Shown: in pieces, positions 1 through 64,000 of the stretch | Position numbering within the stretch: the stretch's first letter is position 1 | Layout of the letters: each line of letters begins with the position of its first letter | Source of the DNA: Enterobacter sp. JBIWA008 | Lineage (GTDB): Bacteria; Pseudomonadota; Gammaproteobacteria; Enterobacterales; Enterobacteriaceae | Direction: 5' to 3' | DNA: 64,000 nucleotides | Assembly (NCBI RefSeq): GCF_019968765.1 | Contig: NZ_CP074149.1 | Coordinates: 1,302,001-1,366,000 of the forward strand | The notes under the pieces: generated by a model | The model's database searches: none | What the model saw: the letters and a program-made list of their open reading frames with translations, nothing else | Told to the model about the DNA's origin: nothing | Translations under genes and position numbers: made by a program

Positions 1-846
1 GCGAACGATCCGAGCGCCACGCTCTGCTTCCCGCTGATTGAACGGCATCAGATTAACGTCACCTCGCTGGTTCCTCCGGCGGTGAGCCTCTGGCTGCAGG
101 CGATTGCCGACGGCGCGGGCAACGCGCAGCTCAAATCCCTCAGGCTGCTGCAGGTGGGTGGCGCACGCCTCTCCGCCACGCTCGCGGCGCGCATTCCGCT
201 TGAAATCGGCTGTCAGCTTCAGCAGGTGTTCGGCATGGCGGAAGGGCTGGTGAACTACACCGCGCTCGACGACGCGCCGGAACGCATCATCAACACCCAG
301 GGCCGCCCGATGTGCCCGGACGACGAAGTGTGGGTGGCGGACGAGCACGGCAACCCGCTGCCGCGCGGGGAGGTCGGGCGTCTGATGACGCGCGGACCTT
401 ACACCTTCCGCGGCTATTTCAACAGCCCGGAACACAACGCCAGCGCCTTCGACGCCGAGGGCTTTTACTGCTCCGGCGATCTGATTGCTATTGACGAGCA
501 GGGCTACATCACCGTGCAGGGACGCGAGAAGGATCAGATCAACCGCGGCGGCGAGAAAATCGCCGCCGAAGAGATTGAAAACCTGCTGCTGCGCCACGAG
601 GCGGTGATCCACGCCGCGCTGGTGAGCATGGAGGACAGCCTGCTGGGCGAAAAAAGCTGCGCGTATCTGGTGGTGAAACAGCCCCTGCGCGCGGTCGAGG
701 TGCGCCGCTTCCTGCGCGAGCAGGGCGTTGCCGAATTCAAGCTGCCGGACCGCGTGGAGAGCGTGGAAGCGCTTCCGCTGACGCCGGTCGGCAAAGTCGA
801 TAAGAAACAGTTGCGCCTGTGGCTTGCTGAACGCGCCCGGGGCTGA
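1..846 (+). CDS. entE: 2,3-dihydroxybenzoate-AMP ligase EntE (3' part)
   Basis: C-terminal 281 residues of EntE; the reading frame is open from base 1, so the start lies outside the window. EntE adenylates 2,3-dihydroxybenzoate and loads it onto the carrier domain of EntB in enterobactin synthesis (cytoplasm). Visible adenylation-domain motifs in order: [10 protein letters not shown], the SGDL aspartate motif, [14 protein letters not shown] at the hinge, and near the C-terminus PVGKVDKK with the catalytic lysine of the swinging subdomain. It is followed after 10 bases by entB in the same operon (entCEBAH). In enterobacteria this operon is Fur-controlled from a promoter upstream of entC, not in this window. 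Confidence 0.97.
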
Positions 847-856
847 GGAACAGAGT

Positions 857-1710
857 ATGGCTATCCCAAAATTAACCGCTTACGCGCTGCCAACCGCCGC
901 AGAGCTGCCGACCAGTAAAGTGAACTGGCCGTTTGAGCCTGAACGCGCCGCGCTGCTGATCCACGACATGCAGGAGTACTTCCTGAACTTCTGGGGCGAA
1001 AACAGCGCGATGATGCAGCAGGTGGTGGCGAATATCGCCAGACTGCGCGCTTACTGCAAAGCGCACAATATTCCGGTGTACTACACCGCCCAGCCGAAAG
1101 AGCAGAGCGAGGAAGACCGCGCCCTGCTGAACGATATGTGGGGGCCAGGCCTGACCCGTTCGCCGGAGCAGCAGCGCATTGTCCGTGAACTGACGCCGGA
1201 CGAAGCCGACACGGTGCTGGTGAAGTGGCGCTACAGCGCGTTCCACCGCTCGCCGCTGGAGCAGATGCTCAAGGAGACGGGACGCAACCAGCTGCTGATT
1301 ACCGGCGTTTACGCCCACATCGGCTGCATGACCACCGCCACCGATGCCTTTATGCGCGACATCAAGCCGTTCTTTATCGCCGACGCGCTGGCGGATTTCA
1401 CCCGCGACGAGCACCTGATGTCGCTCAAGTACGTGGCCGGACGCTCGGGCCGCGTGGTGATGACCGACGAGCTGCTGCCGTCCGTTCCGGCGACCAAAGC
1501 CGCGCTCCGCGAGCTGATCCTGCCGCTGCTGGACGAGTCCGACGAGCCGATGGATGACGAAAACCTGATCGACTACGGTCTGGACTCGGTGCGCATGATG
1601 GCGCTGGCCGCCCGCTGGCGAAAAGTGCACGGCGACATTGACTTCGTGATGCTGGCAAAAAATCCAACAATCGACGCCTGGTGGGCGCTGCTTTCCCGCG
1701 AGGTGAAGTG

Positions 1711-1711
<1 letters not shown>
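857..1711 (+). CDS. entB: Isochorismatase / aryl carrier protein EntB
   Basis: Bifunctional enterobactin enzyme of 284 residues (E. coli 285). The N-terminal isochorismatase domain converts isochorismate to 2,3-dihydro-2,3-dihydroxybenzoate. The C-terminal aryl carrier domain (about 210-284) holds the phosphopantetheine attachment serine in GLDSVRMM, Ser244, equivalent to E. coli Ser245. The ATG at 857 (MAIPKLTAY) was chosen because it matches the family N-terminus; an in-frame upstream start at 824 would overlap entE. The stop TGA shares its last base with the ATG of entA, so the two are translationally coupled. Confidence 0.97.
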
Positions 1712-2878
<1,167 letters not shown>

Positions 2879-3027
2879 GCCAGGCAGATCAAAGTGATCG
2901 GCTTAACACTGTGGTGTAAATCTCTGGTTTGACCACGCATTATTGCGTTTCAAAGTTGTTAAATTTTTCCGGTTGTTCTAGAAACAAAATGTAACATCTC
3001 ACTGTTTCACAACGACGGATAACAACT

Positions 3028-5133
3028 ATGAACAACTCAGGGAAATACCTTACATGGGCAGGGCTCTCCGTTGTGGGAGCCTTTGCCCTGGGCTATATCG
3101 CCCTCAACCGGGGGGAACAGATCAATGCGCTCTGGATCGTCGTCGCCTCCGTCTGCATTTATCTGATCGCGTATCGTTTTTATGGCCGCTATATCGCGAA
3201 GAACGTCCTGGGCGTTGACGCGACGCGCATGACGCCAGCCGTCCGCCATAACGACGGGCTGGACTACGTGCCGACCGATAAAAAAGTGCTGTTCGGTCAC
3301 CATTTTGCGGCGATTGCCGGGGCGGGCCCGCTGGTGGGGCCGGTGCTTGCGGCGCAGATGGGCTACCTGCCGGGGATGATCTGGATCCTCGCGGGCGTGG
3401 TACTGGCGGGCGCGGTGCAGGACTTTATGGTGCTGTTCGTCTCAACCCGCCGCGACGGGCGTTCGCTGGGTGAGCTGGTGAAAGAGGAGATGGGGGCAAC
3501 CGCCGGGGTGATTGCGCTGGTGGCGACCTTTATGATCATGGTGATCATCCTCGCGGTGCTGGCGATGATCGTGGTGAAAGCGCTGACCCACAGCCCGTGG
3601 GGAACGTATACCGTTGCCTTCACCATTCCGCTGGCGCTGTTTATGGGGATTTACATTCGCTACCTGCGCCCCGGCCGCATTGGTGAGGTGTCGGTGATTG
3701 GCCTGGTGTTCCTCGTGTTCGCCATTATCTCCGGCGGCTGGGTGGCGGAAAGCCCGACCTGGGCTCCGCTCTTCGACTTTACCGGCGTACAGCTGACCTG
3801 GATGCTGGTGGGCTACGGCTTTGTGGCGGCGGTGCTGCCGGTGTGGCTGCTGCTGGCGCCGCGTGACTACCTCTCTACGTTCCTGAAAATCGGCACCATC
3901 GTCGGGCTGGCTATCGGCATTCTGATTATGCGTCCGACCCTGACCATGCCTGCGTTAACCAAATTCATCGACGGTACCGGCCCGGTCTGGACCGGTAACC
4001 TGTTCCCATTCCTGTTTATCACCATCGCCTGCGGTGCGGTCTCTGGCTTCCACGCCCTGATTGCATCGGGCACCACGCCGAAGATGCTGGCGAATGAAAA
4101 TCAGGCCTGCCTGATTGGCTACGGCGGCATGCTGATGGAGTCTTTCGTGGCCATCATGGCGCTGGTCTCCGCCTGCATTATCGACCCGGGCGTCTACTTT
4201 GCGATGAACAGCCCGATGGCGGTCCTGGCCCCGGCCGGAACCGTTGACGTCGTAGCGTCTGCCGCGCAGGTGGTGAGCGGCTGGGGCTTTGCGATTACGC
4301 CAGACACGTTAACCAGCATTGCGAATGAGGTGGGCGAGCAGTCGATCATCTCACGTGCGGGCGGGGCGCCTACGCTGGCGGTTGGCATGGCGTATATTCT
4401 TCACGGCGCGCTGGGCGGCCTGATGGACGTCTCGTTCTGGTACCATTTCGCCATCCTGTTCGAGGCGCTGTTTATCCTGACGGCGGTAGATGCGGGAACC
4501 CGTGCGGCGCGCTTTATGCTGCAGGATCTGCTGGGGGTGATCTCCCCGAACCTGAAGCGTACCGATTCGCTCCCGGCTAACCTGCTGGCGACGGCGCTGT
4601 GCGTGCTGGCGTGGGGCTATTTCCTGCACCAGGGCGTGGTCGATCCGCTGGGCGGGATTAACACCCTGTGGCCGCTGTTTGGTATTGCCAACCAGATGCT
4701 GGCAGGCATGGCGCTGATGCTCTGCGCGGTGGTGCTGTTCAAGATGAAGCGCCAGCGTTACGCCTGGGTGGCATTAGTGCCAACCGCGTGGCTGCTGATC
4801 TGTACCCTGACGGCGGGCTGGCAGAAAGCCTTCAGCCCGGACAACAAGGTGGGCTTCCTGGCAATCGCCAACAAGTTCCAGGCGATGATCGACAGCGGTA
4901 AGATCCCGGCGCAGTACACCGAGTCCCAGCTGTCGCAGCTGGTGTTTAACAACCGTCTGGACGCCGGGCTGACCATTTTCTTTATGGTGGTGGTCGTGGT
5001 GCTGGCGTTGTATTCTCTCAGGACCGCGCTGGCGGCGTTGAAAAACGATAAGCCAACGGCGAAAGAGACGCCGTATGAGCCAATGCCTGAGAACCTGGAC
5101 GAGATTGTCACCCAGGCCAAAGGGGCGCATTAA
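3028..5133 (+). CDS. cstA: Pyruvate/carbon-starvation transporter CstA
   Basis: Inner-membrane protein of 701 residues, identical in length to E. coli CstA, with many hydrophobic segments from residue 8 onward. CstA was named as a peptide transporter induced by carbon starvation and is now described as a pyruvate/H+ symporter, paralogue of BtsT. The conserved N-terminal block with [20 protein letters not shown] and [17 protein letters not shown] is present. The 149-base leader separates it from entH. No clean CRP site (TGTGA-N6-TCACA) could be found there, although cstA is CRP/CsrA-controlled in E. coli. ybdD follows across a REP palindrome, as cstA-ybdD does in E. coli. Confidence 0.97.
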
Positions 5134-5140
5134 CCCGTGT

Positions 5141-5167
5141 GCCGGGTGGCGCTAGCGCTTACCCGGC
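5141..5167. repeat. REP palindrome between cstA and ybdD
   Basis: GCCGGGTGGC and GCTTACCCGGC arms surround GCGCTAGCGC. This is the classical enterobacterial REP layout (GCCGGGTGGCG...TACCCGGC). It lies in the 59-base gap inside the cstA-ybdD transcript, where such elements usually stabilise upstream mRNA. A second, related copy is at 51299-51328. Confidence 0.85.
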
Positions 5168-5192
5168 CTTAATTTCCTGTGAGACCAGAATT

Positions 5193-5390
5193 ATGTTCGA
5201 CACCCTCTCCAAAGCAGGTAAGTACCTGGGCCAGGCCGCCAAAATGATGATTGGCGTGCCGGACTACGACAACTACGTCGAGCATATGCGCGTCAACCAT
5301 CCGGACCAGACGCCCATGACCTATGAAGAATTCTTCCGCGACCGCCAGGACGCGCGCTACGGCGGCAAGGGCGGAGCGAAGTGCTGTTAA
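5193..5390 (+). CDS. ybdD: YbdD, small partner of CstA
   Basis: A 65-residue protein (DUF466 family) equal in length and nearly identical in sequence to E. coli YbdD. It starts [19 protein letters not shown] and ends in [11 protein letters not shown] with a terminal Cys-Cys pair. It is the usual companion of CstA, as YjiX is of BtsT, and such small proteins are reported to be needed for transporter activity. The start at 5193 matches the family; an in-frame upstream start at 5139 would run through the REP element. Its stop codon interlocks with the stop of the convergent antitoxin gene (bases 5387-5390). Confidence 0.93.
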
Positions 5391-5791
5391 CCCTCTTTCG
5401 GTAAATAGAGGCTGATCTGCTCCTGTTTGCAGCCGTAAATGGCTGCCAGCTTTTCACGGGTGCGCTTTTGCGGACGGGAGTCCAGCGCTTCCAGCTGTGA
5501 CACGGCGGACTGGCTGATGCCGAGTTTCTCCGCCACCTCCTGCTGGGACATGCCGCGTAGGATGCGCCACGCGGCCTGCAGGCTGACGTTCTCGTTATGC
5601 ATGATGTCGCATACTTCCCCCGGTAGACCTACGTTGTCATAGACGTCTGATTCGTATGGAATATCCTCCCACTCATTTTCATCATCGTCGTCGTACTCCA
5701 GCATGGCTAAGCGCATGCGAAAATATTCACCGTAGGGAATGACGACATACTGATTTTTTCCTTCTTCATCCTTTATGAACTGAATAGTCAT
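5387..5791 (-). CDS. HTH-type antitoxin of a RelE/HigB-like module
   Basis: About 134 residues from the ATG at 5791 ([11 protein letters not shown]), with an alternative ATG at 5809. The N-terminal half is acidic (a run of Asp/Glu around residues 36-50), suited to binding a basic toxin. The C-terminal half is an XRE/Cro helix-turn-helix: [20 protein letters not shown], followed by a tail typical of HigA-type antitoxins. The gene lies downstream of and overlaps the toxin gene by 26 bases, the toxin-first order of HigBA-like pairs. It likely represses its own operon and neutralises the toxin. The 3' end shares bases with the ybdD stop. No close named homologue was recognised. Confidence 0.82.
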
Positions 5792-6068
5792 ATTCCGTAT
5801 GTTCCTCATGAAGGTAGGTGGTAGTTGTCCGGCGTTTTACCGCCACTATGTAGCAGGTATCGCCCGGCGGATCGCCGAAGGTGTAAATGATCCTGTAATC
5901 GCCTAATCGCAGCCTGTAATGGTTTTCGGGAAAAGATAATTTCTTGATATCTGAGACCGGCGACGCTTTATCATCCATCTTCTCCAGCCTGAATTTAATG
6001 CGGTTCTGATACCGATTATCGATTTTAGAAAATTGCTTCTCTGCTGTTTTTGACCAGACAATCTTCAT
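5766..6068 (-). CDS. RelE/ParE-family toxin
   Basis: 100 residues from ATG 6068, preceded by GGAGG eight bases upstream; an in-frame ATG at 6095 lacks such a site. The protein is basic, begins MKIVWSKTAEKQF and carries the family core HYRLRLGDYRIIYTF and a C-terminal IVAVKRR strand, as in RelE/HigB-type ribosome-dependent mRNA interferases and ParE gyrase toxins. The subfamily and so the target cannot be fixed by eye. It overlaps the antitoxin gene and is transcribed first. The pair sits between ybdD and ybdH, where E. coli K-12 has nothing, so it is an acquired module. Confidence 0.82.
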   Translation of the reverse strand: MKIVWSKTAEKQFSKIDNRYQNRIKFRLEKMDDKASPVSDIKKLSFPENHYRLRLGDYRIIYTFGDPPGDTCYIVAVKRRTTTTYLHEEHTEYDYSVHKG

Positions 6069-6124
6069 CCGTACCTCCACTGTACGCCCACACAAAATAT
6101 AAGGAAATAATAAGACTATTAGAT

Positions 6125-6137
6125 AAATTCCGAATTT
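6125..6137. promoter_or_regulatory. Possible toxin-antitoxin operator palindrome
   Basis: AAATTC-C-GAATTT is a perfect 6+6 inverted repeat about 57 bases upstream of the toxin start, in an AT-rich promoter-like stretch. Autoregulated toxin-antitoxin operons usually have such an operator next to the promoter. Assignment rests on position and symmetry only. Confidence 0.35.
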
Positions 6138-6212
6138 CTTATGGGGTACTGTAGAGCGGAGAAAAAACGCAGGTAAGAGGCAAAACGCGAACCGTCGAGA
6201 GCGCTCGGAAGG

Positions 6213-6234
6213 GCCTCTGTCGGGCGACAGAGGC
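6213..6234 (-). terminator. Stem-loop downstream of the SDR gene
   Basis: GCCTCTGTC-GGGC-GACAGAGGC is a perfect 9-bp hairpin 18 bases beyond the stop of the minus-strand SDR gene. The T-run on the minus side is weak (CCTTCC), so termination would be modest or Rho-assisted. It also insulates the divergent toxin-antitoxin promoter. Confidence 0.5.
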
Positions 6235-6251
6235 TTGCAGGAAATATGCGA

Positions 6252-6995
6252 TCAGGCGTTCAAGCCGCCGTCCACATCCAGCCCTGTGCCGGAGATCTGC
6301 CCGGCAGCCGGGCTGGCAAGAAACGTGACCGCCGCCGCGACGTCTTCCGGCTGGCCGTAGTGCCCCAACGCAATAAGCTGACGCTGCGAGTCAGCCTGTG
6401 CCCCGTCTTCCGGGTTCATATCGCTATTGGTGGGGCCGGGGTGCACCAGGTTAACGGTTATGCCGCGCGGTCCTAAATCACGAGCCAGCCCGCGGGTGAG
6501 GGAGTTAAGCGCCGATTTGGTCATCGAGTAAACGGCAATGCCCGGCTGCGCCACGCGGTTTGCCAGGCAGCTGCCGATGTTAATGATGCGCCCGCCGTCA
6601 GACATGTGCACCAGCGCTTCCTGAATGGCGATCACCACGCCGCGAATGTTGACGTTGATAAGGGCGTCAATATCCGCCAGCGTCATGGACTCCAGCGGGC
6701 CGCCGCGCGCGATCCCGGCGTTGTTGACCAGAATATCCAGCCCGCCAAGGGAACGCGCCGCATGGGTGACGGCATCCTGAATCGCTTGCGCGCTGGCGCT
6801 GTCCGCCTGCACGGCTTCGCCGTGTCGTCCCAGCGCCTTAATCTCATCGACGACCGCCTGGGCTTTATCGGCAGATTTTTCATACGTAATAATCACATCC
6901 GCACCGGCGCGCGCCAGCGACAGGGCAATAGCGCGACCCAACCCGCGGCTGGCACCGGTAACCAGCGCCTTTTTACCTGTTAAATCGATCTGCAT
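6252..6995 (-). CDS. SDR-family NAD(P)-dependent oxidoreductase
   Basis: Classical short-chain dehydrogenase of 247 residues, cytoplasmic. TGASRGLG cofactor motif at residue 14, NNAG near 90, catalytic Ser in NIGSC, and YSMTK with the catalytic Tyr/Lys pair around residue 158. A C-terminal VDGGLNA closes the fold. The layout resembles BdcA/YjgI-like SDRs (GPRGITVNLVHPGPTNSD), but the substrate cannot be read from sequence. It is a single gene 57 bases downstream of hcxA on the same strand, so it may be cotranscribed with it. Absent from this place in E. coli K-12. Confidence 0.85.
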   Translation of the reverse strand: MQIDLTGKKALVTGASRGLGRAIALSLARAGADVIITYEKSADKAQAVVDEIKALGRHGEAVQADSASAQAIQDAVTHAARSLGGLDILVNNAGIARGGPLESMTLADIDALINVNIRGVVIAIQEALVHMSDGGRIINIGSCLANRVAQPGIAVYSMTKSALNSLTRGLARDLGPRGITVNLVHPGPTNSDMNPEDGAQADSQRQLIALGHYGQPEDVAAAVTFLASPAAGQISGTGLDVDGGLNA

Positions 6996-7052
6996 GATGA
7001 CCTCGTTACGAGAGTGGTATGAATCATCATTAGGTATAGACGGTCAGGGCGA

Positions 7053-8141
7053 TTAACGGCTGAAGGATTCCACCTTCTCAAACGCGGCGCGCAGAACGTC
7101 AGGCGTTAACGTAATGGGTAAATAATGAATCGACTCCACCGGACGCAGGGTGTGGGCAATCACCTTATCCAGCTCGTCACGGTTGTTGATATCGACGTCC
7201 AGCTCGCGAAGCGTGGTCGGCAGGTTAAAACGCCGGTACGCCGTCACCAGCTGCGCCAGCACGTCGTCCTGGCCGAGCAGCGCGCTCTGCACCAGAATGC
7301 CGTAGGCCACCTTGGTGCCGTGCAGGTACTTCTCCGTCTGCGGCAGCATGGTCAAACCGTTGTGCACCGCATGCGCTGCCGCCACGCGGGTGTAGCGCTC
7401 GCCCAGACCGCCAACCATACCGCCACCGGCGACGATCGCGTCCACCACGTCCCGGAACGCCTGCGTCTGTTCGCCGCGCTGCTGGTCGGCCAGCGCTTCC
7501 TCGCTGCGTTCCAGCAGCACGTCGCGGATAGCCAGCGCGCCGTTGATGCCCAGCCGCACGGTCAGCGGCAGGTTTTCCGGCTCAGGTGCTAATACAACGG
7601 CTTCGTACCACTTCGCCAGCGTATCGCCGATACCCGCCAGCAGGTATTCCGCCGGGGCGTTGAGCACGATCTGCGGCTCCACCAGCACCAGGAAGTTGGC
7701 GTCGTCGAAGATCTCAAAATGCAGCGCCTGGCCGGCATCGTTGTACCAGACGGAAAGCGGGGTCCACGCCGCGCAGGTAGCGGCAATGGTGGGAATGCCG
7801 ACAAACGGCACCCCTAAGCGGCGCGCCACGGCCTTGACGGTATCTAACACCGCGCCGCCGCCGACGCCAATCACCACGCTGGCGTCGCTGCCGGATTCAT
7901 TCACCAGATGGGTGACGTCGCGCTCGCTGCAGTGGCCTTTAAACAGCAGGCGTTTCGCCCCCGGCGCGTTAAAGCTCTCCGGCAGGAAAGGGCGCGCGCC
8001 TTCGATAGCGCGCTCGCCGTAGATCCACACCGCGCGGGAAAGCTGTTCCGGGGTAAAGAAGTTATCCAGCCGCGCAAGGCTTCCGGAATGAGAGAAGTAG
8101 TTCGCCGGGCCAGGCACGACGCGGATATCGGTGTTGCTCAT
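7053..8141 (-). CDS. hcxA: Hydroxycarboxylate dehydrogenase A (YbdH)
   Basis: Iron-containing/glycerol-dehydrogenase-type enzyme of 362 residues, the length of E. coli HcxA (YbdH). E. coli HcxA reduces 2-oxo acids such as 2-oxobutyrate and 2-oxoglutarate with NADPH. GVGGGAVLDTVKAVA is the nucleotide-binding region (about residue 91). The metal ligands of the family are visible as Asp in GIGDTLAKW, His in AAAHAVHNG and His in YLHGTKVA. It is divergent from the ABC transporter across a MetJ-like operator. In E. coli it is paired with the mtnE orthologue ybdL, so a role on methionine-derived 2-oxo acids is a reasonable inference. Confidence 0.92.
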   Translation of the reverse strand: MSNTDIRVVPGPANYFSHSGSLARLDNFFTPEQLSRAVWIYGERAIEGARPFLPESFNAPGAKRLLFKGHCSERDVTHLVNESGSDASVVIGVGGGAVLDTVKAVARRLGVPFVGIPTIAATCAAWTPLSVWYNDAGQALHFEIFDDANFLVLVEPQIVLNAPAEYLLAGIGDTLAKWYEAVVLAPEPENLPLTVRLGINGALAIRDVLLERSEEALADQQRGEQTQAFRDVVDAIVAGGGMVGGLGERYTRVAAAHAVHNGLTMLPQTEKYLHGTKVAYGILVQSALLGQDDVLAQLVTAYRRFNLPTTLRELDVDINNRDELDKVIAHTLRPVESIHYLPITLTPDVLRAAFEKVESFSR

Positions 8142-8176
8142 GGTGTTGTCCTTTTTGGGGAAGCGCTAACCCGATG

Positions 8177-8200
8177 TTATGTCTGGACATCTGGATGGCT
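8177..8200. promoter_or_regulatory. MetJ-like operator, hcxA/ABC transporter
   Basis: Three tandem 8-mers TTATGTCT-GGACATCT-GGATGGCT match the MetJ box AGACGTCT in 5, 6 and 5 of 8 positions. They lie in the 159-base divergent promoter region between hcxA and the ABC ATPase gene. MetJ binds two or more such adjacent boxes with S-adenosylmethionine as corepressor. This is the weakest of the three sites in the island, but its phase and place are right. Confidence 0.6.
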
Positions 8201-8300
8201 AATAATATTTCGCTTTAACTTATGCCTTTTCCGTCGTTGTCAGTCAACCGGAGCTGTGAAAAATTCGATAAATCAGAAGAGTAATGAAGGATTTACGCGG

Positions 8301-9803
8301 ATGGTTTCCAGTCGCCTTGAGATGCGCGGTATCAGCCTGGCCTTTTCCGGCTTTCAGGCGCTGTCGCGCGTGAATTTCACCTTAACCGGCGGGTCCGTAC
8401 ATGCGCTGACCGGTGCCAACGGCGCGGGAAAATCGACGCTGATGGCGGTGCTGTGCGGGACGCACGACCACTATGAGGGCGAAATTTGCATCAACAACCA
8501 GCCGGTGAGCATCCGTGAGCCGCTCGATGCCAAACGGCTGGGCATCCACCTCGTACAGCAGGAAGTGGACGTGGCGCTGATCCCGGGGTTAAGCATCGCC
8601 GAGAACATCATGCTCGACCAGCTGGCGCTGCCGGGGCATCGCTTCAACTGGCGCGCCATCCGCCAGCAGGCGAGACAGGCGCTGGCGCAGCTCGATATTT
8701 CTCTCGACGTTCGCCGTTCCATCGACAGCTGTTCGCTGGCCGAAAAGCAGCAGATTTTGCTGGCACGCGCCTTGTCCCACCACTGCCGTTTTTTGATTCT
8801 TGATGAGCCCACCGCGCCGCTGGATGCGCACGAGAGCGAGCGTCTGTTTGCGGTGGTGAGACGTTTAAAGCAGCAGGGCATCGGCGTGGTGTTTATCTCC
8901 CACCGCATTCACGAGCTGAAGGCTATCTGCGACACCCTGACGGTGCTTCGCGACGGCAAGCTGATCGAGTCCGGACCGATGGCCGATCTTAGCGGCGAAG
9001 CGATCGTCGAGAAGATGCTCGGCCACGTGCTGAGCGATATCTATCCGCCCGCGCGACCGCCGCACGGCGACGAGACGCTGCTGCGGGTGGAAGGTCTGCA
9101 TGACGACGCGCTGCTAAAAGATATCTCCCTGCACCTGCGCAAAGGCGAAATTCTCGGGATTGCCGGGCTGGCGGGGGCGGGGAAAACCGAACTCTGCAAG
9201 GCGCTGTTTGGCGCCACCAAAAGCCGCGTCGCGCGCGGTGAGCTGAATCATCAATCCTGGCAGCCTCGCGATCCGGCCGACTCCGTGCTGCGCGGGCTGG
9301 CGCTGGTGCCGGAGGAGCGGCGCAAGGAGGGCATTTTTATCGACGAGCCGGTGAGCATGAACCTTGCCGTGTGCGCCGATAACAGCTTTTCACGCTGGAG
9401 CCTGTTTGGCCATCGTCAGGCGTGGCGCTGGGCGGAAGAGGTGATTGCCCGCGTCGGCGTGCGCGCGCGTGGGCCGGGGCAGGTGCTGCGCCGCTTATCT
9501 GGCGGCAACCAGCAGAAGGTCGCCATCGGTAAATGGCTGCGCAATGACGCCAGCGTGCTGATATTCGACGAGCCGACCAAAGGCGTGGACGTGAAGGCCA
9601 AAACCGACCTGTTCCAGCTGATTGACGGCCTGGCGCGCGAGGGCAAAGGGGTGATTTACGCCTCGGGCGAATTTGCCGAACTGGTGGGACTGTGCGACCG
9701 CATCTGCGTCCTGTGGGACGGGCGCATCGTGGCGGAAATCGCCGGGGCAGAGGCCCGGGAAGAGACACTACTTTACTATTCAACCGGAGGAACGGCGTCG
9801 TGA
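8301..9803 (+). CDS. Ribose-type ABC importer, tandem ATPase subunit (putative methylthioribose)
   Basis: RbsA/MglA-type ATPase of 500 residues with two fused nucleotide-binding domains. Domain 1 has Walker A GANGAGKST (about residue 34), Walker B LILDEPTAPLD and a degenerate signature (SLAEKQQ in place of LSGGQ). Domain 2 has a shorter GLAGAGKTE P-loop, an intact LSGGNQQKVAIGKW signature and LIFDEPTKGVD. One degenerate site is normal in this family. The ATG at 8301 has AAGGA ten bases upstream; a longer in-frame opening from 7908 runs antisense through hcxA. First gene of a four-gene unit behind a MetJ-like operator. The substrate is inferred from context: MTR rather than ribose. Confidence 0.85.
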   Translation: MVSSRLEMRGISLAFSGFQALSRVNFTLTGGSVHALTGANGAGKSTLMAVLCGTHDHYEGEICINNQPVSIREPLDAKRLGIHLVQQEVDVALIPGLSIAENIMLDQLALPGHRFNWRAIRQQARQALAQLDISLDVRRSIDSCSLAEKQQILLARALSHHCRFLILDEPTAPLDAHESERLFAVVRRLKQQGIGVVFISHRIHELKAICDTLTVLRDGKLIESGPMADLSGEAIVEKMLGHVLSDIYPPARPPHGDETLLRVEGLHDDALLKDISLHLRKGEILGIAGLAGAGKTELCKALFGATKSRVARGELNHQSWQPRDPADSVLRGLALVPEERRKEGIFIDEPVSMNLAVCADNSFSRWSLFGHRQAWRWAEEVIARVGVRARGPGQVLRRLSGGNQQKVAIGKWLRNDASVLIFDEPTKGVDVKAKTDLFQLIDGLAREGKGVIYASGEFAELVGLCDRICVLWDGRIVAEIAGAEAREETLLYYSTGGTAS

Positions 9804-10795
9804 GCAAGGCCCTTTCAGTGAACGCGGCGGCGTCTGGCCGTCAGCAGATTTTCGATTTTCTCTACAGGTGGGGCATGCTGTTGACCGTCGTCGCGCTGGT
9901 GGCCGTCTTTGGCCTGGCGTCGGACAGCTTCCTCGATCCGAACAACATCATCAATATTCTGCGCTCGATCGCCATCGTGACGGTGATTGCCATTGGCGTG
10001 TCGATATCGTTGACCATCGGTGGGTTCGATCTCTCTGTCGGATCGACCGCCTCGCTGGCGAACGCGCTGGTGATTTCCCTTTTCGTCTGGCACGGCTTTG
10101 GCACCACCGAGTCGATTCTGATCACCCTCGCGCTCTGCACGCTGGTGGGGCTGTTTAACGCCTTTCTGATCGTCATCCTGCGCATTCCGGACATGCTCGC
10201 GACGCTTGCCAGCCTGTTTGTTATCCAGGGCGTGGCGATGACCTACAGCTACGGCGGGTCGATTACCGAGAACATGGTGCTGCCGAGCGGCGACATGGCG
10301 GAAGGGACCATTCCGGCGGCGTTCAGCCTGCTGGGGCAGGTGCCGACCATCGTTATTGTCATGCTGGTGGTGACCGTGCTGGCGCAGCTTGGCCTGTCGC
10401 TCACAACGCATGGCCGACGCATGTACGCCATTGGCGGTAACCCCGAGGCTGCGCGTCTCTCCGGCATTCGCACCACGCGCTACAAGGTGGCGGCCTACGT
10501 GATTGCCTCCCTGCTGGCGGGCCTGGGCGGGATTTTGCTGGCTTCGCGCATCGGTTCGTCGCAGGTGAATGCGGGCGGCGGATACCTGATGGATGCGGTG
10601 GCGGCGGCGTGGATTGGCTTCTCGCTGGCCGGGTCCGGCAAACCGAATGCGCTGGGAACCCTGGTCGGGGCGGTCATTCTCGGCGTGCTGTCGAACGGGC
10701 TGGTGATGCTCTCGGTGCCGTACTACGCCATGGACATTATAAAAGGGCTGGTGCTCGCGGTGGCGCTGGCGATTACCTACATACAAAAACGCTGA
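9800..10795 (+). CDS. Ribose-type ABC importer, permease
   Basis: 331-residue inner-membrane permease of the RbsC family (CUT2 class) with about ten hydrophobic segments. The cytoplasmic loop that contacts the ATPase carries GGNPEAARLSGI, the usual motif of this class. It starts at a GTG (9800) that overlaps the ATPase stop by four bases (GTGA) and has GGAGG nine bases upstream. In-frame codons before the GTG lie inside the ATPase gene. Coupled to the preceding gene and followed 19 bases later by the binding-protein gene. Homology does not decide the sugar; neighbours point to a methylthio-pentose. Confidence 0.85.
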   Translation: MSKALSVNAAASGRQQIFDFLYRWGMLLTVVALVAVFGLASDSFLDPNNIINILRSIAIVTVIAIGVSISLTIGGFDLSVGSTASLANALVISLFVWHGFGTTESILITLALCTLVGLFNAFLIVILRIPDMLATLASLFVIQGVAMTYSYGGSITENMVLPSGDMAEGTIPAAFSLLGQVPTIVIVMLVVTVLAQLGLSLTTHGRRMYAIGGNPEAARLSGIRTTRYKVAAYVIASLLAGLGGILLASRIGSSQVNAGGGYLMDAVAAAWIGFSLAGSGKPNALGTLVGAVILGVLSNGLVMLSVPYYAMDIIKGLVLAVALAITYIQKR

Positions 10796-10814
10796 CAACA
10801 CAACGGGATAAAAA

Positions 10815-11879
10815 ATGAAAAAGATTGCACTCTCTTTGGTGGCACTTGGGTTGCTCACTGCTCTGCCAGGCTTCGCGGCTACGCCCGCGCCGCTTCCGGC
10901 TGCCATTGCGAACCATGACGGCCCGATCCGCATCGCGGTGATCCGTAACCTTGGCTCAGACGACAACACCACGCAGTTTATTGCGGGGGCAATTCAGGAA
11001 GGGAAAAAGCTCGGCTTTAAGGTCAGCACCTTTTTAAGCAACGGGGATGACGCGAAATTCCAGGACTTCGTGAACCAGGCGATCAGCCAGAAGTATGACG
11101 GGATTATCCTCTCTCAGGGGCGCGATCCGTACTCCACCGCGCTGGTGAAGAAAGCGGTGGATGCCGGGATTAAAGTCGCCGTCTTTGATACCGCCGTTAA
11201 CGGCGAGATCCCGGGCGTGACCGTCACCCAGCAGGACGATGCCTCCCTGACGAATCTCTCCTTCGGCCAGCTGGCGAAAGATTTCAACGGCAAGGCCAAT
11301 ATCGTCAAGCTGTGGGTGGCGGGTTTCCCGCCGATGGAGCGTCGTCAGGCAGCCTATAAAGTGCTGCAAAAGCAGTATCCGGACATCAAAGAGCTGGAGT
11401 CCATCGGCGCCGTATCCTCTGACGTGCAGGGTGATACCGCCAACAAGGTAGGTGCGATCCTGGCGAAATACCCGAAAGGCAAAATCGACGCCATCTGGGG
11501 CACCTGGGACGCCTTTAGCCAGGGCGCGTATAAGGCGCTGAAGGAGAACGGTCGCACCGAGATCAAGCTCTACAGCATCGACATTTCCAACCAGGATCTG
11601 CAGCTGATGCGCGAACCGGGCAGCTCATGGAAGGTGAGCGTGGCGGTGGATCCGAAGCTGATTGGCGCGACCAACGTGCGTCTGGTGGCGAACAAGATTG
11701 CCGGGGAAGCGACGCCGGCGACCTACGATTTCAAAGCGGCCGCCATTCCGCAGGCGCTGCTGACCGCCCAGCCGGGCCCGGTGAACGTCGCGTCGCTGGG
11801 GAAAATTATTCCGGGCTGGGGCCAGACGGAAGATTTTATCGCGCCGTGGTTTGCGACGCTGGAAGCGAAAAATAAATGA
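10815..11879 (+). CDS. Ribose-type ABC importer, periplasmic binding protein
   Basis: 354 residues with a signal peptide (MKKIALSLVALGLLTALPGFA, cleavage near A-T-P about residue 22) and a periplasmic-binding-protein type 1 fold as in RbsB/LsrB: RIAVIRNLGSDD at the start of the N-lobe, DGIILSQGRDP, VAVFDTAV, and IDAIWGTWDAFSQG in the C-lobe. It would capture the substrate and deliver it to the permease. Aromatic residues in the expected cleft (Trp and Phe around IWGTWDAF) could stack on a sugar or adenine ring. Its TGA overlaps the ATG of the LVIVD gene, so that gene is translated as part of the importer operon. Confidence 0.85.
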   Translation: MKKIALSLVALGLLTALPGFAATPAPLPAAIANHDGPIRIAVIRNLGSDDNTTQFIAGAIQEGKKLGFKVSTFLSNGDDAKFQDFVNQAISQKYDGIILSQGRDPYSTALVKKAVDAGIKVAVFDTAVNGEIPGVTVTQQDDASLTNLSFGQLAKDFNGKANIVKLWVAGFPPMERRQAAYKVLQKQYPDIKELESIGAVSSDVQGDTANKVGAILAKYPKGKIDAIWGTWDAFSQGAYKALKENGRTEIKLYSIDISNQDLQLMREPGSSWKVSVAVDPKLIGATNVRLVANKIAGEATPATYDFKAAAIPQALLTAQPGPVNVASLGKIIPGWGQTEDFIAPWFATLEAKNK

Positions 11880-13117
11880 GCGTGCTCCCTACGCCCGAAT
11901 ACAGCCGCAATATGCGGCTGATTGGCCATAGCGACCAGGGCGGTCGCCCGGACGGCGTGCAGCTGATGGTGCATCGCGGTTTCGCCTATATCGGCCATAT
12001 GGTGTCGCAGGGCTTTTCGATTGTCGACGTGCGCGACCCGAAAAACCCGAAAGCGGCGGGCTACGTGCCCGCGCCGCCCGGCACCTGGAACGTGCATCTG
12101 CAGGCGCATGACGACCTGCTGCTGGTGATTAACGCCCGGGATCTGTTTGCCGATGCCCGCTTTGCCGACGAGAAGATCTACTACACCCGCCAGGTGGGGG
12201 AGACCGTCAGCGACGTGCAGGACAAAGGCTGGAGCGCCGGGCTGCGCGTCTTTGATATCTCCACGCCGGACAGGCCGCGCGAAATCGGCTTTCTGTCGCT
12301 GAGCGGCATCGGCATCCACCGCATCTGGTACGTCGGCGGCCGCTGGGCCTACGTGTCGGCGCTGATCGACGGCTTTACCGACTACATTTTCCTGACCATC
12401 GATCTGGCCGATCCGCGTAAACCTGAAGTGGCGGGGCGCTGGTGGCTGCCGGGGATGAACCAGGCCGAAGGGGAGAAGCCGAACTGGCCGGAAGGGAAAC
12501 GCTACGCGCTGCACCACGCGATTATCGCCGGCGACACCGCGTACGGCAGCTGGCGCGACGGCGGCCTGACGCTGCTGGACGTGAAGGATCGTACCCGGCC
12601 GACGCTGATTAGCCATCGCAACTGGAGCCCGCCCTTTGGCGGCGGAACGCACACCGCGCTGCCGCTGCCGGACCGCTCCCTGCTGGTGGTGCTGGACGAA
12701 GCGGTGCTCGACAACCAGCAAGACGGCGAGAAGCTGATCTGGCTGTTTGATATCCGCGAGCCGGCGAACCCGGTGAGCATCTCCACCTTCCCGCAGCCGG
12801 ATGAAACCGACTACGTGGCGAAAGGAGCGCATTTCGGCCCGCACAACCTGCACGAGAACCGCCCGGGGAGCTTCGTCAGCTCAACGCTGATTTTTGCGAC
12901 GTATCAGAACGCGGGCGTGCGCGCGTATGACATCTCTAATCCGTATCGGCCGGTGGAAACCGGCGCGCTGGTGCCCGCCGCGCCGGAGAGAATGATGGAC
13001 ACGCGGCCGAATCGCCCGCAGGTGATCCAGTCGTGCGACGTCTTTGTGGACGCGCAGGGGATTATTTACAGCACGGACTATAACGGTGGGCTGTCGGTGA
13101 TTGAGTATTTGGGGTAG
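11876..13117 (+). CDS. LVIVD-repeat beta-propeller protein of the importer operon
   Basis: 413 residues with repeated blade motifs of the LVIVD family: FSIVDVRDPKNPKAAG, LRVFDISTPDRPREIG, FLTIDLADPRKPEVAG, LTLLDVKDRTRPTLI, WLFDIREPANPVSI and VRAYDISNPYRPVE. No signal peptide or membrane segment is visible, so it is probably cytoplasmic. Several His-rich turns recur (GIHRIW, LHHAI, GTHTALP, HFGPHNLHE), which could line a metal or substrate site at the propeller centre. The start overlaps the binding-protein stop (ATGA). The biochemical role is unknown; context suggests it acts on, or regulates, the imported methylthio-sugar. It could also be only structural. Confidence 0.8.
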   Translation: MSVLPTPEYSRNMRLIGHSDQGGRPDGVQLMVHRGFAYIGHMVSQGFSIVDVRDPKNPKAAGYVPAPPGTWNVHLQAHDDLLLVINARDLFADARFADEKIYYTRQVGETVSDVQDKGWSAGLRVFDISTPDRPREIGFLSLSGIGIHRIWYVGGRWAYVSALIDGFTDYIFLTIDLADPRKPEVAGRWWLPGMNQAEGEKPNWPEGKRYALHHAIIAGDTAYGSWRDGGLTLLDVKDRTRPTLISHRNWSPPFGGGTHTALPLPDRSLLVVLDEAVLDNQQDGEKLIWLFDIREPANPVSISTFPQPDETDYVAKGAHFGPHNLHENRPGSFVSSTLIFATYQNAGVRAYDISNPYRPVETGALVPAAPERMMDTRPNRPQVIQSCDVFVDAQGIIYSTDYNGGLSVIEYLG

Positions 13118-13130
13118 GCGCGGTTTGATG

Positions 13131-13168
13131 CCCTCACCCCGGACCGTACACCCACGGGGAGAGGGAGA
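13131..13168. repeat. GATGCCCTCACCCC...GGGAGAGGG repeat, copy 1
   Basis: CCCTCACCCC at the left and GGGGAGAGGG at the right form an imperfect inverted repeat in the gap between the convergent LVIVD gene and mtnK. Similar copies are at 16018-16050 and, inverted, at 58281-58320. It probably serves as the shared end of both transcripts. Confidence 0.7.
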
Positions 13169-13171
13169 AAA

Positions 13172-14371
13172 TCAGCTGTACTGCCGCACCCTTGCCACCA
13201 GATCTTCCGCGCTGTCGATGCGGTCGGCAATGACAATCAGCGCCTTGCCGAGCGTAATGGCGTGGCGCAGGCATTCGTGGCGCATCGCCTCGTCCTGGAT
13301 GGTGTCGATATCCGCCACGTGGGAAAGCCCGACGCTGCGGCGAATGAGCTCGGTGCCGCAGAAGCCGATGGCGTCATGCCAGACCTTTTTCAGGAACGCG
13401 GAGGCATAGCCCGGTGCGCCGAGCGCGGCGTCGCGCGTTTTCTCGTTTGCCAGCGCCTGGAAGCGTTCCGCGAAGGTGTTCCACAGCTCCTGAATATCGG
13501 TCAGACGCTGCTCGCGCGCGGCGGCGGCATCGCGAATGCCCAGGTGCCCCGGCAGGCCGCAGAAGTTCAGCAGCAGGTTGCCGATGGCGGTGCCGACGTC
13601 AAAGCCAATCGGGCCAAAGTAGCCGAATTCGGCGTCGATGGCCTTCAGGCTACCGTCGGCCACAAAAATCGACCCGCTGTGAATATCGCCGTGCAGGAGC
13701 GCTTCGGCGTGCGAGAAGAAGCGGTGCTTCAGGGAAGCCACGGCAATTTTAAGCTGAGCGTCGTCGCGCAGGGCCGCGACGTCATTTTCCAGCTCTGCCG
13801 GGTAGCTGTTGCGTTCGTGGATCTGGTACGGATCGTTGAAGAACAGATCTTCGGTGATCTCGCACATCTCAGGGTTGATGAATTTTGCCACCTGCGCTTT
13901 TTTCTCGTGCGGGTGCAGGAAGAAATCGCTGGTGTGGAACAGCGCGTGCGCGAGGTATTCGCCCAGCTGACGCGCCGCCTGCGGGTAATAATTGTTTTTA
14001 ATCAGCTCGCCGCGCCAGATGCGATGGCTGGAGAGATCTTCCATCACCATCACCGCCAGGTCCGGGTCGAAGTGGTGGATTTTCACGGTGTGCTGCGGGC
14101 TGTGCTGGTAGTGCTCGACCAGCGTTTGCGCCTCAAGACGGGCGCGGTCCAGCGTCAGCGGCCAGGACTCGCCGACGCAGCGCACGTAGGGCAGCGCCTG
14201 CTTAACGACGATGCGGCTCACGCCCGCGCTGTCGAAAATTTTAAAGACCAGATTAAGGTTGCCGTCGCCCACCTCCTGCGCCTCTACCAGCGATGAAGGA
14301 TCGTCAAGGCCGCCAAACTGCCTGGCATACTCCACGGCTTCCTGAGCGGTAAAGGTACGGTATTGCGACAT
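13172..14371 (-). CDS. mtnK: Methylthioribose kinase MtnK
   Basis: 399 residues, the length of the Klebsiella enzyme. It phosphorylates 5-methylthioribose at C1 with ATP to give methylthioribose-1-phosphate, the entry step for MTR into methionine salvage (cytoplasm). It has a protein-kinase-like fold: a nucleotide-binding N-lobe with [11 protein letters not shown], the catalytic-loop motif [11 protein letters not shown] with its Asp, and the metal-binding [14 protein letters not shown]. Divergent from mtnA across a strong MetJ operator. E. coli K-12 lacks this gene and excretes MTR, so its presence next to an uncharacterised sugar importer is meaningful. Confidence 0.95.
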
Positions 14372-14399
14372 GGCCTGCTCCTCACGAGTTTTCTAATTA

Positions 14400-14431
14400 A
14401 GACATGTAGACGTCTATACATCTGGATTTCA
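14400..14431. promoter_or_regulatory. MetJ operator, mtnK/mtnA
   Basis: Adjacent 8-mers AGACATGT-AGACGTCT-ATACATCT-GGATTTCA. The second is a perfect MetJ box and its neighbours match AGACGTCT in 5-6 positions. It sits in the 104-base divergent promoter region, so methionine sufficiency should repress both mtnK and mtnA. The strongest of the three MetJ-like sites with that at 17938. Confidence 0.85.
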
Positions 14432-14475
14432 TCCTGACACAATGTGCTACAACAACGCAACAGGGAATTAACGAC

Positions 14476-15492
14476 ATGCAGACATTACAGACGACCAGCC
14501 TGCGGGTGGCGGATAATCAGCTCTTTATTCTCGACCAGCAGGCGCTTCCGCAGGAGAAACGCTGGCTGGACGCCTCGACCGTAGAGGCGCTGGTGGGTCA
14601 CATTCATGCCCTGCGGGTGCGCGGCGCGCCGCTGATTGGTCTTTCTGCAAGCCTGCTCCTGGCGCTGCTGGCGGAAAACGGTAAAAGCCGCGACGAGCTG
14701 GCGACGGCGCTGGAAACCCTGCGCGCCTCCCGCCCGACGGCGGTGAACCTGATGAACAATCTCGACCGCATGAAGATTGCGCTGTGGCAGGAAGAGTATG
14801 TTCCGGCGCTCGTGGCCGAAGCGCTGCGCCTGATTGACGAAGACAAACGGCTCTGCGACGCGATTGCGAAAGCCGGTAGCGCGCTGGTTAAGCCCGGCAG
14901 CCGTCTGCTGACCCACTGCAACACCGGCGGGCTGGCAACGGCGGGCGTCGGCACCGCGCTCGGCGTCATTGCCCGCGCGCATCTGGACGGCAACGTCAGC
15001 AGCGTCTGGGTGGATGAAACCCGTCCGCTGCTGCAGGGTGGCAGATTGACCGCGTGGGAGCTTGGCGAGCTGGGCGTGCCGTACAAGCTGATTACCGACT
15101 CCATGGCCGCCAGCCTGATGGCGAAAGGTCAGGTAGACGCCGTGTGGGTAGGCGCAGATCGTATTGCCGCCAACGGCGACGTGGCGAACAAGATTGGCAC
15201 CTATTCCCTGGCGGTGCTGGCGAAATTCCACGGCATTCCGTTCTACGTGGCCGCCCCGCAAACGACCCTCGATCCGGACTGCCCGAACGGTGACGCGATC
15301 CCGATTGAGCAGCGTGCTTCCAGCGAGGTGACGGGCGTCGCCGGAAGCTTTGGTGCGGTGCAGTGGGCGCCGGAAAACGCACAGGTCTACAACCCGGCGT
15401 TTGACGTTACGCCAGCCTCGTTGATTAGCGGCTGGGTGCTGGATACGGGCGTGGTCACACCGCAAGAGGTGGCGGAAGGGAAATTCGCCTGA
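14476..15492 (+). CDS. mtnA: Methylthioribose-1-phosphate isomerase MtnA
   Basis: 338 residues of the eIF2B-alpha-like isomerase family. It converts methylthioribose-1-phosphate (aldose) to methylthioribulose-1-phosphate (ketose), the second step of salvage after MtnK. Catalytic Cys148 is in [10 protein letters not shown] and Asp228 in [10 protein letters not shown], matching the Cys/Asp pair of the B. subtilis enzyme. RVRGAPLIG near residue 47 binds the phosphate. It starts at ATG 14476 behind the MetJ operator. The SRPBCC gene follows 42 bases downstream on the same strand. Confidence 0.95.
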
Positions 15493-15534
15493 GTCCGGCT
15501 ATCCTTTAAGGGGTTCCCCTGAGAGGACAACATC

Positions 15535-16005
15535 GTGACGCTCGATCCTGAAACTGACTTAAAACTGGAGCGCGTGGTGGATGCACCGCGCGACCTTCTG
15601 TGGCTCTGCTGGACCACGCCGGAACACATCAAAAACTTCTTCATTCCTGCTCCCCATAAGGTGACCGAATGTGACCTCGACCTGCGCGTGGGTGGGCGGT
15701 TCAACACCGTGTTTGAGGTGGACGGGCAGCGGATGGATAACCGGGGCGTGTTTCTTGAAATCGATCCCGGCAAAAAGCTGGTCTTTACCGACGGCTATAC
15801 CGAAGGCTGGAAGCCGGCCGAGAAGCCGTTTATGACGGCGATCCTGCTGCTGGAAGATGTGGGTGAGGGCAAGACCCGCTACACGGCGATTGCGCGTCAT
15901 CCGACGAAGGAAATCCGCGAGCAGCATGAACAGATGGGCTTCCACGAAGGGTGGGGGATTGTGCTGGATCAGCTGGTGGGGTATGTGAAGAGGCTTAACG
16001 CGTAG
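15535..16005 (+). CDS. SRPBCC (AHSA1-like) domain protein
   Basis: 156-residue single-domain protein of the START/Bet v1-like SRPBCC superfamily, AHSA1 branch. It begins LKLERVVDAPRDLLWLCWTTPEHIKNFF and contains DLRVGGRFNTVF, PGKKLVFTDGY and a C-terminal helix QMGFHEGWGIVLDQLVGY, which together form a hydrophobic cavity. The start is GTG 15535 with GAGAGGA seven bases upstream. No enzyme function can be assigned. It is 42 bases after mtnA and convergent with mtnD, so it may share the MetJ-controlled mtnA transcript. It may bind a hydrophobic metabolite, or be an unrelated passenger. Confidence 0.82.
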   Translation: MTLDPETDLKLERVVDAPRDLLWLCWTTPEHIKNFFIPAPHKVTECDLDLRVGGRFNTVFEVDGQRMDNRGVFLEIDPGKKLVFTDGYTEGWKPAEKPFMTAILLLEDVGEGKTRYTAIARHPTKEIREQHEQMGFHEGWGIVLDQLVGYVKRLNA

Positions 16006-16017
16006 TGCAGGCTGATG

Positions 16018-16050
16018 CCCTCACCCCGGCCCTCTCCCACAGGGAGAGGG
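16018..16050. repeat. CCCTCACCCC...GGGAGAGGG repeat, copy 2
   Basis: CCCTCACCCCGGCCCTCTCCC with the complementary GGGAGAGGG to its right. CCCTCTCCC-ACA-GGGAGAGGG is a perfect 9-bp hairpin. It lies between the convergent SRPBCC gene and mtnD and has the same GATGCCCTCACCCC edge as copy 1. Confidence 0.75.
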
Positions 16051-16058
16051 CGAAAAGA

Positions 16059-16601
16059 TCATGCCAGCCTTGGATACGCATCCGCGATCGCATCCCCTGT
16101 AAACTGGGCAACCCAGCCTTCAGGGTTATCGAAAATACGAATGGCGGTGAAGTTCGGCTCTGAGCCCATATCAAACCAGTGCGGCGTGCCTGCGGGAACG
16201 GAAATCAGGTCGTTTTTCTCGCACAGCACCTGATACACCTCATCGCCAATGTGCAGACAGAACAGCCCCGCGCCTTCCACGAAGAAGCGCACTTCGTCTT
16301 CGCCGTGGGTGTGTTCGTTCAGGAACTTCGCGCGCAGCGCCTCTTTCTGCGGGTTGTCGGCGCGCAGGCTGATTACGTCCCAGCTCTGATAGCCTTTCTC
16401 CGCCACCAGCTTGTCGATGGCATGCTGATACGCCGCAATCACGGCTTCGGGCGCGGGATCGTGTCCTAAATCGCGATCCGCAGCCCAGCGTTCAAACCGC
16501 ACGCCTTTAGCGTTGAGCTGCTGGGCGATCTCCGCGGCGTCGGTGCTGCGCCACTGATGCTGGCTGGCGTCTTTATCGGAATAAATGGTCAATGCGCTCA
16601 T
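16059..16601 (-). CDS. mtnD: Acireductone dioxygenase MtnD
   Basis: 180-residue cupin enzyme that oxidises the acireductone made by MtnC. With Fe2+ it yields formate and 2-oxo-4-methylthiobutanoate (on-pathway); with Ni2+ the Klebsiella enzyme gives methylthiopropionate, formate and CO (off-pathway). All four metal ligands are visible: His97, His99 and Glu103 in EHTHGEDE and His141 in GTPHWFD (96, 98, 102, 140 in Klebsiella numbering). The start overlaps the mtnC stop by four bases; mtnB-mtnC-mtnD form one minus-strand operon. Confidence 0.96.
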
Positions 16602-17287
16602 GAAGGGATCTGCTCCGGATTAATCTCGTCAAACTGGTGGACCTGATGGTGATGGCTTGCGCCGTCATCATCGCCGCGAATCAGCTGCAGGGTGCGAAAA
16701 CCTGCCCGTTCAGCCGCGTCCAGCTCCTGATGAATATCGGACAGGAACAGGATCTGCGACGGGGCGATGCCCGTTTGCGCCGCAATGTTGTGATACGACT
16801 GCACCTCGCGCTTGGCGCCGATGTGGGTATCAAAATAGCCGCTGAACAGATGAGTAATATCACCTTCGTCGCTGTAGCCAAATAACAGTTTCTGCGCGGC
16901 GACGGAGCCAGAGGAATAAACATAGAGATCAATCCCTTGCGCTTTCCACTTTTCCAGCGCAGGCAGTACGTCCGGGTATAGGTGGCCGGTAAAGTCGCCG
17001 TTCACGTAGCCGTCATGCCAGATGATCCCCTGCAGTGCTTTGAGCGCCGTGGATTTGCGGTCTTCATCCATAAAGGCAAACAGGGCGTCGACAAGCTCGC
17101 TGACGCTGGCGTGCGGGTGACCGATTTCATCACGCAGGTTGTCCAGAATGGATTTGACCGGCTCGGCGTACTGCTGCGCGGTCACGAAGGCCGCCAGCCG
17201 CTCACGCGCGTAGGGGAACAAAACGTCATGGACAAAACGGATATCGCTGGTGGTTCCTTCAATATCCGTCACAATCGCGCGAATCAT
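16598..17287 (-). CDS. mtnC: Enolase-phosphatase E1 MtnC
   Basis: 229-residue HAD-superfamily enzyme, the length of the Klebsiella orthologue. It enolises 2,3-diketo-5-methylthiopentyl-1-phosphate and then removes the phosphate to give acireductone. HAD motif I is DIEGTTSD with nucleophile Asp8 and Glu10; [12 protein letters not shown] is motif II and the late [12 protein letters not shown] is motif IV. The start at 17287 ([11 protein letters not shown]) overlaps mtnB by four bases. An in-frame ATG at 17320 lies inside mtnB and would add a tail absent from the family. Confidence 0.95.
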
Positions 17288-17898
17288 ACTCTCTCCAGTT
17301 GTCGTAAACGCATTTCGCATTCAAATAAGAATTCTAATCCTTCCAGATGACGGCGGGCCTCGGCCACATCGCGTCCCCAGCAGGTTAAGCCATGACCGCG
17401 CAGAAGAAAACCATAATTAAGCGGGCGTTCCCGTGCGTAATGGGCGATTCGGGAGGCGAGGACGTCGATATCCTGGTCGTTATCAAAGACCGGGATAGCC
17501 ACCGTATCCAGGTGCGTGGTCTGTCCGGTGAGGGATTTTTGCATTTCAAAGCCGCTGATGTTGAGTTCGGCTTCTTTCACCAGACGCGACAGCACCGTGG
17601 CGTTGACGGTATGAACGTGCAGGACGGCGTTGGCCTCCGGAAACAGACGATAGATTAGTGTGTGAAGCCCCGTTTCGGCTGATGGCTTACGACCAGACGG
17701 CGCGCGGTTGGTGGCGATTTCAACCTGCAGAAAATCCTCCGTCGTCAGGCTGCCTTTGTCTTTGCCGGATTCGCTGAGCCAGCAGAGGCGTTCGTCCTGG
17801 CGCACCGACATGTTGCCGCCGGTGGCGGGGGCCCAGCCTTTGGCGCCAATCCAGCGGCAGGCGTCGACCAGATGTGTGAGTTGCAGGTTGTCTGTCAT
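17284..17898 (-). CDS. mtnB: Methylthioribulose-1-phosphate dehydratase MtnB
   Basis: 204-residue class II aldolase-like zinc enzyme. It dehydrates methylthioribulose-1-phosphate to 2,3-diketo-5-methylthiopentyl-1-phosphate, the third salvage step. ATGGNMSVR binds the phosphate (about residue 25), zinc ligands are His94 and His96 in [10 protein letters not shown] and a further His in [10 protein letters not shown]. First gene of the mtnBCD operon, with four-base overlaps to the next genes. The promoter faces the MetJ boxes at 17930-17961 shared with mtnE. Confidence 0.95.
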
Positions 17899-17929
17899 TT
17901 CCTTTTATCCTCGCGGCCAGGAATATTCA

Positions 17930-17961
17930 TATGGTTTAGACGTCTAAGCGTCTTGATTGCC
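17930..17961. promoter_or_regulatory. MetJ operator, mtnBCD/mtnE
   Basis: Perfect box AGACGTCT at 17938-17945, immediately followed by AAGCGTCT (6 of 8) and flanked by weaker 8-mers in the same phase. The site occupies the 122-base divergent promoter region between mtnB and mtnE. With the sites at 8177 and 14400 it places every transcript of the salvage island behind a MetJ-type operator. Confidence 0.82.
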
Positions 17962-18020
17962 AAAGACTAACATCGTGTTATAGTGGCAGCAACATAAGTA
18001 TTACAAGCAGGCACGACATA

Positions 18021-19181
18021 ATGAGCAATAACGCATTGATTCCGCAGAGTAAACTTCCCAATCTCGGGACCACCATCTTTACGCAGATGAGCGCTCTGGC
18101 GCAGCAGCACAACGCCATTAACCTTTCTCAGGGCTTTCCGGATTTCGACGGCCCGACCTATCTGCAGGAGCGTCTGGCGTACCACGTGGCGCAGGGGGCG
18201 AATCAGTATGCGCCGATGACGGGCGTGCAGGCGCTGCGGGAAGCCATTGCGGATAAAACGGCGGAGCTTTACGGGCATAAGCCCGATGCGAACAGCGACA
18301 TTACGGTGACGGCAGGGGCGACCGAAGCGCTGTATGCGGCCATCACCGCGCTGGTGCGTACGGGCGATGAAGTTATCTGCTTTGACCCAAGCTACGACAG
18401 CTATGCGCCTGCGGTTGAACTCTCCGGCGGCGTGGTGAAGCGCGTGGCGCTTCAGCCGCCGCATTTTCGTCCTGACTGGCAGGCGTTTGCTGCGCTGCTG
18501 AGCGACAAAACCCGCCTGGTGATCCTGAATACCCCGCACAATCCGTCGGCGACGGTGTGGCAAAAGGCCGATTTCGCCGCGCTGTGGCAGGCGATTGCGG
18601 AACGCGAAATTTACGTCCTGAGCGATGAGGTCTACGAGCACATCTGCTTTGCACAAGAAGGACACGCCAGCGTGCTGGCCCATCAGCAGCTTCGCGAGCG
18701 CGCTATCGCCGTCTCGTCATTCGGTAAGACTTACCATATGACCGGCTGGAAAGTGGGCTACTGCGTCGCACCGGCGGCCATCAGCGCCGAGCTTCGCAAG
18801 GTGCACCAGTACCTGACCTTTGCCGTGAACACGCCGGCTCAGCTGGCGCTGGCGGATATGCTGCGCGCTGAACCAGGCCATTACCGCGAGCTACCGCACT
18901 TCTATCGTGAGCGTCGGGATCTGTTTGTGGCGGCGCTGAGTAAAAGCCGTCTGGAAATTTTGCCCTCAGAAGGGACTTACTTCCTGCTCGCGGACTACAG
19001 CGCGATTTCCGATCTCGACGACGTTAGCTTTTGCCAGTGGCTGACAAAAGAGGTGGGCGTGGCCGCCATTCCGCTGTCGGTGTTCTGCGCCGATCCCTTC
19101 CCGCATAAGCTGATCCGTCTTTGCTTTGCGAAGCAGGAATCGACGCTGCTGGCGGCAGCAGATCGACTGAACACGCTCTGA
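18021..19181 (+). CDS. mtnE: Methionine aminotransferase MtnE (YbdL)
   Basis: 386-residue class I/II PLP-dependent aminotransferase, orthologue of E. coli YbdL. It transaminates 2-oxo-4-methylthiobutanoate to methionine, the last step of salvage, using amino donors such as glutamine or aromatic amino acids. The PLP lysine is in SSFGKTYHMTGWKVGY, NTPHNPSATV binds the cofactor, and LSDEVYEHI is the conserved Asp/Tyr motif. It has its own start behind the MetJ operator and a perfect-stem terminator at 19213. In E. coli it lies next to ybdH; here the rest of the mtn island has been placed between the two. Confidence 0.95.
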   Translation: MSNNALIPQSKLPNLGTTIFTQMSALAQQHNAINLSQGFPDFDGPTYLQERLAYHVAQGANQYAPMTGVQALREAIADKTAELYGHKPDANSDITVTAGATEALYAAITALVRTGDEVICFDPSYDSYAPAVELSGGVVKRVALQPPHFRPDWQAFAALLSDKTRLVILNTPHNPSATVWQKADFAALWQAIAEREIYVLSDEVYEHICFAQEGHASVLAHQQLRERAIAVSSFGKTYHMTGWKVGYCVAPAAISAELRKVHQYLTFAVNTPAQLALADMLRAEPGHYRELPHFYRERRDLFVAALSKSRLEILPSEGTYFLLADYSAISDLDDVSFCQWLTKEVGVAAIPLSVFCADPFPHKLIRLCFAKQESTLLAAADRLNTL

Positions 19182-19212
19182 TTATTTCACCGTCCAGGCT
19201 TAAGAGTAACGG

Positions 19213-19244
19213 CGGTCTGCAAACAGCTCCAGCAGACCGTTTTT
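19213..19244 (+). terminator. Intrinsic terminator of mtnE
   Basis: CGGTCTGC (19213-19220) and GCAGACCG (19232-19239) form a perfect 8-bp stem, followed by TTTTT. It stands 32 bases after the mtnE stop. Confidence 0.85.
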
Positions 19245-19519
19245 CTGGGGGAGCAACGTTTTTGGGGTTGTAGTCATTAGCGGTAATAGCGTCCTGCCTG
19301 ATCCAGAGGACGCAGTCTATCGGTTGCTCACGAAAAGCATTTATGGCGTTAATTTTCGAGAGTCTATTTTATTCGCTCCCGGAAGGCAGTAAGTATTTTC
19401 TGGAGAATAAATACCAGACCGTAGCGCCAGCTTTGAAGAGAAGATTATATTAGTCAATAATTTATTGGATATATGACGGTTGTACTGCGTTATTGTTTAT
19501 CGGTGGTAAATGTTTTAAC
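19245..19519. other. Gene-free stretch between mtnE and ybdO
   Basis: Between the mtnE terminator and the ybdO terminator there is no credible gene. CGTCCT...AGGACG near 19290-19311 is a short inverted repeat, and the rest is AT-rich. This is the point where base composition falls sharply from the GC-rich mtn island to the AT-rich ybdO region. Confidence 0.6.
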
Positions 19520-19552
19520 GGTGCGGCTCCCATTTTGTGCGCGAGCCGCACC
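19520..19552 (-). terminator. Terminator-like hairpin after ybdO
   Basis: GGTGCGGCTC and GAGCCGCACC form a perfect 10-bp stem with a 13-base loop, seven bases beyond the ybdO stop on the minus strand. The downstream GTTAAAACATTT is T-poor, so efficiency is uncertain. Confidence 0.65.
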
Positions 19553-19558
19553 AATATC

Positions 19559-20458
19559 TCAAGACAAGGATAATTCTTCAATAAAGCTCGCGAATGCCGA
19601 GCTATTCAGCGCGGAACGATTGTACATCATGTAAATATCAATGCTGGGGAATTGAATATCTGTTTTTACCTTGCGCAGGTTGAGGGCTGGACCATATTGT
19701 TCGAAGGCCGGTGTGGGCACTAATCCTATGAGGTCGGATGAACCGATCGCCGACAGAAGAGATATAAAAGAGTCGCTGCGATAGACGATATTTCTTTGGG
19801 TTAACAGGTTTTCGGCCTTTTCCTTATAGTCTTTGAAGCTGTTCTTGTCGTTCAGGTATGCGGTGAAGTTTTCATTCAGAATATCTTCACGCGTAGGATT
19901 TTCACTGAGACGGGGATGGCCCTCCCGGCAAACGAGAACTAAAGGAAGTTTATGGTAGAGGCTGCAGGCGATAGAATGACTATTAGAAGAGGAAAACGAA
20001 AATATCAAGTCGGCTCTTCTGTAGGTTAAAAGATCTTCCGCAGAATCGGGAGAAAGAAATACATCATGTAATTCAATTGAATAGTTATGGTTATCCATGA
20101 GCAGTTTTATAGGGTCAAGCGTTGCTTTCGTACTCATAAAATGCGGGCAGTAAATGACAAAGTTCTTCTTCAACCCGCTGCTGTGCATGATATTGATAGT
20201 CTGCTCCAGCTGGTTCAGGTTCTGTTCAAGATGATGATGCAAATTGACGCCGACGGTCGTGGGCGTGATCCCTTTACCGGAACGGATAAACAGAGGATCG
20301 TTGAGTTGTCCTCTCAGGCGTTGCAGTGACTGGCTTACGGCGGAGGGGGTGATATACAGCGTCTCGGCGGCTCTACTGATACTAAGGTGTTGGTAAATGC
20401 ACTCGAAAATGACTAACAGATTAAGATCGAATTTTTTAAGGTCATAGAGATTTGCCAT
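19559..20458 (-). CDS. ybdO: LysR-family regulator YbdO
   Basis: 299-residue LysR-type transcription factor, near-identical at its N-terminus to E. coli YbdO (MANLYDLKKFDLNLLVIFEC). The winged HTH spans residues 9-70, with SRAAETLYITPSAVSQSLQRLR as the recognition region and DPLFIRSGKGITPT after it. The effector-binding half is much less conserved than in E. coli. In E. coli the gene (also called CitR) has been linked to citrate/acid response; the effector here is unknown. The gene is AT-rich relative to its neighbours and stands alone. E. coli has dsbG between ybdO and ahpC, which is missing here. Confidence 0.9.
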   Translation of the reverse strand: MANLYDLKKFDLNLLVIFECIYQHLSISRAAETLYITPSAVSQSLQRLRGQLNDPLFIRSGKGITPTTVGVNLHHHLEQNLNQLEQTINIMHSSGLKKNFVIYCPHFMSTKATLDPIKLLMDNHNYSIELHDVFLSPDSAEDLLTYRRADLIFSFSSSNSHSIACSLYHKLPLVLVCREGHPRLSENPTREDILNENFTAYLNDKNSFKDYKEKAENLLTQRNIVYRSDSFISLLSAIGSSDLIGLVPTPAFEQYGPALNLRKVKTDIQFPSIDIYMMYNRSALNSSAFASFIEELSLS

Positions 20459-20741
20459 GTTTCGTCCTGAGGGCTGCGTTTGCTGTGGTTATCATATAAT
20501 TGATAACAATAGTTTGAAGCTAACCACTTACAATCCTTTCGGTTAGCTCTCTTAGTTTTAAATTAAAATCATCTTAATATATCACGGTGGCAGATTGTTG
20601 AAATAGCGCTTCAAAGGTGATTAAGATAATTTAATCTTTGAAGAGGGATAAATGTTTTAAATGATAGTTGGCATTTATATATTGCAGTGGTTTTATAATA
20701 AAAATAAATCTATAACGCACCGGAATGATGTTCGACACAAC

Positions 20742-20756
20742 CTATCACAGCCATAG
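20742..20756. promoter_or_regulatory. OxyR-like half-site pair upstream of ahpC
   Basis: CTAT-N7-ATAG matches the two central quarter-sites of the OxyR motif (ATAG-N7-CTAT-N7-ATAG-N7-CTAT); the outer quarters are poorly conserved. It lies 322 bases upstream of ahpC, whose E. coli orthologue is an OxyR target. Low to moderate support. Confidence 0.4.
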
Positions 20757-20775
20757 GCAGGAATGCTTCTCTTAT

Positions 20776-20931
20776 GGATTGCTCAATCCCTGCGCGGATG
20801 GTGTAATCAAAAGGCTGTTACCGCCTTGATATAAAGGGTTGTAGAGCGCAACGCAACGCCAGTTTCGACTGGCACTGAATGTACCTGCGGGGAATTCAGG
20901 TATCAGGGCCGCCCGTTGAGGCGGCCTTTTT
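20776..20931 (+). ncRNA. Candidate structured RNA upstream of ahpC
   Basis: Five consecutive hairpins on the plus strand: GGATT/AATCC (20776-20789), AAGGC/GCCTT (20811-20827, extendable to 8 bp with a bulge), GCCAGT-TTCG-ACTGGC (20858-20873), TACCTG/CAGGTA (20882-20902) and GGCCGCC-CGTTGA-GGCGGCC plus TTTTT (20907-20931). The last is an intrinsic terminator with a T-run only on this strand. The five-end is unknown; TATAAT at 20694-20699 is one possible -10. It could be an independent small RNA or a terminating ahpC leader. A 34-codon reading frame (20725-20829, ATG) overlaps the 5' half but has a poor ribosome site. No known RNA family was recognised. Confidence 0.5.
20907..20931 (+). terminator. 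Intrinsic terminator inside the ahpC upstream region
   Basis: Perfect 7-bp GC-only stem GGCCGCC/GGCGGCC with a six-base loop followed by five T. It ends 146 bases before the ahpC start, so it must terminate a separate transcript or attenuate ahpC. Confidence 0.8.
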
Positions 20932-21077
20932 ACTTTCAGACTTTCCTGTAAAGGTTCAACCTGTTGTCTTGTCGACGTTGTAAGGTTTGGCTGATTGATT
21001 TGATAAAGCATACGCATTAGCCCCGATGAATAAAGTTGGTTACCTTACATCTCAACGAAAACACGGAGGAAGTACAG

Positions 21078-21641
21078 ATGTCTTTGATTAATACCAAAAT
21101 TAAACCTTTCAAAAACCAGGCGTTCAAAAACGGTGAGTTCATCGAAGTTACCGAGAAAGATACCGAAGGCCGCTGGAGCGTCTTCTTCTTCTATCCGGCT
21201 GACTTTACCTTCGTTTGCCCGACTGAACTGGGTGACGTTGCGGACCATTACGACGAACTGCAGAAGCTGGGCGTAGACGTTTACTCTGTTTCTACCGATA
21301 CCCACTTCACCCACAAAGCATGGCACAGCAGCTCTGAAACCATCGCAAAAATCAAATACGCGATGATCGGCGACCCGACTGGCGCCCTGACCCGTAACTT
21401 CGACAACATGCGTGAAGATGAAGGCCTGGCCGATCGCGCCACCTTCGTTGTTGACCCGCAGGGCATTATCCAGGCTATCGAAGTTACCGCTGAAGGTATC
21501 GGCCGTGATGCTTCTGACCTGCTGCGTAAAGTGAAAGCCGCTCAGTACGTGGCTTCTCACCCTGGCGAAGTGTGCCCGGCGAAATGGAAAGAAGGCGAAG
21601 CAACGCTGGCTCCATCCTTAGATCTGGTTGGTAAAATCTAA
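21078..21641 (+). CDS. ahpC: Alkyl hydroperoxide reductase peroxiredoxin AhpC
   Basis: 187-residue typical 2-Cys peroxiredoxin, the E. coli length. It reduces H2O2, organic peroxides and peroxynitrite in the cytoplasm. Peroxidatic Cys47 lies in DFTFVCPTE and resolving Cys166 in GEVCPAKW near the C-terminus. ATG 21078 has GGAGGAAG just upstream and matches the family; an in-frame start at 21036 would add 14 residues not in the family. ahpF, its dedicated reductase, follows after 127 bases. In E. coli the pair is induced by OxyR. Confidence 0.98.
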
Positions 21642-21768
21642 GTTTTGCCCATCCGGCAATCAATGGGCGCACCCGCGCCCATTTCATTCCAGCACCATGA
21701 TGCAAGTTGCATTCAGGCCGCCCGTATAAGGCAGCTTGCATGATGACGTCTTAAGAGAGGGAACAACA

Positions 21769-23334
21769 ATGCTCGACACAAACATGAAAACCCAGCTCAA
21801 GGCCTACCTTGAGAAACTGACCAAACCCGTTGAGCTGATTGCCACGCTGGACGACAGCGCCAAATCGGCAGAGATCAAGGAACTGCTGGCAGAGATCGCC
21901 GAGCTGTCACCAAAAGTGACGTTTAAAGAAGATAATGCGCTGCCAGTGCGCAAGCCATCCTTCCTGATCACCAATCCGGGATCTGACCAGGGACCGCGCT
22001 TTGCCGGTTCTCCGCTGGGGCATGAATTTACGTCGCTGGTGCTGGCTCTGCTGTGGACCGGTGGTCACCCGTCTAAGGAAGCGCAGGCGCTGCTGGAGCA
22101 GATCCGCGATATCGACGGTGATTTCGAGTTTGAAACCTATTACTCGCTCTCCTGCCACAACTGCCCGGACGTGGTGCAGGCGCTGAACCTGATGTCGGTC
22201 CTGAACCCGCGCATCAAGCACACGGCGATTGACGGCGGTACATTCCAGAATGAAATCACCGATCGCAACGTGATGGGTGTTCCGGCGGTCTACATGAACG
22301 GCAAAGAGTTCGGCCAGGGCCGTATGACTCTGACCGAAATCGTTGCCAAAGTGGATACCGGTGCTGAAAAACGTGCGGCGGAAGAGCTGAACAAACGCGG
22401 TGCCTACGACGTGCTGATCGTCGGTTCCGGCCCTGCGGGCGCGGCGGCGGCGGTGTACTCCGCGCGTAAAGGCATTCGCACCGGCCTGATGGGCGAACGC
22501 TTTGGCGGCCAGGTGCTCGATACCGTGGACATCGAAAACTACATTTCCGTGCCGAAGACCGAAGGCCAGAAGCTGGCGGGGGCGCTGAAGGCGCACGTCA
22601 GCGACTATGACGTAGACGTGATCGACAGCCAGAGCGCCAGCAAGCTGGTTCCGGCAGCGGTCGAGGGTGGTTTACACCAGATTGAAACCGCGTCCGGCGC
22701 GGTGCTGAAAGCGCGCAGCATTATCATTGCCACCGGTGCGAAATGGCGCAACATGAACGTCCCGGGCGAAGATCAGTACCGTACCAAAGGCGTGACCTAC
22801 TGTCCGCACTGCGACGGCCCACTCTTCAAAGGTAAACGCGTGGCGGTTATCGGCGGCGGTAACTCCGGCGTGGAAGCGGCTATCGACCTGGCGGGGATTG
22901 TTGAACATGTTACCCTTCTGGAATTCGCTCCAGAGATGAAGGCCGACCAGGTTCTGCAGGATAAAGTTCGCAGCCTGAAAAACGTCGACATCGTACTGAA
23001 CGCGCAGACCACGGAAGTGAAGGGCGACGGCAGTAAAGTGACCGGTCTGGAATACCGCGACCGCGTGAGCGGCGACGTGCACAGCGTTCAGCTGTCAGGG
23101 ATCTTCGTGCAGATTGGTCTGCTGCCAAATACCACCTGGCTGGAAGGCGCGATTGAGCGCAACCGCATGGGCGAAATCATCATCGATGCGAAATGTGAAA
23201 CCAGCGTGAAAGGCGTGTTTGCGGCTGGCGACTGCACCACCGTGCCGTACAAACAGATCATCATTGCCACCGGCGAAGGGGCCAAGGCGTCTCTGAGTTC
23301 GTTTGACTATCTGATTCGCACCAAAACCGCATAA
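21769..23334 (+). CDS. ahpF: Alkyl hydroperoxide reductase subunit F (AhpF)
   Basis: 521-residue flavoprotein, the E. coli length. It carries electrons from NADH through FAD and two dithiols to AhpC. The N-terminal tandem thioredoxin-like domain holds the SCHNC redox pair (about residues 129/132). The thioredoxin-reductase-like part starts at [14 protein letters not shown] (about 214) and has CPHCDG (about 345/348) and NAD-binding [10 protein letters not shown]. The C-terminal [13 protein letters not shown] binds FAD. The start [16 protein letters not shown] at 21769 matches the family rather than an in-frame start at 21736. Confidence 0.98.
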
Positions 23335-23367
23335 CAGAAGAAAGTAAGGCTACACCTGCAATAGCGA

Positions 23368-23397
23368 GAGGCCACCGAAAGGTGGCCTCTTTTTTTA
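23368..23397. terminator. Terminator after ahpF, also facing uspG
   Basis: GAGGCCACC-GAAA-GGTGGCCTC is a perfect 9-bp stem with a GNRA loop followed by eight T, 34 bases after the ahpF stop. Its T-run touches the stop codon of the convergent uspG gene. Confidence 0.92.
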
Positions 23398-23823
23398 TCT
23401 TACGACCATCACCGGTATATGGGTGTGACGGATCACGCTGGAGGCGTTAGAGCCCAGCAGATGCGTGGTAATGGAAGGGTTGCGCGAACCGATGACCACC
23501 ACGTCTGCTTTCAGTTCGTTCGCCAGTTCGTTTACCGCATCGCGTACGCTGCCGAATCTGACGTGCGTTTTGATGCGCGAAGGGTCGATGCTGAAGTGGC
23601 TAACCATGGTTTGCAGGCGAGTTTCCGCTTCATGCTGCAAATGCTCCTCGAAGCGACGCACGTCGGCGGCAAAGCGGTGCAGGCTAAGGCTGGCGGAGCC
23701 CGGCAGGACATGCAAAAGATGGATGACTCCGTCCTGCTGCGCCAGGAACTCCGCATGGCGAACGGCCTTGTCGCTCAGCTCCATCTCAAAAACATCAACC
23801 GGCATAATGATTCTCTGATACAT
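23395..23823 (-). CDS. uspG: Universal stress protein G
   Basis: 142-residue UspA-superfamily protein, almost identical to E. coli UspG (YbdQ). It has the Rossmann-like ATP-binding fold: [11 protein letters not shown] at the N-terminus and [20 protein letters not shown] with the nucleotide-binding loop near the C-terminus. E. coli UspG autophosphorylates and is adenylated; it is linked to stress survival and adhesion. The E. coli neighbour ybdR is absent here. Instead the 125-base leader is preceded on the same strand by a 29-codon membrane peptide gene. Confidence 0.96.
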
Positions 23824-23948
23824 ACCCGTTTCTCCTTGTTTATAAACGCTGAACTCATTCGACCATAAAATATAAATGGTTTCTGTAAGCGCCCCGTCAG
23901 TTTTCTTATATCGCTAGGGAAAATCTCAAAAGAGCGCAATTTCCGCAT

Positions 23949-24038
23949 TCACCAGTGGCGTTCAAGATAAAGCACGGCCGTGACGATAATCGCCGCAATA
24001 ATCAGAAAAATAAGTGTGATAGCCAGTATCTCACTCAT
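23949..24038 (-). CDS. Small single-pass membrane peptide (29 aa)
   Basis: Unlisted small frame of 29 codons plus TGA. It begins MSEILAI, has a continuous hydrophobic core of about 18 Leu/Ile/Val/Ala residues (TLIFLIIAAIIVTAVLY) and ends in the charged, aromatic tail LERHW. The pattern is that of known one-helix small membrane proteins. GGGGACGG lies seven bases upstream of ATG 24038 as a weak ribosome site. It sits between rnk and uspG, all on the minus strand; a terminator-like hairpin at 24124 separates it from rnk. No named family was recognised. Translation is inferred from composition only. Confidence 0.55.
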   Translation of the reverse strand: MSEILAITLIFLIIAAIIVTAVLYLERHW

Positions 24039-24122
24039 GACCGTCCCCACGGCACCAAAACAGATTAAGCGTGGATTAAGGGCTTTTTGCGCGATATAAG
24101 AAATTGGGGTGAATTTGCGGAA

Positions 24123-24144
24123 AGAGGATGCGGCTGCATCCTCT
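24123..24144 (-). terminator. Terminator-like hairpin after rnk
   Basis: GAGGATGC-GGCT-GCATCCTC is a perfect 8-bp stem (AGA...TCT extends it) 35 bases beyond the rnk stop. On the minus strand it is followed by TTTCC. Confidence 0.7.
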
Positions 24145-24178
24145 GTGCAAAGCGGGTGGGCGCTTGTTCAGAAGGGGG

Positions 24179-24589
24179 TTAACGCAGGTAATCGCCCGCG
24201 GCTTCTGGCTGGTAGAGCAACGCCAGCACTTCCAGATGGGCAGAGGCGCCACCCGGTAATTCCCAGTGGATGGTATCACCTGTGCGAAGCCCCAGCAGTG
24301 CGGCACCCACGGGTGCCAGAACAGAAAGCTGCGCGCTGCTGTCGGTCATCTGAGCCGGGTAAACCAGCGTGCGGGTCAACTCTTCACCGGTGGTCAGGTT
24401 GCGGAATTTTACCTGGCTGTTCATGGTGACCACGTCATGCGGCATCGACTCTGGCGTGCACATCTGCGCCCGGTCGAGCTCCTCATTCAGGGCGTCGGCC
24501 ACGGGAAGTGAGGCAAACTCTGCTTTTTCCAGCAGCCTGTCGATACGTTCTGCGTCGAGCTCATTGATGATAATTGTAGGTCTGGACAT
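24179..24589 (-). CDS. rnk: Nucleoside diphosphate kinase regulator Rnk
   Basis: 136 residues, as in E. coli. It is a GreA/Gfh-like protein: a short coiled N-terminal part ([15 protein letters not shown]) and a C-terminal FKBP-like domain ([27 protein letters not shown]). Rnk binds RNA polymerase and affects nucleoside diphosphate kinase and alginate-type phenotypes in heterologous tests. In E. coli it is next to rna; here a flavin reductase gene is between them. A 10-bp terminator-like repeat lies in its leader at 24642-24670. Confidence 0.95.
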
Positions 24590-24641
24590 TTTTACTCCAT
24601 GTCGTTAATGCTGCGTGTAACGCAGAAACCGATCCAAAAGA

Positions 24642-24670
24642 AAACCCTCGCCGTCTGGCAGCGAGGGTTT
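24642..24670. terminator. Terminator-like inverted repeat in the rnk leader
   Basis: AAACCCTCGC and GCGAGGGTTT form a perfect 10-bp stem with a nine-base loop. On the minus strand it is followed by TCTTTT. It is 53 bases upstream of the rnk ATG with no gene upstream on that strand, so it would act as a leader attenuator or as an insulator between the divergent genes. Confidence 0.55.
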
Positions 24671-24834
24671 AACTCTCACGATGATACTGGCTGAGCGCGC
24701 AAGTTTGAAGTGATGAAGGTCACATTCATAGCCCATATGAATTTTCGCTGAAATTTATTCAGTCTTCATTCCGGGTGGAATACGCTACGCTGAATGTCCT
24801 GAATCAGGGCGTTGCCCACCAACGAGAGAGAACT

Positions 24835-25452
24835 ATGTATTTCTACCAACCGTCTCAGGGGCATGGCCTGCCGCATGACCCGCTGAATGCCATTATTGGT
24901 CCACGTCCGATAGGCTGGATCTCCTCATGCGATAGGGCAGGTCAGTTGAACCTCGCGCCGTATAGTTTCTTTAACTGCTTTAACTATCGCCCGCCGATCA
25001 TCGGTTTTTCCAGCAACGGCTGGAAGGACAGCGTGCGTAATATTACCGAAACCGGGGAGTTTGTCTGGAACCTGGCGACGCGCGATCTCGCCCAGGCGAT
25101 GAATCAAACCTCCGCGATGCTTCCTCACGATCGGGATGAGTTTAGCTTCGCCGGCCTCACGCCAGCGGCCAGCCAGTTGGTTAACGCGCCCCGCGTCGCA
25201 GAAAGCCCGGTGAACTTTGAGTGCCGCCTGTCGCAGTGTATTCAGCTTACCGGTGCTGATGGTACACCGGTCGATACATGGCTGGTATTGGGGGAGGTGG
25301 TTGGTATCCATATTGCCGAAACGCTGCTGGAAGAAGGGATATACCAGACTGCGAAAGCGCAGCCCATCCTGCGTGCGGGTGGGCCGACGGCGTATTATGG
25401 CATCAGTGACGAAAACCGGTTTGATATGGTGCGCCCGGGCGCGGATCAATAA
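24835..25452 (+). CDS. Flavin reductase-like (FMN-binding split barrel) protein
   Basis: 205 residues of the DIM6/NTAB flavin reductase family. The N-terminal part has IIGPRPIGWISSCDRAGQ and LAPYSFFNCFNYRPP, which form the FMN-binding split barrel, followed by ETGEFVWNLATRDLAQAMNQTS. Members reduce free FMN or bind it in other reactions; the partner is unknown. ATG 24835 has GAGAGAA upstream and matches the family N-terminus (MYFYQPSQGHGLPHD); an in-frame ATG at 24775 is unlikely. Its 3' end overlaps the convergent rna gene by seven bases. Accessory relative to E. coli, where rnk and rna are adjacent. Confidence 0.87.
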   Translation: MYFYQPSQGHGLPHDPLNAIIGPRPIGWISSCDRAGQLNLAPYSFFNCFNYRPPIIGFSSNGWKDSVRNITETGEFVWNLATRDLAQAMNQTSAMLPHDRDEFSFAGLTPAASQLVNAPRVAESPVNFECRLSQCIQLTGADGTPVDTWLVLGEVVGIHIAETLLEEGIYQTAKAQPILRAGGPTAYYGISDENRFDMVRPGADQ

Positions 25453-26255
25453 CCGGCTTTATCGATCACGAATTGTTTTCCGCAGTTACCCGGATGTGGC
25501 TGCGGTGCAAATGATGCCGTAGAAAGCGGGTTGTTAATGGCGTTTGCCTTCAGCGAAATCTGCATCTCGGTCAGATACGCCGGATTGCCGTTGCAGGTCA
25601 GCTTGATCGCTTTGATGTTCTCCTTGCCCCAGCTTTTGGCAACGGCACTGTCAAAGTCGCTGCGATTGACGGTTTTCCCGTAGTTATCGGCGAGGAATTT
25701 ACCGACCGCGCTGTTTTTAACTTCCTGATTCATCCGCACCATCGTGCCGAAATAGGCATCCGGATCGAAACCAAAGCAGACGCCATGTTTGGCATATTCA
25801 TAACGTTCCAGGCACGAATTACCGCCCGCGCCCGGCATCACGTCGTTGAGCTTTGCGGCAGCGGAAAGCGACAGTCCTGTTTCGGCGGCATCGCATTTGC
25901 GGCTGGCCTTCACTTCCGGCATGTTCGGAATAGGGCGCGTGGCGCAGCCAAAACGCATCCATCGACGCTCATCCACGCCGCGTGCGGCAATAGATTTCGG
26001 CAGGCCAGGCCATAGACCGTGAACGGTCAGAAAATCAGCTTTATTATCGCGCTCTTTTTGCAGGCGACATTCGTCAGGTTCATTGCGGTTGCGCTCGACC
26101 ATGCTCTGGCAAAACCCGGTTTGCCAGGAGAGAGCCAGTACATAGCGATCGAAATCGCCATACTGTGTTGCCTTCAGCGGTTCCGCCTGTGCGGAGAAGA
26201 TACAGAGAGCAAGCGCCATTGCGCCAGACGGGATGACGATATCCTTTCTGAACAT
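25446..26255 (-). CDS. rna: Periplasmic ribonuclease I
   Basis: 269-residue RNase T2-family enzyme, cleaving RNA without base preference in the periplasm through 2',3'-cyclic phosphates. The signal peptide covers about residues 1-24 (MALALCIFSAQA-EPLKA). Both catalytic boxes are visible: LTVHGLWPGLP with the first His, and LERYEYAKHGVC with Glu, Lys and the second His. Many Cys residues (disulphides) are present, as expected. Alternative start: the internal Met13, giving a more typical signal peptide. Confidence 0.94.
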   Translation of the reverse strand: MFRKDIVIPSGAMALALCIFSAQAEPLKATQYGDFDRYVLALSWQTGFCQSMVERNRNEPDECRLQKERDNKADFLTVHGLWPGLPKSIAARGVDERRWMRFGCATRPIPNMPEVKASRKCDAAETGLSLSAAAKLNDVMPGAGGNSCLERYEYAKHGVCFGFDPDAYFGTMVRMNQEVKNSAVGKFLADNYGKTVNRSDFDSAVAKSWGKENIKAIKLTCNGNPAYLTEMQISLKANAINNPLSTASFAPQPHPGNCGKQFVIDKAGY

Positions 26256-26307
26256 ATGATTTCCTGATCGAATGAGGATGATTTATTTCTGGACGTTATT
26301 AAAACAC

Positions 26308-26331
26308 AAAAAGCGCCCGCAGGCGCTTTTT
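26308..26331. terminator. Bidirectional terminator between rna and dcuC
   Basis: AAAAAGCGCC-CGCA-GGCGCTTTTT, a perfect stem with A-tract and T-tract on either side. It lies 18 bases beyond the dcuC stop and upstream of rna. Confidence 0.92.
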
Positions 26332-26349
26332 GGATATCCCTAATTTAGC

Positions 26350-27717
26350 TTAGGCCGCGCCGGGTACCAGCACTTCCGTGGCGATAATCACGATAATCAG
26401 ACCAACCATAACGGGCACCGAGGTGCATTTGACGACTTCAAATGGCGAGATTTTCGCCATCCCGGCAACGGCGACGACCACACCCGACACCGGCGAAATG
26501 GTACGGCCCAGGTTTGACGCCTGCAGCATGGGAATGGAGAGATAAGCCGGGTTAATACCGGATGAGTGGGCCAGTTTCGGGATCATCTCAACGAAAGCGT
26601 AGAAGGGCGCATTACCGGAACCGGTGGTCATGGCCGCCAGCATGGTGAGCACCACCAGAACCAGCATCAGGATAATACTGGCCGAGCCGAACGAGGTGGC
26701 GATAGATATCAGGCTCTGGATAAAGCCGATTGTGCTCAGACCCTGGGCAAAAACGCCTGCCGCAACCAGCAGCATCACCACGCCGGCGAAGGCATCCGCC
26801 ATACCGCGATACGCCACTTCCAGACCCGAGAAGACTTTTTGCGTGTTAAAACCGCGTACAAACTCCAGCAGGGCGGCCAGCAGCATACAGATGACCAGAA
26901 TGGTGATGATGTGCAGCTGCGGACCCCATTTGCCGTCAAAAATCAGCACTCCGACGATCGGGGTGAACGGCAGAATGGCATAGAATGCGGGAGCGGTCGT
27001 GGTGATTTCACTTACGTCCATCATTTCATGGCTGATGTTCTCTTTCTTATCGAGATAGCGCTGCCAGAAGAAATGCGCGATCCCCATGCCCACTATGGCA
27101 ACGATTGAGATCGGTAATGTGGTTTTAAAGGCGAAGTCGATGAGTGACATCTCCGCCGCCTTTGCCGCCAGCACGACGTCGCCGGAGGTCGGGGAGAGAA
27201 TAATGGCTGCCGGAGACGCGCAAATTGCCGCTGCCGCGCCACGGCTGATACCGACGTTCACCATGACCGGGAACAGCGTCGCCATGAGCAGTACGCCAAG
27301 TCCGGTAGCTGACGAAACGGCCAGTGACATCAGGCAGGCGAGGAAATAGGCGGCGACCATCAGCAGATACGGCGAGTTGATGTACTGCAGGGGTTTGGAG
27401 GCAAGCTTAACAACCATGTCGTTGGCGCCGATGTGGGTCATGTAGGCTGCAAAACCGCACAGCATCATGATCATCATGCCCAGATCGCCGCCGCGGCTCA
27501 TGAGCAATATTTTAACGTATTCAACAATATCTGTAGCGGTGTAACCGGTGCTGGTCGCGCTGGCAGGTAACAGCTGGTGCCCCATTATTGCGCTGATAAT
27601 CAGCAGCGTTAAACCGCCAACAAATAATACTCCCGTGGCCGAGTAGCCTTTAATGATGTAGCGTGCGACGCCGACAATGACGACGGCTCCAATAAGGAGT
27701 TCGAATAACGTAAGCAT
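26350..27717 (-). CDS. dcuC: Anaerobic C4-dicarboxylate transporter DcuC
   Basis: 455-residue inner-membrane carrier of the DcuC family (E. coli 461) with about 12 hydrophobic segments. It exports succinate, or exchanges it for fumarate, during anaerobic fermentation. Conserved segments include AVSSATGLGVLLMATLFPVMVNVG, SPTSGDVVLAAKAAEMSL and LQASNLGRTISPVSGVVVAVAG. ATG 27717 (MLTLFELLIGAVVIVG) matches the family start; the upstream in-frame ATG at 27750 adds a hydrophilic tail not in the family. An FNR-like box lies 96 bases upstream. Confidence 0.95.
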   Translation of the reverse strand: MLTLFELLIGAVVIVGVARYIIKGYSATGVLFVGGLTLLIISAIMGHQLLPASATSTGYTATDIVEYVKILLMSRGGDLGMMIMMLCGFAAYMTHIGANDMVVKLASKPLQYINSPYLLMVAAYFLACLMSLAVSSATGLGVLLMATLFPVMVNVGISRGAAAAICASPAAIILSPTSGDVVLAAKAAEMSLIDFAFKTTLPISIVAIVGMGIAHFFWQRYLDKKENISHEMMDVSEITTTAPAFYAILPFTPIVGVLIFDGKWGPQLHIITILVICMLLAALLEFVRGFNTQKVFSGLEVAYRGMADAFAGVVMLLVAAGVFAQGLSTIGFIQSLISIATSFGSASIILMLVLVVLTMLAAMTTGSGNAPFYAFVEMIPKLAHSSGINPAYLSIPMLQASNLGRTISPVSGVVVAVAGMAKISPFEVVKCTSVPVMVGLIIVIIATEVLVPGAA

Positions 27718-27806
27718 GATTTCCCCTGTATCTCTGCTGCAATGGAGCACAAAAAATCAATAAAAAAAGAAGGATGAAAATGTGCCGAATAAATGGCCTG
27801 TTCTTG

Positions 27807-27820
27807 CTGATTAAAATCAA
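27807..27820. promoter_or_regulatory. FNR-like box upstream of dcuC
   Basis: CTGAT-TAAA-ATCAA matches the FNR consensus TTGAT-N4-ATCAA in 9 of 10 positions. Centred about 96 bases upstream of the dcuC start. E. coli dcuC is induced by FNR without oxygen. Confidence 0.75.
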
Positions 27821-28152
27821 TAAACATACGACTAAAGAACAGAACAACCGTGTTTTTGCCATGGCCCATACATTTACGTCATGAGGCCCTTGACCGTCAG
27901 AAATAGTGCAACATGTACTGGTAATGATAACAAATTGTTAATTTTTTGTATGGTTTTACATATCCCTGATTAAGAATGCTAAATGATAAAAGTCACACCC
28001 CTTGTGGGCTTATTTAAACGTATCGTCGGCTTTCTTTAAGAATATTCCCGGAAAGAGGCCGAATAATTAGGAATAACGCCGATGTCGTTAAGCCTTTATT
28101 CAACTATGTTGTGGTAAACTTTACCTCGAATACTAAGAATGGTAATTGCATT
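27821..28152. other. Gene-free region between dcuC and pagP
   Basis: About 330 bases of AT-rich divergent promoter DNA. Besides the FNR box no gene or strong repeat is seen. pagP is PhoP-controlled in Salmonella/E. coli, but no clear pair of GGTTTA direct repeats was found here. Bases 27751-27869 also contain short frames on the minus strand that are not credible. Confidence 0.5.
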
Positions 28153-28728
28153 GTGATCGTACGTAATACATTTTTCGCTATTTTGTTGTTTATTTTTGGG
28201 CAGTTAACGTTTTCTTCGGTTGCACAGGCAGATGGCAACGCGGCAGATAAAGGCTGGTTCTCAACCTTTACGGATAATGTTTCCCAGACCTGGACGGCAC
28301 CTGAACATTATGATCTCTATGTTCCGGCAATAACGTGGCATGCGCGTTTTGCTTATGACAAAGAGAAAACCGATAAATACAACGAGCGTCCATGGGGCGC
28401 GGGTTTTGGTCAGTCGCGCTGGGATGAAAAGGGAAACTGGCATGGCATCTATCTGATGGCCTTCAAAGACTCGTTTAATAAATGGGAGCCGATCGGGGGT
28501 TATGGTTGGGAGAAAACCTGGCGTCCGCTAGCGGACGAGAACTTCCACGTCGGTCTGGGGTATACCGCCGGGGTCACTGCACGTGATAACTGGAACTACA
28601 TTCCGATTCCGGTGCTGCTGCCTTTGGCCTCTATTGGCTATGGGCCCGCAACGTTCCAGATGACCTACATCCCGGGTACGTACAACAACGGTAACGTTTA
28701 CTTTGCCTGGATGCGTTTTCAGTTTTAA
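28153..28728 (+). CDS. pagP: Lipid A palmitoyltransferase PagP
   Basis: 191 residues from a proposed GTG start at 28153; an in-frame GTG at 28111 is also possible. An N-terminal signal peptide (core [12 protein letters not shown], cleavage after AQA) precedes an eight-strand outer-membrane barrel. PagP transfers palmitate from phospholipid to lipid A, giving resistance to cationic peptides. [22 protein letters not shown] contains the catalytic His (first His, E. coli His33), and the C-terminus ends in WMRFQF with a terminal Phe as outer-membrane proteins do. Confidence 0.94.
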
Positions 28729-28875
28729 CTGACAAAACGTTACAAGCTGGTGATAAAACGCGCAGATGTTGATTCATAAGCGATAAAAATCTGACAGTGA
28801 AAATTAACGCGACTTTAGTCACTTTTTATCAAAGATCCGCTGGACAAAAGGTCCCACAATTGATGTACTGGTAAC

Positions 28876-28900
28876 CGACACAGCATTTGTGTCGTTTTTT
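28876..28900 (+). terminator. Terminator in the pagP-cspE gap
   Basis: CGACACA-GCATT-TGTGTCG is a perfect 7-bp stem followed by TTTTTT, 18 bases before the cspE ATG. It either ends pagP transcripts or attenuates cspE. Confidence 0.85.
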
Positions 28901-28918
28901 AATGTAAAGGTAATTTTG

Positions 28919-29128
28919 ATGTCTAAGATTAAAGGTAACGTTAAGTGGTTTAATGAGTCCAAAGGATTCGGTTTCATTACTCCTGAAGATGGCAGCAAAG
29001 ACGTGTTCGTACACTTCTCTGCAATCCAGTCTAATGGTTTCAAAACTCTGGCTGAAGGTCAGCGTGTAGAGTTCGAAATCACTAACGGTGCCAAAGGCCC
29101 TTCTGCTGCTAACGTAATCGCGCTGTAA
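28919..29128 (+). CDS. cspE: Cold-shock-like RNA chaperone CspE
   Basis: 69 residues forming one OB-fold cold-shock domain: [21 protein letters not shown] (RNP1 KGFGFI) and DVFVHFSAI (RNP2 VFVHF). Identical in length to E. coli CspE. It melts RNA secondary structure and promotes transcription antitermination at intrinsic terminators. AAAGGTAATTTTG precedes ATG 28919, with the ribosome site in AAGG. It has a strong terminator at 29153. Constitutively expressed in E. coli, not strictly cold-induced. Confidence 0.97.
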
Positions 29129-29152
29129 TTCAGACGCGTCAGCAAGAATTTC

Positions 29153-29180
29153 AAAACCCGCTCACTGAGCGGGTTTTTTT
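29153..29180. terminator. Terminator between cspE and the small membrane gene
   Basis: CCCGCTC-ACT-GAGCGGG stem with AAAA to the left and TTTTTTT to the right. It is perfect for cspE on the plus strand and usable for the minus-strand small gene that ends at 29190. Confidence 0.93.
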
Positions 29181-29189
29181 CGTTTTGAA

Positions 29190-29276
29190 TCAGCAAAGCA
29201 GATACATTTTCAGGAAGCTGGCAACGATCAGCACGCTCAACAACACCATTCCTGCGCTCATCAGACTCTGTTTCAT
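29190..29276 (-). CDS. Small hydrophobic membrane peptide (28 aa)
   Basis: Unlisted small frame of 28 codons plus TGA. It begins MKQSLM and has a core of about 18 hydrophobic residues (MVLLSVLIVASFL), then KMYLLC with a C-terminal Cys. It resembles the size and style of type I toxin peptides. GAGGG lies directly upstream of ATG 29276 as a good ribosome site, but it is the right arm of the hairpin at 29277-29315. The gene lies 71 bases after crcB on the same strand and ends at the shared cspE terminator. No named family was recognised; translation is inferred. Confidence 0.55.
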   Translation of the reverse strand: MKQSLMSAGMVLLSVLIVASFLKMYLLC

Positions 29277-29315
29277 TCTGTCACCCTCGTTCAGTACTGC
29301 ATTCAGGGTGACAGA
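29277..29315 (-). other. Hairpin that locks the start of the small membrane gene
   Basis: TCTGTCACCCT and AGGGTGACAGA form a perfect 11-bp stem with a 17-base loop that contains palindromic CAGTACTG. On the minus-strand RNA the right arm holds the AGGG ribosome site and ends directly against the ATG. No T-run follows, so it is not a terminator. It should repress translation until melted or cut. It could alternatively be a DNA operator. Confidence 0.7.
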
Positions 29316-29330
29316 GAAAAATTAAGCCAA

Positions 29331-29353
29331 CATTAACAGTTCGGCTGTTAATG
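29331..29353 (-). terminator. Hairpin over the crcB stop codon
   Basis: CATTAACAG and CTGTTAATG form a perfect 9-bp stem with a five-base loop, spanning the crcB TAA (29348-29350). On the minus strand AATTTTTC follows about eight bases later. A weak terminator or mRNA 3'-end stabiliser. Confidence 0.55.
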
Positions 29354-29731
29354 CGCGCTTGCGGAAGAAAATAGCCAAAATGCGATCCCCGTCATCGCAA
29401 AGGAGCCGAGCATGTTAACCGCAATATTCATCAACGCCCACCCGATACGGCCTTCCTGAAAGAGAAAAACCGTTTCCGCAGAAAAGGTTGAGAAGGTGGT
29501 TAACCCGCCGCAGAATCCGGTGGTAATCAATACCTTCCACATTGGGTCGATGTGCGTCATTCGGTTAAACCAGGCCAGCCCCATGCCGATGATAAAGGCA
29601 CCAATCAGGTTTGCGGCAAGCGTCCCCATGGGAATCGCCTGATGCAGGGGGTTAAACCGCATACTCAGAAACCATCGCGCAACGCTACCCGTTCCCCCAC
29701 CAATAAAAACGGCTAAAAGTAGTTGTAACAC
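29348..29731 (-). CDS. crcB: Fluoride channel CrcB (Fluc)
   Basis: 127-residue four-helix membrane protein, the E. coli length. It forms a dual-topology dimer that exports fluoride. Conserved [13 protein letters not shown] near the N-terminus, NLIGAFIIG with the pore Asn, and [13 protein letters not shown] with the Phe box. No fluoride riboswitch is seen in the short (67-base) gap to ybeM. Unlike E. coli, a small membrane gene follows it at 29276. Confidence 0.95.
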
Positions 29732-29798
29732 GCTAAATACCTGCTATTTGATGTGTAAGAGTAGCGAGTTTAACGCTGTTTTTGATGAGGGGACAAAT

Positions 29799-30587
29799 AT
29801 GTATGTTGCGGTAGGGCAGTTTGCCGTCGCGCCTGACTGGCGTGAAAATGCGCTCACGTGCGTCGAACTGATGATGCAGGCCAGGCAGAAAAGCGCGTCG
29901 CTGCTGGTTCTCCCCGAGGCGCTGCTGGCCAGGGATGATAATGACCCGGATTTATCCGTGAAGTCCGCGCAGCCGCTGGATGGAGAATTCTTACAGCAAT
30001 TGCTTGCCCAAAGCGCAGGCAATACGATGACGACGATCTTAACGATCCATGTTCCCTCCACGCCGGGTCGCGCAGTGAATACGCTTTTGGCGATTCGTGG
30101 CGGGGCCATTGTTGCACGCTACGCCAAGCTTCATCTCTATGATGCGTTCAGTATCCAGGAGTCGCGACTCGTTGACCCCGGAGACAATATCCCACCGCTG
30201 CTGGAGATTGCCGGATTTAAGATCGGGCTTATGACCTGCTACGATCTGCGTTTTCCCGAGCTGGCGCTTCATCTGGCGCTACAGGGTGCGGACATGCTGG
30301 TACTTCCTGCCGCCTGGGTCAAAGGGCCGTTAAAAGAGCACCACTGGGCAACGCTGCTTGCGGCGCGCGCGCTGGATACAACCTGCTATGTCGTTGCCGC
30401 AGGGGAATGCGGCACGAAAAACATCGGGCAAAGCAGGGTAGTTGATCCGCTGGGGGTGACGATCGCCGCCGCCGCTGAAGCCCCGCATTTGCTGGTGGCG
30501 GATATAAACTCAGAAAGAATCGCGCTTGCGCGTCAGCAATTACCCGTTCTTCGCAATCGTCGGTTTGCGCCACCGCAATTATTGTGA
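29799..30587 (+). CDS. ybeM: Nitrilase-family amidase, intact YbeM
   Basis: 262-residue nitrilase-superfamily enzyme, probable deaminated-glutathione amidase (Nit1 type). This metabolite-repair enzyme splits the dead-end product of transamination on glutathione. All three catalytic residues are visible: Glu in LVLPEALL, Lys in YAKLHLYD and Cys in [12 protein letters not shown]. coli K-12 carries a broken copy of this gene, so this one is intact. ATG 29799 ([12 protein letters not shown]) matches the family; an in-frame ATG at 29748 is too far upstream. Divergent from crcB. Confidence 0.88.
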
Positions 30588-30605
30588 TGTTTTTTTCAAC
30601 AACGC

Positions 30606-30635
30606 TTGATTCACCTTGTTACAGATTGCTATTGT
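30606..30635 (+). promoter_or_regulatory. Candidate sigma-70 promoter for tatE
   Basis: TTGATT (30606-30611), 18-base spacer, TATTGT (30630-30635), 78 bases before the tatE start. No other gene begins in this gap. Confidence 0.5.
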
Positions 30636-30712
30636 GTGCACGCGCTAAATGACCGTTAATACAATCAGGTTTTGGCGCTGAATGCAGCCTGTTTTAAGTA
30701 AAGAAGGTATCT

Positions 30713-30916
30713 ATGGGTGAGATTAGTATTACCAAACTGCTGGTGGTTGCCGCACTGGTCGTCCTGCTGTTTGGTACCAAGAAGTTACGCACGCTGGGTG
30801 GTGACCTGGGGGCTGCCATCAAAGGGTTTAAGAAAGCGATGAACGATGATGATGCAGCGGCGAAGAAAAGCGCCGAGGATGCCGTCCCGGCAGACAAGCT
30901 TTCTCACAAAGAGTGA
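30713..30916 (+). CDS. tatE: Sec-independent translocase subunit TatE
   Basis: 67 residues, as in E. coli. TatA-like: a single N-terminal membrane helix ([16 protein letters not shown]), an amphipathic helix starting [22 protein letters not shown], and a short acidic/basic tail. It works with TatBC to export folded proteins with twin-arginine signals, partly replacing TatA. A stand-alone gene with its own promoter-like elements and a terminator at 30945. Confidence 0.96.
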
Positions 30917-30938
30917 CAGCAACGCCTGAGGGCTTGCG

Positions 30939-30969
30939 AAAAAAAACCGGCTCATGAGGCCGGTTTTTT
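30939..30969. terminator. Bidirectional terminator between tatE and lipA
   Basis: AACCGGC-TCATGAG-GCCGGTT with eight flanking A on the left and TTTTTTT on the right. It ends both tatE (plus) and lipA (minus). Confidence 0.92.
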
Positions 30970-30997
30970 TGTATTACTGTAAATGAATATTACAGCA

Positions 30998-31963
30998 TTA
31001 TTTAACTTCTTCGCCTTTAGCCTGCATATCGGCATGGTATGAGGAGCGAACGAATGGGCCGCAGGCAGCGTGGGTGAAGCCCATCGCCATCGCTTCGGCT
31101 TTCATTTCATCGAACTCGTCCGGGCTCACGTAGCGCTGTACAGGCAGGTGGTGACGGCTTGGCTGCAGATACTGACCCAGGGTCAACATGGTCACACCGT
31201 GGCGGCGAAGATCGCGCATCACTTCGATGATTTCGTCATTGGTTTCACCCAGACCTACCATCAGACCAGACTTGGTCGGTATATGTGGATGCGCTTCTTT
31301 GAAACGCTCCAGCAGTTTAAGAGACCAATTATAGTCTGCGCCCGGTCGGACCTGACGGTAGAGACGCGGCACGTTCTCCAGATTGTGGTTGAACACATCT
31401 GGCGGCGTCGCGGTCAGGATATCCAGCGCGCGGTCCATACGGCCACGGAAATCAGGCACCAGCGTCTCGATTTTGATGTTAGGACTTTTCTCGCGGATAG
31501 CCGTAATACAGTCAGCGAAGTGCTGCGCTCCGCCGTCACGCAGATCGTCACGATCGACGGAGGTGATCACCACATAACGCAGCGCCATGTCAGCGATGGT
31601 CTGCGCCAGCTTCTGGGGTTCGTTAGCATCAGGTGCGACTGGACGGCCATGAGCAACATCGCAGAACGGGCAGCGGCGGGTGCAGATAGCACCCAGAATC
31701 ATAAACGTCGCAGTACCGTGATTGAAACATTCAGCAAGGTTCGGACAAGAGGCTTCTTCACAGACTGAGTGAAGGCCATTCTTGCGCATCGCAGCTTTGA
31801 TCCCCTGGATACGCGAAGAGTCGGCCGGAAGTTTGATTTTCATCCATTCCGGTTTTCTTAACAGCGCCTCGCGCTCTGTAGCCACGTTTTTAACCGGGAT
31901 AAGGGCCATTTTATCGGCATCGCGGTATTTAACACCGCGTTCCATCACAATGGGTTTACTCAT
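30998..31963 (-). CDS. lipA: Lipoyl synthase LipA
   Basis: 321-residue radical-SAM enzyme with two [4Fe-4S] clusters, the E. coli length. It inserts two sulphurs into octanoyl groups on pyruvate/2-oxoglutarate dehydrogenase E2 and GcvH. The auxiliary cluster binds Cys68, Cys73 and Cys79; the SAM cluster binds Cys94, Cys98 and Cys101 in CTRRCPFC. Followed on the chromosome by ybeF and lipB; LipB supplies the octanoyl substrate. The 207-base upstream gap has no recognisable regulatory repeat. Confidence 0.98.
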
Positions 31964-32170
31964 AGCGTGCGTGTTCCAGTTGCGAATATCGAAGGAAAGC
32001 GTTTCAATTCAAGGGAATGTTGTATTTATCAACTATTTTTGAACGAACGACAGGCAGTATATCATTGAAACGGTCGTTAAAGCAGCCTGCCAGATCGCCA
32101 ATTTGTAAAATAGTTGTTGTTTTGTGCCTTTTGCCCTGCCAGTTGCAGGGGCTTGTGCGGGTTAAACCCG

Positions 32171-33124
32171 TCAGAAGGCCTGACGGATAATGCGGATGAC
32201 GTTTTCCAGGACCGGATCGCGCAAACTCAGCTTATTGTAGTGCAGTGAAATTTCAATAGATTCCGCATTAAGCTGACTGAGGGGAATGCTTTCCAGCGGC
32301 CAGCATTTTCTTAGCAGCCTGTACAGGCGTGATTGCATAACGCACAGCATGTCACTACTACCAATCAGGGATGCGGTGGTAAACATATTGTAACTGCTGA
32401 AGCTGATCTGGCGTTCCGGGAAAATTTCATCAATACGCTGACGAAGTGCATGGTTAGACTGCCCTTCGGTCATGAAAGACGAGTGGTCGTAGTTGCGCAG
32501 GTTTTCAATGGTCAACGGCTCGCTAAGAGCGGGATGCTGCTGGCGGCAAACCAGTACCAGGTTATCCGCATAAAGCACATTTTGCCCCAGCGCTCTGGCA
32601 CTGAAGCTGCCGCTTTCAATAATCAGGTCTGTCTGAAACTGGGCAAGCTGAATGTCAGGTTCATTGAGAGGCACATTGCGAAGCAGTAGCTGCGGAGCAT
32701 GCTCCTTCACGGCCTGAAAGATAGCGGGCATAACCAGCACACCCACAGAAGGGGAACAGCCGATGGTGATGGTTCTCTGCTTATCATAGCTCCCGGTTAA
32801 ATCCAGTGCGCCCAGGATCGACTCCAGCCCTTGGCTGATATACTCATGGAGATGCGTGGCGTAGGCCGTCGGCGTTACCCCCTGGCCCTTACGTATAAAT
32901 AAAGGGTCAGGAAATATAGCGCGTAGCTTTTGGATTGACTGGCTTATTGCTGATGGCGTGAGATTAAGAATTTTCGCAGCGTTAACGATACCCTTATGGA
33001 CATATACTGCCTCAAAAATAGTCAGTAAATTGAGATCAATATTACGTAAAGTCCGAAAAATTTGCGGCTTGTCTTCACCACCGGGTTCATTGAGTCGTTT
33101 GGCTGGTAAATTATTATACTCCAC
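32171..33124 (-). CDS. ybeF: LysR-family regulator YbeF
   Basis: 317 residues from a proposed GTG at 33124, the same length as E. coli YbeF; an in-frame ATG at 33232 adds a tail outside the family. The HTH (IDLNLLTIFEAVYVHKGIV, then NLTPSAISQSIQKLR) is near residues 24-85, followed by DPLFIRKGQGVTPT. The effector domain diverges from E. coli. The regulon is unknown. It shares an N-terminal signature with YbdO at 19559, so the window carries two paralogues of this LysR subgroup. Sits alone between lipA and lipB, as in E. coli. Confidence 0.85.
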   Translation of the reverse strand: MEYNNLPAKRLNEPGGEDKPQIFRTLRNIDLNLLTIFEAVYVHKGIVNAAKILNLTPSAISQSIQKLRAIFPDPLFIRKGQGVTPTAYATHLHEYISQGLESILGALDLTGSYDKQRTITIGCSPSVGVLVMPAIFQAVKEHAPQLLLRNVPLNEPDIQLAQFQTDLIIESGSFSARALGQNVLYADNLVLVCRQQHPALSEPLTIENLRNYDHSSFMTEGQSNHALRQRIDEIFPERQISFSSYNMFTTASLIGSSDMLCVMQSRLYRLLRKCWPLESIPLSQLNAESIEISLHYNKLSLRDPVLENVIRIIRQAF

Positions 33125-33415
33125 GCTTTCACTCCGTATACATTCACAATATGAATGATAGTTGAATTTATTTATTATGCTTGTAGAGATTCGTAAAGTG
33201 TTGGTTTTGTTTCGCTTGTTTATCAAAAACAAACACTTGTGTGATAATTGCTCACGTTACTTATGCCGTATTTGCCGTGCTCGCTGGAGGCTAAATAATA
33301 TGTAGCGGTTATATTCGGGCGCTTCGAAAATATAGAATCTGTGGATTATTGTAAAGCGCAAAAGCGGTAAATGAACAGTGGCCCATCAAATTATCGAGCC
33401 ATTTTGTATGATATA

Positions 33416-34057
33416 TTAAGCAGGGATATATTCGTGCGGGGGATTGTTAAGTAGTGCTAACATATTCTTTAAAAGCACGGGACGAATATGTTCTGGCGTA
33501 GCGGTTTCTACCCACTGACGCATTTGCGTCATTTCCATGCCGGCGTAGCCGCAGGGGTTTATGCGCTGGAAAGGCGCGAGATCCATATTAATATTCAATG
33601 CCAGGCCATGGAATGAGCAGCCTTTACGAATACGCAGCCCCAGAGAGCAGATCTTCATTTCCCCAACGTAGACGCCCGGCGCATCGGCGCGTGGATGCGC
33701 GTCAATACCATATTCCGCCAGCGTGTTGACGACAGTTTGTTCCAGTAAGGTAACCAGTTCACGTACGCCAAGCTTTCTGCGCTTCAGATTGAGCAGGACG
33801 TACATCACCTGCTGTCCGGGCCCATGATAAGTGACCTGACCGCCTCGATCGCTCTGAATAACCGGGATATCTCCCGTCATTAGCAAATGCTCTGCTTTAC
33901 CTGCCTGACCCTGCGTAAATACCGGCAGGTGTTCGACCAGCCAGATTTCATCTGGGGTGGTGTCATCGCGTGAATCGGTGAAGTCATGCATAGCCTGGGA
34001 GACAGGCTCATAAGGTTGCAGGCCGAGGTGACGGACCAGAATTTTATCCTGATACAA
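33416..34057 (-). CDS. lipB: Octanoyltransferase LipB
   Basis: 213 residues from a TTG at 34057, the E. coli length and N-terminus; an in-frame ATG at 34084 would add nine residues (MSLVFGDAV). LipB moves octanoate from acyl carrier protein to lipoyl domains, forming a thioester on its active-site Cys. Lys135 in GEMKICSLG and Cys169 in NPCGYAGM are at the E. coli positions. [12 protein letters not shown] is the conserved substrate motif. ybeD lies 94 bases upstream on the same strand. Confidence 0.93.
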
Positions 34058-34151
34058 AACTGCGTCTCCGAAGACGAGGGACAAAAGGTGTAGGGGAGTA
34101 TATCACAGCGAGGAGAGGGGTTACCCGGCAAACCGGGTAACCGCAAAGGGA

Positions 34152-34415
34152 CTACAGCACCATACGAACAATTTCGATATTGCCGAGCTCTTCGTACAGC
34201 GTTTCAACCTGCTCAATATGTGTGGCAGTGATGGTGATAGAAACCGAGTGGTAGTTGCCCTTGCTGCTTGGTTTTACTGATGGAGAGTAGTCACCGGGCG
34301 CATGGCGCTGTACCACTTCAACCACCTGATCAACCAGCTCAGGTTTCGCCAGACCCATTACTTTGTAGGTAAATGAGGTAGGGAATTCAAGCAGTTCGTT
34401 AAGTTTGGTTTTCAT
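34152..34415 (-). CDS. ybeD: YbeD (DUF493)
   Basis: 87 residues, as in E. coli. Small alpha/beta protein with an ACT-like ferredoxin fold ([26 protein letters not shown], then [28 protein letters not shown]). Biochemical function unknown; the fold suggests a small-molecule-binding regulatory domain. Conserved position between dacA and lipB, and lipB is probably in the same transcript. A terminator at 34444 separates it from dacA. Confidence 0.93.
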
Positions 34416-34438
34416 GTCAGCTCCGGCGTAACGTCAAA

Positions 34439-34470
34439 AAATAATAACTCCCACGTCAGGTGGGAGTTAT
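34439..34470 (-). terminator. Terminator after dacA
   Basis: ATAACTCCCAC-GTCAG-GTGGGAGTTAT, a perfect 11-bp stem, followed on the minus strand by TATTTTTTG. It ends dacA 52 bases beyond the stop. Confidence 0.88.
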
Positions 34471-34521
34471 CAGGATACTTAGTATATGGGGATCAAAATC
34501 ACACTTTCAAGTGTTCAATTT

Positions 34522-35733
34522 TTAACCGAACCAGTGGTGGAACATCAATTTAATGTAATCAATGATTTTGCCGAAGAAATTGCCTTCAGGAATTTCTTGC
34601 AGGACAACCAGCGGACGCTGATCGATCGTTTTTCCATCCAGCTGGAAGTTGATTGTGCCTACAACCTGGTTTTTCTGCAGTGGGGCATGCAGCTCGGTGC
34701 TGTTCAATACGTAGCTGGCTTTCAGATCCTTCATACGACCGCGTGGAATGGTCAGGTAGAGGTCTTTATCAACGCCGAGTGAAGCACGGTCGTTGTCGCC
34801 GAACCAGACGGGTTCAGACGCAAACTCTTTGCCTGCTTTCAGTGGGTTCACGGTTTCGAAGAAACGGAAGCCCCAGGTCAGCAGTTTCTTGCTTTCTGTT
34901 TCACGACCTTTAAAGGTACGGCCGCCCATCACGGCTGAGATCAGACGCATCTGACCTTCAGTGGCAGAGGCCACCAGGTTGTAGCCAGCTTTGTCGGTGT
35001 GGCCAGTTTTGATGCCGTCAACATTCAGGCTGTTATCCCACAGCAGGCCGTTACGGTTGGTCTGACGAATACCGTTGAAGGTGAACTCTTTCTCTTTATA
35101 GATAGAGTATTCGTTAGGTACATCGCGGATCAGCGCCTGACCAATCAGGGCCATATCACGTGCGGAACTGTACTGACCGTCTGCGTCCAGTCCGTGTACG
35201 GTCTGGAAATGGCTGTTTTTCAGACCCAGCGCGGTAACGTAGCTGTTCATCAGACCCACGAAGGCATCCTGGCTACCGGCGGCGAAGTCGGCCATTGCCA
35301 CGCAGGCATCGTTACCCGACTGCAGGTTGATACCACGAATCAGCTGGGAAACAGGAACCTGCATACCCGGCTTCAGGAACATCAGAGAGGAACCTTTGAA
35401 GACAGGGTTCCCGGTTGCCCACGCATCGTTACCGATGGTGACCAGATCCGATTCTTTGAATTTACCTGCCTTCATCGCCTGGCCGATAACGTAGCTGGTC
35501 ATCATTTTGGTCAGGCTGGCCGGGTCACGGCGGGCATCGGCATTCTGTTCTGCCAGCACTTTGCCAGAGTTGTAATCGATCAGGATGTAGGATTCCGCGT
35601 CGATTTGCGGAACGCCAGGGATCATGGTCTTGATATTCAGGTCATCGGCGTGAGCTGCAGGGAGCGCAGCAGCGCAAAGGGCCGTGGTCAGCGCCATGCG
35701 CTGCACAAAACGAGCAGAAAAAGTGGTCTTCAT
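34522..35733 (-). CDS. dacA: D-alanyl-D-alanine carboxypeptidase DacA (PBP5)
   Basis: 403-residue precursor, as in E. coli. A 29-residue signal peptide ([13 protein letters not shown]) precedes a penicillin-binding domain and a C-terminal amphipathic membrane anchor ([18 protein letters not shown]). It removes the terminal D-Ala of peptidoglycan pentapeptides in the periplasm. Active-site serine is in SLTK (Ser73 of the precursor, Ser44 mature), second motif SGN, third KTG in [11 protein letters not shown]. Last gene of the mrdA-mrdB-rlpA-dacA cluster. Confidence 0.98.
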
Positions 35734-35872
35734 GGTCAGAACTACGACATCCGTGATGGAATTAAAAAAAGTGCCTTACTATAGCAAATGCTATTCAGGC
35801 AGGCATCCGACTTTAAGCATGAGTTTGTGAATGTGTTTTACACAAACTGACAATTCGGATACCGCCGGTTAA

Positions 35873-36985
35873 TTATTTCGCAACAGCGATAAATGACTGA
35901 AGCTGAGCTTCATTTTGCAGACGCTGCTGCAGGGACGCGGCCTGCGATTTGCTGGTAAACGGCCCCATCTGAATGCGCCAGACCGCGCCGTTCTGCTCAA
36001 CGCGTCCAGGAACACCAAACTGCTGGCTCAGACGCTGCTGATACTGTTTGGCCCGGGCCTGATCGCTCACTGCGCCTACCTGAACCACATAGCTGCCGCT
36101 GGCCGCTGTTGGAGCCGCCACCGCCGCACTTTGCGTGGTCGCTGGCGCCGTTACGGGAGCCGGCTGGGTCGCTGGCGCAGAAACGGGAGCGGGGGCTGGC
36201 GTCGGTTCACTGCCTTCCAGCACGCCGGAGGCTAAGGTCGTCGGTGCGCCAAGAAAGCCGCTACTCTTTACCGGCGCGCCGGTAGAATCCTCACTTTGCA
36301 GCGTGTCATTGCTGATCGGGCGTATTTCTCCCCCCGGTTGAGCGGGCTCGGCCGGAGAAGAGACGCTGCCCATTCCGCCGTCAAGATTTGGGCGGTCAGG
36401 AAGGGCATAGGTCTGTTTTGCCACCGTCGTACAGGCGGTACCCGGGCCGGACAGCGAACCATCCTGCGCGACAATAATCGGGTCAATACGGACTTTGGTG
36501 TTGTTCGAGGTGTTCAGGCGATCGGCGGATGCGCGGGAAAGAGAGATCACCCGATCATTACCGTATGGACCACGATCGTTAATTTTTACGACGATCATTC
36601 GCCCATTCGCCAGGTTCGTTATACGTGCATAGCTCGGAATTGGCAGCGTCGGGTGGGCTGCCGTCAGCTGCATGGGGTCGAACGCTTCCCCGGAAGCCGT
36701 CAGGTTACTGCCTGGCTCGGCATCATAAATGGCGGCAAAGCCTGCCTGACTGAAACGGGAAGGGTCCTGAACAATTTTATAGCTTTTGCCGTCGCGCTCG
36801 TAATCCTGATTGGCACTGGCATTCAGCGGTTCATAAACGGGATCGGCACCGCTGATTTCAACAATAGGGCCATTACACACCGCAGGCTGCGGTGGCGCGA
36901 CGGTTGCCTGTTGCTGACCATCATCACTTGTGCAGGCCGCAAGTAAACTTGCCGCAATGCAGATCCCCAGCCACTGCTTACGCAT
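35873..36985 (-). CDS. rlpA: Septal-ring lipoprotein RlpA
   Basis: 370-residue outer-membrane lipoprotein (E. coli 362) with lipobox LLAAC at residue 18. A double-psi beta-barrel domain (about 75-170; NDRGPYGNDRVISLSRAS) follows, then a long Pro/Ala/Thr linker (about 255-300) and a C-terminal SPOR domain (YVVQVGAVSDQARAKQYQQR) that binds denuded septal glycan. In Pseudomonas the protein is a lytic transglycosylase; in E. coli this activity is not clear. The proline-rich linker is longer than in E. coli. It follows mrdB by 16 bases. Confidence 0.95.
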   Translation of the reverse strand: MRKQWLGICIAASLLAACTSDDGQQQATVAPPQPAVCNGPIVEISGADPVYEPLNASANQDYERDGKSYKIVQDPSRFSQAGFAAIYDAEPGSNLTASGEAFDPMQLTAAHPTLPIPSYARITNLANGRMIVVKINDRGPYGNDRVISLSRASADRLNTSNNTKVRIDPIIVAQDGSLSGPGTACTTVAKQTYALPDRPNLDGGMGSVSSPAEPAQPGGEIRPISNDTLQSEDSTGAPVKSSGFLGAPTTLASGVLEGSEPTPAPAPVSAPATQPAPVTAPATTQSAAVAAPTAASGSYVVQVGAVSDQARAKQYQQRLSQQFGVPGRVEQNGAVWRIQMGPFTSKSQAASLQQRLQNEAQLQSFIAVAK

Positions 36986-37001
36986 TCCGATCCCCTTATT
37001 T

Positions 37002-38114
37002 TTATACGCTTTTTGACAACATTTTTCTGTGGGTATGAATCGACATCACGATACCAAACCCGGCCATCAACACGATCAGTGCGGAGCCTCCGTAACTCAC
37101 TAGCGGCAGCGGTACGCCTACCACCGGCAGAATACCACTCACCATACCAATATTTACGAAGACATAAACGAATAAAATCAGCATCAACCCGCCGGCCATG
37201 ACGCGACCAAAAGTGGTTTGTGCGCGTGCTGCAATCCACAATCCCCGCATGATCAGCAGTACGTACAGCGCCAGCAATATTAAGATGCCAACCAGCCCCA
37301 GCTCTTCCGCCAGTACGGCAAAGATAAAGTCGGTGTGGCGTTCAGGTAAAAACTCCAGCTGCGACTGCGTGCCGTGCAGCCAGCCTTTACCGCGTAGTCC
37401 GCCGGAGCCAATCGCAATCTTGGACTGAATAATATGATAGCCCGCGCCCAGCGGATCGGTTTCCGGATCGAGCAGCATCATGACGCGCTGGCGCTGGTAA
37501 TCATGCATCAGGAAGAACCAGAGGATAGGAATGAACGCCGCAATCAGCACCACCGCGATACCAATCAGGCGCCAGCTCAGTCCCGACAGGAAAAGAACAA
37601 ACAGGCCGGAGAGGGCGATAAGAATTGAGGTGCCAAGGTCAGGCTGCGCCGCAACCAGCAGCGTCGGCAGGAAAATCAGCACCAGCGCAATGGCGGTATT
37701 TTTCAGAGACGGCGGACAGACGTCGCGGTTGATAAAGCGTGCCACCATCAATGGAACGGCGATTTTAGCAATTTCCGAAGGCTGGAAGCGGACAACGCCC
37801 AGATCCAGCCAGCGCTGCGCCCCTTTTGAAATGGCGCCAAACGCATCTACCGCAACCAGCAAAATAATACAGAATATGTAGAGGTAGGGCGCCCAGCCTT
37901 CGTAGACGCGCGGCGGGATCTGCGCCATCACCACCATAATGATCAGACCCATGGCGATCTGGCCGATTTTGCGCTCCATCATGCCGATGTCCTGGCCGCT
38001 GGCGCTCCAGATAACCAGGGCGCTGTAAACCAGCAGAGCCAACAGGATCAGCAGCATAGCTGGGTCGATGTGGATTTTGTCCCACAGCGATTTTTTATTT
38101 GGATTATCCGTCAT
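37002..38114 (-). CDS. mrdB: Rod-shape SEDS glycosyltransferase MrdB (RodA)
   Basis: 370-residue integral membrane protein with about ten helices, the E. coli length. SEDS-family peptidoglycan polymerase of the elongasome that works with PBP2. The conserved [26 protein letters not shown] has the SEDS signature, and [33 protein letters not shown] contains the catalytic Asp loop. It follows mrdA by two bases and precedes rlpA. Confidence 0.97.
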
Positions 38115-38116
38115 GA

Positions 38117-40018
38117 TTATTGGTCCTCCGCCGCAGCGGCGGCCGGGTTTTCAGCCGGCAGTTCGGTGTTGTTATCACCCAGCATAATGTGGTCAAGGAT
38201 CTGGCGCATGATGGTCCCTACTGCTGGCCCGGCACCGCCGTTCTCCAGAATCATCGCCACCGCGACCTGTGGGTTATCATAAGGGGCAAACGCCGTCATC
38301 AGCTTATGGTCACGCAGACGTTCAGCAATGCGGTGCGCGTTATAGGTTTCGTTGGCTTTCAGACCAAACACCTGCGCGGTACCGGATTTCGCGGCCACTT
38401 TGTACGGCGTACCGGCGAAGTACTTATGCGCGGTCCCATTCGGGCGGTTTGCCACGCCGTACATACCATCTTTCGCAATTTCCCAGAATCCGGAATGGAT
38501 GTCACCCACCGGCGCCTCGAGCGGCTGGTTCCACGGCACTTTTTTGCCGTCTTCAACCGTGCTCTGTAGCAGATGAGGCACTTTCACCACGCCATCATTG
38601 ATGAGGATCATCATGGCTTTGTTCATCTGAATCGGCGTCGCCGTCCAGTAGCCCTGGCCGATACCCACCGGAATGGTGTCACCCTGATACCACGGTTTTT
38701 TAAAGCGCTTCAGCTTCCATTCACGCGTTGGCATATTACCTGAACGTTCTTCTGCAAGGTCCACGCCGGTGTAATGCCCGTAGCCGAATTTGCTCATCCA
38801 CTCAGACAGGCGGTCGATCCCCATGTCATACGCCACCTGATAGAAGAAGGTATCGGCAGATTCCTCCAGCGATTTGGTGACGTTCAGATGGCCGTGTCCC
38901 CATTTTTTCCAGTCACGATAGCGTTTTTCTGAGCCCGGAAGCTGCCACCAGCCCGGGTCAAACAGACTGGTATTACGGTTGATGACGCCGGCACTCAGGG
39001 CAGAGACCGCCACGTATGGTTTAACCGTTGATGCCGGCGGGTAAACCCCTTGCGTTGCGCGGTTCACCAGCGGCGTGTTCGGGTCATTCAGCAGACCTGA
39101 ATAGTCCTTGCTGGAAATGCCGTCAACAAAGAGGTTCGGATCATAGCTAGGCATGGAGACCATCGCCAGGATACCGCCGGTACGAGGATCGGTGACCACA
39201 ACGGCTGCACGGCTGCCCGCCAGCAGGGTTTCAATATACTGCTGAAGTTTGAGGTCGAGTGTCAGATAGACGTCATGCCCCGCCTGAGGCGGCACTTCTT
39301 TCAGCTGGCGGATCACGCGGCCACGGTTGTTAACTTCAACCTCTTCATAGCCGGTTTGTCCGTGCAGAACGTCTTCGTAGTAACGTTCGATCCCCAGCTT
39401 ACCGATATCGTGCGTAGCAGCGTAGTTGGCCAGCTTGCCGTCTTTATCAAGGCGGTCAACGTCTTTGTCGTTAATCTTGGAAACGTAGCCAATCACATGC
39501 GTCAGCGCGGAGCCGTAGGGATAGTAGCGACGCTTATACCCCTTCACTTCCACGCCGGGGAAGCGGTACTGATTCACCGCAAAGCGGGCCACCTGGACTT
39601 CCGTAAGATTGGTTTTAACCGGAATAGAGGTGAAGCGGTGAGAGCGGGCACGCTCTTTTTTGAAGGCGGCGATATCGTCATCGTTAAGGTCGACAACGCT
39701 TTTCAGCGCTTCCAGCGTATCCTGAACATTATCGACTTTTTCCGGCATCATCTCGATTTGATAGATGGTGCGGTTTAATGCCAGCGGGGTTCCGTTACGA
39801 TCGTAAATAATGCCGCGGCTGGGGGCGATTGGCACCAGCTTAATACGGTTTTCGTTTGAACGCGTCTGGTAGTCGGTAAAGCGGACAATTTGCAGATTAT
39901 AAAGGTTGGCGATCAGTACGCCGGTAAGCAGCAAAATCCCGGTAAAGGCGACCAGCGCCCGGCGCACAAACAGCGCGGACTCAGCCGTATAGTCGCGAAA
40001 AGAATTCTGTAGTTTCAT
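38117..40018 (-). CDS. mrdA: Peptidoglycan transpeptidase MrdA (PBP2)
   Basis: 633-residue class B penicillin-binding protein, the cell-elongation transpeptidase. One N-terminal membrane helix (about residues 22-42, [18 protein letters not shown]), the pedestal domain and the transpeptidase domain. SxxK motif STVK has the active serine at Ser330, as in E. coli. KSGTAQVF is the third motif. Partner of MrdB/RodA; the two genes are two bases apart. Target of mecillinam. Confidence 0.98.
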
Positions 40019-40046
40019 CCGCTGCTTAATCTACCCTGGTCAGTCA

Positions 40047-40514
40047 TTACTCGCGGTGATAGGGGTGGTTGGTAGTAATGCTCCACGCGCGATACAGGCT
40101 TTCTGCCACCAGTACCCGAACAAGCGGGTGGGGAAGCGTCAGCGCGGAGAGGGACCAACTTTGTTCTGCTGCCGCTTTGCAGGCAGGGGACAACCCTTCA
40201 GGTCCGCCAATCAGCAGACTAACGTCACGGCCATCCTGCTTCCAGCGCTCCAGTTCGTGCGCCAGCTGCGGCGTATCCCAGGGTTTACCCGGAATATCGA
40301 GGGTGACGATGCGGTTCTTGCCAGCGGCAGCCAGCATCAGTTCGCCCTCTTTATCGAGAATACGTTTGATATCCGCGTTCTTACCGCGCTTCCCGGCAGG
40401 GATCTCCACCAGTTCGAACGGCATGTCTTTTGGAAAACGACGCAGATATTCAGTAAAACCGGTTTGTACCCAGTCCGGCATTTTGGTGCCGACAGCGACC
40501 AGCTGCAACTTCAC
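40047..40514 (-). CDS. rlmH: 23S rRNA pseudouridine-1915 N3-methyltransferase RlmH
   Basis: 155 residues, the E. coli length. SPOUT-family enzyme that methylates pseudouridine 1915 of 23S rRNA in the assembled 70S ribosome. The trefoil-knot SAM site is seen in [19 protein letters not shown] and the C-terminal [26 protein letters not shown]. It is 28 bases upstream of mrdA and three bases after rsfS, in one likely transcript. Confidence 0.97.
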
Positions 40515-40517
40515 GCA

Positions 40518-41054
<537 letters not shown>

Positions 41055-41104
41055 TTACCCTGTCAAGGCAGGATAAACAATAAGCCGCTTTTTATGCCCT
41101 CCGG

Positions 41105-41761
41105 CTATTCATCTGCGCTTTTCTGATACAAACCGTGCGTATGGATATAGGCCAGCACCGGGGTCGGCAGCAGATCGTCACAGGCTAAACCCTGCTGTAA
41201 ACGCTCACGAATGAGGGTCGCAGAGATATCGAACCACGGCGTTTCCGCCAGATAGATCTTCCCGGCAGGCTGATTGTGAAGATCTTCAACATTATCGGTG
41301 AGATGGTCTTCAAGCCACTGCTGATATTGCGCTTCGCGCATGGTCAGCGGGTAGCCAGGACGGCGGCAGACGAGCAGATGGCTGTTCTCCAGAATGGTTT
41401 CATACTGATGCCACGTGGGGAAGTTGAGCAGGGAGTCCTGACCGATGATAAAGGCGAGCGGCTGTTCAGGCCCTTGCTCGGCCCGCCACTCCTGCAGCGT
41501 TTGCGACGTCCACGAGGGGGTGTCGCGACGCAATTCCCGTTCATCCAGCCTGAAGAGCGGCTTATCCGCGATAGCCAGAGCGAGCATCTCTTTGCGCTGC
41601 TCGCTGGTTGCTTCAGGCTGGGGGCGGTGCGGCGGAACATTATTGGGCATGATGGTGACGCGCTGAAGGCCGATCAGATTCGCCAGAATTTCAACCGGCT
41701 TCAGATGTCCGTAATGCACCGGGTCGAAGGTGCCGCCATATAAGGCCTGTAAAGAATACAT
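41105..41761 (-). CDS. nadD: Nicotinate-mononucleotide adenylyltransferase NadD
   Basis: About 218 residues (E. coli 213). Makes nicotinate adenine dinucleotide from nicotinate mononucleotide and ATP, a step in NAD synthesis. [14 protein letters not shown] near the N-terminus is the nucleotidyltransferase HxGH motif, and [14 protein letters not shown] is the ISSTxxR-like motif. ATG 41761 ([10 protein letters not shown]) was chosen; the ATG at 41773 is possible but lies within the holA coding end. holA ends one base upstream, so the genes are coupled. Confidence 0.96.
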
Positions 41762-41762
41762 G

Positions 41763-42794
41763 CTATCCATCAATAAAAACGTCTGCCAGCGCCTTGTGGC
41801 AGAGCAATAGAGAAAGGCTTTCCAGCTCCGCCCAGACCGACTGGCCGTAATCTTGTTTTAACGTGAGCTCTGCGCGCATCAGAAGCTGTACAGCCTGACG
41901 AAGCTGTTCATGACTCAGGCGGTTGACGGCCTCGGTGGTCAAAGCCCGGCGATTTTGCCACACGCGATGTTTATCAAATAGCGAACGCAGCGGCGTATGG
42001 GCAGACTGACGCTTGAGCGTAATCAGCAGCAGTAATTCGCGCTGCAGCGTACGCAGCAGAATAACGGGTTCGCTCCCTTCGAGACGCAGCTGTTGCAGAA
42101 TATGCAGGGCGCGTTTGCTTTTCGCCGACAGTAGCGCATCCACCCAGTGGAACGGCGTGAAGTGCGCGGCGTCGTTAACGGCCTGCTCGACGCGCGGCAA
42201 GGTTAGTTTGCCGTCTGGCCAGAGCAGGGAGAGCCTGTCCAGCGCCTGCGCCAGGGCCAGCAGGTTACCTTCATAGCAGTAGCAGAGCAGCTGGTTCGCC
42301 GCATCATCCAGCTGAAGGTTGTTCTGCTTCGCTCTCGCTGCCACCCATTTGGGCAGATGCGCTTGCTCAGGCGTCTGACAGGTGATCTGTACCGCGTGGG
42401 CTGCGAGCTGGGTGAACCACGCCGCATTTTCCTGCGCTTTGGTAAGCTTGTTGCCGCGCACGATCAGCAGTAGATCGCTATGAAGCAGGCGGACGAGCGT
42501 GCCCAGCTGTTCATTGATAGCCGCGTTAGGGCCATTCTCCGGCAGCAGAATCTGAATAGTCTGGCGCGAGGCAAAAAGGCTCATCGCCTGACAGAGTGAG
42601 AAGAGGGCATTCCAGTCGGTGTTGTTATCCAGCTGGACAGTATGATGTTCATCGAAGCCCTCAGAGGCGGCCGCATACCGCACGGCATCCAGGCTTTCCT
42701 GAAGTAATAATGGATCGTTTCCAAGAAGCAGATACGCCGCGCGCAGCCCTTCTTTGAGCTGCGCGCGGAGTTGTTCAGGATACAGCCTGATCAT
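41763..42794 (-). CDS. holA: DNA polymerase III delta subunit HolA
   Basis: 343 residues, the E. coli length. The clamp-loader subunit that opens the beta sliding clamp. The N-terminal sequence [20 protein letters not shown] and the later [17 protein letters not shown] and [12 protein letters not shown] match E. coli HolA. ATG 42794 overlaps the lptE stop (ATGATGA); the Met one codon upstream is an equal option. It forms a block with lptE and nadD on the minus strand. Confidence 0.97.
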
Positions 42795-43363
42795 CATTTA
42801 CCCAGAGAGTTAGCAGCAGGAAGCGTGCCGGCAACCGGTTTTTCAACGATGTCAGATCCTTGTTTAGTCGACGCTGCAATACTTGGCAGTTTGCGGATCA
42901 GCTGTTCCGCCGCCTTGTCGTACATTTCGTTGATGATAATCTGCTGCTCGGCATCTTTTGCCAGCGCCGTCTGCGGGTTATCGAAGAACGAACGGTACAC
43001 TTTAGCGCTGATTGGGTAGATGTCTTTACCCGGGATCAGGACTGCCGCGTTGACCGTCAGCACCATCTGATACTCTGCGGTACGGCCATCCTGGAAGATA
43101 GAGGCTGTATCTTTCGACAGGCCTCCTCCAATGATACGCAGAGACGGTACATCCTGGCGCAGCGTTTGTTTCTCAACAAGCTCAACGCCGTTCAGACGCA
43201 GTTGATTACGAACTGCCCGGCTGAGTGGACCATTCGGATCTGATGAGTCGAAAATCATCGTTTTCATCTGAGCAGGCACTGCCGTGGTATTACGCAGGTG
43301 CCAGCCACAGCCAGCGGTGACAAGCACCGCCAGTGATAAGAGTATTGTTGCCAGTTGTCGCAC
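42794..43363 (-). CDS. lptE: LPS-assembly lipoprotein LptE
   Basis: 189-residue outer-membrane lipoprotein (E. coli 193) with lipobox VTAGC at residue 19. It forms the plug of the LptD barrel and helps insert lipopolysaccharide at the cell surface. [16 protein letters not shown] and the later [28 protein letters not shown] are the conserved parts. It follows leuS by 14 bases. Confidence 0.96.
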
Positions 43364-43377
43364 GTTTCCTCCCGCGC

Positions 43378-45960
43378 TTAGCCAACGACCAGATTAAGCA
43401 GTTTACCCGGTACGTAGATCACTTTACGTACGGTAACGCCCTCAAGATATTTTGCGACCAGAGGTTCCTGGCCCGCACGTTCGCGAACCTGTTCTTCGGT
43501 TGCATCGACCGCCACGGTAATTTTACCGCGTACTTTGCCGTTTACCTGGACTACAACCAGCGTGGTGTTTTCCACCATCGCGGCTTCGTCAGCCTGCGGC
43601 CACGGCGCGTTGTCGATATCGCCTTCGCCTTTCAGCTCCTGCCACAGGGTGAAGCTAACGTGTGGAGTGAACGGGTTCAGCATGCGAACGACGGCCAGCA
43701 GCGCTTCGCGCATTAAGGCACGATCCTGCTCACCGTCCTGCGGGGCTTTCGCCAGCTTGTTCATCAGTTCCATAATAGCCGCAATTGCGGTATTGAAGGT
43801 CTGACGACGACCAATATCATCGGTCACTTTCGCAATCGTTTTATGAACATCACGACGCAGCGCCTGCTGATCTTCAGTCAGTACGGCGGCGTTAAGCGCC
43901 GGGGCATCACCCAGAGCGGTGTGTTCGTAGACCAGTTTCCAGACGCGTTTCAGGAAGCGGTTCGCGCCTTCCACGCCAGATTCCTGCCATTCCAGGGTCA
44001 TGTCCGCCGGAGAGGCAAACATCATGAACAGACGCACGGTATCCGCGCCATAACGCTCAACCATCACCTGCGGGTCGATACCGTTGTTTTTCGACTTAGA
44101 CATCTTGCTCATGCCGGTGTAGACCAGTTCATGACCTTCGGCGTCTTTCGCCTTAACGATGCGGCCCTTCTCGTCGCGCTCGACGATCGCATCAACCGGA
44201 GAAACCCAGTTACGCTCGCCGTTGGCACCGACGTAATAGAACGCATCTGCCAGTACCATGCCCTGACACAGCAGCTGTTTTGCTGGTTCGTCAGAGTTCA
44301 CCATGCCTGCATCGCGCATCAGTTTGTGGAAGAAGCGGAAGTAGAGCAGGTGCATGATGGCGTGTTCGATGCCGCCGATGTAGATATCTACCGGCAGCCA
44401 GTAGTTTGCCGCATCGGAATCGAGCATTCCGTCCTGATACTGCGGACAGGTGTAGCGCGCATAGTACCAGGATGACTCCATAAAGGTGTCAAAGGTGTCG
44501 GTTTCACGCAGCGCAGGCTGACCGTTGACGGTGGTTTTTGCCCACTCCGGATCGGCTTTGATCGGGCTGGTGATACCGTCCATGACCACGTCTTCTGGCA
44601 GGATCACCGGGAGCTGATCTTCCGGCGTTGGCATCACGGTGCCATCTTCCAGCGTCACCATTGGGATTGGCGCACCCCAGTAACGCTGGCGGGACACGCC
44701 CCAGTCGCGCAGGCGGAAGTTAACTTTGCGCTCGCCCACGCCAAGGGAGGCCAGCTTGTCGGCGATGGCGTTGAAGCCCTCTTCGAAGCTCAGACCGCTG
44801 AACTCGCCGGAGTTGAACAAGGTACCTTTTTCGGTCAGCGCTTGTTCGGACAGGTCTGGTTCAGATCCGTCAGCCGCCAGGATAACAGGCTTGATGGTCA
44901 GGCCATATTTGGTGGCAAACTCGTAGTCGCGCTGGTCGTGACCCGGAACAGCCATCACAGCACCTGTGCCGTATTCCATCAGCACGAAGTTGGCGGCCCA
45001 GACAGGGATCGCTTCGCCAGTCAGTGGGTGAATGGCTTTAAAGCCCGTATCAACACCTTTTTTCTCCATCGTCGCCATGTCGGCTTCGGCCACTTTGGTG
45101 TTGCGGCATTCGTCGATGAAGGTCGCCAGTTCCGGGTTGCTCTCTGCCGCTTTCTGCGCCAGCGGGTGACCTGCGGCCACGGCCAGGTAGGTCGCGCCCA
45201 TGAAGGTGTCCGGACGGGTGGTGTAGACAGTCAGGGTCTGATCATAGTTCTCAACGTTGAAGGTAATCTCCACGCCTTCAGAACGGCCGATCCAGTTGCG
45301 CTGCATGGTTTTAACGGTGTCTGGCCAGTGGTCCAGATTGTCCAGATCGTTCAGCAGCTCATCAGCGTAAGCGGTGATTTTGATAAACCATTGCGGGATC
45401 TCTTTACGCTCAACTTTGGTGTCGCAGCGCCAGCAGCAGCCGTCGATAACCTGTTCGTTAGCGAGAACGGTCTGGTCATTCGGGCACCAGTTCACGGCAG
45501 AGGTCTTCTTATACACCAGGCCTTTTTTGTACAGCTCGGTGAAGAACTTCTGTTCCCAGCGGTAGTATTCCGGGGTGCAGGTTGCCAGCTCGCGGCTCCA
45601 GTCATAGCCAAAGCCCAGCATTTTGAGCTGGTTTTTCATGTACGCGATGTTGTCGTACGTCCACGGTGCCGGCGCGGTGTTGTTTTTGACCGCTGCGCCT
45701 TCCGCAGGCAGACCGAACGCATCCCAGCCGATAGGCTGCAGAACGTTTTTGCCCAGCATGCGCTGGTAGCGTGCAATCACATCGCCGATGGTGTAGTTAC
45801 GCACATGGCCCATGTGTAGTCGACCAGAAGGATAGGGAAGCATCGACAGGCAGTAATACTTCTCTTTGCTCTCGTCTTCGGTTACTTCAAAGGTGCGCTT
45901 CTCGTCCCAGTGTTGCTGGACTTTTGATTCTATCTCTTCCGGGCGGTATTGCTCTTGCAT
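43378..45960 (-). CDS. leuS: Leucyl-tRNA synthetase LeuS
   Basis: 860 residues, as in E. coli. Class I synthetase that charges tRNA-Leu. The HIGH-type motif is in [15 protein letters not shown] near residue 40 and KMSKS in [11 protein letters not shown] near 620. A CP1 editing domain lies between them ([22 protein letters not shown]). ATG 45960 ([15 protein letters not shown]) is the family start. Upstream 214 bases contain the divergent start of ybeL. Cotranscription with lptE-holA-nadD is likely. Confidence 0.98.
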
Positions 45961-46174
45961 GGCAGCCAGTGGTCCTGTTTTCAATACAGCTACAAATGTA
46001 GCCAATGGATGTGGTAATTCAGATCCGCATAGCATAGCCCAAACGTCCGCGTCAAAACAGCCTTTCGCACAAATGCGCTTTGCAGGAATTTACCGGGTCT
46101 GTGCTTCACCTGACAAAGCGGCGGTGAAATAAGGTCTATTATTAGAAATAGTTACTTACCCGGGAGGCAAAATG

Positions 46175-46657
46175 ATGAACAAGGTTGCTCAATTTTATCG
46201 CGAACTGGTGGCGACACTGACGGAACGACTGCGTAACGGCGAGCGAGATATCGACGCGCTGGTGGAGCAAGCGCGTGCCCGCGTGACGCAAACGGGTGAG
46301 TTAACGCGAACCGAAGTGGAAGAGGTGACGCGCGCCGTGCGTCGCGATCTGGAAGAGTTCGCGCGCAGCTATCAGGAGAGTCAGGAAGAGGTGACCGACA
46401 GCGTCTTTATGAGGGTCATTAAGGAGAGCCTGTGGCAGGAGCTGGCTGACATTACTGATAAAACGCAGCTGGAGTGGCGCGAGGTCTTTCAGGATTTGAA
46501 CCATCACGGTGTGTATCACAGCGGTGAGGTGGTCGGGTTGGGAAATCTGGTGTGTGAGAATTGCCACCACCATATTGCGGTGTATACGCCGGATGTCCTG
46601 CCGCTGTGTCCGAAATGCGGCCACGATCAGTTCCAGCGTCGGCCGTTTGAGCCATAA
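46175..46657 (+). CDS. ybeL: YbeL (DUF1451) zinc-ribbon protein
   Basis: 160 residues (E. coli 160). An N-terminal helical region rich in Arg/Glu (LVATLTERLRNGERDIDALVEQARARV) is followed by a C-terminal zinc-ribbon with CENC and CPKCG cysteine pairs. Function unknown; E. coli YbeL is a conserved protein of unknown role. ATG 46175 is the second of two adjacent Met codons; the first, 46172, is an equal option. GGGAGG just upstream is a strong ribosome site. Confidence 0.93.
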   Translation: MNKVAQFYRELVATLTERLRNGERDIDALVEQARARVTQTGELTRTEVEEVTRAVRRDLEEFARSYQESQEEVTDSVFMRVIKESLWQELADITDKTQLEWREVFQDLNHHGVYHSGEVVGLGNLVCENCHHHIAVYTPDVLPLCPKCGHDQFQRRPFEP

Positions 46658-46665
46658 ATAAAAGC

Positions 46666-46691
46666 AAAACGGCAACCATGTTGCCGTTTTT
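46666..46691 (+). terminator. Terminator of ybeL (bidirectional)
   Basis: AAAACGGCAAC-CAT-GTTGCCGTTTTT, a perfect 11-bp stem with flanking A/T tracts, nine bases after ybeL. It also faces the end of rihA. Confidence 0.9.
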
Positions 46692-46724
46692 AGTGTCTGC
46701 ATCCTCTTCCCGTGAGAGAGGGGA

Positions 46725-47666
46725 TCAGGCCGCACTATAGTAAGCAAGTCTCTCTGCCAGCAAATCCACAAACGCCTCGCGATCGATGTCCACCATCACC
46801 GTGGTATTCGGTTTATTCCCCGTCAGCGAGTAGTAATCCACCACCGTCATTCCCTGGGTGTATTTTCCCTGCGTCTCGACGCCAACCCATCTGTCCACCG
46901 TGGTGAACATTTCCGGCTTCAGTAGCCAGGCAATGGTGCACGGGTCATGCAGCGGCGCGCCGTGGAAGCCCCACTTCTCGGTTTTGTGATACTCCATAAA
47001 GAAATCGAGCAGTTCTGCTACGGTTGTCGCAACCGGGTTGCCCACGGAGCGAAATCGCTCAATATCGTCCGCCATAATCTGCGCGCGATGGGTAACGTCC
47101 AGTCCTGCCATCACAATCGGTAAGCCGGACTGGAAGACAATTTCCGCCGCTTCCGGGTCGACAAAGATGTTGAACTCCGCCGCAGGCGTCCAGTTCCCCA
47201 GCCCCATTGCCCCGCCCATAATCACAATACGGGCAATTTTATTATGCAGCTCAGGATGGCTGTTCAGCAGCAGCGCGACGTTAGTTTGCGGTCCCGTTGC
47301 TACCAGCGTGACGGGTTCCGCGCTCTCGCGCAGCACCTTCGCCATCAGATCCACGGCGGTACAGTTTTGCGGCGTGAAGCCCGGCTCAGGCAGTGCCGGG
47401 CCGTCCAGCCCGCTTTCACCATGCACGTTATCCGCGATAATTAATTCACGCATCAGGGGTTTGAGGGCTCCACCGGCGACAGGAATATCGGTGCGTTTGA
47501 GCAGCGTTAGCATGCGCAAAACGTTACGCAGGGTTTTGTCAGGCGTCTGGTTTCCGGCGGACGAGGTGACGGCTTTTACGTCGAGTTCAGGGGAAGCAAG
47601 CGCGAGGACGAGCGCGATTGCGTCATCATGACCCGGATCGCAATCGAGAATAATAGGCTGTGTCAT
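46725..47666 (-). CDS. rihA: Pyrimidine-specific ribonucleoside hydrolase RihA
   Basis: 313 residues (E. coli 311). Cleaves cytidine and uridine to base and ribose. The Ca2+-binding DCDPGHDD motif of the nucleoside-hydrolase family is at the N-terminus, with GDLMAKVL and the Asp of [11 protein letters not shown] in the active site. ATG 47666 ([15 protein letters not shown]) was chosen over one at 47678. It lies alone downstream of the gltL end. Confidence 0.95.
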
Positions 47667-47752
47667 AGCGTTCTCCATACGTAGCGTTATTTTGTGACAA
47701 GGTTAACGCTGCAATGTGACGCCGACGAGAGAAAGTGAGTGAAAGCGTGAAG

Positions 47753-47780
47753 CGGTGCGCAATCCGCAGATTGCGCACCG
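47753..47780 (-). terminator. Terminator-like hairpin after gltL
   Basis: CGGTGCGCAATC-CGCA-GATTGCGCACCG, a perfect 12-bp stem seven bases beyond the gltL stop. Downstream is T-poor (CTTCACGC), so termination may need Rho. Confidence 0.75.
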
Positions 47781-47786
47781 AGAAGA

Positions 47787-48512
47787 TTAGTGCAGAATTT
47801 TCGCAAGGAAATCTTTCGCACGCTCGGATTTCGGGTTAGCGAAGAACTCTTCTTTCGGTGAGTCTTCGACAATTTTCCCTTCGTCCATGAAAATCACGCG
47901 GTTGGCCACTTTACGGGCGAAGCCCATTTCATGGGTCACCACCATCATGGTCATCCCTTCATGCGCCAGCTCGACCATCACGTCCAGCACTTCGTTGATC
48001 ATCTCTGGATCGAGCGCCGACGTTGGCTCATCAAACAGCATTGCCACCGGATCCATACACAGCGCACGGGCGATCGCCACACGCTGCTGTTGGCCGCCAG
48101 AAAGCTGTGCCGGGAACTTATCGGCATGCGCCGAGAGCCCAACGCGTTCCAGGAGTTTCAGACCTTTCTCGCGCGACGCTTTTTTATCACGCTTAAGTAC
48201 TTTTACCTGAGCCAGCGTCAGGTTCTCAATAATGGAGAGGTGAGGGAACAGCTCAAAATGCTGGAACACCATGCCAACGTGCGAGCGAAGCTGAGCAAGG
48301 TTGGTTTTCTTGTCGTTGACTTTGGTGCCATTGACAACGATTTCACCCTGTTGCACCGGCTCCAGTCCGTTGACGGTTTTGATCAGCGTCGATTTACCGG
48401 AGCCGGACGGCCCGCACACCACCACCACGTCGCCTTTTTTGACTTCAGTGGAGCAGTCGGTCAGCACCTGAAAGTGCCCATACCATTTAGAAACATTTTT
48501 CAGGGAAATCAT
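47787..48512 (-). CDS. gltL: Glutamate/aspartate ABC importer ATPase GltL
   Basis: 241-residue ATPase of the polar-amino-acid ABC importer, the E. coli length. Walker [10 protein letters not shown], signature [15 protein letters not shown], Walker [13 protein letters not shown], and the switch His in [11 protein letters not shown]. It drives uptake by GltJK with GltI as the binding protein. The start shares one base with the gltK stop. Followed by a 12-bp hairpin terminator. Confidence 0.97.
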
Positions 48513-49186
48513 TATACCGTCCTTTTCTTCAGCCAGCTGACCAACAGCGACGCGCTTAAACTAATCACAAAATAGACCGCACCCGCAAAGAGCACCATCT
48601 CGACCTGCGTACCATCACGTTCACCTATGGTTGACGCGGTGCGGAAGAAGTCTGCCAGACTCAGCACATAGACCAGCGAGGTATCCTGGAACAGTACGAT
48701 ACCCTGGGTCAGCAGGAGCGGAACCATGGCGCGAAACGCCTGCGGCAGAATAATGAGCTGCATGGACTGCCAGTGCGTCATTCCCAGCGCCAGCGCGGCG
48801 CTGGATTGCCCGCGGGAGATACTCTGAATGCCCGCGCGGATAATCTCAGAATAGTAAGCGGCCTCGAACATTGAGAACGCCACCATGGCGGAGATCAGAC
48901 GGATATCGGTTTTCGGCGACAGCCCCAGCACGTTCTGCAGGAAGCCGGGCACAATCAGGTAAAACCACAGCAGCACCATCACCAGCGGGATGGAGCGGAA
49001 CACGTTAACGTAGGCGGTCGCAAACCAGGCGAACGGTTTAAAGCTCGACAGGCGCATGACGGCCAGCAGGGTGCCCCAGACGATACCAATGATGATGGCA
49101 ATAACGGTGATTTTTAAGGTAATCACCAGGCCATCAAGCAGGTAAGGCATGGATGGAACGATAGAACTCCAGTCAAATTCGTACAT
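48512..49186 (-). CDS. gltK: Glutamate/aspartate ABC permease GltK
   Basis: 224-residue inner-membrane permease with five to six helices, the E. coli length. The EAA-like loop is in [23 protein letters not shown], contacting GltL. Its start overlaps the gltJ stop by one base and the stop overlaps gltL by one base, so the operon is fully translationally coupled. Imports glutamate and aspartate. Confidence 0.96.
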
Positions 49187-49926
49187 TATTTGCCCCCCAG
49201 ATTACCCGGCAGGCGGATTTTGCGTTCAACCAGGTTCATCACCAGCATGATGAAAGCGTTAATCAGAACATATGCGAGCGTGATCGCGGTGAAGGATTCC
49301 CACGCGTGAGCGGAGTAATCCAGCAGCTTGCCCGCCTGCGCGGCCATATCCACCAGGCCGATAGTCGAGGCGATGGCCGAGTTTTTCACCAGGTTCATCA
49401 TCTCGGAGGTCATCGGTGGAACGATAACGCGGTAGGCGTTAGGCAGCAGCACGTAGCGGTAGGTTTGGGGTAGCGTCAGACCCATTGCCAGGCCCGCATT
49501 TTTTTGTCCGCGCGGCAATGACTGAATGGCGGCACGCACCTGCTCGCAAACGCGCGCAGCGGTAAACAGCCCCAGACACATCATGGAGGAGACAAAGAAC
49601 TGCACGTTCGGATCCAGTTCCGACTTGAACCACATGCCAATATTTTCCGGCAGCAGTTCCGGGATGACCAGATACCAGGTAAAGAATTGCACGATCAGCG
49701 GAACGTTACGGAACAGTTCCACATAAAGGGTGCCGAGTGTTGAAAGAAAACGGTTAGGAACGGTGCGCAGAATACCGAACAAAGAACCGACAAGAAACGC
49801 GATAATCCACGCCGTTATCGATAATGCCACGGTAACCTGAAAGCCGCTCCACAGCCAGCCAAGATAGGTGGTGTTGCCGAACGGGGCTTGTTGCAGAAAT
49901 ATGCCCCAGTTCCAGTCTATTGACAT
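49186..49926 (-). CDS. gltJ: Glutamate/aspartate ABC permease GltJ
   Basis: 246 residues from ATG 49926 ([17 protein letters not shown]), the E. coli length. Second permease of the GltIJKL importer, with five to six helices and a [26 protein letters not shown] loop. An in-frame start at 50013 would run through the SroC region. Its CTGGAG ribosome site sits directly after the SroC terminator, so most gltJ expression depends on readthrough. Confidence 0.95.
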
Positions 49927-49938
49927 AATAAACTCCAG

Positions 49939-50100
49939 AAAAAAAAGGGTAGCAGCGCTACCCTCGAAGATTGGTGAGAAGCTCATTTTTAGCGCTGAGT
50001 GGGGAACGACCACTCAACGTGTAGTCTGTCCATGCTTCCCGACAATCGAGAGGGCAGGAGATCCCGCCCCTGTAGTTCTAATTAGTTAAGAGCCTTGTCA
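49939..50100 (-). ncRNA. sroC: Small RNA SroC (from the gltI 3' end)
   Basis: The 155-base gltI-gltJ gap is where SroC is cut from the gltIJKL mRNA in Salmonella and E. coli. It binds the GcvB and MgrR RNAs as a sponge, relieving GcvB repression of amino-acid transporters. The 3' terminator is clear: GGGTAGC-AGC-GCTACCC (49947-49963) followed on the minus strand by eight T. Upstream is GAGTGGTCGTTCCCCACTC, another hairpin. The 5' end, near the gltI stop, is estimated from the known length of about 163 nt. Identity is by position and terminator, not by alignment. Confidence 0.75.
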
Positions 50101-50987
50101 TTTGGAGATTTGAACAGCGCTTTCATGTCGTCAGACAGTTCAAAATTCATGTTCAGGTTTTTTGGTGGAATCGGGTTCTTGAACCACTTGTCGAACCATT
50201 TTTCCGCTTCGCCGGAGGTCTGTACCTGAGCGATGGTGTCATCGATCAGCTTTTTGAACTGTGGATCGTCTTTACGCAGCATACAGCCATAGGCTTCTTT
50301 CGACTGCGCGGTACCGACGATATCCCAGTTGTCTGGTTTTTTCGCTTTCGCACGCTCGCCCGCCAGCAGGGCGTCATCCATCATAAACGCGACGGCACGA
50401 CCGCTTTCCAGGGTACGGAAGGAGTCGCCATGGTCTTTCGCGCTGATGATGCGCATATCCATTTTCTTCTCGTCATTCAGCTTGTGCAGCAGCACTTCTG
50501 AAGTGGTACCGGAGGTCACAACAACCGCTTTGCCTTTCAGGTCAGCGAAGTCTTTGATCTCACCGCCTTTCTTCGTCAACAGACGGGTGCCCACGACAAA
50601 GATGGTGTCCGAGAAGGCAGCCTGTTTTTGACGCTCGAGGTTGTTGGTGGTGGAGCCACACTCGAAGTCGAAGGTGCCGTTTTGCAGCAGTGGAATACGG
50701 TTTTGTGAAGTGATAGGGATCAGCTTCACCTGCAGGTCAGGTTTGTTCAGCTTTTTCTTCACGGCTTCAACGATAGCGTTGGAGTAATCCTGTGAATAGC
50801 CCACGACTTTTTGCGTGTTGTCGTAGTAAGAGAACGGGACAGAAGATTCACGGTGGCCGACCACGATGACGCCGTTTTTGGCAATCTTGTCGAGAGTGCT
50901 GCCTGCTGCAGGCGCATCTTCAGCGTGAACCACGCCAGCAGACATTCCCATAACCAGCATTGCTGTGGCCAGTTTACGTAATTGCAT
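50082..50987 (-). CDS. gltI: Glutamate/aspartate periplasmic binding protein GltI
   Basis: 301 residues from ATG 50987 (MQLRKLATAMLVMGMSAGVVHA), with the signal peptide cleaved after AHA-like VHA-E. Periplasmic solute-binding protein of the SBP class 3 family. GYSQDYSNAIVEAVKKKL and FECGSTTNNLERQKQAAFSDTIFVVGTRLL mark the ligand-binding lobe. An ATG at 51032 in frame is not conserved. First gene of the glt operon; SroC is processed from its 3' end. Confidence 0.96.
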   Translation of the reverse strand: MQLRKLATAMLVMGMSAGVVHAEDAPAAGSTLDKIAKNGVIVVGHRESSVPFSYYDNTQKVVGYSQDYSNAIVEAVKKKLNKPDLQVKLIPITSQNRIPLLQNGTFDFECGSTTNNLERQKQAAFSDTIFVVGTRLLTKKGGEIKDFADLKGKAVVVTSGTTSEVLLHKLNDEKKMDMRIISAKDHGDSFRTLESGRAVAFMMDDALLAGERAKAKKPDNWDIVGTAQSKEAYGCMLRKDDPQFKKLIDDTIAQVQTSGEAEKWFDKWFKNPIPPKNLNMNFELSDDMKALFKSPNDKALN

Positions 50988-51298
50988 ACCCAACTCCTTT
51001 TTTATCAGCGCCAGCGACGCATTGATACCCATTGTGATGTTGTTATATCTCGCGCAATGCGAGTGCAGTGTTATGCAAGCTTGTTAACATTTAGTCTGGC
51101 TTAATGTAAAGATTTTGCTGCGTTATTGTTTATTTTTGCGAAGCGCGCCGCACCATTCAGAGGCAAATATCTCCCGTTGCACCGTTTCGGTGCTGCCGGC
51201 GATCTACGCTGGTGCGACTAAGTTGCACATGAAGCCAAACTGCGTTTACCTGAATAAACAAAGCAATAGGCGTGCCAGAATTGAAATTTTGAGGGAAC
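50988..51298. other. Gene-free region between gltI and lnt
   Basis: Holds the gltI promoter region on the minus strand and then about 150 bases without recognisable features. Small frames here have no credible ribosome site or family. A REP element follows at 51299. Confidence 0.5.
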
Positions 51299-51328
51299 TG
51301 CCGGGTGGCGGCTACGCCTTACCCGGCA
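51299..51328. repeat. REP element between gltI and lnt
   Basis: TGCCGGGTGGCGGCTACGCC and TTACCCGGCA form the classical REP palindrome. It lies 14 bases beyond the lnt stop (minus strand). Related to the copy at 5141-5167. Confidence 0.88.
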
Positions 51329-51341
51329 ACAGAAGGGAAGG

Positions 51342-52880
51342 TTATTTACGTCGCTGACGCAGGCTCATCAGCACCGCGCCAAAGCCGAACAGCACGGTCA
51401 TTATCCACAGCGGCCAGTTGCCGGTACGGGCGTATGGCGTCAGCCCCGTGGTTGGCGTGACTTTTGTGGTCAGCACTTCCCGGGTGAACTGCGGGATCAT
51501 GGCCTGGATTTCACCCTGCGGTCCAATCACAGCGGTGATGCCGTTGTTGGTGCTACGCAGCAGCGGACGCGCCAGCTCCAGGGAGCGCATACGTGCCATC
51601 TGGAAGTGCTGCCACGGGCCGATTGACTTACCAAACCAGGCATCGTTTGAGATGGTCAGCAGATAGTCAGTATCCGGGCGGAAGTTATCGCGCACCTGCT
51701 CGCCGAGAATGATTTCGTAGCAGATGGCCGCCGTCAGGGCAAATCCGTGCGCGTGCAGCTGAGGCTGTAAGTACGGGCCGCGGCTGAAAGAGGACATCGG
51801 CAGGTCAAAGAATGGTGCCAGCGGACGCAGAATCGACTCCAGCGGGACAAATTCACCAAACGGCACCAGGTGGTTCTTGTTGTACCGGTCAGTAGAGTGG
51901 TAGCTGTACTCGCTATTTTTCCCGAGCGTAATGATGCTGTTGTAGGTGTCGTAGCGGTTCTGCTGATTCAGACGCGCATCGACAATCCCGGTGATTAGCG
52001 TGCTGCCGCGCGCCATCAGCAGGTCGTTCATCATGTTGAGGAACGGCTGCTGGTTAATTTCAAGATCGGGGATCGCAGATTCCGGCCAGATAATCAGCTG
52101 TGATTTACCCATTACCTCTTCGGTGGCGTTGGCGTAGATCTTCAGCGTATTCAGCAGCTCTTTCTCATCCCACTTCATAGACTGCGGAATATTCCCCTGC
52201 ACCATGGAAACCTGCATGGCGCGCTCAGGCTCAGGCGTGAACCAGTGGATATAACGCAGCGGAAAGGGAAGGGCGAACAGCACCAGCGCCACTGCCAGCG
52301 GCCTCCAGCCGCGCGAGACGAGCGCCAGGACCAGCAGTCCGCTCACCACCATCAGCAGGAAGTTGATGGCCTCAACGCCCATTACCGGCGCCAGGCCTTT
52401 CAGCGGACCGTCAATCTGACTGTAGCCGAACTGCAGCCACGGGAAGCCGGTGAGTACCCAGCCGCGCAGGAACTCGGTTACCTGCCAGACCGCCGGCGCG
52501 GCAACGGCGACGCGCAGCCAGGTGGTTTTTGGCCACAGGCGAGAAAGGATGCCGGCGAACAGACCGGTATAGAGCGAGAGATACGCGGCGAGCAATACCA
52601 CCAGGAAGACGTTTACCGGGCCAGGCATACCGCCAAACTGGGCGATGCTGACATAGACCCAGTTGATACCTGAGCCAAACAGCCCCAGCCCCCAGAAGTA
52701 ACCGATGGCAGCGGCCTGTACCGGACGACGATTCAGGGTCAGGCCCTGAAGCCCCATCAGGGAGAGGATGGCCGCGGGCCAGATATCGTAAGGTGAGAAA
52801 GCCAGCGTACCGCTGGCTCCAAGTAACAGCGCCAGCAGCAAACGGACGCGCTGGCGTTCAAGCAGTGGGGCAAATGCCAT
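51342..52880 (-). CDS. lnt: Apolipoprotein N-acyltransferase Lnt
   Basis: 512 residues, as in E. coli. N-terminal half: six to seven membrane helices. C-terminal half: periplasmic nitrilase-type domain with catalytic Glu in [10 protein letters not shown], Lys in [12 protein letters not shown] and Cys in [10 protein letters not shown]. Transfers a fatty acyl chain from phospholipid to the N-terminal Cys of apolipoproteins, the last step of lipoprotein maturation. corC lies five bases upstream on the same strand. Confidence 0.97.
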
Positions 52881-52885
52881 TTACA

Positions 52886-53764
52886 TTAATCTTCCAGTTT
52901 TGGCACCGGTGAGTCGTCCGGCGTTCTGACGTGAACCTGTATAATACGTCGGCTGTCGGCCATTGCCACTTTGAACTGGTAACCGTCGATGTCAACGGTC
53001 TCACCGCGCGCCGGGAGGTGGCCAAAGGCCTGCATCACCAGCCCGCCAATGGTATCGACCTCTTCATCGCTGAAGTGGGTACCGAAGGCGTCGTTGAAGT
53101 CCTCAATGGAGGCCAGCGCGCGCACGGTCCAGGTGTGGCGGCTAAGCTGACGGAAGTCGATATCTTCTTCTTCGTCGTACTCGTCTTCGATTTCGCCCAC
53201 GATCAGCTCAAGAATATCCTCGATCGTGACCAGTCCGGAAACGCCACCAAATTCATCAATAACAATCGCCATGTGGTAGCGCTGAGAGCGGAACTCTTTC
53301 AGCATCCGATCCACACGTTTACTCTCCGGCACAACCACGGCCTGGCGTAACACTTTTTCCATGCTGAAGGCTTCGGCATCGCTGCGCATAAATGGCAGCA
53401 GATCTTTGGCCATCAAAATCCCTTCGATGTGATCCTTGTCTTCGCTGATGACCGGGAAACGCGAGTGGGCGGATTCGATGATCACATCGAGGCACTCGTC
53501 CAGCGTCTGGTTACGTTTCAGGGTGATCATCTGCGAGCGGGGGATCATGATATCGCGAACGCGCTGGTCGGCGATGTCCATAACCCCTTCGAGCATTTCG
53601 CGCGTATCTTCGTCGATAAGATCGTTCTGCCCGGAATCACGAATCAGCTCCAGCAGTTCATCACGGTTTTTGGGTTCGCCGTGGAAAAGCTGGTTCAGAA
53701 TGAGGGAGAAAAATCCCTTTTTACTGGTTGTCGTGTCGCTACTGTGTGAATTGTCGTCGCTCAT
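52886..53764 (-). CDS. corC: CorC/YbeX CBS-domain protein
   Basis: 292 residues from ATG 53764, the E. coli length; an ATG at 53809 would add 15 residues. Two CBS repeats ([55 protein letters not shown]) followed by the CorC_HlyC domain. Linked to magnesium/cobalt efflux with CorA, and to ribosome function in recent E. coli work. Lies between ybeY and lnt in the conserved miaB-ybeZ-ybeY-corC-lnt cluster. Confidence 0.95.
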
Positions 53765-53853
53765 GGCGTTTGTTAAGGGTTCTCTTGTTAGTTCAACGTT
53801 TACCGCCACGCGATGTCCTTTCGTGGCGGCATGTGAGTCAGTCAGGTGACGGA

Positions 53854-54321
53854 CTATTCTTTCTCGGCAATGTACGGATCCTCATAGCCCAGAGCAAGCA
53901 TTATCTCTGTCTCGAGGGACTCCATCTCTTCCGCTTCGTCGTCTTCAATGTGATCGTAGCCGAGCAGGTGCAGACTGCCGTGTACCACCATATGCGCCCA
54001 GTGGGCCTCAAGCGGCTTTTGCTGTTCTTTAGCTTCCTGCTCAACCACCTGACGGCAGATGATCAGATCGCCCAGCAGCGGTATCTCAATGCCCGGCGGC
54101 GCTTCGAACGGGAAAGAGAGCACGTTGGTCGGCTTATCTTTCCCGCGATAGGTCAGGTTAAGCTCGTGGCTTTCAGCTTCATCCACCAGGCGAATCGTAA
54201 CTTCTGATTCTTCCTGAAACTGAGGAATAACGGCATCCAGCCATTTCTGAAACTGTGCCTCATCTGGCATGCCGGAATTGTCTTCACAGGCCAGCTGTAA
54301 ATCGAGGATCACCTGACTCAT
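53854..54321 (-). CDS. ybeY: Endoribonuclease YbeY
   Basis: 155 residues, the E. coli length. Zinc-dependent single-strand RNase with the conserved [11 protein letters not shown] motif (three His). It matures the 3' end of 16S rRNA and takes part in ribosome quality control. The acidic tail after the motif ([10 protein letters not shown]) is as in E. coli. Its start overlaps ybeZ by four bases (ATGA), coupling the two. Confidence 0.96.
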
Positions 54322-55364
54322 TTCTGTTCTTGCTCCTGCGCTTCGCGCTTACGTTCTGCGGCCAGTTCGGCCTTACGCTTCTGATCCGCCTCTTCCCAGG
54401 CTTCATAGGCGTTAACGATACGCGCGACCACCGGGTGGCGTACCACGTCTTCACTGTGGAAGAAGTTAAAGCTGATTTCGTCGACCTCGGCCAGCACCTC
54501 AATGGCGTGGCGCAGGCCGGATTTGGTGCTGCGCGGCAGGTCAATCTGGGTGACGTCACCGGTAATGACCGCTTTCGAGTTAAAACCGATACGCGTCAGG
54601 AACATCTTCATCTGTTCGATGGTGGTGTTCTGGCTTTCGTCGAGAATGATGAACGCATCGTTCAGCGTACGACCGCGCATGTAGGCGAGCGGAGCAACTT
54701 CGATAACGTTACGCTCAATGAGCTTCTCGACCTTCTCAAAGCCCAGCATTTCGAACAGCGCATCGTATAAAGGACGCAGATACGGGTCGACCTTCTGGCT
54801 CAGATCGCCTGGCAGGAAGCCCAGTTTTTCACCCGCTTCAACGGCAGGGCGGGTCAGCAGGATGCGACGGATCTCCTGGCGTTCCAGGGCATCTACCGCA
54901 GCGGCAACGGCCAGATAGGTTTTACCCGTACCCGCCGGGCCCACCCCGAAGGTGATATCGTGGTCGAGGATATTGGCGATGTATTGCGCCTGGTTTGGCG
55001 TACGCGGCTTAATGACGCCACGTTTGGTCTTGATATTGATTGCCTTACCGTAGTCCGGCACGCTTTCCGCGCTCTGCTCAAGCACGCGCGCCTCTTTAAT
55101 GGCGAGGTGAATTTGTTCCGGTTCGATATCCTGAATTTCGCCACGCATGGGGGATGTATCCACATACAGGCTACGCAGAATATCCGCAGCGGCGTTGACG
55201 CAGATAGGGCGTCCGGTAAGTTTGAAATGATTATCGCGACGATTGATTTCGATACCCAGACGTCGCTCCAGTTGTTTGATGTTGTCATCAAACGGCCCGC
55301 ACAGGCTCAGCAGGCGAGCGTTGTCTGCTGGCTCAAGGCTAATTTCACGCGTATCTATGTTCAA
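54318..55364 (-). CDS. ybeZ: PhoH-like ATPase YbeZ
   Basis: 348 residues (E. coli 346). PhoH-family P-loop protein with Walker A GPAGTGKT near residue 145 and Walker [10 protein letters not shown] near 236. An N-terminal KH-like region ([21 protein letters not shown]) suggests RNA binding. It forms a complex with YbeY and helps ribosome maturation. Lies 163 bases downstream of miaB and overlaps ybeY by four bases. Confidence 0.96.
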
Positions 55365-55496
55365 ACTGTTCCTCTTTAATTAGTTAACCGATCCGTTGCG
55401 ATAGGGCGTAATAAAACGGTCATTACCGAAATTATTCACGCCACAGAATAAAGGCGCAAGCGTTGCGGAAGATATTGGGGACGATGAGAGGAAATA

Positions 55497-55523
55497 CAAG
55501 GCCTGCCGGAAAGGCAGGCCTTG
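55497..55523 (-). terminator. Terminator after miaB
   Basis: CAAGGCCTGCC-GGAAA-GGCAGGCCTTG, a perfect 11-bp stem four bases beyond the miaB stop, followed on the minus strand by TATTTCC. Located upstream of ybeZ, whose transcription needs readthrough or its own promoter in the 55365-55496 gap. Confidence 0.82.
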
Positions 55524-55527
55524 GGGA

Positions 55528-56952
55528 TTAAGGCTGGTAAATCCCAACGCCAGAATCGTTTTCTTTACGGGTACGAGAGATCACGGATTCCGGTGACTCA
55601 GCAATACGCAGGCCCATTTCGTCCTCGGTGCGTACCAGCTTCGCGCGCAGCGAGTTGGTCAGCACTTCGACAATCTCGACGTCCACGAATTTACCGATCA
55701 TGTCCGGGGTGCCTTCAAAGTTCACCACGCGGTTGTTTTCCGTACGACCGGAGAGTTCCATAATGCTCTTGCGGGAAGTGCCTTCCACCAGAATGCGCTG
55801 AACGGTGCCGAGCATACGGCGGCTCCACGCGTTGGCCTGCTGGTTAATACGATCCTGGAGAACATACAGACGCTGCTTTTTCTCTTCTTCCGGCACATCG
55901 TCAACCATATCGGCCGCAGGTGTCCCAGGACGCGCAGAGAAGATAAAGCTGTAGCTGACGTCAAAATTCACTTCACCGATGAGCTTCATGGTGCGCTCGA
56001 AGTCATCAGCGGTTTCGCCAGGGAAGCCGACGATAAAATCGGAGCTGATCTGGATATCCGGACGCGCTTCACGCAGCTTGCGAATGGTGGACTTGTACTC
56101 GAGCACCGTATGCGGGCGGCCCATCAGGTTCAGCACGCGGTCAGAACCACACTGAATCGGCAGGTGCAGGAAGCTCACCAGCTCTGGCGTATCGCGATAC
56201 ACGTCGATGATGTCGTCGGTAAATTCCATCGGATGGCTGGTGGTAAAGCGAATGCGGTCGATACCGTCAATCGCAGCCACCAGACGCAACAGCTCGGCAA
56301 AGCTGCCGGTGGTGCCGTCGTAGTTTTCCCCACGCCAGGCGTTAACGTTCTGGCCCAGCAGGTTTACTTCGCGAACGCCCTGTGCGGCAAGCTGTGCGAT
56401 TTCAAACAGTATATCGTCTGCTGGACGGCTGACTTCTTCACCACGGGTGTAAGGCACCACGCAGTAAGTGCAGTATTTGTTGCAGCCTTCCATGATGGAG
56501 ACGAAGGCGGTCGGGCCATCGGCGCGCGGCTCCGGCAGACGGTCAAATTTTTCGATCTCAGGGAAGCTAACGTCAACGACCGGGCTACGGTTGCCGCGAA
56601 CCTGATTGATCATCTCCGGCAGGCGGTGCAGGGTCTGAGGGCCAAAGACGATATCCACATACGGGGCTCTCTGGCGGATCAGCTTGCCTTCCTGCGACGC
56701 AACGCAACCGCCCACGCCGATGATCAGGTCCGGGTTTTTTCGCTTGAGAAGCTTCCAGCGGCCTAACACGTGAAAGACTTTTTCCTGCGCTTTTTCACGA
56801 ATCGAACAGGTGTTCAGCAGCAGCACGTCCGCTTCTTTCGCATTTTCAGTCAGCTGGTATCCGTGGGTGGTATCCAGCAGATCGGCCATCTTGGATGAAT
56901 CGTATTCGTTCATCTGACAGCCCCAGGTTTTTATATGGAGTTTTTTAGTCAT
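55528..56952 (-). CDS. miaB: tRNA-2-methylthio-N6-dimethylallyladenosine synthase MiaB
   Basis: 474 residues, as in E. coli, from ATG 56952 ([20 protein letters not shown]). A longer in-frame opening runs to 57726 antisense to ubiF and is not credible. Radical-SAM methylthiotransferase that adds a methylthio group to i6A37 of tRNAs. The SAM cluster motif CNKYCTYC is near residue 157; N-terminal Cys residues bind the second cluster. A C-terminal TRAM domain follows ([17 protein letters not shown]). Upstream of ybeZ-ybeY. Confidence 0.97.
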
Positions 56953-57087
56953 CGACTTGCTCAGCTCAGGATTGCAAGCCGCGTATTGTAATGCTTTGGT
57001 GGGGTTGTGACCAGTATGAAGGTTGTGTGTCTCAGGACCGCAAAAATCCGGTAAACTTAAGGGATTCTCCAATAAGGAAAATTGACC

Positions 57088-58263
57088 ATGACACTCCAAC
57101 ACACCGAAGTTGCCGTTGTCGGCGGCGGTATGGTCGGCGGCGCGCTGGCGCTGGGGCTGGCGCAGCAGGGATTTGAGGTAACGGTAATTGAACAGGCTGC
57201 TCCGCCGACATTCGATCCCACCAGCAAACCGGATGTGCGCATTTCCGCGATCAGCGCGGCGTCCGTCGATCTGCTGCGCGGGCTGGGCGTCTGGGACGCG
57301 GTGCTGGCGATGCGCGCCCATCCATACAGCCGTCTTGAAACCTGGGAGTGGGAAAATGCCCACGTCGCGTTTGATGCCGCTGAGCTGAAGCTGCCGCGCC
57401 TGGGCTATATGGTGGAAAACAACGTGCTCCAGCGGGCGCTCTGGCAAGCCCTGGAGTCGCACCCTAAGGTCACGCTGCGCGTGCCTGCGTCGCTTAAGGC
57501 GCTGCATCCTCACGATAGCGGTTATGTACTGGCCCTCGACAGCGGCGATGAACTGGCCGTGAAGCTGGTCGTCGGGGCGGACGGCGCCAACTCGCTGGTC
57601 AGGCAGATGGCGGGGATTGGGGTTCATGCCTGGCAGTATGAGCAGTCCTGCATGCTGATTACCGTCGAGTGCGAGAATGCGCCGGGTGAAAGTACCTGGC
57701 AGCACTTTACCCCGAATGGCCCGCACGCCTTTTTACCGCTGTTTGATAACTGGGCGTCTCTGGTGTGGTACGACAAACCGGCTCGCATTCGTCAGCTGCA
57801 GGGGCTCTCAATTGAACAATTGCAGTGGGAAATCCATCTGAACTTCCCTGGCCGTTTGGGCAACGTTACGCCGATCGCTGCAGGGGCGTTCCCGCTCACG
57901 CGCCGTCACGCATTGCAGTATGCCCGAGAGGGGCTGGCGCTGGTGGGGGATGCGGCACACACTATTCACCCGCTGGCCGGGCAGGGGGTCAACCTGGGGT
58001 ATCGTGACGTTGAGGCTTTACTGGATGTGCTTGGCAGCGCCCGCGGGCACGCGGAAAACTGGGCCAGCCATCTGGTCCTGAAGCGTTACCAGACGCGACG
58101 CATGGCGGATAACTTTATTATGCAGTCGGGAATGGATCTGTTCTATGCCGGGTTCAGTAATGACTTAGCCCCGGTGCGCATTCTGCGTAATATTGGATTG
58201 ATGGCGGCAGAGCGTGCCGGTGGTCTGAAGCGTCAGGCACTGAAATACGCCCTGGGACTTTAA
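57088..58263 (+). CDS. ubiF: 2-octaprenyl-3-methyl-6-methoxy-1,4-benzoquinol hydroxylase UbiF
   Basis: 391 residues, as in E. coli. FAD monooxygenase of ubiquinone biosynthesis that hydroxylates C6 of demethoxyubiquinol. [15 protein letters not shown] is the N-terminal FAD motif, [14 protein letters not shown] the DG motif and [18 protein letters not shown] the C-terminal FAD/NADH motif. ATG 57088 has AAGGA upstream; a TTG six bases earlier is the alternative. Divergent from miaB and facing the tRNA operon. Confidence 0.96.
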
Positions 58264-58280
58264 TTTTTGCTCCGACTATT

Positions 58281-58320
58281 CCCTCGCCCCTTTTGGGGAG
58301 AGGGTGAGGGGGCATCAGGC
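58281..58320. repeat. CCCTC...GGGTGAGGG repeat, copy 3 (inverted)
   Basis: CCCTCGCCCCTTTTGGGGAG... ending GGGTGAGGGGGCATCAGGC. Its reverse complement (GCCTGATGCCCCCTCACCC...GGGGCGAGGG) matches copies at 13131 and 16018. It lies in the ubiF-glnX gap. Confidence 0.7.
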
Positions 58321-58344
58321 AGGATAATAGCGAATAACAAAAAC

Positions 58345-58371
58345 AAAAAAGCCCGCATAGCGGGCTTTTTT
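58345..58371. terminator. Bidirectional terminator of ubiF and the tRNA operon
   Basis: AAAAAAGCCCGC-ATA-GCGGGCTTTTTT, with A-run and T-run, 11 bases from the last tRNA. It ends glnX on the minus strand and ubiF on the plus strand. Confidence 0.93.
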
Positions 58372-58381
58372 GTTACTTAAG

Positions 58382-58456
58382 TGGCTGGGGTGCAGGGATT
58401 CGAACCCCGGAATGCTGGTATCAGAAACCAGAGCCTTACCGCTTGGCGACACCCCA
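58382..58456 (-). tRNA. glnX: tRNA-Gln (anticodon CTG)
   Basis: 75-nt cloverleaf with encoded CCA. Anticodon stem CTGGT/ACCAG, loop TTCTGAT, so the anticodon is CTG. It differs from glnV next to it in the acceptor, anticodon and T stems, with pairing kept. Last gene of the operon. Confidence 0.95.
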
Positions 58457-58491
58457 ATTGCGTCAAACAAACTGCTTAACGACTTTGAAAT

Positions 58492-58566
58492 TGGCTGGGG
58501 TACGAGGATTCGAACCTCGGAATGCCGGAATCAGAATCCGGTGCCTTACCGCTTGGCGATACCCCA
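58492..58566 (-). tRNA. glnV: tRNA-Gln (anticodon CTG)
   Basis: 75-nt cloverleaf with encoded CCA. Anticodon stem CCGGA/TCCGG and loop TTCTGAT give CTG. Order and identity fit E. coli glnV. Confidence 0.95.
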
Positions 58567-58606
58567 ACAATTTGTTTTGATTCCCGAAAAATCGACAATC
58601 TTAATT

Positions 58607-58683
58607 TGGTGGCTACGACGGGATTCGAACCTGTGACCCCATCATTATGAGTGATGTGCTCTAACCAACTGAGCTACGTAGCC
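58607..58683 (-). tRNA. metU: tRNA-Met (elongator, CAT)
   Basis: 77-nt cloverleaf with CCA. Loop CTCATAA gives anticodon CAT. The G1:C72 acceptor pair marks an elongator, not an initiator. Identical to metT (59000-59076) over its whole length. Confidence 0.95.
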
Positions 58684-58701
58684 AGTACTACAATCTTCGA
58701 T

Positions 58702-58776
58702 TGGCTGGGGTACCTGGATTCGAACCAGGGAATGCCGGTATCAAAAACCGGTGCCTTACCGCTTGGCGATACCCCA
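58702..58776 (-). tRNA. glnW: tRNA-Gln (anticodon TTG)
   Basis: 75-nt cloverleaf with CCA. Anticodon stem CCGGT/ACCGG and loop TTTTGAT give TTG. Identical in sequence to glnU. Confidence 0.95.
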
Positions 58777-58808
58777 ATACCGCGGAGAACCGCAAAATCG
58801 AAGAAATA

Positions 58809-58883
58809 TGGCTGGGGTACCTGGATTCGAACCAGGGAATGCCGGTATCAAAAACCGGTGCCTTACCGCTTGGCGATACCCCA
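58809..58883 (-). tRNA. glnU: tRNA-Gln (anticodon TTG)
   Basis: 75-nt cloverleaf with CCA, anticodon TTG. Identical to glnW, 32 bases downstream. Confidence 0.95.
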
Positions 58884-58906
58884 TCCGTGCAACGCTTACC
58901 CGGGAA

Positions 58907-58991
58907 TGGTGCGGGAGGCGAGACTTGAACTCGCACACCTTGCGGCGCCAGAACCTAAATCTGGTGCGTCTACCAATTTCGCCACTCCCGC
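58907..58991 (-). tRNA. leuW: tRNA-Leu (anticodon TAG)
   Basis: 85-nt class II tRNA with a long variable arm and CCA. Anticodon stem CCAGA/TCTGG, loop TTTAGGT, gives TAG. Confidence 0.95.
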
Positions 58992-58999
58992 AAAAAAGA

Positions 59000-59076
59000 T
59001 GGTGGCTACGACGGGATTCGAACCTGTGACCCCATCATTATGAGTGATGTGCTCTAACCAACTGAGCTACGTAGCC
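59000..59076 (-). tRNA. metT: tRNA-Met (elongator, CAT)
   Basis: First tRNA of the operon, 77 nt, anticodon CAT. Its 5' end is 38 bases after the -10 box of a strong promoter at 59115-59143. Confidence 0.95.
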
Positions 59077-59114
59077 ATCTTTTTTCGCGTTACCTTATCG
59101 GCGTTGCGGGGCGC

Positions 59115-59143
59115 ATTATGCGTATAGACCCTTACAGCGTCAA
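59115..59143 (-). promoter_or_regulatory. Promoter of the metT-glnX tRNA operon
   Basis: On the minus strand TTGACG, a 17-base spacer, CATAAT, then a GC-rich discriminator GCGCCCC as in stringently controlled stable RNA promoters. It lies directly upstream of metT. Confidence 0.9.
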
Positions 59144-59264
59144 CACCTTTTTCAACGAAAATAGCCGGAATGTGACTGTTTGGTTAGGTTGCGAACAGCG
59201 TGGCCGAATATTCGGCAATTATTGGTTATTAATCAGATTTAGGCGGTGAAATGTGAGGCAAAAA

Positions 59265-59289
59265 AATCAGGCCCCTGAGGGGCCTGATT
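59265..59289 (-). terminator. Terminator of asnB
   Basis: AATCAGGCCCC-TGA-GGGGCCTGATT, an 11-bp stem, followed on the minus strand by TTTTTTT counting outward. 13 bases after the asnB stop. Confidence 0.9.
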
Positions 59290-59302
59290 GCGATCTGAGT
59301 GA

Positions 59303-60967
59303 TTATTTGTAGGCTGACTGGTGAACGCCTACCGCGCGTCCTGATGGATCGTTCATGGATTTGAACGATTCATCCCATTCTATTGCTTTGGCAGACGAAC
59401 AGGCGACGGACGGGCCACCCGGTACACACTCGGCAGCACTCGGCACCGGGAACAGCTCTTCAAAAATTTCACGGTACAAATAGGCCTCTTTCGAGCCCGG
59501 CGTGTTGTAAGGGAAGCGGAAGCTTGCGGTTTCCAGCTGTTGGTCTGAAACCTGTTTCGCCGCGACCTCTTTCAGGGTGTCGATCCAGCTATAACCTACT
59601 CCATCGGAGAACTGCTCTTTCTGACGCCATGCCACGCTCGCCGGCAGGTAGGATTCAAAACATTCACGCAGGATATGTTTTTCCATTTTGCCGTTGCCGC
59701 ACATCTTGTCCTGAGGGTTAATGCGCATCGCCACGTCGAGGAATTTCTTATCCAGGAACGGTACGCGCGCTTCCACGCCCCAGGCCGACATCGCTTTGTT
59801 GGCACGCGCACAGTCGAACATGTGCAACGCCTGAAGCTTACGCACGGTTTCTTCATGCAGCTCTTTAGCGTTTGGCGCTTTGTGGAAGTACAGGTAGCCG
59901 CCAAACACTTCGTCCGAACCTTCACCTGAGAGCACCATCTTGATGCCCATCGCTTTGATCTTACGCGACATCAGGTACATCGGCGTTGAGGCGCGGATGG
60001 TGGTCACGTCATAGGTTTCGATGTGATAGATCACATCGCGGATCGCATCCAGACCTTCCTGCACGGTGAAATGAATTTCATGGTGCACGGTGCCGAGGTG
60101 GTTCGCCACTTCCTGAGCAGCTTTCAGGTCAGGTGCACCTTCCAGGCCAACCGCAAAAGAGTGCAGCTGTGGCCACCAGGCTTCTGAGCGCTCCTGATCT
60201 TCCACGCGACGGGCCGCGAATTTCTTGGTGATCGCGGAGATCACGGAGGAGTCCAGACCTCCGGAGAGCAGCACGCCGTACGGCACGTCGGACATCAGGT
60301 GGCTTTTCACGGAATCTTCCAGAGCCTGACGCAGTTCGGCTTTGTCCGTGACGTTGTCTTTTACCGCATCATAGTCGAACCAGTCACGCTGGTAATAGGA
60401 ACGGATCTCGCCGTCTTTGCTCCACAGATAGCTGCCCGCCGGGAACTCTTTAATGGTGCGGCAGACCGGCACCAGGGCTTTCATTTCAGAGGCAACGTAG
60501 AAGTTGCCATGCTCATCGTGGCCCATGTACAGCGGGATAATGCCGATGTGGTCACGGCCAATCAGGTAAGCATCTTTTTCGCTGTCGTACAGGGCGAAGG
60601 CAAACATTCCCTGCAGGTCGTCCAGGAACTCGGGCCCTTTCTCCTGATACAGCGCCAGGATCACTTCACAGTCAGAACCGGTCTGGAACGCGTAGCGGTC
60701 GTCGTATTCGGCGCGCAGGGCCTGGTGGTTATAGATTTCACCGTTGACAGCCAGCGCGTGCGTTTTTTTCTCGTTATACAGCGGCTGTGCACCGGCGTTG
60801 ACGTCAACAATAGACAGACGTTCGTGAGCCAGAATCGCTTTGTCACTGGCGTAAACGCCTGACCAGTCCGGGCCGCGATGGCGCATCAGGCGGGATAGTT
60901 CGAGTGCTTTTTTACGCAGTTCGCCCGCGTCAGTTTTAATATCCAGTACGCCAAAAATTGAACACAT
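59303..60967 (-). CDS. asnB: Asparagine synthetase B (glutamine-hydrolysing)
   Basis: 554 residues, the E. coli length, from ATG 60967 (MCSIFGVLDI). Cys2 is the glutaminase nucleophile once Met1 is removed. The N-terminal Ntn-type glutaminase domain makes ammonia; the C-terminal synthetase domain has the PP-loop LLSGGLDSSVISA near 230 and uses ATP and aspartate. An ATG at 61042 is in frame but adds a tail. It stands alone after the tRNA operon. Confidence 0.97.
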   Translation of the reverse strand: MCSIFGVLDIKTDAGELRKKALELSRLMRHRGPDWSGVYASDKAILAHERLSIVDVNAGAQPLYNEKKTHALAVNGEIYNHQALRAEYDDRYAFQTGSDCEVILALYQEKGPEFLDDLQGMFAFALYDSEKDAYLIGRDHIGIIPLYMGHDEHGNFYVASEMKALVPVCRTIKEFPAGSYLWSKDGEIRSYYQRDWFDYDAVKDNVTDKAELRQALEDSVKSHLMSDVPYGVLLSGGLDSSVISAITKKFAARRVEDQERSEAWWPQLHSFAVGLEGAPDLKAAQEVANHLGTVHHEIHFTVQEGLDAIRDVIYHIETYDVTTIRASTPMYLMSRKIKAMGIKMVLSGEGSDEVFGGYLYFHKAPNAKELHEETVRKLQALHMFDCARANKAMSAWGVEARVPFLDKKFLDVAMRINPQDKMCGNGKMEKHILRECFESYLPASVAWRQKEQFSDGVGYSWIDTLKEVAAKQVSDQQLETASFRFPYNTPGSKEAYLYREIFEELFPVPSAAECVPGGPSVACSSAKAIEWDESFKSMNDPSGRAVGVHQSAYK

Positions 60968-61100
60968 AACCTTCTCCGTTAACCCTGTTGCTTTGTAATG
61001 TTGCTTGCTTATGAAAATGCCGCAAAGTGGCAGGGCGCGCAAGCGTTTTGCAGGCTAAAACGGAAATAGTGCAATCGTGATTGCGGAATAGTGAAAAAAG

Positions 61101-61147
61101 AGCACGTTATGAATTCTTTTATTGATGATTATTCAATAAAACGTGCT
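61101..61147. terminator. Long bulged inverted repeat between asnB and nagD
   Basis: Left arm AGCACG-TTATGAATTC-TTTTATTGA and right arm TCAATAAAACGTGCT pair over about 15 bases, with a ~9-nt bulge in the left arm. T-tracts lie on both sides (TTTTT right; TTTTTT on the minus strand to the left), as in bidirectional terminators. It would insulate the nag operon from asnB. Confidence 0.5.
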
Positions 61148-61190
61148 TTTTGTTAGATGGGGTTTTATTTGTGTAGGCCATAAATGAAAA

Positions 61191-61212
61191 AACCACGCCC
61201 TGAGGCGTGGTT
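61191..61212 (-). terminator. Terminator of nagD
   Basis: AACCACGCC-CTGA-GGCGTGGTT, a perfect 9-bp stem, followed on the minus strand by TTTTTC. Ends the nagBACD operon. Confidence 0.9.
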
Positions 61213-61217
61213 CGGAA

Positions 61218-61970
61218 TCAAATAATATCGATTTCGTCGACGGAGGGGTAAATCCAGCTCGGCCGGAACGGCATCGAATCAATATCATCAAGTTGAGAGA
61301 CGCCGGAGAGGACCAGAATTGTCTCCAGACCCGCCTGGAAACCGGCCAGAATATCGGTGCGCAGGTTATCGCCGACAATAACCGTTTCTTCAGAGTGCGC
61401 CTGCATCTTGTTGAGCGCGGCACGAATGATCCACGGGCTCGGTTTACCGACCACGAACGGCTGACGACCTGAGATTTTCTCGATACCGGCGCAGAGCGCG
61501 CCGCAGGCCGGATAAAAACCACGGCCGTGCGTATCCGGGTTGGTAGCGATAAAGCGCGCGCCGCTGGCGACAAAATATGCAGCTTTATGCATCATCTCCC
61601 AGTTAAAGGAACGCGTCTCGCCAACAATCACGAAGTCCGGGTTTACATCAGTGATGGTGAAGCCTGCTTTGTACAGCTCGTGGATCAGCGCACCTTCCCC
61701 CACTACGTAGGCTTTCTTTCCTTCCTGGCGCTTCAGAAAATCCGCTGTGGCCATCGCCGAGGTATAAAACACGCTGTCCGGGACGTCGACGCCTGCGGTG
61801 GCAAAACGGTTTGCCAGATCCTGACCGGTTTGGGAAGGGTAGTTCGTGAGCAGAACCAGTGGCATTCCTTTGTCGATAATGCGGTGAAGAAACTCCGCAG
61901 CACCCGGCACGGCGACGTTGTCGTGCATCAGCACGCCGTCGATATCACAAATTACGTTCTTAATGGTCAT
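61218..61970 (-). CDS. nagD: UMP phosphatase NagD
   Basis: 250 residues, as in E. coli. HAD-superfamily class IIA phosphatase that hydrolyses UMP and other nucleoside monophosphates. Motif I DIDGVLMHDN at residue 9, LLTNYPSQTG, VGKPSPWI and VGDNLRTDI (motif IV) are visible. Last gene of the nag operon, 45 bases after nagC. Its link to amino-sugar use is genetic; it is not required for GlcNAc breakdown. Confidence 0.96.
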   Translation of the reverse strand: MTIKNVICDIDGVLMHDNVAVPGAAEFLHRIIDKGMPLVLLTNYPSQTGQDLANRFATAGVDVPDSVFYTSAMATADFLKRQEGKKAYVVGEGALIHELYKAGFTITDVNPDFVIVGETRSFNWEMMHKAAYFVASGARFIATNPDTHGRGFYPACGALCAGIEKISGRQPFVVGKPSPWIIRAALNKMQAHSEETVIVGDNLRTDILAGFQAGLETILVLSGVSQLDDIDSMPFRPSWIYPSVDEIDII

Positions 61971-62015
61971 GGACAGTCCGACATCAAAAAAAGAAGGCGT
62001 TACTATAAGGTCCGA

Positions 62016-63236
62016 TCAACTTTCCAGCAAATGCTGCAGCAGAATTCCGTTAAGCATGGCGCGTTTGACCAGCGCGAATGCGCCAATCGCCGAACGATGG
62101 TCAAGCTTTGAACGAACAACCGGGAGATTCTGGCGGAATGCTTTCAGCGCCTGGGTGTTAATACAGCCTTCAATGGCGGGGAGTAGCACCTTTTCCGCTT
62201 CTACAATTTCACCGGCGATCACCACTTTTTGTGGGTTGAACAGGTTAATGGCGATGGCGATGGTTTTCCCCAGGTGGCGTCCTACCTGCTCGATCACTTC
62301 ACAGGCCAGCGCATCGCCTTTATTGGCGGCTTTGCAGATGGTTCCTATCTTGTAATCGTCCAGCGTGACGCGGCTTTGATAACCCTGCTCAAGGAGATGG
62401 CGAACGCGCTGCTCGATGGCCGTATTGGCGGCAATGGTTTCAAGGCAGCCGAAGTTGCCGCAGTGGCAGCGCTCCCCGAGGGGCTCAACCTGAATGTGGC
62501 CGATCTCGCCGACGTTACCGTTGCGACCAATAAAAATACGGCCGTTAGAGATAATACCGGCGCCCGTTCCGCGGTGAACGCGCACCAGAATAGAGTCTTC
62601 GCAGTCCTGGCTCGCACCAAAGTAGTGCTCTGCCAGTGCCAGAGAGCGAATGTCGTGGCCCACAAAGCAGGTTACTTTAAAACGCTTTTCCAGCGCGTCG
62701 ACCAACCCCCAGTTTTCAACCTGAATGTGCGGCATATATCGGATCACGCCGCTTTCCGGGTCGACCAGGCCGGGCAGAATCACGGAGATAGCAATAAGTT
62801 CGCGGATTTTGCGCTGACAGCTTTCAATAAACTGCGCGATGGTATTCAGCAGCGCATGCTCCAGCGTCTCCTGGGTGCGCTCCGGAAGAGGGTAGTGCTC
62901 TTCCGCAATCGCTTTACTGCTCAGATCGTACAGCGTGAGCGTGGTGTCATGACGGCCCAGCCGGACGCCAATTGCCTGAAAATTGCGGGTTTCGGTAATA
63001 ATGGAGATAGCGCGGCGGCCCCCGGTGGAGGCCTGCTGATCGACTTCTTTGATCAGACCGCGCTCAATGAGCTGGCGGGTAATTTTTGTCACGCTGGCGG
63101 GAGCAAGCTGGCTTTGTTCGGCTATTTGAATTCGCGAGATTGGTCCGTGCTGGTCAATCAGGCGGTATACCGCCGCACTGTTAAGTTGTTTAACGAGATC
63201 GACATTACCGATTTGAGCTTGTCCGCCAGGTGTCAT
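62016..63236 (-). CDS. nagC: N-acetylglucosamine repressor NagC
   Basis: 406 residues, as in E. coli. ROK-family repressor/activator controlling nagE-nagBACD and other genes; GlcNAc-6-P is the inducer. The N-terminal HTH is QIAEQSQLAPASVTKITRQL; the ROK zinc motif is CHCGNFGCLETIAAN around residue 247. Lies eight bases after nagA in the operon. Confidence 0.97.
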   Translation of the reverse strand: MTPGGQAQIGNVDLVKQLNSAAVYRLIDQHGPISRIQIAEQSQLAPASVTKITRQLIERGLIKEVDQQASTGGRRAISIITETRNFQAIGVRLGRHDTTLTLYDLSSKAIAEEHYPLPERTQETLEHALLNTIAQFIESCQRKIRELIAISVILPGLVDPESGVIRYMPHIQVENWGLVDALEKRFKVTCFVGHDIRSLALAEHYFGASQDCEDSILVRVHRGTGAGIISNGRIFIGRNGNVGEIGHIQVEPLGERCHCGNFGCLETIAANTAIEQRVRHLLEQGYQSRVTLDDYKIGTICKAANKGDALACEVIEQVGRHLGKTIAIAINLFNPQKVVIAGEIVEAEKVLLPAIEGCINTQALKAFRQNLPVVRSKLDHRSAIGAFALVKRAMLNGILLQHLLES

Positions 63237-63244
63237 ACTTTTAC

Positions 63245-64000
63245 TTACTCAGTGACGACCTCGTTACCATTAACGATGGTCTTAATAATTTTAAAATCGT
63301 GTGTGAATGCCGTCAGGTTTGCAACCATACCTGGTGCAATTCCGCCGAGCTGTTTATCCACGCCCATTGCGCGAGCCGGATAAAGGGTTGCCATACGCAG
63401 GACTTCATCAAGCGCAATTCCGCAATGTTCAACCAGGTTACGCACCCCTTCAATCATGGTCAAAGAGGAACCGCTCAGCGTACCGTTTTCATCCACACAC
63501 AGTCCATTGCGGTAGTATATTGTTTTACTGGCAAAAATGAACTGCTCAATATTTGCACCTGCCGGTGCGGTGGCATCCGTCACCAGACAAAGCTTGTCAC
63601 CTTTCAGCCGCTTAGCATTGCGAATGTTGGTGTAATCGACATGTAATCCGTCCGCAATTATGCCGCAGTAGACGTCTGGCTCATCCAGAATCGCCCCGAC
63701 CAGGCCCGGTTCACGGCCTGTGATATACGGCATAGCGTTGTAAAGGTGCGTTGCGAAGGTAATGCCCGCGCGGAAACCGGCTTTCGCCTCTTTCAGCGTC
63801 GCGTTAGAGTGCCCTGCTGAAACGATAATCCCGGCACCAGCCAGTTTGCTGATGACATCCGTACCCGTCATTTCAGGCGCTAGCGTCACTTTGGTGATCA
63901 CATCGGCGTTCGCACACAGGTAGTCAACCAGTTCCGCATCAGGTTTACGCACGTAATTCGGGTTATGCGTCCCTTTCTTGACCATATTCAGCCATGGCCC
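63245..64000 (-). CDS. nagA: N-acetylglucosamine-6-phosphate deacetylase NagA (3' part)
   Basis: C-terminal 251 residues of NagA; the frame is open past base 64000, so the start lies outside. Deacetylates GlcNAc-6-P to glucosamine-6-P, releasing acetate. Amidohydrolase motifs: [15 protein letters not shown] and [16 protein letters not shown] (metal-binding His residues), and [10 protein letters not shown] with the catalytic Asp. The frame continues upstream of an internal ATG at 63985 (GPWLN before it). Confidence 0.97.

Follow-up and report, generated by a model that had tools for sequence, protein, structure and literature searches.

What does a ribose-type ABC importer carry when its genes lie among those of methionine salvage, and what is the role of the LVIVD protein encoded with it? 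The question arose from a window of 64,000 nucleotides (the whole stretch of DNA that we analysed) from Enterobacter sp. JBIWA008, where the original prediction had placed a four-gene importer unit, here called mtrA, mtrC, mtrB and mtrY, between hcxA and mtnK. The gene order, coordinates, overlaps at 9800 and 11876 and placement from hcxA to mtnK all held when the sequence was re-read. The genes of the region are as follows.

7053-8141, minus strand: hcxA (ybdH), Fe-ADH-type dehydrogenase (PRK10586, 706 bits, cut-off 429)
8301-9803, plus strand: mtrA, CUT2-type tandem sugar ATPase, RbsA-type (AraG, XylG, RbsA and other sugar ATPase models match, all under cut-off)
9800-10795, plus strand: mtrC, permease, PF02653, GTG start
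10815-11879, plus strand: mtrB, binding protein, PF13407, N-terminus signal-like by eye
11876-13117, plus strand: mtrY, LVIVD repeat protein, signal sequence absent by eye
13172-14371, minus strand: mtnK, methylthioribose kinase (TIGR01767, 499 bits, cut-off 275)
14476-15492, plus strand: mtnA, MTR-1-P isomerase (TIGR00512)
16059-16601, minus strand: mtnD, presumably acireductone dioxygenase, named from its position
16598-17287, minus strand: mtnC, acireductone synthase (TIGR01691)
17284-17898, minus strand: mtnB, methylthioribulose-1-P dehydratase (PRK09220, TIGR03328)
18021-19181, plus strand: mtnE, methionine aminotransferase (PRK09082)

Internal stops were absent from all four reading frames of the unit. 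Four-base overlaps joined mtrA to mtrC and mtrB to mtrY, and the gap between mtrC and mtrB was 19 bp. The left neighbour, hcxA, diverges from mtrA, the right neighbour, mtnK, converges with mtrY, and beyond mtnK come mtnA, mtnD, mtnC, mtnB and mtnE in that order. For mtnD, the NCBIfam search at 1e-60 returned no passing model. A tandem ATPase, a PF02653 permease and a PF13407 binding protein in one unit make this a CUT2-type (ribose-type) ABC importer, and the order mtrA-mtrC-mtrB-mtrY, the adjoining hcxA/ybdH and mtnK, and the MetJ-like boxes together give the MtrACB pattern.

We consider it very probable that mtrACB is a MetJ-repressed CUT2-type importer of 5-methylthioribose (MTR) that feeds MtnK. 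MtrB would capture MTR in the periplasm, and MtrC and MtrA would carry it over the inner membrane with ATP being spent. Once inside, MTR would be phosphorylated by MtnK, and MtnA, MtnB, MtnC, MtnD and MtnE would rebuild methionine from the phosphorylated sugar.

MetJ-like boxes had been claimed both ahead of this unit and at the other salvage promoters. The consensus was AGACGTCT in tandem, repeated twice for a two-box site and three times (24 positions) for a triple box. The sites, to which no strand is assigned, are:

8177-8200: triple MetJ-like box between the divergent hcxA and mtrA, 16/24 against AGACGTCT x3
14400-14423: MetJ-like boxes between mtnK and mtnA, 20/24
17930-17953: MetJ-like boxes between mtnB and mtnE, 17/24

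The claim was borne out at the other salvage promoters (14400 and 17930), since AGACGTCT x2 with at most three mismatches matched three times in the 64 kb (14400, 14408 and 17938), compared with 0.08 matches expected. Ahead of the unit a triple box was found as well, though at 16/24 it is weak. When the intergenic stretch of the window (159 bp, the one stretch that this control covered) was shuffled 3000 times with dinucleotides preserved, 3 shuffles equalled the triple-box score, 61 the two-box score (11/16) and 12 the four-box score. The site before mtrA is weaker than the boxes of the other two salvage promoters: it was the fifth best triple site in the window, and the four better sites were all at those two promoters. 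A sigma-70-like site at 8237-8264 was a pattern match only.

Comparisons among relatives used named loci: out of 526 confirmed stretches, the 80 that ranked highest in likeness to MtrY were kept. This ranking lets close relatives dominate the 80; in the twelve top-ranked loci, all from Enterobacter, MtrY was 96 to 98% identical. A site of at least 15/24, scored without shuffles, lay within 350 bp upstream of mtrA in 53 of 55 named loci (exceptions L081 and L143), which are close kin and therefore not 55 independent cases. Where mtrB was the first match (22 loci, L088 being counted among them owing to its short contig), the upstream site scored at least 17 in four loci and at most 14 in 18. In the available text of an earlier study (PMC3228920), metboxes are given for 19 of 41 mtrA genes, and the MetJ ratio in Klebsiella is mild for mtrA (0.42) and at most 0.12 for mtrB and others.

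The likely ligand was approached through the binding protein. Among the solved proteins listed, MtrB came closest in sequence and fold to two. The best match was 5ulb from Yersinia (82% identical), whose title as listed names no ligand. The second best was 4ry8, Thermotoga lettingae TLET_1677, which is titled a 5-methylthioribose transporter binding protein; it comes from another phylum and is 31% identical to MtrB, but the two have the same fold. Ribose and AI-2 had been named as alternative substrates, and through family resemblance MtrB does give distant matches to the RbsB and LsrB models. These matches reached 22.7 bits for the RbsB NCBIfam model (cut-off 337) and 26.9 bits for the LsrB model (cut-off 384), far under either cut-off. 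Furthermore, the genome encodes its own RbsB and LsrB, separate from MtrB, and ribose and AI-2 are disfavoured because these dedicated proteins are present. On the family scores and the dedicated proteins we rejected both as substrate; with the MetJ-like sites and the co-occurrence with mtnK also against it, an importer of ribose or AI-2 is extremely improbable.

In RbsB, R, N and Q are ribose contacts. The MtrB pocket departs from the ribose type at T126, W231 and V278, and these changes could suit other 5-substituted furanoses. This would favour a broader importer of 5-substituted pentoses, a reading that overlaps the MTR one, in which MTR would be taken up along with 5-deoxyribose or other 5-substituted riboses; 5-deoxyribose is the product of a parallel route for SAM by-products. 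We think such breadth rather unlikely, given that the unit sits among methionine salvage genes with MetJ-like sites present, that mtnK accompanied mtrB in every genome that carried it, and that MTR is the ligand in the title of 4ry8. An importer of MTA, with MtnN cleaving MTA inside, is favoured by the fact that this related by-product would likewise feed the pathway. The name of 4ry8, however, refers to MTR, not MTA, and the ligands named in the titles of solved relatives, among the matches listed, are sugars or inositol, so that MTA import is very improbable.

Import of MTR to feed MtnK, as originally proposed, was still the best reading, and is well supported by the likeness to 4ry8 and 5ulb, by the co-occurrence with mtnK and by the separate ribose and AI-2 binding proteins. 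The order of the genes and their overlaps, the operator-like sites, the family relationships and the co-occurrence were observed; from them we infer that MTR is the ligand of this MtrB and that MTR uptake depends on the unit. Binding, uptake or growth data for enterobacterial MtrB were not found among the papers listed.

We next turn to the co-occurrence itself, for which the sample was 149 genomes drawn from the family. MtrB was matched at 1e-3 or better in 72 of these. We counted mtrB in 41 genomes, comprising 39 intact orthologues (at least 75% identity) and two broken ones (G028 and G113); the other 31 matches (at most 34% identity) were dropped as different sugar binding proteins. The original prediction had proposed a check of whether mtrB orthologues co-occur with mtnK, and mtnK was present in 41 of 41. 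It had also held that orthologues found mostly away from mtn genes would refute MTR import; this was not the case, since mtnK was in all 41 genomes and in the flanks of 48 of the 80 named loci. The permease gene mtrC was likewise found in 41 of 41. In 30 genomes, each with mtrB, mtrY was present; it lay at most 300 bases from mtrB in 29 of the 30, and in G024 the two were on separate contigs. As a side observation, mtrB, mtrC and mtrY were all broken in both G028 and G113; of mtnK, G028 had a broken copy and G113 an open one.

A mtnK-like match without mtrB was seen in 14 of the 55 genomes having such a match. These 14 include three with distant mtnK-like genes (39-42% identity), two in which the gene was broken or fragmented (G051 and G054) and one with a single stop (G104). 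Salvage of MTR that arises inside the cell thus does not require the importer, and the pattern fits, but does not prove, a role in importing external MTR.

The name mtrA is also borne by a Bacillus subtilis protein, YfnA, which we take to be an amino-acid-permease-type carrier. MTR influx through this MtrA/YfnA is reported as experimentally authenticated in the available part of PMC5743806; it is not the ABC unit and merely shares the name. The ABC unit was named mtrACB, together with mtrY, by Augustus and Spicer 2011, as a probable MTR transporter (PMC3228920). The available text of that paper has the same genes with the same ybdH and mtnK neighbours, and as an importer our unit does not differ from theirs. 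It also describes ybdH as sharing boxes with the mtr unit, assigns mtrY to COG5276 with function unknown, envisages cross-feeding on MTR, includes E. cloacae ATCC 13047 among the genomes of a figure legend, and cites Rodionov et al. 2004 for the first identification, in Bacillus cereus. Augustus and Spicer 2011 thus already cover the importer together with the substrate that it probably carries, the control by MetJ and the puzzle of mtrY. The word 'uncharacterised', which the original prediction applied to the importer, was right as regards function, given that the 2011 text describes the system as not functionally characterised, but wrong for the rest, as the unit had then been named and predicted and MetJ repression of mtrA and mtrB had been measured (PMC3228920). 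To that paper we add the counts, a comparison of the binding pocket, the residues that do not vary in MtrY, and the pattern of mtrY and hcxA on a tree.

Two further reports bear on the unit. Leyn et al. 2014 list MtnXYZ as methylthioribose uptake in the MetJ regulon (PMC4239095); the gene names differ from mtr, mtnXYZ are presumably the same genes, and the available part of that paper yielded no transport experiment. In Pectobacterium versatile, mtrB is annotated as a putative methylthioribose ABC transporter binding protein, and in the part available it is reported only as a changed gene in a phoP mutant, with no transport test found (PMC7843439). Proof of MTR import would show how a sulphur sugar discarded by E. 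coli can sustain Enterobacter and Klebsiella, a clear case of cross-feeding.

In the named loci (best 80 of 526), a gene was counted on a tblastn hit at 1e-20 that also reached a minimum identity set between 45 and 55%, and several loci end at contig ends. Within the fetched flanks, mtrB was found in 77, hcxA in 69, mtrC in 56, mtrA in 55 and mtnK in 48. In fifteen loci (Winslowiella, Erwinia, Pantoea, Rahnella and Serratia) hcxA, mtrB and mtrY stood together with neither mtrA nor mtrC close by. Another six (four Tatumella, one Pantoea and one Rouxiella) carried mtrB and mtrY only. The fetched stretches of L123 and L128 held hcxA and mtrY with mtrB absent, and that of L144 held mtrY alone. Neighbours were inspected in 12 of these loci; where mtrA and mtrC were lacking, the remaining neighbours in the loci inspected were mixed, which may reflect a cassette moving as a group. 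The loci without mtrA and mtrC were 21 of the 80 (L107, L115-L118, L121, L125-L127, L129, L130, L132-L138 and L140-L142). Separately, the window has a small gene at 15535-16005, between mtnA and mtnD, that is SRPBCC-like by eye. Some of the 80 named loci stop short of its place, and it was present in 12 of them all.

MtrY matched PF08309 (LVIVD) at 27 bits, above the cut-off of 20.2. Over 41 relatives, to about 30% identity, seven histidines (H41, H74, H148, H213, H214, H259 and H323) and five acidic residues (E200, D274, E275, E327 and D388) were invariant. Against a haloalkylphosphorus hydrolase (5hrm/5ioj), which we take to have a binuclear metal site, the MtrY profile scored 2e-10 over the whole sequence and 0.006 for the best single blade; the two share LVIVD-type blades, but the alignment is limited to single blades. 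Judged by these features, MtrY looks like an enzyme rather than a part of the transporter.

The distribution of mtrY followed that of hcxA, which was called at 1e-80 or better. Among the 41 mtrB genomes, 30 had both genes and 11 had neither (Fisher p = 3e-10, uncorrected for kinship); hcxA was partial in G028 and had one stop in G071. Altogether hcxA occurred in 36 of 149 genomes, including six extra ones without mtrB. In 10 of the 30 genomes, hcxA and mtrY were separated by more than 6 kb or lay on different contigs; in six of those 10 it lay at most 2 kb from mtrC, and in four (G098, G112, G134 and G141) it was near neither mtrC nor mtrY. Joint deletion of neighbours therefore cannot account for every case.

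A LeuS tree was used for 55 hand-picked genomes (40 with mtrB, six with hcxA only and nine with mtnK only), leaving off G028, for which a LeuS match was absent, and the other 93 of 149. On this tree mtrY required 12 changes. Well supported branches offered nine independent pairs, in which hcxA was on average concordant in 6.7, opposite in none and unchanged in 2.3 (median p = 0.016). Inside the mtrB genomes all four supported pairs were concordant (p = 0.125), too few for significance. Counter to the link, hcxA was missing from the fetched stretch in 11 of the 80 named loci, a count that concerns the stretch and not the whole genome.

These results suggest that MtrY and HcxA form a side branch. 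Because the histidines and acidic residues of MtrY are invariant and mtrY matches hcxA exactly, with the two genes not adjacent in 10 of the 30 genomes, we offer a tentative reading that is possible without being probable: MtrY would be a cytoplasmic beta-propeller enzyme with a metal site, working with HcxA on the imported methylthio-sugar or a product of it, in a branch of salvage beyond the steps in the literature consulted, and would not be part of the transporter. The metal, the fold and the reaction are those that we infer. An LVIVD protein is here connected with a probable metabolite, with a known regulator and with a dehydrogenase as partner. Its reaction is therefore directly testable, and this has more reach than the importer.

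Two other ideas about MtrY were rejected. The first was that it is a methanethiol oxidase (SBP56): the SBP56 Pfam model matched one blade at 16.7 bits (cut-off 34), with sub-cut-off matches in 40 of 41 members, and hhalign against six SBP56 proteins gave a probability of 8.4% over 30 columns. The second was a fusion of MtrY to a TonB-receptor plug (P0004), in which a cut receptor-like protein runs into mtrY, most likely a rearrangement. Distant relatives of MtrY adjoin, by eye, a TctA-like transporter, a gentisate-dioxygenase-like cupin or an FAD oxidoreductase. In L053 and L054 the MtrY-like protein is directly next to a cupin resembling gentisate-1,2-dioxygenase (by eye), which suggests an LVIVD branch serving catabolic enzymes.
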